Source: Bacteroidales bacterium
Lineage (GTDB): Bacteria > Bacteroidota > Bacteroidia > Bacteroidales > WCHB1-69
NCBI GenBank assembly: GCA_016282395.1
Contig: JAEEKL010000257.1
Span: 1-34,970 of the forward strand
Direction of reading: 5' to 3'
DNA length: 34,970 nucleotides
In this document: positions 1-34,970 of the stretch, in pieces
Numbering within the stretch: position 1 is the stretch's first letter
Layout of the letters: every line of letters begins with the position of its first letter
Program-made: the position numbers and the translations under genes
Notes under the pieces: generated by a model
Database searches by the model: none
What the model was told of the DNA's origin: nothing
What the model saw: the letters and a program-made list of their open reading frames with translations, nothing else

Positions 1-952
1 CCGAACCTTGGGTGTGCCAAACCACGCCTTGCGCCTTGTCGGACTGCACTCCCCTATCCACATTCTTGTTGGCGGCACGCTGTTGCTGGTAACGGGCCAC
101 TTTCTTGATGATCTTGTTGTCGTCGCGCTCAAATACGATGAAATGTTGCAGGATGTCGAGTACACGCTCAGGTTGCAACAAACCGATGATGCCGAACTTC
201 ATCTGCTCCAATAGCTGTCCGTTGGGCAGCCGTTCTACATCGAAGTGCATCAGGCCATCGTTTTCGTCCTTATAGACACGGCACAACTCGTTTTCGGGGT
301 GCAACAACGGATTGTCGTATTTGTCGGCGATGACCGAATCCTTCCATTCGTTGAAATAGGACGACGACGCGCCCGGAATGCCGTATTTGCTCAGCCTTCC
401 GTTGCAAGCAACGCCAAAGAGATGGCACATAAACAGTTTCTCGCTGCGGCGGTCGTAGGTCTGGAACTGACGCACACCTTCAAGCCAATTGGTGCCGCGC
501 CGTGCGCACTGCTTAGCCTCGATGGGCACTAACGGTATGCCATTGACCAACAGGCAGATATCCGCACGAACCTGTTGCACCGCGTATTGGTTGGTGACGA
601 TAAGGCTGTTTTGCCATATATCCTCAAAGTTGATGAAGCGTATGGTGCGGTCTTTATGTTCAATCGTGATATTGACGCCGTCGCAGAGCTGGTTGAGGAA
701 CTTCTCGTTGCCCTCGATGGGGATGGGATTGCGCAGGTTGTTGAGCAAAGTCTCCACCGCCATCTTGGCCGCCTGCTGGCTGATGCTGTTCAGTGCCATC
801 ACCTGCTCCACCAGTATCGGCTCCACCACTGCGTTCATCTGCAAGCGGTTATAGGGTTTCAAATCCTCCGCCGAGCGATACTCCCAACCCAATTGGGTGA
901 GCCATTCGGTGACTTTGGACTCTACGGATTTGGATTCGGATAATTTTGCCAT
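1..952 (-). CDS. hsdR: Type I restriction endonuclease subunit R, N-terminal part (runs off left edge)
   Basis: The first 317 codons of the motor/nuclease subunit of a type I restriction enzyme are present, and the rest lies left of the window. The protein begins MAKLSESKSVESK. It carries the N-terminal PD-(D/E)xK nuclease core of HsdR proteins, with D131 in VRADICLL and E145/K147 in PIEAK. These residues cleave DNA after the helicase part (not in view) translocates it. The start ATG at 950-952 follows an A+T-rich leader and an 11-bp repeat array, so expression probably depends on the upstream operon or on that leader. It is the last hsd gene in transcription order. The duplicated 5' end of an hsdR at 3708-3806 matches codons 10-20 of this gene almost exactly. 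Identification is secure. Completeness cannot be judged. Confidence 0.95.
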   Translation of the reverse strand, partial: MAKLSESKSVESKVTEWLTQLGWEYRSAEDLKPYNRLQMNAVVEPILVEQVMALNSISQQAAKMAVETLLNNLRNPIPIEGNEKFLNQLCDGVNITIEHKDRTIRFINFEDIWQNSLIVTNQYAVQQVRADICLLVNGIPLVPIEAKQCARRGTNWLEGVRQFQTYDRRSEKLFMCHLFGVACNGRLSKYGIPGASSSYFNEWKDSVIADKYDNPLLHPENELCRVYKDENDGLMHFDVERLPNGQLLEQMKFGIIGLLQPERVLDILQHFIVFERDDNKIIKKVARYQQQRAANKNVDRGVQSDKAQGVVWHTQGS

Positions 953-1015
953 ATCAAAAAAAACGTATTATTATATTTCTTTGAATATCAAATTATTACA
1001 ATAGAAAACGTTTAA

Positions 1016-1158
1016 AAATCGTCTAGAAATCGTCTAGAAATCGTCTAGAAATCGTCTAGAAATCGTCTGGAAAACATTAGGAAAACATTAGGAAAACATT
1101 AGGAAAACATCTGGAAAACATCTGGAAAACATCTGGAAAACGTCTGGAAAACGTCTGC
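1016..1158. repeat. 11-bp tandem repeat array, 13 copies, between AlbA_2 gene and hsdR
   Basis: Thirteen uninterrupted 11-bp units fill this spacer. They fall into ordered sub-families: AAATCGTCTAG four times, AAATCGTCTGG once, AAAACATTAGG three times, AAAACATCTGG three times, then AAAACGTCTGG and AAAACGTCTGC. Each unit starts with an A-tract, so A-tracts recur about once per helical turn, which predicts bent DNA. The last base of the last copy belongs to the stop codon of the AlbA_2 gene. The hsdR start lies about 64 bp beyond the other end. There are no spacers, so this is not a CRISPR array. Confidence 0.95.
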
Positions 1159-2807
1159 TATGTCTTTAAATAATACCGTCTTTCTTTGGATACAATCATC
1201 TCTTCTACAACCATTTGATGAAGCATATTTCTAACAAAGTTTCGTTTTTGATCATCATTCAAGATCTTAGACAATTTTGGAATGATAAGAGAATCTATCT
1301 CTTTTCTGGTTGTTCCTTTTGCATTTTGCTTCTTAATGAGTTCGTATGACAAATCAATGTAATATTTCTTGTTGAAAGCCTTGTTCTGAACATATTCTAC
1401 CATTTCTCCCACTTGTGCTGATGCTGTTTCCGACAAAAAGTAATTTCCCTTCCTTCCGTCAATCAACGTCTTTGACTTCAACAGTTTTGCCATCTTAGCA
1501 TCAATCGGCTGTTGTTTCTGAACCTTATCCAAAGCAATAATGTGTGCAAGTGTAAGATTTTCGTCTTCCTTCAACAGCTTGACATACTTTTCGTTAATAA
1601 CTTTGCCATAGATAGTTACTGAAACCTCTTTTTCTGTTATAGTATAATCTGGCAATGGGAAAAGACGTTTCCTTTGACAGACAAACATTCTTTTAATGCC
1701 GCTTCCTATGGTGTCAATCATGTTCAAATTGACCATTGCAACACATAGAAAGGTGTTGCGGTAATACCTTTGCGGAGCATCCTTTTCTATCACATTTTCA
1801 ATAGTTTGTGGAATAAAGGCACCTCCATTCGAAAACAACAATGAATCTGGGGTTTCCACCACATTGATTCGTTCACTCAGCGAATAATCCTGATGGGCTA
1901 TGCAATTGTGCAAAGCCTCTCGGATGACATAATTGTCGTATTTCATCACTTCGTCCGGAAACAAAGTGTTGTCAGGAAGATAGCGGAAAGTGATATTCCT
2001 GATTTGGGAGAGCAACTTGTCCACCGACATCAGGAAAGGCGGATAAAAGTGCTTGTAGTCCACTTCTATACCATCTTCATCTTTCAAAATCCAAGTCATT
2101 TGTGCAATTGCAGGCATAAGACGGACTGCCGATTCGGGTGTCCCTAAAAGGATGAGGGCTGCATTGGTAATCTTGCCGTTGACTGTCAGTCTTGCCTTGT
2201 TCAAGAAAGTTGCATCGCTCCAGTGGTTGATTTCATCGGCAATGTCGGGGTTTTTCTTTCTGAACTCAAACCGGGCTTTGTTCAATGCCTCGCTGTCCAA
2301 ATCATCCATGGTAGCACCTTCTGCAACTTGAGCCGACCAGTCAAATGATCTCTGGTTCCGTATGGTTTCCATCTCTTGCAGGTTGAGGGCAACCAAACTC
2401 TCTCCATCTCGCCCATAGAAATGTCCGTCAAAAGCAATCGGAACGCCTTGCGGTGCGGCGGGTATCTCAAACAAAAGAACACGTTTGCCTTCCACTTCTA
2501 ATTCAAAAACATTTGAAAACGTAAGATTTCCCGTTGTTTTTTGGGCAATTTCGTGTTTCAGCGATTGCAGTTTCTTTGGGTCGTTTCTGTAGGAGGTTCC
2601 GACCACTCCTCGCTTCTTGTCGTGAACCCCGAACACAAGCCAACCGCAACGCACACCTTGCAGATTGGCCTCGTTGCTCAAAGCGGAGAAATACTTGCCA
2701 AGTGTATTGAAATCAAAGTTTTCCTTGGCCTCCTTGAACTCAACCGTTTCATTCTCCGAAGTCGAACGGAGTTCTTCAAATTTGTTCCTTATATCTTCGA
2801 TAGTCAT
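1158..2807 (-). CDS. AlbA_2 (Schlafen AAA_4-like) / HATPase_c_4 ATP-binding protein, copy 1
   Basis: This 549-residue protein has the architecture of the COG2865-type family that often rides in type I R-M loci. Residues 19-145 form an AlbA_2 / divergent AAA_4 domain, with ETVEFKEAK near residue 20 and GWLVFGVHDK near residue 55. Around residues 297-308 the sequence EALHNCIAHQDY matches the N-box of a GHKL (HATPase_c_4) fold, followed by a substrate-side strand near 313-330. The C-terminal 150 residues look like winged-helix DNA-binding segments. Known members bind nucleic acid and probably ATP, and some are defence-associated. The exact role is unknown. It sits 26 bp after the Fic gene and just before the repeat array and hsdR. 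It is only distantly similar to the second copy at 6671-8491, so it is not a recent duplicate. Confidence 0.8.
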   Translation of the reverse strand: MTIEDIRNKFEELRSTSENETVEFKEAKENFDFNTLGKYFSALSNEANLQGVRCGWLVFGVHDKKRGVVGTSYRNDPKKLQSLKHEIAQKTTGNLTFSNVFELEVEGKRVLLFEIPAAPQGVPIAFDGHFYGRDGESLVALNLQEMETIRNQRSFDWSAQVAEGATMDDLDSEALNKARFEFRKKNPDIADEINHWSDATFLNKARLTVNGKITNAALILLGTPESAVRLMPAIAQMTWILKDEDGIEVDYKHFYPPFLMSVDKLLSQIRNITFRYLPDNTLFPDEVMKYDNYVIREALHNCIAHQDYSLSERINVVETPDSLLFSNGGAFIPQTIENVIEKDAPQRYYRNTFLCVAMVNLNMIDTIGSGIKRMFVCQRKRLFPLPDYTITEKEVSVTIYGKVINEKYVKLLKEDENLTLAHIIALDKVQKQQPIDAKMAKLLKSKTLIDGRKGNYFLSETASAQVGEMVEYVQNKAFNKKYYIDLSYELIKKQNAKGTTRKEIDSLIIPKLSKILNDDQKRNFVRNMLHQMVVEEMIVSKERRYYLKT

Positions 2808-2833
2808 AGGCTATGTTTGTTCTGCAAAAATAA

Positions 2834-3706
2834 TCATTCTATTCGATTTGTTTCCTCGTAATAATATGAATAATCAATCCCTTTCATAAACAATTCTCGG
2901 TCGTCAATCTTGTCGGTAAGGGCTCCGGTTAACAACTGACGGATGAGAGTGGTGTCGGCGGCGCTTAGTTCCATAGCATGGAGATAGTCGTTCTTGTTGA
3001 TCTTGCTCCAATCAATGCAACTTTTCAGCCGTTTTTTCAGGATCATGTCGAGCCAGATGCGCGTTGAGCGACCGTTGCCTTCCATAAAGGGGTGCGCCAC
3101 GTTCATTTCCACGTATTTGTCCACGATTTCTTCAAAGGTGGTTTCGGGCATTTTGTCAATGGTTTGCAGGGCTTGGGGCAGGTATTGGGCCACACAGAAT
3201 GTGAATCCGCCTTTTGAAATGGTCTTGGTGCGGATTTGACCCGCAAAATCGTACAAACCGCCAAACAGGTAGGCATGGATTTGTTGCAGGCCTTTGGTGG
3301 AGCCCACGTCGCTATCCTCCACTAGATGGCTTTCCCACAGTTCGTATGCTTTTTTGCGGCTCTGCCCGTCGATGGTGTTGTCGCTGTAGGTAAACCAGTC
3401 GAGGAAATCGGCAGTCTTTTTGCTGGGGATAAGTTTCACCAATTCAGTTATATCGTCTTGAGAAAAGCAATCGGTAGCGTATTTTTTACCATCTGCAGCG
3501 GTCATTTTGAGTTGGCTACATTTTGTAGTCAACTCGTTTCCGGCTTTTCTCAGTCGGGTTTTGAGCACGCTCCAATATTTTCTCGGATTGGGGCTTTCGG
3601 TGATGGCGGCAACAATGTCAACAGCCGAGAACCACCATTTGTTCTGGCTCTCGTCCCACACAGCCCGCACCTCGCGATCGTTATAAAAGCGGATGGAAGT
3701 TTTCAT
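2834..3706 (-). CDS. Bro-N/Fic fusion protein, class III-like Fic AMP-transferase
   Basis: This 290-residue protein joins two domains. Residues 3-105 resemble the Bro-N domain of phage antirepressor and BRO proteins (FYNDREVRAVWD..WWFSAVDIV). Residues 115-285 form a Fic domain with the full active-site motif HPFMEGNGRSTR at 205-216. Fic enzymes use this motif to transfer AMP or another nucleotide part to a hydroxyl on a target protein. The C-terminal helix contains SYYYEE (280-285), matching the class III inhibitory motif (S/T)xxxE(G/N) except that the last residue is Glu. The inhibitory Glu is present. The ATG at 3706 is preferred to an upstream in-frame TTG at 3718, because the extra codons lie in a heptamer-repeat spacer. 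It follows the hsdR remnant and precedes the AlbA_2 gene. The target is unknown. Confidence 0.87.
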   Translation of the reverse strand: MKTSIRFYNDREVRAVWDESQNKWWFSAVDIVAAITESPNPRKYWSVLKTRLRKAGNELTTKCSQLKMTAADGKKYATDCFSQDDITELVKLIPSKKTADFLDWFTYSDNTIDGQSRKKAYELWESHLVEDSDVGSTKGLQQIHAYLFGGLYDFAGQIRTKTISKGGFTFCVAQYLPQALQTIDKMPETTFEEIVDKYVEMNVAHPFMEGNGRSTRIWLDMILKKRLKSCIDWSKINKNDYLHAMELSAADTTLIRQLLTGALTDKIDDRELFMKGIDYSYYYEETNRIE

Positions 3707-3707
3707 T

Positions 3708-3806
3708 TCAATTGACAATTAACAATTTACAATGTACAATTATTATTTGGGTGAGCCATTCGGTGACTTTGGATTCTACGGGCTTGTTTTCGTGCAGTTG
3801 TGACAC
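3708..3806 (-). pseudogene. Remnant of the 5' end of a second hsdR
   Basis: Reading from a GTG at 3804-3806, this frame gives VSQLHENKPVESKVTEWLTQ and then a short unrelated tail to a stop at 3708-3710. The first 20 residues match the HsdR start of this window (MAKLSESKSVESKVTEWLTQ) at 14 positions. At DNA level 3747-3779 equals hsdR bases 893-925 at 32 of 33 positions. The seven residues before the match differ clearly, so the source was a related allele rather than a fresh copy of the local gene. The tail is encoded by a 7-bp repeat spacer at 3711-3745. The remnant sits between the dGTPase and the Fic gene, where an hsdR would once have followed. Confidence 0.8.
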
Positions 3807-3817
3807 ATATTTTTTAG

Positions 3818-5170
3818 TTATGAGGATTTTCTATTAACATTTGGAATTTTAGCTACATCAATACTATCGTAAGACACCCCTGTTAAACGTTCAAATTCTG
3901 AAATCGCATAAGTATCCATCATACCAGCAATATAATCAATAACACATCTAGCAATCTGTTCTTGGCTGTCGCTTTCTTTTGGTCTGTAATCAGGTGGTAA
4001 AAGCAAGTAATTCTTATTTATATTCTTATCAACAAAGATATTGAACAAAGATTTGATAATTATTTCGCCTTTCAATTCATACAAAGCAATTGATGTGTTA
4101 CGGGTTACTCCTTTGAATATAATTTTAGACAAAATGGAGCATAATACTCTATGCATTGAATCCATGCATAATTCGTTCTCATTTATATCTGCGTAATTTT
4201 CAAATACAATACTTCTTACAAAATCGTCAGTTAATTTCGATGTCAATTGTTTTCTGAACAGGTGTGAGTATTCTTGTATTGTAGTTGACTTTTCTTCATT
4301 ATCAAGACCTTCTTTGATTCCTTTAACAATCTCCCAAAACTCATTTGCCGCTCTATCTATATCCTCTTTTTTTATTCTATCCTTTACGTCTTTAAATGTC
4401 TTGATTTCATGTGTGATCTCGTCAATTGTAAACAATCCTTGAGCCAAACCGTCTTCTAAATCATGTACAGCATAAGCAATATCATCGGCAATTTCTATTA
4501 TTTGGACATCAAGAGTTCGATCTTTTATATCATTCTTTTGACGAAATTCATCCATAAAACAATAATCTTCATGATACATGAACTTTTTGGGATTACCTTT
4601 CTTTTCAATATTTTCATCAATGATATATTTATTGATTGCGAGTAATGTTCTGTGAGTCAAGTTAAGACCTTTTGGAGATGACCCATGTCTATCCAGTTTA
4701 CGTAAAACTCTAAAATTTTGAGCATTGCCTTCAAACCTATGACCGTAGAGCCTTGCGATTTCATCTAACACCCGTTCACCTTTGTGTCCAAATGCAGGAT
4801 GTCCAATATCATGTGCCAATGCTGCCGCATCTAAAAGATATAATTCCTCGTCACAATACATTTCATTTTCTTTTCCGCATTTCAATGCTAATGTTTTCGC
4901 CAAAGATCGTGCAATTTGAGACACTTCAAGGCTATGAGTCAATCGATTCCTATAAAATGCAGTTGTTTCAATTCCTAATATCTGCATTTTACCTTGAAGC
5001 CTACGAAACGACGATGAATATAATATTCTTGCATAATCCCTCGCATATTCGGATCTGCCATCAGCACTATCTTCAGTATATTCACGACCCTTACATTCAG
5101 GATTCTGGAGTTTTTCATATATATTCGAAATCTGTTCAATAATAGATGTTTCAAACTTATCCATAGCCAT
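3818..5170 (-). CDS. dGTPase-family HD-domain dNTP triphosphohydrolase
   Basis: This 450-residue protein belongs to the dGTPase branch of HD hydrolases, which remove triphosphate from deoxynucleotides. Metal-binding residues are visible: H79 in RLTHSLEV, H120-D121 in AHDIGHPAFGHKGE, and the later Asp in EIADDIAYAVHDLEDG (D229/D230). The family signature FEGNAQNFR is at about 146-154. Length is normal for the family. Related enzymes are known to deplete dNTPs and limit phage growth. The setting inside an R-M operon suggests such a role here, but housekeeping nucleotide control is possible. The gene is strongly A+T-rich compared with hsdM, a sign of separate origin. It starts 11 bp after the zinc-ribbon stop, so the two genes are probably co-translated. 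A second in-frame ATG two codons downstream is an alternative start. Confidence 0.92.
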   Translation of the reverse strand: MAMDKFETSIIEQISNIYEKLQNPECKGREYTEDSADGRSEYARDYARILYSSSFRRLQGKMQILGIETTAFYRNRLTHSLEVSQIARSLAKTLALKCGKENEMYCDEELYLLDAAALAHDIGHPAFGHKGERVLDEIARLYGHRFEGNAQNFRVLRKLDRHGSSPKGLNLTHRTLLAINKYIIDENIEKKGNPKKFMYHEDYCFMDEFRQKNDIKDRTLDVQIIEIADDIAYAVHDLEDGLAQGLFTIDEITHEIKTFKDVKDRIKKEDIDRAANEFWEIVKGIKEGLDNEEKSTTIQEYSHLFRKQLTSKLTDDFVRSIVFENYADINENELCMDSMHRVLCSILSKIIFKGVTRNTSIALYELKGEIIIKSLFNIFVDKNINKNYLLLPPDYRPKESDSQEQIARCVIDYIAGMMDTYAISEFERLTGVSYDSIDVAKIPNVNRKSS

Positions 5171-5181
5171 TACAATTAGGA

Positions 5182-5376
5182 TTATTCATTAAACTCATCT
5201 TCAGAAATCTCAAATGCCTTTACAAATCCGGATGTCATTGCCGAATATACTTCATGATGACATTTTGGACAATAAGCTTCTTCCCGTTCTTTTCCTCCAG
5301 GAAATAACTCTCCTGTTTCATTAATCTTTAATAATGCGCCACAATTAGGGCATTTCATTTTAAAACTGTCTCCCAT
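5182..5376 (-). CDS. Small zinc-ribbon protein (64 aa)
   Basis: This is a 64-residue peptide with two CxxC knuckles, C9-P-N-C12 and C36-P-K-C39, spaced as in a zinc ribbon. The tail is acidic (EISEDEFNE). No catalytic domain is visible. The first knuckle resembles MJ0042-type or rubredoxin-like ribbons, but the family cannot be named. It lies 11 bp after hsdS and 11 bp before the dGTPase and shares their low G+C. This suggests it came in with the dGTPase as a pair and may serve as its partner or regulator, which is inference from position only. M7 is an alternative start that would still keep both knuckles. Confidence 0.75.
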   Translation of the reverse strand: MGDSFKMKCPNCGALLKINETGELFPGGKEREEAYCPKCHHEVYSAMTSGFVKAFEISEDEFNE

Positions 5377-5387
5377 AATATTTTAAA

Positions 5388-6674
5388 CTATTTATTAATA
5401 CTCACTTTCCCCGTCAGCAAATTCTGCATCAATGACTTCTTCAGTCTTTCGAGGACGACGATTTTGTTTTGTTTGTTAATTATTTCGTTTTCAACATTAT
5501 TTATTCTAGAAACAATTTCGTCTTGTTCCTTCTTATTCGTTGGAATAATGATAGAAGTATTCCTAAGACTTTTAGAATTAATATTTGCTTGACTTACAGC
5601 TGGTGTCGCCTTCGACCTTAACGAACATTGAATTGGATATGAATTCAATGCATAATTGACAAAATACGGATTGTTATCTTTCGAGACTCGAATTCTAATC
5701 AAATAGGAAGCAAATACGTAATCTCCGTCCAATTTAAAGACACCCACTTTGCCTACAAGATCCATACTATTGGTACGGTTGAACAATATATCCCCTTTTT
5801 CCAATTTGTATTGACACAATGCGGTTTCATTCAAGTTCACATAGACCAAAGGATAGTTTTGCATTTCACCATTCACAATGTTATTCATGCGAAACATTGG
5901 GATATTGCCAGTTTCAGATGAAGCTTGATTCAATCCATATTGCACAAAATCAGCAATCTCATCAATCCTCTTCACCTCCCACCCCACGGGCACTTTTCCG
6001 AACTTCTCATCCACATAAAACTCATCCTCTTTGCGAAGCGTGCCGTCGGGTTTCATGCGGCCGGTGAGGAGGTTCTGCATCAGGCTCTTCTTCAACCGCT
6101 CGGCGGCGGATATGCTGGCTTGCACTGTTGCTATCGCCTCGTCAACCTTGGAGAGAATGGCGGCTATGGCGGATTGCTCGGACTTGTCCTTTGGAAACAT
6201 CAATTTCATATTGCGAATGTCACCATCTCCTATAGCAGGATAATTAGAACCTGCCACATAGCTATAAAATTGACTTTCACCGATTTCACTTAACAATTCA
6301 TAATAGGAAAATAGATTGTCACTTTCTTCCTTTGCCGTAAGCACATAAAAACCTGTAGAACAAATCCAATTGCTATCATCGGGCTTTTTAAATACTGCAA
6401 AAGACTTCAGATTTGGTCTTACACCAGAAATGAGAATGTCATTTTCTCTAACAATACGCCTTGCTCTTCCTGGCGCATCTACAAAACGAAAGCTTTCACA
6501 ATTCCCATAGTCAATATGATTCGTTGAAACAAATTCAATTGGAATATACTTGAACTTATAATTTGCGTCCGTGTTCGAAGGCAACGACAATTCATTAATG
6601 TGAAAAACCTCTTTAAGTTTCTTCACTTTCCATCCCTCGGGAATAGTTCCTATTTTAGTCTGTTTCTCCATCAT
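5388..6674 (-). CDS. hsdS: Type I restriction-modification specificity subunit S
   Basis: This 428-residue protein chooses the DNA target of the HsdM/HsdR complex. It has the usual two-fold layout. GTIPEGWKVKKL (9-20) opens target-recognition domain 1. AERLKKSLMQNLLTG (191-205) ends the first conserved spacer helix. GKVPVGWEVKRI (226-237) opens recognition domain 2, and ERLKKSLMQNLLTG recurs at 409-422. The two halves are offset by 217 residues. The DNA for both recognition domains is A+T-rich, while the central conserved segment (about 5960-6190) is G+C-richer, as expected when recognition domains are exchanged. The start ATG overlaps the TGA of the upstream AlbA_2 gene in an ATGA junction. 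A second ATG follows directly. The target sequence cannot be read from the protein. Confidence 0.95.
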   Translation of the reverse strand: MMEKQTKIGTIPEGWKVKKLKEVFHINELSLPSNTDANYKFKYIPIEFVSTNHIDYGNCESFRFVDAPGRARRIVRENDILISGVRPNLKSFAVFKKPDDSNWICSTGFYVLTAKEESDNLFSYYELLSEIGESQFYSYVAGSNYPAIGDGDIRNMKLMFPKDKSEQSAIAAILSKVDEAIATVQASISAAERLKKSLMQNLLTGRMKPDGTLRKEDEFYVDEKFGKVPVGWEVKRIDEIADFVQYGLNQASSETGNIPMFRMNNIVNGEMQNYPLVYVNLNETALCQYKLEKGDILFNRTNSMDLVGKVGVFKLDGDYVFASYLIRIRVSKDNNPYFVNYALNSYPIQCSLRSKATPAVSQANINSKSLRNTSIIIPTNKKEQDEIVSRINNVENEIINKQNKIVVLERLKKSLMQNLLTGKVSINK

Positions 6675-8491
6675 TGTTCATTATCAATTGTACATTGTTC
6701 ATTGTTAATTCTATAGGTTCTGTTCTTGTTTGCACCGTATGCAACTATTAGCCCGGATTTTACCATGGAATTTAGATAATAGCGCGTTCTCGACAGGCTT
6801 ATTTTTAGAACCTCAGACATTTGATTCGTTGTAACATCGGTGTTCTTTGACAAGTATTCTAATATTATCGCCTGTTTATCGCTTGTTTTGTCGCCTGTTT
6901 TTGAATTTGTCGCCTGTTTGTCGCTTGCTTTATCGCCTGTTTTTAAATTTATCGCTTGCTTGTCGCTTGTCTTTGTGGTTTTACTCCTGCTATTTCGCGT
7001 ACTTTTTGGTCCACTTCCCGACTTTGCATTTAACTCATATTCACACACTTCCCAACGGCCATCCTTGTCGGAGCCTACACGCTTGACAAGTCCCTTTTCA
7101 CGCAGTCTGTTTAAAATCTTCCATACACCACTTCGTGATAATCCAGTGATTTTTTGAAAGATGGGAATTGGAGTAGATGGATTTGCCTTTATCGTTTCGA
7201 TAATGAGCAGCTCATTCTTCATGTTACTTTTCATGTTACTTTTCATGTTACTTTTCATGTTACTTTCTTGAGAGTCCAAAAAAGTATCATGATACTTTTT
7301 TTTGGTAACATTGTCTTCTCGTAACGCAGAATTAAGTCTAACCTTCACCATAAAGTCCACCTGCTTAAATATTGGCGCAGGATTTCCCGCCTCGGCCATT
7401 TCGCGGAACAAACGGTCAACACCTTCGCCAAATTCCTTCACCAACTTGTACTGCTGCATAAACTGTACAATCTTGGGATTGCGTGAAAAATGCATCTGGC
7501 GGATATTGTCGATGCGCACCATACCCGGCAGTATGCCCGGACTTTCAACCTCATAATGGTGGTCGAATATTTTCACCATGATGTCGGTTCCCAAAATGCT
7601 GTAGTCGCGGTGGGCCACGGCATTCACGATGAGCTCTGTCCAGCAGAACGGTGGATATTGGGGAATGGTGACAAATCGGGCATCCTCCCCCAAAAAGCTG
7701 TACTCCTTGATCTGTGTATCCACAAAATCAATGGCTTTTTGGGTCATCTCTACAATGCGTCCCTCAAACCAGACATCTTTCACCACGTTCATTTCACGCC
7801 CGAAACGTTCCTCGTCGCCATCATAACGTACAATTCGGATTCGCGCTCGCTGGAAGAACTTCTGCGGGTCCTTGCCAAACAGCAAGATAGCTGCCCCGGA
7901 AACTTTATCCACTCCGTTTACAGCGGTAACATAATCTTTGTTGGTGCGAAGGTATGTCTCGGCATCTTTGGCGTAACCAATCTTGTCGCAATACTGCTTT
8001 ACAAAATCAAGGTCCAAGTCGTCCATCGTAGCTCCATACACGGGTTCGTCCTCGAAATAGCGTCCCCCTTTGGCATAGAACAGCTGCATCCGCATCTCAA
8101 AGTTCAGCTTTTTCGACTTGTCGCCAACGCGATAATAAGCTTCGTCGGACTGGTTGGCATGAACGCGCATACTGGGTTCGATATGCATCACTAACACGCG
8201 GTTGGCATCTCCACCATCATCCGTACAATCCACAAAATGCGCTTCTGCATTGATCGAAGGAATACAAAAGTCAAATGGCACACGCAAAAGCTCATTCAAA
8301 TGGTCTTCGTTTCCATTAACGCCTGTGATTCGTCCGTCATCCTCAATGCCGATTACGATATCGCCGCCGTCAGCATTGGCAAAAGCCACGGCAATCACCG
8401 CCAAGGCTTTCGGTTCAACACGAAAACTCTTGCGGTCAAACTGCTGACCCTCCGGCTGGTACTGTAAAGTATGTATATCGTACTGCATCAT
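6671..8491 (-). CDS. AlbA_2 / HATPase_c_4 protein with two C-terminal winged helices, copy 2
   Basis: This 606-residue protein sits between hsdM and hsdS. Residues 14-60 open an AlbA_2 domain (FDRKSFR..NADGGDIVIGIEDDG), and ELIVNAVAHRDY at 286-297 is the HATPase_c_4 N-box. After residue 400 come two short in-frame repeats and two winged helices. Four SNM(K) units lie at 409-424. The first winged helix (PIFQKITGLSRSGVWKILNR) is at about 445-490. A basic linker holds 14-residue TSDKQA/KTGDK repeats at 508-542, then the second winged helix runs to the end. The last residues, NNEQCTIDNEQ, are encoded by a 7-bp tandem spacer, so the C-terminus seems to have been extended into intergenic DNA. Genes of this class are reported between hsdM and hsdS in other bacteria. 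A regulatory role is likely but unproven. Confidence 0.8.
   Translation of the reverse strand: MMQYDIHTLQYQPEGQQFDRKSFRVEPKALAVIAVAFANADGGDIVIGIEDDGRITGVNGNEDHLNELLRVPFDFCIPSINAEAHFVDCTDDGGDANRVLVMHIEPSMRVHANQSDEAYYRVGDKSKKLNFEMRMQLFYAKGGRYFEDEPVYGATMDDLDLDFVKQYCDKIGYAKDAETYLRTNKDYVTAVNGVDKVSGAAILLFGKDPQKFFQRARIRIVRYDGDEERFGREMNVVKDVWFEGRIVEMTQKAIDFVDTQIKEYSFLGEDARFVTIPQYPPFCWTELIVNAVAHRDYSILGTDIMVKIFDHHYEVESPGILPGMVRIDNIRQMHFSRNPKIVQFMQQYKLVKEFGEGVDRLFREMAEAGNPAPIFKQVDFMVKVRLNSALREDNVTKKKYHDTFLDSQESNMKSNMKSNMKSNMKNELLIIETIKANPSTPIPIFQKITGLSRSGVWKILNRLREKGLVKRVGSDKDGRWEVCEYELNAKSGSGPKSTRNSRSKTTKTSDKQAINLKTGDKASDKQATNSKTGDKTSDKQAIILEYLSKNTDVTTNQMSEVLKISLSRTRYYLNSMVKSGLIVAYGANKNRTYRINNEQCTIDNEQ
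6866..6970 (-). repeat. In-frame 42-bp repeat (2.5 copies) in the AlbA_2 copy 2 gene
   Basis: The protein repeats TSDKQAINLKTGDK, ASDKQATNSKTGDK and TSDKQAI at residues 508-542. The DNA unit is 42 bp, so gain or loss of a copy keeps the frame. It forms a basic, flexible linker between the two winged helices. Confidence 0.9.
7220..7267 (-). repeat. In-frame 12-bp repeat (4 copies) in the AlbA_2 copy 2 gene
   Basis: On the plus strand the unit is CATGTTACTTTT, present four times with only the last base of the final copy changed. It encodes SNMK repeats just ahead of the first winged helix. The unit is a multiple of three, so copy-number change alters linker length without a frameshift. Confidence 0.95.
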
Positions 8492-8494
8492 CGT

Positions 8495-10531
8495 TCATTG
8501 TAAATTCTTCAACAGTGTCTCCAACTCTTTCTCCACATCCGATTCCGTCTGCATCGCCTTTTGGAAATCGGCAATGGCTTCTTTCAGGTCAATCTGTTCC
8601 TCGGGCTCAAAGGTATCCACATAGCGCGGAATATTGAGGTTGAACTCGTTTTCCTCAATCTCGTCCATATCCACAATGGAGAAATAACGCTTGCGCAGTT
8701 CGGGGTCGGCGAACATCTGTAGCAGTTCGGTCTCCACATTGGCAATGGCTTGACGAATTTTTTCAGCTTTTTCCCGGAAGGCTGTTTCGCGGGCAGTCTT
8801 GTCGGAAGTCAGCTTTTCTAAAGCCTTCTGCGCTGTTTCCACTGCTTTTCTCTCACTTGCCGTCGTTTTCTTGCCTAAAGCCTCTTTCTCTTTTATGGTT
8901 GATTCCGCTTTTGCCAATCTGTCGCGCATCTTGGCCATCTCTTCCGCCGTGTCGTTCTCTACCTCAGACAGTTGAAAAACGAGTTCTTCGTCAATCTGAT
9001 TATGAAGCCTGTTCTTTTGCTGTGCAATCCATTTCTGAGCCTTTTCAACATCGCCCCAGCTTTCGAGCATAGTGGAAATGCGCAACACATCCTGTGGCTC
9101 CAATACGCTCATGTTGGCCTCTTCGCGGTACCAGCCTTTCTTGGCGGCATACACCATCAGCACCTTGTTCTTACGCTCTTCGGGCTTATTCTTGTCGAAG
9201 AATATAATGGCACCTGGGATAGTGGTACCATAAAACAGGTTGCCCGGCAGCACCACGATGGCATCAATGATGTTGATATGCTGTTTGAAATCAACACCTT
9301 GCAGGAAACCACGCCGAATCGTGTACTCCACATCTGCCTTGCGGTTCTGTCCATCTTCCTCTTCGGTCTTCTCGGGTTGGCCGCGGAACAGCACGCCTTG
9401 CGGGCACACCACGCCTGCCTTGCCTTTCTGGTCAAGCGAGGCGATAATGTGCTGCAAGAAGGCAAAATCACCATTGCTGTAAGGTGGAATGCCATAGACC
9501 AAACGGTTATAGGGGTCGGTAAACTCTTTTTTGTATTCAATCTGCGGCGTGCCGTCCTTCTTGTTCACGGTATTGCCTTTCTTGTCTTTCTTGGGTTCGC
9601 CGTTTTGCGCCCAGTTCTCCATTGAGAAGGGGAAATTGGCCATCACCTTGTCGAAAGTGCGGAGCTCAAGTTCGTTTTCCTCGCTTTTGAATTTCGGGTC
9701 GCGGATGGTGTCGCCCTGCTCGATGCGGGCATCCAAGCCGTGCAAAATCATGTTGATGTTGCAGATAGCCCATGTGTTCCACACCAATTCCTGACCAAAC
9801 AGGCGGATGCTCTTTTGCGTGTCGTAGCTGGCACGGGCATACTTGGCGGCATTCAGCAGGAAACCGCCGGAACCGCAAGTGGGGTCATACACGGTTTCGC
9901 CTTTTTGCGGTTTCAGGTAGCGCACAATGATATCGACGACCTCCTGCGGCGTGTAGAACTGTCCCGCCATAGTGCCGCCCTTGTTCTCGTCGGCGAAACG
10001 CTTGATAAGATATTCGTATGCATCGCCAAGGACATCCACCGTGACATTGTTGTTGCTCAAATCCACCGCACTCAAGTAGTTGACAAGGTTGGTAAGCACC
10101 TCAGGGTCGAGTTTCTTGCCGCCGGAGCCATTGGGGGCCGGCTCGTTCCAGCGTACCGTGTTGATGATGCCTTTAAGGAAATACTTGCCGTTCTTGTCGA
10201 TATTCTGTTCGGCAATGGCGTTGACGGCGGCATCCAACTTCTCGTTTTTCTTGTCGATAGGAGCCAAGCGCACATCATCCCAAAAGCATCCGTCAGGGAT
10301 TGTAAAGTCGTGCTTTTTCTTGGCAATCACTTCCAGCTCACGTGGCGAAGGCTCACGCACGTAGTCAATCATAAACTGTTCTTTCTCGTGTTCAATCTCC
10401 CACTGGTAGTTGTCGGAGAGACGCTTGAAAAACAGCAATGAGAGGATATACGACTTATAGTCCTCCACTTTGTCGCGAAGGATGTCTGCCATACCGAAAA
10501 GGAGGTTACCTAAGGCTTGCTTCGTAATCAT
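8495..10531 (-). CDS. hsdM: Type I restriction-modification DNA methyltransferase subunit M
   Basis: This 678-residue N6-adenine methyltransferase is the first gene of the hsd operon. An N-terminal helical HsdM domain (1-150) leads to FYTPQEVVDIIV (192-203), then the SAM-binding motif I DPTCGSGGFLL (216-226). The catalytic motif IV reads NFPF (299-302) instead of the common NPPF/Y. Because the rest is intact, this is more likely a family variant than a defect. Residues about 545-625 form a long charged coiled coil rich in Lys/Glu/Ala that probably packs against HsdS. With HsdS it methylates one target site per strand and protects host DNA. The start is ATG, about 70 bp downstream of a TAAATTTG promoter element. 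The stop lies only 3 bp before the AlbA_2 start. Confidence 0.96.
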   Translation of the reverse strand: MITKQALGNLLFGMADILRDKVEDYKSYILSLLFFKRLSDNYQWEIEHEKEQFMIDYVREPSPRELEVIAKKKHDFTIPDGCFWDDVRLAPIDKKNEKLDAAVNAIAEQNIDKNGKYFLKGIINTVRWNEPAPNGSGGKKLDPEVLTNLVNYLSAVDLSNNNVTVDVLGDAYEYLIKRFADENKGGTMAGQFYTPQEVVDIIVRYLKPQKGETVYDPTCGSGGFLLNAAKYARASYDTQKSIRLFGQELVWNTWAICNINMILHGLDARIEQGDTIRDPKFKSEENELELRTFDKVMANFPFSMENWAQNGEPKKDKKGNTVNKKDGTPQIEYKKEFTDPYNRLVYGIPPYSNGDFAFLQHIIASLDQKGKAGVVCPQGVLFRGQPEKTEEEDGQNRKADVEYTIRRGFLQGVDFKQHINIIDAIVVLPGNLFYGTTIPGAIIFFDKNKPEERKNKVLMVYAAKKGWYREEANMSVLEPQDVLRISTMLESWGDVEKAQKWIAQQKNRLHNQIDEELVFQLSEVENDTAEEMAKMRDRLAKAESTIKEKEALGKKTTASERKAVETAQKALEKLTSDKTARETAFREKAEKIRQAIANVETELLQMFADPELRKRYFSIVDMDEIEENEFNLNIPRYVDTFEPEEQIDLKEAIADFQKAMQTESDVEKELETLLKNLQ

Positions 10532-10598
10532 TTGATTTAATATTGTCTTTGATTTATGTTTTACTGCCGTCTGTTCTTTTTTTTTCAGAATGAAACTG

Positions 10599-10606
10599 CA
10601 AATTTA
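10599..10606 (-). promoter_or_regulatory. Candidate -7 element TAAATTTG for the hsd operon
   Basis: On the minus strand TAAATTTGC matches the Bacteroidota -7 consensus TAnnTTTG, about 70 bp upstream of hsdM. A TTG lies about 23 bp further upstream, slightly farther than the ideal -33 spacing. It lies after the ribosomal-operon terminator, as expected for an independent promoter. Confidence 0.55.
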
Positions 10607-10687
10607 CAGAAAATTCAAACACAAAAAGACAACATTATTTTATTTAATAAGCTACAGCACATATTTGCATCCTGCAACCGACACAAT

Positions 10688-10719
10688 AAAAAACGGCATC
10701 CATGCGGATACCGTTTTTT
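10688..10719 (-). terminator. Rho-independent terminator after rplQ
   Basis: The stem pairs AAAAAACGG with CCGTTTTTT and, inside it, ATCC with GGAT. The loop is 4 nt and there is one mismatched pair. It starts 23 bp after the rplQ stop and ends the ribosomal operon. The A/T arms would allow it to work in both directions. Confidence 0.9.
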
Positions 10720-10742
10720 TGTAATAAAATCTAATAGTTAAA

Positions 10743-11234
10743 TTACTCGGCTGCGGGAGCTTCCACTTCAGCTGCCGGAGCCTCGGTTGCCACGTTCTCA
10801 GCGGGAGCGGCAGTTTTCTTGCTGCTGCGGCGCGTGCGTGTGGATTTCTTCTTGGTTTTCTCAACAGTGTAGGTTTCGTTGAAATCTACAAACTCGATGA
10901 TGCACATCTCGGCGTTGTCACCTTTACGGAAACCGGTCTTCAGTATGCGGGTGTAACCGCCCGGGCGATCGGCAATCTTCGGGGAAATCTCTCTGAAGAG
11001 TTCCGTCACGGCAAACTTGTTCTGCAGTTCGGAGAACACCATACGACGGGAGTGGGTCGTGTCGTCTTTGGAACGGGTCACGATGGGTTCCACATACATG
11101 CGCAACGCTTTTGCCTTAGCCAAGGTGGTGTTAATTCTCTTATGCATAATCAGAGAGGTTGCCATATTGGACAACATAGCCTTTCTGTGGGCATCAGTTC
11201 TACCTAAATGGTTAATTTTTTTAGCGTGTCTCAT
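10743..11234 (-). CDS. rplQ: 50S ribosomal protein L17
   Basis: This is L17 of the large subunit, which lies near the peptide exit tunnel. The core ([20 protein letters not shown]..) is typical. At 163 residues it is longer than the roughly 120-130 of many bacteria. The extra length is a basic-then-Ala/Glu-rich tail ending [13 protein letters not shown], as is common in Bacteroidota. The last four residues, PAAE, also end L15 in this operon. It is the last gene of the operon, 4 bp after rpoA, and is followed by a strong terminator. Confidence 0.97.
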
Positions 11235-11238
11235 TGTT

Positions 11239-12234
11239 TTATTCGTTATCTATATTATACTTTTCTACATTCATACCAAATTCCAAACCCTTGTTGTGGA
11301 CTAACTCTTCCAGTTCAGCAAGCGACTTCTTACCGAAGTTGCGGAACTTGAGCAGGTCAGCCTTATGGAAAGCAACCAAATCACCCAAAGTTTCCAACTC
11401 TGCGGATTTCAAGCAGTTGAGTGCTCTCACAGAGAGATCCATATCAATAAGTTTGGCTTGAAGAATCTGACGGATATTCTTTTCGCTGTCCTCGGTCACC
11501 TCCTGGCTTTCAACCTGATCCTGAGATTCGAGAGCAATATTTTCATCCGAGAGCAGGGCAAAATGCTGAATCAGAATTTTGGCAGCCTCTTGGATAGCAT
11601 CCTTCGGATGGATGGAACCGTCCGTATCCACTTCTATGATCAGCTTCTCAAAGTCGGTCTTTTGTTCGACACGATAAGGCTCAATCGTATATTTAACGTT
11701 ACGGATAGGCGTGTGGGTGGAGTCAACGGCAATCACATCAATACCGTCATGGAGCTGGCGGTTGTCCTCAACAGGAACATAACCACGACCCTTGTCGATG
11801 GTGATTTCCATGTTCAGACGGACGGTGGGTTCCATACGGCATATCAGCAATTCCGGATTCAACACTTGGAAATAGTTGAGATAGCGGTTCATATCGCCGG
11901 CTGTAAACGTGTCCTGGCCACTGATGACGATGGAGACTTTCTCGGAAGTATAACCCTCGACCTTATTTTTCAAGCGAACCTGTTTGAGGTTGAGGACTAT
12001 GTCGATGACATCTTCCATAACGCCCGGTATGGACGAAAACTCCTGCGCGACGCCTTCGATTTTCACAGAGGTAATGGCATAGCCTTCCAATGAAGAGAGC
12101 AGCACACGGCGCAGGGCATTGCCCACGGTGACACCGAAACCTTGCTGCAGCGGACGAAATTCAAATATGCCGTGAAAATCGTCGGCCTCATTCATGATGA
12201 CCTTATCGGGTTTTTGAAATGTTAATATTGCCAT
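11239..12234 (-). CDS. rpoA: DNA-directed RNA polymerase subunit alpha
   Basis: This 331-residue alpha subunit nucleates RNA polymerase assembly. The N-terminal dimerisation domain includes [17 protein letters not shown] (about 38-54). An acidic linker near residue 240 ([16 protein letters not shown]) joins it to the C-terminal DNA- and activator-contact domain ([20 protein letters not shown]). Length is normal. It follows rpsD across a 115-bp spacer with TTGTGAC repeats and precedes rplQ by 4 bp. Confidence 0.98.
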
Positions 12235-12255
12235 TTTTCGTTTATTTTTTGTAAT

Positions 12256-12283
12256 TTGTGACTTGTGACTTGTGACTTGTGAC
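12256..12283. repeat. 7-bp tandem repeat TTGTGAC x4 in the rpsD-rpoA spacer
   Basis: Four perfect TTGTGAC units are followed by degenerate versions (CTATGAT, TTGTGAT). They lie in the only long spacer (12235-12349) inside the ribosomal operon. No promoter match was found in the spacer. It belongs to the 7-bp-period spacer class seen elsewhere in the window. Confidence 0.9.
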
Positions 12284-12349
12284 CTATGATTTGTGATTGT
12301 TTGTCATGAGATAACCAACCTCTATTCACTGTTCACTATTCACTAATCA

Positions 12350-12955
12350 CTATTTAGAGTACAACTCGACGATTGCTTGCTCGTTGATGGTTTCCGGAAT
12401 TTCCTCGCGCTGAGGATATTGCATAAACTTGCCAACCTTGAGGTTGCCGTCCCATTCGAGCCATGCGAAATTCATCGCCTTGCCGCTGAGAGAGTTCTCA
12501 ATCACCTCAAGGGTTTTGGAACGCTCGCGAACCTCCACAGTGTCACCCGGTTTCAGCAGCATGGAAGGGATGTTGCTGATTTGGCCGTTAACGGTGATGT
12601 GACGGTGAGTGACCAGCTGACGGGCAGCATTACGGGTGGGGGCGATGCCCAAGCGGAACACCACATTGTCGAGACGGGACTCGATGAGTTGCATCAAGTT
12701 CTGACCCGTGACACCTTTCTTGCGGGATGCCATGTGGAAGAGTTTACGGAACTGGCGCTCCAGAATACCGTAGGTGTATTTCGCTTTCTGCTTCTCCTGC
12801 AACTGCATACCGTACTCAGAGAGTTTCGTGCGTCTGCGAGACTGACCATGCTGACCCGGAGCATAGTTCTTTCTTTCGAAATATTTGTCGGGACCGTAGA
12901 TGGGTTCCTTGAATTTTCTTGCGATTTTCGTTTTGGGTCCTGTATATCTTGCCAT
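12350..12955 (-). CDS. rpsD: 30S ribosomal protein S4
   Basis: This is a 201-residue S4, a primary 16S rRNA binder that starts small-subunit assembly. The N-terminal basic arm ([15 protein letters not shown]) and the S4 RNA-binding domain ([20 protein letters not shown], about 90-110) are intact. It sits between rpsK and rpoA, the normal alpha-operon order. In many bacteria S4 represses its own operon. No such site can be pointed to here. Confidence 0.98.
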
Positions 12956-12988
12956 AACTTATATTTTTTCGATGTTAATGAAAATAAA

Positions 12989-13378
12989 TTATACTCTTCT
13001 GTGCTTGGGAGGACGGCAGCCATTGTGCGGCAGCGGAGTGACATCCGTGATCTCTTCCACGATGATTCCCGTGGTGTTGATGGAACGGATAGCTGACTCA
13101 CGGCCTTGTCCGGGACCTTTCACGTAAACCTTCACTCTGCGCAGACCCAAGTCGTAAGCGACCTTGGCGCAGTCCTGAGCCACCATCTGGGCGGCGTAGG
13201 GAGTGTTCTTCTTGGAACCTCTATATCCCATTTTACCGGCGGAAGACCAGGAAATCACCTGACCGTCGTTGTTGGTAAGGGAAACGATGACGTTGTTGAA
13301 TGAAGCATAGATAAATGCCTTACCCGAGGCCTCAATTCTAACGACTCTCTTCTTCGCTGATTTTGTATTTTTTGCCAT
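12989..13378 (-). CDS. rpsK: 30S ribosomal protein S11
   Basis: This is S11 (129 residues), on the small-subunit platform. Typical segments are seen: [20 protein letters not shown], the [11 protein letters not shown] stretch, and the conserved end [18 protein letters not shown]. It lies 32 bp after rpsM and 33 bp before rpsD, in standard alpha-operon order. Confidence 0.98.
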
Positions 13379-13410
13379 ACTGTTATTATTCTACTGTCAG
13401 TGATTAATTA

Positions 13411-13785
<375 letters not shown>

Positions 13786-13832
13786 ATTACTTTAATGTTT
13801 TTTTATGATGATTAATTATTTAATTCCAACGA

Positions 13833-13949
13833 TTAACCCTGACGTTGTTTGAATTTCGGGTTCTTTTTGTTAATCACATACACCACACCATGGCGTCTCA
13901 CCACGATGCAATCTTCGGATCTTTTCTTGACTGATGCTCTTACTTTCAT
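13833..13949 (-). CDS. rpmJ: 50S ribosomal protein L36
   Basis: The 38-residue product starts [14 protein letters not shown] and ends [12 protein letters not shown], which is clearly L36. Only one Cys (C14) remains of the zinc-binding set, so this is the zinc-independent form usual in Bacteroidota. It sits between infA and rpsM, the expected position. Confidence 0.96.
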
Positions 13950-14009
13950 TGCTTTATTGTTTTTTATTATTTTCTATTAATTCTATAAAATCGTTTCTCT
14001 ACCGAACTT

Positions 14010-14027
14010 CTGTCCCTGTCGGGACAG
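14010..14027. other. Perfect small hairpin in the infA-rpmJ spacer
   Basis: CTGTCCC and GGGACAG form a 7-bp perfect stem with a TGTC loop, 6 bp after the infA stop. No U-run follows on either strand, so it is probably not a terminator. A processing or stability element is possible. Confidence 0.5.
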
Positions 14028-14033
14028 CAAGGA

Positions 14034-14255
14034 TTAATTCTTGTGCCTGTAGGTTATACGTCCCTTTGTCAGATCGTAGGGGGACATCGCCACTTGGACG
14101 CGGTCACCCGGAATGATCTTGATGTAGTGCATTCGCATCTTCCCTGAAAGATGGGCCAAAATCACATGGCCGCTCTCAAGGCGCACCCGGTACAGACCGT
14201 TGCCCAATGCCTCAATCACTTCACCGTCGATATCTACTGCAGATTGTTTTGCCAT
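14034..14255 (-). CDS. infA: Translation initiation factor IF-1
   Basis: This is IF-1, 73 residues, a single OB-fold that blocks the A site during initiation. It begins [20 protein letters not shown] and contains the family segments VRLESGH, LSGKMR and [21 protein letters not shown]. The ATG at 14255 was chosen because the frame upstream runs into the map gene and does not match the family. The start lies 11 bp after the map stop. Confidence 0.97.
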
Positions 14256-14266
14256 AACACTATATT

Positions 14267-15091
14267 TTAATATAATTCTTCTGTTCCAATCACTTCGCCT
14301 AACAATTTGTAGGATGAGATAACCTCGGTGCCTTTTTCGGTGACTACCAGCTGATGCTCGAAATGAGCGGCCGGCTGTCCGTCCGGGGTGCGGGCGGTCC
14401 ACTCGTCATCGTCAAACTTGCTTTTGAAGCGGGTCTTGTTTTGTCCCTGTCCGATCTTCACCATGGGTTCCACGCAGAAGGACATTCCCGGCGCGATGCG
14501 CAGTCTGGAGATGCTGTCGAACTTCCGCACCGCATAGTTAGGGATGCTCGGTTCTTCGTGCATGTGCCTGCCCACGCCGTGGCCGGTAAATTCCTGGGGA
14601 ACGGAATAGTGGAACTGGGAAACATACTCTTCGATGGTCTTCCCTATTTCCGAAAACGTCGTTCCTATCTTAGCCACCTCAATGGCCTTGTAGAGGGACT
14701 CCTTGGTGCGTTTCAGCAGCAACCGGGTCTCCTCGGCCACTTCGCCCACCTCAAAGGTATAGCAGAAATCGCCGTGATAACCGTTCAGCAGCGCCACGAC
14801 ATCCACCGAGATGACATCACCGTCACGAAGGTAGAGATTCGGATAGGGAATCCCGTGGACAACCACATCGTTTACAGAGAGACAAAGAGCGGCGGGATAG
14901 CCCATGTAGCCTTTGCAAGCGGGGATAGCATGATGGTCGCGAATGCACTGCTCGCCAACCTGGTCGAGGTACGTGAGCGGCACACCGGGCTTGATCACCT
15001 TGGCGACCTCCGCCAACGTAATCGCCACCACGTTCGCACTCTCACGCAGCTTCGCGAAATCCTCCTCGTTATATATGACTACTTTGGACAT
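14267..15091 (-). CDS. map: Type I methionine aminopeptidase
   Basis: This 274-residue enzyme removes the initiator Met from new proteins. All five metal ligands of the pita-bread fold are present: D97 and D108 ([15 protein letters not shown]), H171 ([12 protein letters not shown]), E208 (CVEPM) and E245 ([11 protein letters not shown]). The substrate-contact H80 is in VVHG. It lies 18 bp after secY and 11 bp before infA, the usual arrangement. Confidence 0.97.
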
Positions 15092-15109
15092 CTCGTTGCG
15101 GTTATTTTA

Positions 15110-16474
15110 TCAGTGACCTCCATAGATTCCACCACCGGTACGACCCTTGATACGGCCGGATTTGGTCAGACCGTCGTAGTGACGCATCAACAGGTGGCTT
15201 TCAATCTGTTGCAGGGTATCCAACACCACACCCACCATAATCAGGAGGGAGGTGCCGCCGAAGAACTGTGCAAACTGCTGGTTCACGCCGAACAGACGCA
15301 CGATGGCGGGCAGGATAGCAACGATACCCAAGAAAATAGAACCGGGCAACGTGATGCGAGACATGATCTTGTCGATGTATTCCGCAGTCTGCTTGCCAGG
15401 TTTCACGCCGGGGATAAAGCCGTTGTTCTTCTTCAAATCCTCCGCAATCTGCTGCGGGTTGATGGTGATTGCCGTATAGAAATAGGTGAAGGCAATAATC
15501 ATCAGGAAGAAAACGACATTGTAGCCCAAACGGTTATAATCGATGAAGCTGCTCCAGAATCCAGTGGTCGTCTCCTGGGAGATGTTCACGAAAGTCAAGG
15601 GGATAAACATCAACGCCTGGGCGAAGATGATAGGCATAACGCCTGCTGCATTCACTTTGAGGGGCAGGTAGTTACGGACACCGCCGTACTGCTTGTTACC
15701 GATAACACGTTTCGCATATTGAACGGGAACGCGACGGGTGCCTTGGACGAGCATGATACAGAGACCGATAATCAGCATCATCAGGATGATTTCCAGAATG
15801 AAGATGATGGGACCGCCGTTCATCTCGGTGATACGAGCCGTAAATTCCGCTTTCAGGGCGAAAGGCAGACGGGCGATGATACCGATCATAATAATCATGG
15901 AGATACCATTACCGATACCATTGTCTGTGATGCGTTCGCCGAGCCACATGATGAACAAGGTGGCGGAGATCAGCAGGATGAAGGCGCAGATGGCGAATGC
16001 GGAGAATCCGAGGATGCGGGTCTCGAGCATGGAGGGAGCCACGGCACCGGGGAATTGCACGGTGAGTTGGGTGATGTAGGCAGGAGCCTGCACGGCCAAC
16101 ACGGCCACCGTCAGATAACGGGTGATCTGGTTGATTTTCGTACGTCCGCTTTCACCTTCCTTGGCAAGGCGTTGGAAATAAGGCACTGCCAGGGTGAAGA
16201 GTTGCACCACGATGGATGCCGTGATGTAGGGCATGATACCCAACGCGAAGATGGATGCGTTGGAGAATGCACCGCCGGAGAAGAGGTCCAACATGCCGAG
16301 CAGACCTTTCTGGGCTGCGCTGCTGAAGGCGGAAAGGGCGCCTGGGTTGATGCCCGGGAGCACGACGTGCGCGCCGAAGCGGTATATCAGGATGATGAAG
16401 AGGGTGTAGAGAATGCGTTTTCTCAGATCCTCGATCCTGAATATATTCTTAATGGTTTCAATAAATTTTTTCAT
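15110..16474 (-). CDS. secY: Protein translocase subunit SecY
   Basis: This 454-residue channel protein forms the membrane pore of the Sec system with SecE and SecG. It begins MKKFIETIKNIFRIEDLRKR. The expected series of about ten hydrophobic segments is visible, with typical loop signatures such as GIMPYITASIV in the first third and NNGFIPGVKPGKQTAEYID near residue 360. It sits between rplO and map as in most spc operons. Confidence 0.97.
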   Translation of the reverse strand: MKKFIETIKNIFRIEDLRKRILYTLFIILIYRFGAHVVLPGINPGALSAFSSAAQKGLLGMLDLFSGGAFSNASIFALGIMPYITASIVVQLFTLAVPYFQRLAKEGESGRTKINQITRYLTVAVLAVQAPAYITQLTVQFPGAVAPSMLETRILGFSAFAICAFILLISATLFIMWLGERITDNGIGNGISMIIMIGIIARLPFALKAEFTARITEMNGGPIIFILEIILMMLIIGLCIMLVQGTRRVPVQYAKRVIGNKQYGGVRNYLPLKVNAAGVMPIIFAQALMFIPLTFVNISQETTTGFWSSFIDYNRLGYNVVFFLMIIAFTYFYTAITINPQQIAEDLKKNNGFIPGVKPGKQTAEYIDKIMSRITLPGSIFLGIVAILPAIVRLFGVNQQFAQFFGGTSLLIMVGVVLDTLQQIESHLLMRHYDGLTKSGRIKGRTGGGIYGGH

Positions 16475-16496
16475 TGTAAAGACTTTTTAATGACGA

Positions 16497-16961
16497 TTAC
16501 TCAGCTGCGGGAGTGTTAACGAGTTCTGCCGTGCCGCCGCACTGCTCGATCACAGCCTTGGCTTTCGCGGAGAATTTGTCGGCCACGACATGCACCTTGG
16601 CGGTGAGCTCGCCCTTCGCCAGGATGGCGATGAGGTCGTTCTTCTTGGCCAAACCGTTGTTCACGAGCACTTCGCGGTCGATTCTGTCGAGGTTCTTCTT
16701 CTCGGCCAGCTGTTGCAGAGTGCTGACATTGATGGCGTTGTATTCAACGCGGTTGATGTTCTTGAAGCCTCTCTTGGGCAATATTCTGTAAATGGGCATC
16801 TGGCCGCCTTCGAAACCGATCTTGCGGCTGTAACCGGAGCGGGATTGCGCACCCTTGTGTCCACGTGTGGAAGTGCCGCCTTTTCCGGAACCCTGTCCTC
16901 TGCCTATTCTGCGTTCTCTGTGTGTTGATCCTTTTGCCGGTTTTAAATTGTGTAAATCCAT
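16497..16961 (-). CDS. rplO: 50S ribosomal protein L15
   Basis: This is L15 (154 residues), a core large-subunit protein. The N-terminal extension MDLHNLKPAKGSTHRERRIG and the glycine-rich RNA-binding stretch GRGQGSGKGGTSTRGHKG are typical. It ends NTPAAE, sharing PAAE with L17 in the same operon. It follows rpmD by 25 bp and precedes secY by 22 bp. Confidence 0.97.
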   Translation of the reverse strand: MDLHNLKPAKGSTHRERRIGRGQGSGKGGTSTRGHKGAQSRSGYSRKIGFEGGQMPIYRILPKRGFKNINRVEYNAINVSTLQQLAEKKNLDRIDREVLVNNGLAKKNDLIAILAKGELTAKVHVVADKFSAKAKAVIEQCGGTAELVNTPAAE

Positions 16962-16986
16962 CTCTTTATGTTCTATTGGTTATTAA

Positions 16987-17166
16987 TTACATTTCTTCTA
17001 CGCTCACTAAGTGCTTGACGGCGTCCACGATCCCAAGGATTTGGGGGGTTGCCTCATGTTCGACAGTCTGGTGCATTTTGTGAATGCCCAAAGCAACTAA
17101 AGATCTTTTCTGGCGTGCGGGTCTGTCAACCGCGCTTCTTACTTGTGTGATTTTAATCTTTTTCAT
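16987..17166 (-). CDS. rpmD: 50S ribosomal protein L30
   Basis: This is L30, 59 residues, starting MKKIKITQVRSAVDRPARQK and ending KHLVSVEEM. The GIHKMHQTVEHEATPQILGI segment is a good family match. A purine-rich AGAAGGG precedes the ATG. It is the first ribosomal gene in this run. The genes normally upstream (rpsE, rplR, rplF and so on) are not in the window. A spacer of about 570 bp and a secreted-protein gene lie there instead. No exact TAnnTTTG was found just upstream. Confidence 0.95.
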   Translation of the reverse strand: MKKIKITQVRSAVDRPARQKRSLVALGIHKMHQTVEHEATPQILGIVDAVKHLVSVEEM

Positions 17167-17494
17167 CCCTTCTAAAATTTATTTTTTATTATTTACATTC
17201 AAAAAAAAATAGTCCATTTTTGAAAGAAAAATGCAACTATTCACCAAAATCGTAACCATAAAATCCCTTCGCCTCTACCCTACTCTATTACATTACAATC
17301 CGTGAAATCAATGAGTTACGCGGTTCAACACAACATTTCCACCCGCCTTTGCATTCCACTTCAAAAAGCCCGCAAAAATACACTTTTTTCTTTATCCCCA
17401 ATACAGTGTTGAAATATTTTTTTCGACAGACTATTATTATCCCACAAATACTTGATTAATTGAAACTTAAACAATTTTGTATTTTGTCTTTTTT

Positions 17495-17707
17495 GGGGTG
17501 TACCGGCGCGGTCATGGAGGAATCTGTGTCGCGCAGATGTATAGCCACGCCGACCGGACTTTCCGCAAATGTTTTCACCTTTCCGCGAGACCCCCACACA
17601 CATTTATCGTATTTCATCGGCAACAAAGCTCCTGTCCCTGTCAAAGTCCCTCAAGGAAGCTTTTCATCATTCATCATTAAAAGAGCCGCCACCATGTGAC
17701 AGCTCTT
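17495..17707 (+). ncRNA. Candidate structured RNA in the rpmD upstream spacer
   Basis: The 17167-17736 spacer has no convincing gene, but a G+C-rich block stands out from its A+T-rich surroundings. Pairings seen: GGGGT (17495-17499) with ACCCC (17590-17594); CGCGG (17507-17511) with CCGCG (17583-17587); ATCTG (17522-17526) with CAGAT (17534-17538); GGACTTT (17556-17562) with AAAGTCC (17643-17649). A TATTTTG element lies just upstream at about 17480, and the 17681-17707 hairpin could end a plus-strand transcript. The strand is not certain. It matches no RNA family that can be named (RNase P, SRP and tmRNA were considered). It could also be a decayed gene. Confidence 0.3.
17681..17707 (-). terminator. 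Hairpin terminator after the jelly-roll protein gene
   Basis: A 12-bp stem with two G-U pairs and an ATG loop, with outer bases AAGAGC/GCTCTT. On the minus strand it is followed by TTTT-like sequence, 29 bp after the stop of the gene at 17737-19683. On the plus strand it is followed by CATTTTT, so it may work in both directions. Confidence 0.7.
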
Positions 17708-17736
17708 CATTTTTAAATATAAATCTGAATTAGAGA

Positions 17737-19683
17737 TTAGTCGCGGATTTTGAGGGTGATGTCATCAATATAGTTATAAGAATAGACATAATTGCCGCTG
17801 CCCAGGACATTACGGAACGCTATGCGGTGTCCGGTGCCTGTGAAACCGGTGAAGTCGCACACCACATATTCCACATTTGTGGTGCTGTTGTTAATTCTTT
17901 TCACTGGGACAAACTCCTGACCGTCCCAAACGCCCACCTCCAACTGGTAGGCGGCGTTTGCCTGCCGCAGGTACATCTCCAAACGCAACTGGTTAATCTC
18001 TATCTCTTCAGACAGCGCAGGCATCGCATACACACAACGGTTTTGCATTTTCAGGGTATAGTCGCCGCTATGAGCGAAAGAACTCTTGTAAAACAGCTGC
18101 GGACGACTGGCATCCGTCATCGCCACATCCTCCTGCACCAACTCCCAACAAACAGGCTGCACACCCGTAGAGGCTACGGTGGAGGTGGTGTATCCGTCGA
18201 AGTTCTCACTGAATGGAAGGGTTTGGATGGTGCAATTGTTAACCTCTGTGGTGTCTCCGCCAACTGGATTGACAACATACAACCCAATGTCGTCTATATA
18301 ATTGTAACTATAGACATAGTTGGCACCGCCTAACGTGTTGCGGAATGCGATGCGGTGACCATTACCCGTGTAGCTGGAGAAATCAATCGTGACATGCTCC
18401 ATCTCTGTGCCGGTATTGTTGATTTCCGTCACCATCTCGAAGTCTCCATTTTCATTCACAACCCCAACTTGCAGTCTGTAAACCGCCTTAGGCTGCCGCA
18501 CATACATCTCCAATCGTACTGAACGCATGTCAATGGAATGATCCAGCACAGGCATGGCATACACCCCTCTGTTAACCAGACGGAGACTATAGTTCCCACT
18601 GTGAGCGTAATCACTTCTGTAGCACAGTTGCGGACGGTTGGCGTCGGTCATCGTCACATCCTCCAGCACCTGCGTCCAGCACTCGGGTTCCACACCCGTA
18701 GCCATCGTAGTGGAAGTGGTGTAGCTATCGAAATTATCGCTGTATGGCAGCATGATGGCAGCACAAGCAGCCGCCGTGGTAAAGCTAAATTCTTCACCGT
18801 ATGCCGTGCCCACGCTGTTGGTCGCGTAAGACCGGATATAGTAGGTGGTGTTCGCTACCAGACCGGACACCTGACTTGTGAACGCACCCGTACCAGTGCC
18901 GTTACTCGTATGATTGCCGTCCACCGTCGGGTTGTGTTCGGTTCCCCAGCACACGCCGCGCCCCGTGACAGTTCCTAAACCGCTATCCATAACATCGCCG
19001 CCACAGACGGCCATATTTTCCATAATGTCGTTTACTGCACTTGTGGTGACCGTAGGCAACAGGGCCGTTTCCATCCGCGTCAGCTGGTCTGCCAGCACGC
19101 ACAGGTCTATTTCGCCACAGGCTGCGGTCTGGACAACCCCAGAGGCTCCGGTGCCATCACTTTTGGAAGAGTTGGGAAGATCGCCCAAAGTGATATACCC
19201 CGCATCGTTCGCCAGTTCCCCGACACTCTGCGGAATCATGGGTTTATTCTTCAAATCGTTATAATCGCCACTGAAGCCGTTGGCCGCCTCGTTTGCGTAT
19301 AAGGCATACGGCACGCTCAACAGTTGCTGGGTGATGGTCACGCCATAATTGCTGCCGCCGTCAGGGTCTGTTTCGGTCTTGAGAAAATAGGGGCCGTTCG
19401 CCCAGTCGATTCCTTCAAACCTGCCCTGTTCTACCTTTCCACCACCAATTTCGACAGTCAATAGGCCGTTGGAGTTCGTATAAACGGTGTGCGTTTCCAC
19501 ATACACAACATTGCCGTCCGCACACCCTTGCAGGATACTCACACGCACGCCCACTGGCGCATCAGCGACGATAATGTTCCTCGCATTGCGAACCGCCGCC
19601 TGGTAGCTGAATCTACCGGGCGCCTGAGCGAAGAGAGCAATTGCAGACAGTAAGAGGATGATTAAGGTTGTAAGTCTCTTCAT
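17737..19683 (-). CDS. Secreted protein with FN3-like domain and two jelly-roll modules
   Basis: This 648-residue protein has a signal peptide (MKRLTTLIILLLSAIALFAQ). It is followed by GRFSYQAAVRNA, an N-terminal motif shared by many secreted Bacteroidota proteins. Residues about 210-304 resemble a fibronectin-type fold (GRGVCWGT..TTYYIRSYATNSVGTAYG). Two similar modules follow at 307-472 and 484-648. Each runs from LPxSxNFDxYTTST to GHRIAFRN..YVYSYNYIDDI, like MAM/cleaved-adhesin jelly rolls that bind glycans or proteins. No T9SS sorting domain is visible at the C-terminus (..ITLKIRD), so the export route beyond the inner membrane is unclear. It is transcribed alone between its own promoter and terminator. 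Function is unknown, and an adhesive role is a guess from the folds. Confidence 0.8.
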   Translation of the reverse strand: MKRLTTLIILLLSAIALFAQAPGRFSYQAAVRNARNIIVADAPVGVRVSILQGCADGNVVYVETHTVYTNSNGLLTVEIGGGKVEQGRFEGIDWANGPYFLKTETDPDGGSNYGVTITQQLLSVPYALYANEAANGFSGDYNDLKNKPMIPQSVGELANDAGYITLGDLPNSSKSDGTGASGVVQTAACGEIDLCVLADQLTRMETALLPTVTTSAVNDIMENMAVCGGDVMDSGLGTVTGRGVCWGTEHNPTVDGNHTSNGTGTGAFTSQVSGLVANTTYYIRSYATNSVGTAYGEEFSFTTAAACAAIMLPYSDNFDSYTTSTTMATGVEPECWTQVLEDVTMTDANRPQLCYRSDYAHSGNYSLRLVNRGVYAMPVLDHSIDMRSVRLEMYVRQPKAVYRLQVGVVNENGDFEMVTEINNTGTEMEHVTIDFSSYTGNGHRIAFRNTLGGANYVYSYNYIDDIGLYVVNPVGGDTTEVNNCTIQTLPFSENFDGYTTSTVASTGVQPVCWELVQEDVAMTDASRPQLFYKSSFAHSGDYTLKMQNRCVYAMPALSEEIEINQLRLEMYLRQANAAYQLEVGVWDGQEFVPVKRINNSTTNVEYVVCDFTGFTGTGHRIAFRNVLGSGNYVYSYNYIDDITLKIRD

Positions 19684-19811
19684 GTTCTGTTGATTAAGGT
19701 AAATATTGTCGTTGTTTCATTTTTTTTCCACAAAATAATGAGCAATTTTCTAACAATCAAAACATTGCATATTTTCTTGCATATATTTTCCCGAATTTTC
19801 TATTGCGGCGG

Positions 19812-19819
19812 CAAAGGTA
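19812..19819 (-). promoter_or_regulatory. Candidate -7 element TACCTTTG
   Basis: Minus-strand TACCTTTGC fits TAnnTTTG, about 130 bp upstream of the ATG at 19683. There is no clear TTG at -33. The leader between is A+T-rich with no ORF. The rest of the 19684-20049 spacer holds only this element and a terminator. Confidence 0.5.
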
Positions 19820-19983
19820 CGAAAAAAGTTTTATAGATGAGTTTCTTTTTGGAGGTCAGGATGACAAAAAAAATAGGGGATCACGATGAATGGGGGGTTG
19901 CTCCGACAACACAGGAAGTAACGAAAGACAAAATCACCCGCAAGGGCAGGCGAAACGAAGGGGCGTGTACGATACGTCTTATC

Positions 19984-20018
19984 GCAAAAAAGGGTGCCTA
20001 ACCGACACCCTTTTTTGC
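19984..20018 (-). terminator. Bidirectional terminator after the TonB_C-OmpA gene
   Basis: A perfect 13-bp inverted repeat, GCAAAAAAGGGTG and CACCCTTTTTTGC, with a 9-nt loop. It lies 31 bp after the stop at 20050. The U-run is good on both strands. Confidence 0.93.
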
Positions 20019-20049
20019 TTAACATATATTTATATTGGTATAACCAACC

Positions 20050-21138
20050 TTACCTGATTGAAATCCTGTCAATGATAATCTTTCTGTCCTTGGCAGCCTG
20101 CAGGCCATACACTGTTTCGCGAACTTCGTTGGTGGAGAAGTTGTGGTTAATCTGGCCTTCGGGGACGCGGTGGATGGTGAGGCCGGGCTTGCTGCCGTTG
20201 ATGTAAGGCGCGAGGACACCGCCGTTAGCTCTTGCCATATAGTTGAGGACGCTCTGGATACGACGGGAAGAGAGTTTCTTGTTATAGTCGCTGTTGCTGA
20301 GCGGGCTGGCGAAACCGCTGATGGTGAACTCCACCTGATGGCCGTCCTGAAGGGCGTCAACGAGGAAGTTGGTGAGTTTCACGAGGCGGTCATAACCCGT
20401 CTGGATGGAGTCGTTGAAGAAATTCTCCACCGCATTTTCGGCGCTAGTCTTCTTCGCTCCAGTCAAGCCTTTGCCAGCACTGGTAATATAGGTATTCTTG
20501 GCGGACATATAGTTGTTGTAGAGACCCATATATTCGGTGTTGGTGGTTTCTGTGCGGGTGCGCGGGTCGGGACGGTCGTTCTCGAAATAGAGGGTGATAG
20601 GCTTTGCGACATCCTTCTTCATCTTTTCCATCTCCTCTTTCTTCTTCTCAGCGGCCACCTCATCCTCGTAGATAAACGTCACGGGAATTTGGACAATCAT
20701 ATCCTGCGGCTCGCAGCTTTGGGTGGACGGAATCATTTTCGGGAAAGACTTCACCACGCGGAGTGCCTCATCATCAAACTCCTTATAGCCGGAGCTGCTG
20801 ACCACCTCGATGTCCGTCAGGGTGCTGTCCTTCAACACCTTGGCCTGAACGGTCGTCGTACCGGAAATTTTCTGGTTCTTAAGGTTGACGGGGTACTTTT
20901 TGGTTTTGTTGATGTAGCGGCACATAGCCTTGTTGCCGCCCTTGAATGTGGGGAGAGTCATAGCTGCAGTGGGGACTTCGTGCTGTCCATTGGAATCCGC
21001 GAAGACAATAGCGTAACCTGACTTCTGTCCTTTCTGACCATACACATTGCCCTTGTCACACTGCGCATAACTCATTGTGAAACAAACCGTTAAAAACAAA
21101 ACGGCCACTAATTTCAAAGAGGAAAAATTACTTTTCAT
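20050..21138 (-). CDS. Periplasmic TonB_C-OmpA-like fusion protein
   Basis: This 362-residue protein has a signal peptide (MKSNFSSLKLVAVLFLTVCFTMSYAQ). Residues about 57-160 match a TonB C-terminal domain (FKGGNKAMCRYINKTKKYP..ISGTTTVQAKV..GYKEFDDEALRVVKSFPKM). A short Lys/Glu helix (161-178) leads to an OmpA-like domain (180-362) with VEFTISGFASPLSNSDYNKKL and SSRRIQSVLNYM. Usual TonB domains are anchored by an N-terminal membrane helix. Here a cleavable signal suggests a free periplasmic or outer-membrane-linked protein. In the OmpA domain the Arg of the peptidoglycan site seems kept, but the usual GHTD reads GFAS, so the Asp is missing. It may bridge peptidoglycan and outer-membrane receptors, which is inference only. 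It has its own promoter and terminator. Confidence 0.82.
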   Translation of the reverse strand: MKSNFSSLKLVAVLFLTVCFTMSYAQCDKGNVYGQKGQKSGYAIVFADSNGQHEVPTAAMTLPTFKGGNKAMCRYINKTKKYPVNLKNQKISGTTTVQAKVLKDSTLTDIEVVSSSGYKEFDDEALRVVKSFPKMIPSTQSCEPQDMIVQIPVTFIYEDEVAAEKKKEEMEKMKKDVAKPITLYFENDRPDPRTRTETTNTEYMGLYNNYMSAKNTYITSAGKGLTGAKKTSAENAVENFFNDSIQTGYDRLVKLTNFLVDALQDGHQVEFTISGFASPLSNSDYNKKLSSRRIQSVLNYMARANGGVLAPYINGSKPGLTIHRVPEGQINHNFSTNEVRETVYGLQAAKDRKIIIDRISIR

Positions 21139-21170
21139 ACTTATATTTTTTTACATTATTTTCCAAGGCG

Positions 21171-21178
21171 CAAAGATA
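21171..21178 (-). promoter_or_regulatory. Candidate -7 element TATCTTTG
   Basis: Minus-strand TATCTTTGC fits TAnnTTTG, 33 bp upstream of the ATG at 21138. A TTG about 23 bp upstream could be the -33 box. It lies back-to-back with the promoter of the adhesin on the other strand. Confidence 0.6.
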
Positions 21179-21248
21179 CATTTTTTATTTATATAATGAC
21201 ACAATAATTTTTTTTTGCTCATTAAACACATCATTTTTGGGAAAATCG

Positions 21249-21256
21249 TATTTTTG
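21249..21256 (+). promoter_or_regulatory. Candidate -7 element TATTTTTG for the adhesin
   Basis: TATTTTTGC fits TAnnTTTG, 49 bp upstream of the chosen adhesin ATG at 21305. The -33 region shows no well-spaced TTG. Its place argues that the in-frame ATG at 21215 lies upstream of the transcript start. Confidence 0.55.
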
Positions 21257-21304
21257 CACATTTTTGTGTTGATAAATCTATTCGCAAATTATAAAAATAC
21301 AATA

Positions 21305-24300
21305 ATGGATAAAAGATTTACTTTCAGTTGGTTAGTACTGATTTCGGTAGCCTTTTTGCTATCCGTCAACAGCACACTGCTTGCACAAAGTCAGCAATTC
21401 CACACCGACACTGTCTATCATCAGGAGTTCGGGTGCGACAGTTTTCTGCTAACGGCCAATCATACCTATTTCCATAATGACACCGTAGTGAAGATTCCAC
21501 ATTATGTCGCCGACCAAGGAATTGTCTATATGGATGTGCTGGATGTGTATCAAATTGTCATCGGGCACAGCTACACGTACAAAGACACCGTGACGGCGCG
21601 AGTGTGCAGAAACAACCTGCCGTATGCCTACCACGGGAATTTCTACACCCAGACCGGCAACTATTGGGTCCACATACCCACGCTGCAAGGGTGCGACAGC
21701 CTCAGCACCCTGGTGAAGTTGGTGGTGTTGGAGGGACAGAAAGACACCACTTTTGCCTCGATGTGTAATGCGGAGCCTGTCGTGGTCAACGGCATCACAT
21801 TCACCAACCCGGGAACATTCAACTTCCCGCAAGGAGTGGACGAAGACGGATGTCCTGTGGTACAGACCTACGTAATCACCCCCTACACAGTGGGAACTGA
21901 CACGGTGGACATCATGGTCTGCGAAAACGAACTTCCATATACCTACATGGGTTATTCGTTACCCACCCAAAACAACTACAGGGTACCCTACGTGTCCGAA
22001 GGCGGATGCAATGCCATCAAATACGTACGACTCAGAACATGTCCCATCTATGAAATCTACGACACGGTTGACGTGACTGTTTGCGAGATCGACATGCCCT
22101 ACGAGTATGGGGGCGAAACGTTTAACGAATCCGGAACCTACCAGATTCCCGTCCCCAACCAGTGCGGATGTGACAGCGCTTTCGTCACACTGAACCTGCA
22201 AGTCACACAACCACAGACAGAAACTGTGACGCTGACCCTTTGCGAGGGTGATTTCCCGTACAGTTACGATTCGCTCCATGTCTTCTCGGAACCGGGTGCG
22301 TACTACATAAATGAGGATGCCGATTCCACCTGCACCCATTTCACCTATCTGGTCCTGAATGCGTACCATCCCCTCTATGACACAATAAACATTTGTACTC
22401 CAGACAGTTTCTATACTTATAGGGACACAACTTTCACTTCCTCAACAACTTACACCTATTATGACACGAATGCCTATAATTGTGTGGATTACCTCACATT
22501 GAAGATAAATTTGAACTCTCAACTTGTTTATGACACGGTTAATGTGACAATTTGCGAATCCGAAAAACCGTTCGTGTTTGAAGAGAGCGAATACTGGTTC
22601 CCAGGCATTTACGATGTGATGATTCAAAACCAACAGGGGTGTGACAGCGCAGCCGTCAGGTTCCAGTTGGAGATGATTCCGAACGCGACTGTGAGCAGAG
22701 ATACGGTCATCACCCGAAATGATCTTCCTTTTGTATATTACGACAGTGTGTTCACGAAAAGCGGTCTCTATTGGATGCAGATTCCTGCGGCTCCAGAGGA
22801 TGGGTGCGACACAATCCTCTATTTTAACCTTACCATTCAACAACAATATTTCCAACTGATAGACACCACGGTTTGTGAGGGCACCGTAGTGGAATACCTC
22901 GGTGAGGAAATTTCCACGGCGGGTCCCCACGAGTTCATCTACCATTTTGCGGGCTATGACAGCATCATTACATTGAACGTACACCATCTGCCCAGGTATG
23001 TGGACGAAACTGTCTATGTGGAATTGGGCGAGTATGACCTGCCCTATTTGTTCGCCGACAGCGCATACTTTGAGGCTGGCTACCACGAGCGGGTGCTGCA
23101 AACGGTGTCGGGATGTGACAGCTTGGTTTCCTTATACCTTACCGTGATTCCTGCCATCATTAACAATGACACCTTGTACCGGGAAGTGTGTTCCAATGAC
23201 ATGCCCGTCACATTGTACGACAGTTTGCTTACGGAACCCGGTGTCTATCGCTACTTGATCCACACGGAAGAGTCCTCCATTGACTCCGTGTTTTATGTAC
23301 GGCTGAATGTGAAAGAGTCGCCGACACTGATTATCGCCGACACCTCGTATCTATGTGCGGAGAGCACGGCAACCCTGACGGCCCAGTCCACGGGAAGCCT
23401 TTATGTGTGGAGCAACGGGGAACAGATGCCATCCATCACAGTGAGCCTGCCCGGAGTGTATGGGGTCACCGTGACCAATGCCTTTGAATGTTCCGCTTCG
23501 GCATCCGTCCAGGTTATCCCAGTGGAACTGCCGGATGCCTTGGTGATAGGTGACAACGAGGTGTGCTATGGCAACAACCTGATGCTGCAAGCGATAGGCG
23601 GAACAGACTTTTTATGGGATGACGGCTCCACAACGAACGTCATCACCGTTTCCCCAACTGAGAACGTCACCTACACAGTCACGGTCAGCAACGTATATGG
23701 ATGTTCAGTGGTGAAAGAGCACACCGTCACGGTGAACCCGCTGCCACAGTTAGTCATCCAAGGCAACAACAGTATATGCTCAGGATCCTCCACCACATTC
23801 CATGTCTCAGGAGCTATGAGCTACACCTGGAACAACGGAAGCCATGCCAACCAGATCACGGCGAACACTTCGGGAACTTATTCGGTGACGGGCACCGACC
23901 CCAAAGGTTGCCGCAACTCGTCATCCGCTACTTTGACCGTTCATCCGCTACCCGTCATCCAAATTAACGGACGAAATTCCTTCTGCCAGGGCGGCAACAC
24001 CACGATAACCGCCACGGGCGCCAGCACCTACGTATGGAGTTCCGGCGAGGTGACGCAGTCCGTTGTGGCCGACCATGCCGAGCAATACACGGTGACGGGA
24101 ACCGACCAATATGGCTGCACCGCCACGAGCAGCGTCATCATCTCCCAGTCCACGGTAAACGCCAGCATTTCCGGGAACACCTATCTATGTCACGGCCAAG
24201 GCACCACCCTGACGGTTATGGGAGACGACGGGAACACCTACCGCTGGTTTGACGGCAGCACCAACAACACCATCAACATCAATGCCGCGGGAACGTATTC

Positions 24301-27300
24301 GGTCACGGTGACCAACACCAACGGCTGCCAGAACACCCTGTCTGCCATGGTGAACGAATACAACACGACAGTGCCGACCATCAGCGGGAACCTGACTATC
24401 TGTGAGAATCAGACCACCACGCTGCGTGCCTCCGGCGGGAGCACCTACCTGTGGGATGACGGAAGCACAGGACCGATGATCACGGTGGGCGCAACCGGCA
24501 CCTATTCGGTGACCGCCACGGGTGCTTACGGCTGTACGGCTACGACTTCTGCCACAGTGCTGGTGAATCCCATACCGACCGTCAACATTCTCTCACTGGG
24601 TACAATTTGTAAAGACGACGAGGTGACGCTGACCGCCATATCCAATGCCGGAACGTTTAATTGGAACTCCGGACAGAACACGGCGGCCATCACAGTGTCA
24701 CCGACAGTGAACTCCACATATACCGTACTGGTGACCGATGAGAACGGCTGTTCCAACACTGCTTCGACACAGATTACCGTGAACCCGCTCCCCCAGCTAT
24801 ACGTATCGGGACAGACTTCCTTCTGTCAGGGCGACACAGCGCAGCTGAACGCCACGGGCGGCGTGTCCTATTTCTGGAACAACGGCCAGTATGACGCCAG
24901 CATCAGCGTCACCACGCCGGGGACCTACACAGTGACAGCAACGGGTGCCAACGGTTGTGAGGCAACGGCGCAGCTGACCGTAACGATGAACCCGCTCCCG
25001 ATCGCCACCGTGACCGAATCGGTGGAAATCTGTCAGGGACAGCAGGCACAACTTTCAACAGACGCCCCTGCGGGATGCACTTACACGTGGTCAACAGGAA
25101 GCCACCAAAGCAGGATTTTCACCTCGGAAGCCGGCGAATACCAAGTGACCGTGACCAATGCAAACCAATGTTCACGGGTTTATCAGTCATACGTCATTGT
25201 GCATGAATTACCTGTCATTAACATCATCGGTGAAGCTGAAATATGCCAAGGACAGAGCACAACCCTTACCGTCAATGGCGATGCGGTTGCGCAATATAAT
25301 TGGAGCAGCGGCGACCAGAATGCCAATATCACGGTCAGCACCCAAGGCCAATATTCCGTGACGGCCACCAACAGTTACGGTTGCACCGCTACAGCGTCAC
25401 GTTCGGTGGTGGTTCATCCCTTACCGGTAGCGACAATCAGCGGAACCCTGGCAGTATGTAAGGATGCCAGCACCACGCTAACAGCCACAGGCGGTGTTTC
25501 CTATCTGTGGAGCACCGGCAGCACGGCAAGCAGCATTTCGGTGTCCCCCACCGAAAGCCAGTCCTACTCGGTGACGGTGAGTGACGCTTACGGATGCGAG
25601 TCGAACACATCCGCATCTGTTACGGTGAACGCTCTTCCACTCATCAGATTCAGTGGACTCACCACTATCTGTGCAGGAACCAGCACGAATGTCACGGCAT
25701 CAGGGGCCAACACCTACGTATGGTCCACGGGAGGCCAAAACGCCACCGTTTCACTCAGTCAGGCCGGCATGTATTATGTGACAGCCACCAACAACCACCA
25801 GTGTGTGAACACGGATTCTATCCAGATAACCGTGAATCCGAACCCTGACGTGCAGATTTCAGGAGATGACTACGTCTGTTTGGGCAGTACCATGTCGCTG
25901 ACCGCTTCCGGTGCCCAAAGTTACCAGTGGAACACGGAGGAGGTTTCAGCTACCATTGCCGTATCACCGGCGGCAAACACCACCTATTCCGTCACGGGCT
26001 ATGACGCGAACGGATGCCAATCCACAGCTTCAAAAGTGGTGAGTGTCAAATCGTTGCCCGTAGTTACAGTGTCTGGTTCGCAGACCATCTGCGCTGGCAA
26101 ATTCGCCATACTGACAGCTTCAGGCGGTTCCTCCTATTTGTGGAGTACGGGCAAGGTGGGTAATACGCTCACCGTGTCCCCGTCCGGCAACCAGACGTAT
26201 GTGGTGACAGCAACCAACGACTTCGGTTGCTCTGCCAGCCTGGACGTTCCGATAACCGTCAACCCGCTGCCGACCGTCAACTTCTTGGGCAACACGACCA
26301 TTTGTTCGGGAGCCACAACCAGTATCACGGCTGAAGGCGGCAACTCCTACAACTGGTCCACAGGCGGGCACAATGCCACCATCAACATCAGCAACGCCGG
26401 CATGTACTATGTAACCGTCACGAACTCCCAGAATTGTTCTCGGACAGACTCCGTATATGTGACCGTGAATCCGAACCCAAGCTTGCAAATTGAAGGTCCC
26501 AGTTACATCTGCTTGGGTGATGTGACCAGCCTTACCGTTTCCGGTGCACAGACCTACGTTTGGAATACGGAGGAGATGTCAGCCACCATCAATGTGGCGC
26601 CGTCCGTCACCACGACATACACCGTCACAGGCTATGACACGAACGGTTGCCAGTCCACCAACGCCAAAGTGGTGAATGTGGAAGCTCTGCCTACAATTTC
26701 CGTGTCCGGAAACAAGACCATCTGTATCGGACAGTCCACGACACTCACAGCCACTGGCGGAGTCAACTTCCAGTGGAGCAACGGGGTGACGGGTAACAGC
26801 ATTGTGGTCTCCCCCACCTCAACCCAATCCTACGTGGTGACAGTAACCAACAGTCTTGGCTGCTCGTCAAGTCTCGAAACAACGGTCACCGTGAACAGCC
26901 TCCCGAATATCACATTCAATGGCACAACGGAAATTTGCGATGGCGCAACAGCCACGATTACCGCTTCCGGCGGTGTTTCCTACCAATGGTCGAATGGCTC
27001 ACACTCCGCTTCCGCGAGCATTACGGAAGAGGGATACTACCGTGTGACGGCCACGAACGCACAGAATTGCGTGAATCTGGATTCCGTGTTCGTGAAAGTG
27101 AATCCGAACCCGGTGGTGCAAATCTCCGGCAGCAACTACGTATGCGCCGGCGGCATCACCACCTTGACAGCATCGGGTGCGCAAACCTATCTTTGGAATA
27201 CGGAGGAGGTCTCTCCCTCCATTTCCGTCACCCCTTCCACTGCCACCACCTACACCGTCACGGGTTATGACCAGAACGGCTGTAGCATGACCGTGAGCAA

Positions 27301-29899
27301 GGTGGTAAATGTGGAGGCTCTTCCTAACATCCAAGTGCTCGGTACCCGTACCATCTGTGCGGGCCAGTCCGCATCTCTGACTGCTACGGGCGGTTCGGTC
27401 TATCTATGGAATACGGGTGACACCATCAGTGACATCGTGGTTACTCCGATGACAAGCCAATCCTACGTGGTGACAGTCACCAACGCATACGGCTGTCTGG
27501 CCAGCTCCGCCGTCACGGTGACGGTGAATGCGCTGCCACAGATTCACTTCAACGGGAACACCACCATTTGCGCCGGCACCACCACCACCATCTCCGCCAT
27601 CGGCGCCAGCTCCTACTCCTGGTCCACGGGAGCGCAGACTGGCAACCTGAATGTCAGCAGTACCGGCATGTACTATGTCACGGCCACAAACGCCCAGAAC
27701 TGTTCAAAGACAGACTCCATATATGTTACAGTGAATCCGAATCCAGTAGTGCAAATTCTGGGCAATAACCACCTCTGTTTCGGAAGCATCGCCACGCTGA
27801 CCGCCACAGGTGCCTCCACCTACAGTTGGAACACCGGCGAGAACACCGCCGAAATCTCCATCGCACCGGAAAGCAACACCACCTATTCGGTTACGGGTTA
27901 TGATACCAACGGCTGTTTCGCCACCGTTCAGAAAGTGGTGAATGTGGAAAGCCTCCCCGAAGTGCAGATTCTGGGCAATCGCACCATTTGTCAGGGCCAG
28001 TCCACCGTACTGACCGCTATGGGCGGCAACACCTACTTGTGGAGTAATGGCAGCAACACACAAAACATCGCCATCTTCCCCAATGTCAGCACGACATATA
28101 CGGTGACGGCTTACAACGCCTTCGGGTGTTCCACCGTCGAATCCGTCTTGATTACGGTGAACGTCCTGCCGTCAATTGTATTTAACGGAAGCACCTCCAT
28201 TTGCCAAGGGGAAAGCACAACGATTACCGCCACTGGCGGAAACACCTATTTATGGAGTACAGGAGCCAACACCAACAATATCACTGTGTCAACTCCTGGC
28301 ATGTATAAGGTGAGCGTGACAAACTCCCTGAATTGTACGCGAATGGATTCTGTAAACGTTGTCGTGTGGGACAACCCCACCGTCAGTATCAACGGCAACA
28401 GCCTGATATGCCAAGGATCGGTGGCGTCACTGACCGCTTCCGGTGCGGAGACGTATCTGTGGAACACGGGCGAGTCAAGCGCGGCCATCACGGTGATGCC
28501 AGAGCAAACCACCACCTACAATGTCATCGGCTATGATGAGCACGGCTGCAGCAGCACTGTCAGCAAGGTGGTTAATGTGGAGGCTTTGCCGCAGGTGTTT
28601 ATCTCCGGCGAATTGGCCATCTGCCATGGCACCTCCACCACGCTCACCGCTTCAGACGCATACTCATACGTCTGGAGCACGGGCTCTACAGCGAACAGCA
28701 TCACGGTGTCCAACCAAGGTGCCTATACGGTGACAGTCACTTCCGAGAACGGATGCCAGTCAATAGCCTCGGCAACCGTCGTGGACAACCCATTCCCGAC
28801 ATTCACATTGAACGGACCTGATGACATCTGCGAGAACACCACGGAAACTTTGTCTGTCACAGGCGATTACACCTATTTGTGGAGTACGGGCGAAACGACA
28901 ACTGACATCACCATCACCACGGGTGGCGTTTACACGGTGACCGCCACCAACGATTACGACTGCTCTGCAACCGCCAGCGTGAATGTCAACCTGCTGCCTG
29001 CGCCAGAACTCACCATCATGGGGGTCTCGACCTTATGCCAGGGCGACACCACCGTGCTGACCGCATCCTCCGATGCCGTCGAGTACGTTTGGAACACCGG
29101 GGACAGCACGCAAAGCATTGTCGTGATTCCCGACAACTCGCTCTATACGGTTACGGTGACTGGTGCAAACGGCTGTACCTCCACGACCCAGCATCTGATC
29201 ACCACACTCCCCGTTTACGACATCACCGTCAATGGCGCGATTTGCGAGCATCAGGGATTCAACAATTACGGCTTTGACATTCCCGTGATAGATACGGCCG
29301 GAACTTACACCTTTGTCCAGAATTTGCAGACGGTCACCGGCTGCGACAGCACAATCACCCTGTTGCTGACCGTACAGCCGCTGCCTCGCTTGGACACCAT
29401 CAACGGGCCGCAAAACATCACCCAATATGGTAATGTTTACTACTCCATCAACAATCCGCAATACGCGAACTCCTACGAATGGTTGATTTCCAACACCCAC
29501 TGGACAATTGATTACAGCTATAACAATGCCACGCTGAATGTCAACAACAACGGCACCGGCATACTGACCGCTCGCGGCATCAACAACTGCGGATATACGG
29601 AAATCACCCTCAATCTCTACTGTAACGTCGGTATTGAGGATTATCCCGCCAATGCCGTGGTTACCCTCTATCCAAACCCCGTCCAGCAGTCGCTGTACAT
29701 TAACACAGAGAACGCCCCCGATATCAGCAAGGTGCGCCTTTACAACGAGGCGGGCCGATTGGTCTATCAGACTGACTGCAACGACACACACTTCGAAATC
29801 GACTGTACCCGCTTCGCAAACGGCCACTACACCGTACAGTTCCTGAACGAGAAAGGACGGCGAGTGGAATCCCGTAAAATTGTCGTGAAGAATAACTGA
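21305..29899 (+). CDS. Giant T9SS-secreted repeat adhesin (2864 aa)
   Basis: A very large surface protein. The ATG at 21305 gives a clean signal peptide (MDKRFTFSWLVLISVAFLLS..LLAQ). The frame stays open to an ATG at 21215, but that start would bury the signal. Residues about 30-672 hold about 12 modules of roughly 50 residues with the pattern TVCExxxPYxY...GCDSxxxLxL. Residues 673-2637 hold 28 Ig/PKD-like modules of 69-72 residues (..TICxGxSTTLTASGGxSYxWSTG..YTVTVTNxxGC..VTVNPLP), each with two cysteines. One CDS-type module returns after them (ICEHQGFNNYGFD..GCDSTITLLLTV). The last 80 residues (TLYPNPVQQSLYIN..ESRKIVVKNN) form a type A T9SS sorting domain, so the protein should cross the outer membrane by T9SS and be anchored or released. 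Fifteen modules form five exact 633-bp triplets. An adhesion role is inferred; the ligand is unknown. Confidence 0.93.
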   Translation: MDKRFTFSWLVLISVAFLLSVNSTLLAQSQQFHTDTVYHQEFGCDSFLLTANHTYFHNDTVVKIPHYVADQGIVYMDVLDVYQIVIGHSYTYKDTVTARVCRNNLPYAYHGNFYTQTGNYWVHIPTLQGCDSLSTLVKLVVLEGQKDTTFASMCNAEPVVVNGITFTNPGTFNFPQGVDEDGCPVVQTYVITPYTVGTDTVDIMVCENELPYTYMGYSLPTQNNYRVPYVSEGGCNAIKYVRLRTCPIYEIYDTVDVTVCEIDMPYEYGGETFNESGTYQIPVPNQCGCDSAFVTLNLQVTQPQTETVTLTLCEGDFPYSYDSLHVFSEPGAYYINEDADSTCTHFTYLVLNAYHPLYDTINICTPDSFYTYRDTTFTSSTTYTYYDTNAYNCVDYLTLKINLNSQLVYDTVNVTICESEKPFVFEESEYWFPGIYDVMIQNQQGCDSAAVRFQLEMIPNATVSRDTVITRNDLPFVYYDSVFTKSGLYWMQIPAAPEDGCDTILYFNLTIQQQYFQLIDTTVCEGTVVEYLGEEISTAGPHEFIYHFAGYDSIITLNVHHLPRYVDETVYVELGEYDLPYLFADSAYFEAGYHERVLQTVSGCDSLVSLYLTVIPAIINNDTLYREVCSNDMPVTLYDSLLTEPGVYRYLIHTEESSIDSVFYVRLNVKESPTLIIADTSYLCAESTATLTAQSTGSLYVWSNGEQMPSITVSLPGVYGVTVTNAFECSASASVQVIPVELPDALVIGDNEVCYGNNLMLQAIGGTDFLWDDGSTTNVITVSPTENVTYTVTVSNVYGCSVVKEHTVTVNPLPQLVIQGNNSICSGSSTTFHVSGAMSYTWNNGSHANQITANTSGTYSVTGTDPKGCRNSSSATLTVHPLPVIQINGRNSFCQGGNTTITATGASTYVWSSGEVTQSVVADHAEQYTVTGTDQYGCTATSSVIISQSTVNASISGNTYLCHGQGTTLTVMGDDGNTYRWFDGSTNNTININAAGTYSVTVTNTNGCQNTLSAMVNEYNTTVPTISGNLTICENQTTTLRASGGSTYLWDDGSTGPMITVGATGTYSVTATGAYGCTATTSATVLVNPIPTVNILSLGTICKDDEVTLTAISNAGTFNWNSGQNTAAITVSPTVNSTYTVLVTDENGCSNTASTQITVNPLPQLYVSGQTSFCQGDTAQLNATGGVSYFWNNGQYDASISVTTPGTYTVTATGANGCEATAQLTVTMNPLPIATVTESVEICQGQQAQLSTDAPAGCTYTWSTGSHQSRIFTSEAGEYQVTVTNANQCSRVYQSYVIVHELPVINIIGEAEICQGQSTTLTVNGDAVAQYNWSSGDQNANITVSTQGQYSVTATNSYGCTATASRSVVVHPLPVATISGTLAVCKDASTTLTATGGVSYLWSTGSTASSISVSPTESQSYSVTVSDAYGCESNTSASVTVNALPLIRFSGLTTICAGTSTNVTASGANTYVWSTGGQNATVSLSQAGMYYVTATNNHQCVNTDSIQITVNPNPDVQISGDDYVCLGSTMSLTASGAQSYQWNTEEVSATIAVSPAANTTYSVTGYDANGCQSTASKVVSVKSLPVVTVSGSQTICAGKFAILTASGGSSYLWSTGKVGNTLTVSPSGNQTYVVTATNDFGCSASLDVPITVNPLPTVNFLGNTTICSGATTSITAEGGNSYNWSTGGHNATINISNAGMYYVTVTNSQNCSRTDSVYVTVNPNPSLQIEGPSYICLGDVTSLTVSGAQTYVWNTEEMSATINVAPSVTTTYTVTGYDTNGCQSTNAKVVNVEALPTISVSGNKTICIGQSTTLTATGGVNFQWSNGVTGNSIVVSPTSTQSYVVTVTNSLGCSSSLETTVTVNSLPNITFNGTTEICDGATATITASGGVSYQWSNGSHSASASITEEGYYRVTATNAQNCVNLDSVFVKVNPNPVVQISGSNYVCAGGITTLTASGAQTYLWNTEEVSPSISVTPSTATTYTVTGYDQNGCSMTVSKVVNVEALPNIQVLGTRTICAGQSASLTATGGSVYLWNTGDTISDIVVTPMTSQSYVVTVTNAYGCLASSAVTVTVNALPQIHFNGNTTICAGTTTTISAIGASSYSWSTGAQTGNLNVSSTGMYYVTATNAQNCSKTDSIYVTVNPNPVVQILGNNHLCFGSIATLTATGASTYSWNTGENTAEISIAPESNTTYSVTGYDTNGCFATVQKVVNVESLPEVQILGNRTICQGQSTVLTAMGGNTYLWSNGSNTQNIAIFPNVSTTYTVTAYNAFGCSTVESVLITVNVLPSIVFNGSTSICQGESTTITATGGNTYLWSTGANTNNITVSTPGMYKVSVTNSLNCTRMDSVNVVVWDNPTVSINGNSLICQGSVASLTASGAETYLWNTGESSAAITVMPEQTTTYNVIGYDEHGCSSTVSKVVNVEALPQVFISGELAICHGTSTTLTASDAYSYVWSTGSTANSITVSNQGAYTVTVTSENGCQSIASATVVDNPFPTFTLNGPDDICENTTETLSVTGDYTYLWSTGETTTDITITTGGVYTVTATNDYDCSATASVNVNLLPAPELTIMGVSTLCQGDTTVLTASSDAVEYVWNTGDSTQSIVVIPDNSLYTVTVTGANGCTSTTQHLITTLPVYDITVNGAICEHQGFNNYGFDIPVIDTAGTYTFVQNLQTVTGCDSTITLLLTVQPLPRLDTINGPQNITQYGNVYYSINNPQYANSYEWLISNTHWTIDYSYNNATLNVNNNGTGILTARGINNCGYTEITLNLYCNVGIEDYPANAVVTLYPNPVQQSLYINTENAPDISKVRLYNEAGRLVYQTDCNDTHFEIDCTRFANGHYTVQFLNEKGRRVESRKIVVKNN
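25427..28591 (+). repeat. Five tandem 633-bp triplet super-repeats inside the adhesin
   Basis: Modules 11-25 follow a strict A-B-C order. Type A (71 aa) ends like VTVNALP. Type B (69 aa) has GMYYVTATNxQNC and ends VNPNP. Type C (71 aa) has YxWNTEEVSAT, VTGYDxNGC and VVNVEALP. Triplets start at 25427, 26060, 26693, 27326 and 27959, each exactly 633 bp with no indel. The register breaks after 28591. Confidence 0.95.
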
Positions 29900-29912
29900 T
29901 AACGAATATGTT

Positions 29913-29940
29913 GTAGAGACGCAAAATTTTGCGTCTCTAC
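29913..29940. repeat. Perfect 28-bp palindrome after the adhesin gene
   Basis: The arm GTAGAGACGCAAAA is followed directly by its reverse complement, with no loop. It starts 14 bp after the adhesin stop. It could fold into a strong hairpin and end transcription, though a U-run is lacking. It resembles REP-like repeated palindromes found in many copies in some genomes. Copy number cannot be seen here. Confidence 0.75.
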
Positions 29941-29941
29941 C

Positions 29942-30029
29942 AATCACCAATCACCAATCACCAATCACTAAACACTAAACAAACACCAATCACCCCGCTT
30001 CAATAACCCATAACCCATAACCTATAACC
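29942..30029. repeat. 7-bp tandem spacers before leuS
   Basis: Two heptamer families fill the spacer: ACCAATC units grading into ACTAAAC (29942 on), then ATAACCC, ATAACCC, ATAACCT, ATAACCA at 30003-30030. The second family ends 9 bp before the leuS ATG. No TAnnTTTG promoter was seen in 29900-30038. Confidence 0.9.
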
Positions 30030-30038
30030 ATTACAAAT

Positions 30039-32873
30039 ATGGAATATAACTTCAGAGAAATCGAAAAAAAGTGGCAAGAAAAATGGAAAGAAACAGGTTT
30101 GTATAAGACCGAAATTGATCATAACAGACCGAAATACTATGTACTGGACATGTTCCCGTACCCGTCAGGCGCAGGGTTGCATGTGGGGCATCCGCTCGGC
30201 TATATCGCCGCCGACATCGATGCGCGCTACAAACGTCAGAAAGGCTTCAACGTGCTACACCCTATGGGTTACGATGCCTTTGGCCTTCCAGCCGAGCAGT
30301 ATGCCATCCAGACTGGCCAGCATCCGGCGGTGACCACCGAGAAGAACGTCAACCGTTACCGCGAACAGCTTGACAAAATCGGTTTCTCGTTCGATTGGGA
30401 ACGCTCGTTCAAAACCTGCGACCCCGACTATTACAAATGGACGCAGTGGACGTTCGTCCAGCTGTTCAAATCCTACTATTGCTACCAAGCCAACCAAGCC
30501 CGCCCAATTTCCGAATTGGAAGAGGCTTTCGCCGCCAATGGCACGCTTGGTTTGGAGGTGGCGCAGACCAAGCCGATGGAGTTTACTGCCGAGGAGTGGA
30601 TCGCCGCTTCCGAAAAGGAAAAGCAAGAAATCCTGATGAACTACCGTCTGGCCTATCTCGCCGACACGTGGGTGAACTGGTGCCCGAAACTCGGCACGGT
30701 ACTTGCCAACGATGAGGTGGTGAACGGACTCTCTGTGCGCGGCGGCTTTCCCGTGGAACGCAAACTGATGAGACAGTGGATTTTGCGCGTATCCGCATAC
30801 GCGGAACGTCTGCTCCAAGGGCTTGAAAAAGTTGATTGGACGGATTCCCTGAAGGAAATCCAGCGCAACTGGATAGGTCGCAGCGAAGGTGCCGCCGTGT
30901 GGTTCCCTCTCGCCAAACAGGAACCGTCCGACTGGAAAAAAATCTACATGGGTGATTATGAAGGGGTGAAAAATGAGGCTGCATTCGAGATCTTCACCAC
31001 CCGCCCCGACACCATCTTCGGTGTGACGTTTATGGTCTTATGTCCTGAACATGAGATGATAGACCAAATCACCACACCTGAACAGAAAGCCGAGGTAGAA
31101 GCTTACGTCACGTGGGCCAAGAACCGTTCCGAGCGCGAACGTCAGGCGGAAGTCAAGAAAGTGAGCGGCGTCTTCACCGGCGCATTCGCCATCAATCCAA
31201 TCACCGAAGAGCGCATCCCCATCTGGGTGAGTGACTACGTGCTGTCAGATTACGGCACCGGCGCCATCATGGCCGTGCCAGCACACGACAGCCGCGACTT
31301 TGCTTTTGCAAGACATTTCAATCTACCTATCCGTCAGGTGGTTGCACCTGCCGTGGATGAGGTCAGCGACCCTGACACGTGGGAGGAATCCATGGACAGC
31401 AAAACGGGCGTTTGCGTCAACTCGGGCTTCATCACCGGCATGACCGTCAAGGAAGGCGGCAAAGCCGTGATTGAGAAGATCAAGACGATGTGTGTCGGTT
31501 ATGGCACAGTAAACTACCGTCTCCGCGACGCCATCTTCAGCCGCCAGCGCTACTGGGGCGAACCGTTCCCTGTCTATTACAAGGACGGAATGCCTTATCC
31601 GATTCCCGAATCCGAACTTCCCTTGCTGCTTCCCGAGGTGGACCAGTTCCTGCCCACCGAGACAGGCGAGCCGCCGTTGGCCCGCGCCAAAAACTGGACC
31701 CACAACGGTTATCCGATGGAATACAGCACCATGCCCGGATTCGCCGGCTCCAGCGCGTACTACCTGCGCTATATGGATCCGAAAAACGATAAAGAATTGG
31801 TTTCCAAGGAGGCTGACGAATATTGGCAGAATGTTGATCTGTATGTCGGCGGCGCGGAACATGGTACAGGACACCTCATATATGCCCGTTTCTGGAACAA
31901 ATTCTTGTTTGATATAGGCATCAGCTGCAAGGATGAGCCGTTCCAGAAGCTCATCAATCAGGGCATGATCCAGGGTCGTTCCAATTTCGTTTATCGTGTG
32001 GTCGGGACCAACAAGTTCGTCTCTCTTAATCTCAAAAAGGAATACGAAACCACGCCTATCCATGTGGATGTCAACATTGTACACAACGATGTGTTGGACA
32101 TTGAGGCTTTCAAGAATTGGATGCCCGACTTCAAGGATGCCGAATTTATCCTCGAAAACGGCCAATACATTTGCGGTTGGGAAATCGAAAAGATGTCTAA
32201 GTCGAAATACAACGTGCAGAATCCTGATGATTTGGTGGAAAAATACGGTGCAGACACGTTGCGCATGTATGAGATGTTCCTTGGCCCGGTCGAGATGGCC
32301 AAACCGTGGGACACCAACGGCATCGAGGGTGTTTCCCGTTTCATCCGCAAATTCTGGAAACTCTACTTCGACGGCGAGGGCAACTTTAATGTCATTGACG
32401 AGGAACCGACCAAAGCCGAGTGGAAGACATTGCATAAGACTATCAAGAAGATTGAGGAGGACAACGAACGTTTCTCCTTCAACACGGCGGTAAGCGCGTT
32501 CATGATCTGTGCAAACGAACTGAACGACGCCAAGTGCAACAAACGCGCCATTCTTGAGCCGCTCTGTATCCTGATGTCGGCGTATGCTCCGCACATCACC
32601 GAAGAACTTTGGTCGCTGCTTGGACACGAAGAATCAATCTTAAAGGCCACCTATCCGATTTATGACGAGCATTATATGGTAGAGGACGAGTATCTGTATC
32701 CTGTCTCTTTCAATGGCAAGATGCGTCTGAAAATGTCGTTCCCAGCTGATTTCGGTCCTAAAGATATTGAACCCAAGGTGTTGGAAAGCCCCGACGTACA
32801 GAAATGGCTTGCAGGTGCTACCCCGAAGAAAGTGATTGTTGTGCCGAAAAAGATTGTTAATATCGTGTTTTAA
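30039..32873 (+). CDS. leuS: Leucyl-tRNA synthetase
   Basis: This 944-residue class I synthetase charges tRNA-Leu with leucine. The signature [12 protein letters not shown] is at 40-51 (HVGH is the HIGH motif) and KMSKS is at 718-722. The large CP1 editing domain lies between (..[15 protein letters not shown].. near residue 325 and [16 protein letters not shown] near 405), so mischarged tRNA can be hydrolysed. The insertion just before KMSKS ([20 protein letters not shown] on) and the length fit Bacteroidota LeuRS. The ATG at 30039 starts the conserved N-terminus. It is flanked by heptamer-repeat spacers on both sides. Confidence 0.98.
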
Positions 32874-32875
32874 AT

Positions 32876-33087
32876 GGTTATTGGTTATTGGTTATTGGTT
32901 ATTGAGTTTGGTTATTGATTATTGGTTATTGGTTATTGGTAAATTGGTAATTGAGTTTGGTTAAAAGAGGCTGATTCTTGATTATAGTTGACCATAAACC
33001 ACCACCAATCTTTTCAATAACCACTAACCCCAACTATAACCTATAACCTATAACCTGTCAATAACCTATAACCCATAACCTATAACC
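32876..33087. repeat. Opposed 7-bp repeat arrays between leuS and the flippase gene
   Basis: On the leuS side are about eight GGTTATT units (32876-32940) with two GAGTTT interruptions. On the flippase side are AATAACC/ATAACCT/ATAACCC units (33016-33087). GGTTATT is the reverse complement of AATAACC, so the arrays form a large imperfect inverted repeat around a short central loop. The second array ends 8 bp before the GTG start. No promoter match is seen in the 222-bp spacer. Confidence 0.9.
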
Positions 33088-33095
33088 TTTACAAG

Positions 33096-34550
33096 GTGAA
33101 ACAGAAAGATTTCGTATTCAACCTCTGTCTGCTCATTTTCCTGAACCTCTTAGTCAAGCCTTTCTGGATGCTTGGCGTGGACGTGGGGGTGCAGAACAGC
33201 GTGGGCGCGGAGAATTATGGACTCTATTTCTCCATTTTTAATTTCACCCTGCTTTTTTATATGGTGCTCGACATGGGCACATCGAACTTCAACAACCGCA
33301 ATATCGCACAGAACACGCAACTGTTGGACAAACATCTGTCGAGTTACATCATCCTGCGGTTACTGCTCGGGGTGGTCTATTTTGTGGTGATTTTTGCAGT
33401 CGCGCTACTTATCGGCTACCGTGATGTCCAGCTTCGGCTTCTGTTTTGGATCGGGCTGAACCAGTTCCTGAGCGCTTTCCTGCTCTATGTGCGTTCCAAC
33501 ATCTCCGCCCTGCTGATGTTCAAGACCGACAGCGTTATCTCGGTGACAGACAGGCTCTTGATGATTCTGTTTTGCGGGCTGCTGCTGTGGGGGCATGTCA
33601 CGGAGAAACCGTTCCGCATCGAGTGGTTCGTGTGGTGCCAGACGGCGGCATACCTCATCACCATCGCGATTGCCCTCGCAATTGTCCTGCGCAAGGCTCA
33701 TCTGCGAAAGCTGCATTGGGATGTTCTCTTTTTTATAGTCATCATCAAGAAGAGTCTGCCATACGCGCTGATTACCCTTCTGATGGCCTGCTATTACCGC
33801 ATGGATTCTGTGATGCTGGAGCGGATGCTGCCCAGCGACGCTGGTGCGGCGCAAGCAGGAATCTATGCTTCCGCCTTTCGACTGCTCGATGCGCTCGTGA
33901 TGGTTGCCTACCTCTTCTCTGTCATCCTGCTGCCATTGTTCTCCAAGATGTTGAAAAACAAGGAGAACGTTATTCCCGTGATACGCACCTCATTCGCATT
34001 GCTCTTCCTGTTTTCAGTCACCGCCGTTGTGATTTTGTACGAGTATCGCGAACCTGTCATACAAATGTTTTACCCTGATATTGCAGAAAGCAGTGTTCCG
34101 GTCTTCCGACTGATCATTCTCGGGCTGATTCCCATATCCATGACCTACTTGTTCGGCACGCTGCTTACCGCCAACGGCAGCTTGAAACAGCTGAATATCA
34201 TCGCCGCCGTTGGTATTATCATCAATGTGACGGCCAATCTGCTGCTGATTCCGCGTATGCAGGCATGCGGATCCGCCATAGCCAGTTTCTGCACGCAATT
34301 CGCGGTTGCGGTGATGCAATTCGCTATTGCTCTGCGGATCGTAAAGTTCCCGTTCTCCACATTCCCATGGCTACGATGCCTGCTATTCACGGCTTTGCTT
34401 GTCACGGCCACAGTCCTCGCACCACGCATCCTGCACATCGGTACGCTGTGGTCTTTGCTGGTTCTCGGCACATTCTCCCTTGTGCTCGGCTTCGCCACAG
34501 GCCTGCTGCGCGTCAACTATTTGAAGACTATGTTTGCCAAAAATGATTAA
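33096..34550 (+). CDS. Polysaccharide flippase-like (MOP/Wzx family) membrane protein
   Basis: This 484-residue protein is highly hydrophobic, with at least twelve membrane segments. It has the layout of the MOP superfamily of lipid-linked sugar flippases. The N-terminus holds an amphipathic start and GAENYGLYFSIFNF. In the middle is YRMDSVMLERMLPSDAGAAQAGIYASAFRLLDAL, where oligosaccharide flippases carry the conserved second-half start, with charged residues near the membrane. Such proteins move lipid-linked glycans across the inner membrane for O-antigen, capsule or similar polymers. No glycosyltransferase genes lie next to it, so the substrate is unknown. Translation probably starts at the GTG at 33096, 8 bp after a heptamer array. 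No in-frame ATG suits better. Confidence 0.82.
   Translation: MKQKDFVFNLCLLIFLNLLVKPFWMLGVDVGVQNSVGAENYGLYFSIFNFTLLFYMVLDMGTSNFNNRNIAQNTQLLDKHLSSYIILRLLLGVVYFVVIFAVALLIGYRDVQLRLLFWIGLNQFLSAFLLYVRSNISALLMFKTDSVISVTDRLLMILFCGLLLWGHVTEKPFRIEWFVWCQTAAYLITIAIALAIVLRKAHLRKLHWDVLFFIVIIKKSLPYALITLLMACYYRMDSVMLERMLPSDAGAAQAGIYASAFRLLDALVMVAYLFSVILLPLFSKMLKNKENVIPVIRTSFALLFLFSVTAVVILYEYREPVIQMFYPDIAESSVPVFRLIILGLIPISMTYLFGTLLTANGSLKQLNIIAAVGIIINVTANLLLIPRMQACGSAIASFCTQFAVAVMQFAIALRIVKFPFSTFPWLRCLLFTALLVTATVLAPRILHIGTLWSLLVLGTFSLVLGFATGLLRVNYLKTMFAKND

Positions 34551-34970
<420 letters not shown>

Follow-up and report, generated by a model that had tools for sequence, protein, structure and literature searches.

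We found that a single open reading frame in a 34,970-nucleotide stretch of Bacteroidales DNA (the window, meaning the whole stretch analyzed) probably encodes a giant, T9SS-exported, surface-attached fibre, with a shaft of 28 Ig_7-type modules whose middle part grew by tandem duplication of three modules at a time. Modules 11–25 form five A-B-C triplets, each exactly 211 amino acids long (71 + 69 + 71; 633 bp). With boundaries set 30 residues before the Trp, this fifteen-module block occupies 25418–28582. The preliminary description had given 25427–28591; the triplet phase is arbitrary, and both intervals are 3165 bp long. Multi-module duplication is already known as a process. The unexpected point is that, when congeners differ in module number, they nearly always do so by a multiple of three, also where the change is out of register with the repeat; one clade, which has a five-module unit, is the exception. 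Features are listed in Table 1.

Table 1. Features of the fibre gene and its downstream neighbour (positions in the window)
Feature	Position	Strand	Remarks
Giant fibre protein ORF	21305..29899	+	Single ORF; ATG start, stop at 29899; 2,864 aa
N-terminal part: signal-like segment and ~9 small beta repeats (DTVxxxVCxxxLPYxY...GCDS)	21305..23317	+	AF2 pLDDT 76.9; no known domain
Outer Ig-like modules m1-m10	23318..25417	+	Irregular spacing 69 71 69 70 69 70 71 71 71 69
Triplet T1 (m11A-m12B-m13C)	25418..26050	+	633 bp; pairs with T1 of other species
Triplet T2 (m14A-m15B-m16C)	26051..26683	+	633 bp; in the tree, outside the T2 clade of other species
Triplet T3 (m17A-m18B-m19C)	26684..27316	+	633 bp
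Triplet T4 (m20A-m21B-m22C)	27317..27949	+	633 bp; nearest to T4 of five-triplet and T2 of three-triplet species
Triplet T5 (m23A-m24B-m25C)	27950..28582	+	633 bp; C-terminal triplet common to all ABC-clade species
Outer modules m26-m28	28583..29209	+	m26 A-like, C-to-A linker kept
T9SS type A C-terminal sorting domain	29666..29896	+	PF18962 and TIGR04183 above cut-offs
leuS	30039..32873	+	Conserved downstream neighbour, marks the locus in 31/33 congeners examined

Each of the 28 modules is 69–71 amino acids long and carries a conserved Trp together with two or more Cys, and a short C-terminal region lies between the last module and the sorting domain. The frame is likewise open from an upstream TTG at 21215. 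As read from the sequence, the N-terminus is hydrophobic and signal-like (MDKRFTFSWLVLISVAFLLSVNSTLLAQ). The small beta repeats behind it span about 640 amino acids, and the N-terminal part as a whole measures 671–675 amino acids across the leuS-linked ABC clade. An AF2 model based on 26 orthologues shows another chain of small beta repeats, with a moderate pLDDT of 76.9. No known binding domain was recognized among the Pfam matches of this part, and a PDB fold search gave no convincing match. The view of the protein as a stalk presenting a tip is unproven, and is weakened by an N-terminal part that lacks a recognized binding domain. The window also contains short tandem arrays, namely intergenic ones with a 7-bp unit (29939–29994, 32875–32953, 33034–33088, 12256–12300 and 12322–12354), some of which flank leuS on both sides, and ones with an 11-bp unit at 1002–1157.

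One triplet, predicted by AF2 with a five-row alignment, folds into three all-beta domains (pLDDT 95.8). The best PDB matches found by Foldseek are fragments of GhpA (TM 0.73–0.75), and a sequence profile matches GhpA in 22 stretches with an E-value of 1.2e-89. The modules belong to the Ig_7 family (PF19081; 131.1 bits, cut-off 27.3). GhpA, the grappling hook protein A of Aureispira sp. CCB-QB1, is a giant protein that a member of the Bacteroidota secretes through its T9SS (PMC11205867). The likeness to GhpA (PDB 9flp and related entries) is one of homologous Ig-like modules, by both sequence and fold. However, GhpA is about twice as long (5,898 amino acids) and forms a heptameric hook used in predation; the fibre is known here from sequence and predicted fold, and the likeness seen at that level is in the modules.

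The sorting tail scores 37.3 bits with PF18962 (cut-off 27) and 29.9 bits with TIGR04183 (cut-off 23). The source genome encodes T9SS machinery, including SprA (2405 bits) and GldL, as well as about 90 further sorting tails. The two marks of a T9SS type A cargo, a C-terminal sorting domain and the machinery, are thus found within one genome, and the fibre protein is predicted to be exported by this system and attached to the surface. It may function as a stalk or adhesin, and a signal peptide, a disulphide in each module and a rod shape are likewise putative. Several further giant ORFs containing Ig_7 (2,100–3,300 amino acids) occur on contigs C112, C110, C70, C7 and C195 of this genome (G000).

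The preliminary description had proposed five triplets of exactly 633 bp that arose from a three-module duplication unit, and both proposals hold. From m11 onward, the Trp-to-Trp spacing reads 71-69-71 five times with no exception; ten 71s and five 69s placed at random would show such strict periodicity with p = 0.001. Self-comparison of 25427–28591 gives peaks of nucleotide identity at offsets 633 (60%) and 1266 (59%), as against 41% at offset 213 and 36% at 207. Amino acid identity within the core is 0.57, 0.55, 0.56 and 0.49 at lags 3, 6, 9 and 12, respectively, and 0.37–0.39 at other lags, and none of 20,000 label shuffles matched the within-class identity observed. In an HMM-aligned comparison, each of the 15 core modules has its nearest relative a multiple of three modules away, while adjacent core modules are only about 38% identical. 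All 15 therefore have their closest relative more than one module away, as is characteristic of multi-domain tandem duplication. The module tree contains a B clade (95/83) and a C clade (100/99), the A modules do not come out as a supported clade, although the tree allows a single A group, and no triplet forms a clade. Neighbours as closest relatives, which had been named as evidence against such a unit, were not seen in this tree, where the kinship of every third module holds.

The three types can be told apart by their residues. B and C stand as types in the sense of clades, and A remains a single compatible group without clade support. The type-specific motifs described in the window are kept across 14 related species. 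There, the C consensus starts with P-N-P, contains G-Y-D-x-N-G-C and ends in K-V-V-N-V-E, and the B consensus has F-x-G-n-T, G-x-Y-x-V and D-S. The linkers differ by type as well, in that P-L-P opens A and B, and P-N-P opens C. The motif NTEEV is not a full diagnostic of C; the window has NTGEN in T4 and NTGES in T5. The B module is short because two residues are missing from the “SPTxxQSY” loop (“xxGMY”). Given that the motifs hold over the 14 species, each position of the triplet keeps its own character at the level of sequence. The type-specific residues lend support to different surroundings for A, B and C, and perhaps to contacts between modules; the distinct role or contact that the preliminary description suggested for each type is hypothetical. 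The outer modules had been described as not following the pattern. This view does not wholly hold for m26, which retains the C-to-A linker (NVE-ALP) and is nearest to an A module, m11 (0.55), so that the array reads (ABC)5-A′. We also considered m8–m10 as a decayed sixth triplet, and found no support for this; m10 is not C-like, and similarity at lag 3 is not raised among the outer modules.

A profile of the triplet matched 135 of 148 relatives. The array gene was taken from 33 congeners, represented by draft assemblies, mostly MAGs, with one genome per species. It lies directly upstream of leuS in 31 of them, and we therefore regard it as one orthologous locus. In L132 and L137 (G033 and G034), the fetched stretch has the array gene without an adjoining leuS. 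No leuS-linked array gene was detected in the family's other genera. The leuS tree sorts the species by type of super-unit, into an A-B-C clade (SH-aLRT 100), a five-module clade (71-71-69-71-69, in two or three copies; SH-aLRT 88), a 70-70-71 three-module clade (SH-aLRT 99) and a species pair with a 71-69-69 unit. The leuS-linked orthologues with the five-module unit are L138, L143, L142, L145, L146 and L147. Between species, the number of triplets at the locus ranges from one intact copy to five; G006 and G021, which hold m1–m9, C4, T5 and m26–m28, have one. The spacing of m1–m10 is identical in G036, G012, G031, G013, G017, G009, G003, G026 and G039. The G017 orthologue breaks within the array into two frames that overlap (L123, around 12028–12125), which could be a frameshift or a sequencing error. 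Upstream of the fibre gene, on the minus strand of the window (20053–21138), is a gene whose product has a TonB C-terminal domain and matches OmpA below threshold. Its relative occurs downstream of leuS and a flippase gene in several congeners (L119, L125, L128 and L129), and local gene order has therefore changed.

The triplets can be followed by position between species. In five-triplet species, T1, T3, T4 and T5 each find their nearest relative at the corresponding position of another species. The copies of three-triplet species match T1, T4 and T5, those of two-triplet species are T1/T4-like and T5, and the last triplets of every ABC-clade species form one clade (100/99). The window T2 stands apart from other T2s in a free tree; a shared origin of all T2s is not rejected (AU p 0.11), and an independent origin of the window T2 is accordingly not upheld. 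Because same-position triplets are mostly each other's closest relatives across species, most of the array probably predates these species. It probably grew N-terminal to the conserved last triplet, a direction that we infer from unrooted trees.

This kinship also bears on two other explanations of the repeat. If the triplets were a mis-assembled, collapsed or expanded repeat, as could be feared of a draft genome fragmented into 269 contigs and 69% complete, the copies should be easily confused. However, they are 49–59% identical (41–51% different) at the protein level, with all pairs about equally distant, and equal positions recur in independent assemblies of other species. The preliminary description had named an assembly artefact as a possible refutation, and we regard it as extremely unlikely. 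Recent or ongoing homogenization (concerted evolution) could account for the similarity at period three, but is scarcely more credible. Among the five window triplets, four have the same-position triplet elsewhere as nearest relative and none has another window triplet, an AU test rejects a single clade of all five (p 0.0002), and four-fold sites approach saturation, with a mismatch of 0.54–0.61 within classes versus about 0.65 at saturation. Corresponding modules of successive triplets are 56–68% identical in nucleotides. We dropped both explanations given the divergence of the copies, their positional kinship and the AU test. Homogenization is contradicted for the window species, and is possible for lineages such as that of G018. 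In this member of the 70-70-71 clade, modules 10–15 (L149) stem from a very recent three-module duplication, with 91–96% amino acid identity and changes at 2–4 of 30–42 four-fold sites. Since four-fold sites in the window are nearly saturated, the constant 633-bp length appears to be a constraint on module length rather than a sign of youth.

Under duplication of three-module blocks, an ancestor would have had one or two A-B-C blocks beside the C-terminal outer modules. Extra blocks would have been inserted N-terminal of these, mostly before the five-block species split, and each block would then have diverged in place. Changes in copy number would alter the length of the shaft and leave the fixed N-terminal part and the C-terminal sorting tail untouched. 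The copying mechanism may be in-register recombination, as sister species suggest; the window itself contains no visible recent in-register event. What stands against this account is that the recombination register leaves three-module indels in the outer modules unexplained.

Module counts of congeners are 16, 19, 22, 25, 28 and 34, all 1 modulo 3, and the exception is the five-module clade (26, 21 and 18). When pairs with more than 55% identity are aligned module by module, 92 of 102 gaps comprise 3, 6, 9 or 12 modules. Gaps of 5 (8/102) occur within the five-module clade only, and gaps of 1 (2/102) reflect a single module of G024 that escaped detection. Gaps from different pairs are not independent of each other. 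We count roughly 11 separate events of a multiple of three versus two of five, a count that takes in, from another genus, the G042/G076 difference and a duplication inside the array of G083; the excess of three-steps has p of about 2e-4 under a crude null of one in three, with our own event count and a pattern noticed post hoc. Some three-module indels are off register: m7–m9 in G014, m10-A4-B4 in G006/G021, m9-m10-A in G002 and G033, and the first three modules in G025/G038/G005. The flanking modules are no more alike at lag 3 than at other lags, and the recombination register alone is therefore insufficient.

One explanation would be structural phase: if modules are rotated by ~120 degrees, three make one turn, only three-step indels keep the fibre ends in phase, and selection removes others. 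It would account for nearly every within-genus gap, including the off-register ones in outer modules with no extra similarity at lag 3, and G042 and G076 are likewise three apart. Against it, the five-module clade breaks the rule, other Bacteroidota arrays have periods 2, 4 and 5, independent events are few, and the rule is a post hoc one. In the other genus, the counts of G042, G076 and G083 are 17, 20 and 23, whereas G058, with 22 modules, departs from this series, and module number is not clean modulo three in other genera. We consider structural phase unlikely. The fuller claim, that selection conserves Ig-module number modulo three with three modules as one turn and that one clade escaped to a five-module unit, is more doubtful still. 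A universal three-module rule for Ig_7 arrays is excluded by other Bacteroidota with periods 2, 4 or 5 or with nearest-neighbour expansion. The Ig_7 arrays surveyed in other Bacteroidota, and in an Ignavibacteria MAG, include super-repeats of period 4 (L088, L107) and 2 (L091, L075, L064, L114), and L054 has periods 3 and 5.

Alternatively, multi-module duplication may be favoured in that it keeps neighbours unlike and avoids misfolding, with single-module units selected against. Neighbours in tandem-domain proteins are generally divergent, which probably limits misfolding (PMC4660218), and the genus fits this proposal; 694 adjacent module pairs have a mean identity of 0.38 and a maximum of 0.52, versus up to 0.97 for modules three or five apart. 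However, low neighbour identity is also an automatic outcome of multi-module duplication, and in surveyed Labilibaculum arrays neighbours are 68–73% identical, so there is no general rule. We consider this explanation improbable, if slightly less so than structural phase.

SprB-type adhesins are giant surface proteins exported by the T9SS (PMC11205867). The fibre is likewise giant and predicted to be T9SS-exported; this is a resemblance only, and its Pfam matches include no SprB-repeat domain. Like Periscope Proteins (PMC8201768, PMC9704523), which are surface-attached, as the fibre is predicted to be, the fibre has constant ends and a shaft in which the number of domains varies. By contrast, Periscope Proteins have near-identical repeats, unlike the fibre at either the protein or the DNA level, and the variation seen in the fibre is between species, whereas theirs is within a population. 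Periscope Proteins also have an N-terminal ligand-binding domain; the N-terminal part of the fibre is modelled as a chain of small beta repeats in which no known domain is recognized. Repeats often expand by several domains at once and in the middle of the array, as in the seven-domain units of nebulin (Bjorklund et al. 2006, PMC1553488). Higher-order domain duplication is also seen in the A-band super-repeats of titin (PMC10665226). The fibre shares with them the copying of several domains together, the addition of copies inside the array and positional identity within the super-repeat. However, it is prokaryotic and has no exons, and sister clades have units of different size at what is a single conserved locus.

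In one syntenic gene over some 30 species, the locus shows how a giant surface fibre of bacteria has lengthened and shortened by blocks, with blocks traceable by position and sister clades that use other block sizes. Fibres of uncultured gut Bacteroidales are tied by it to GhpA, by far the best match among solved structures. It is a good natural case for studying how long bacterial surface fibres gain and lose length.
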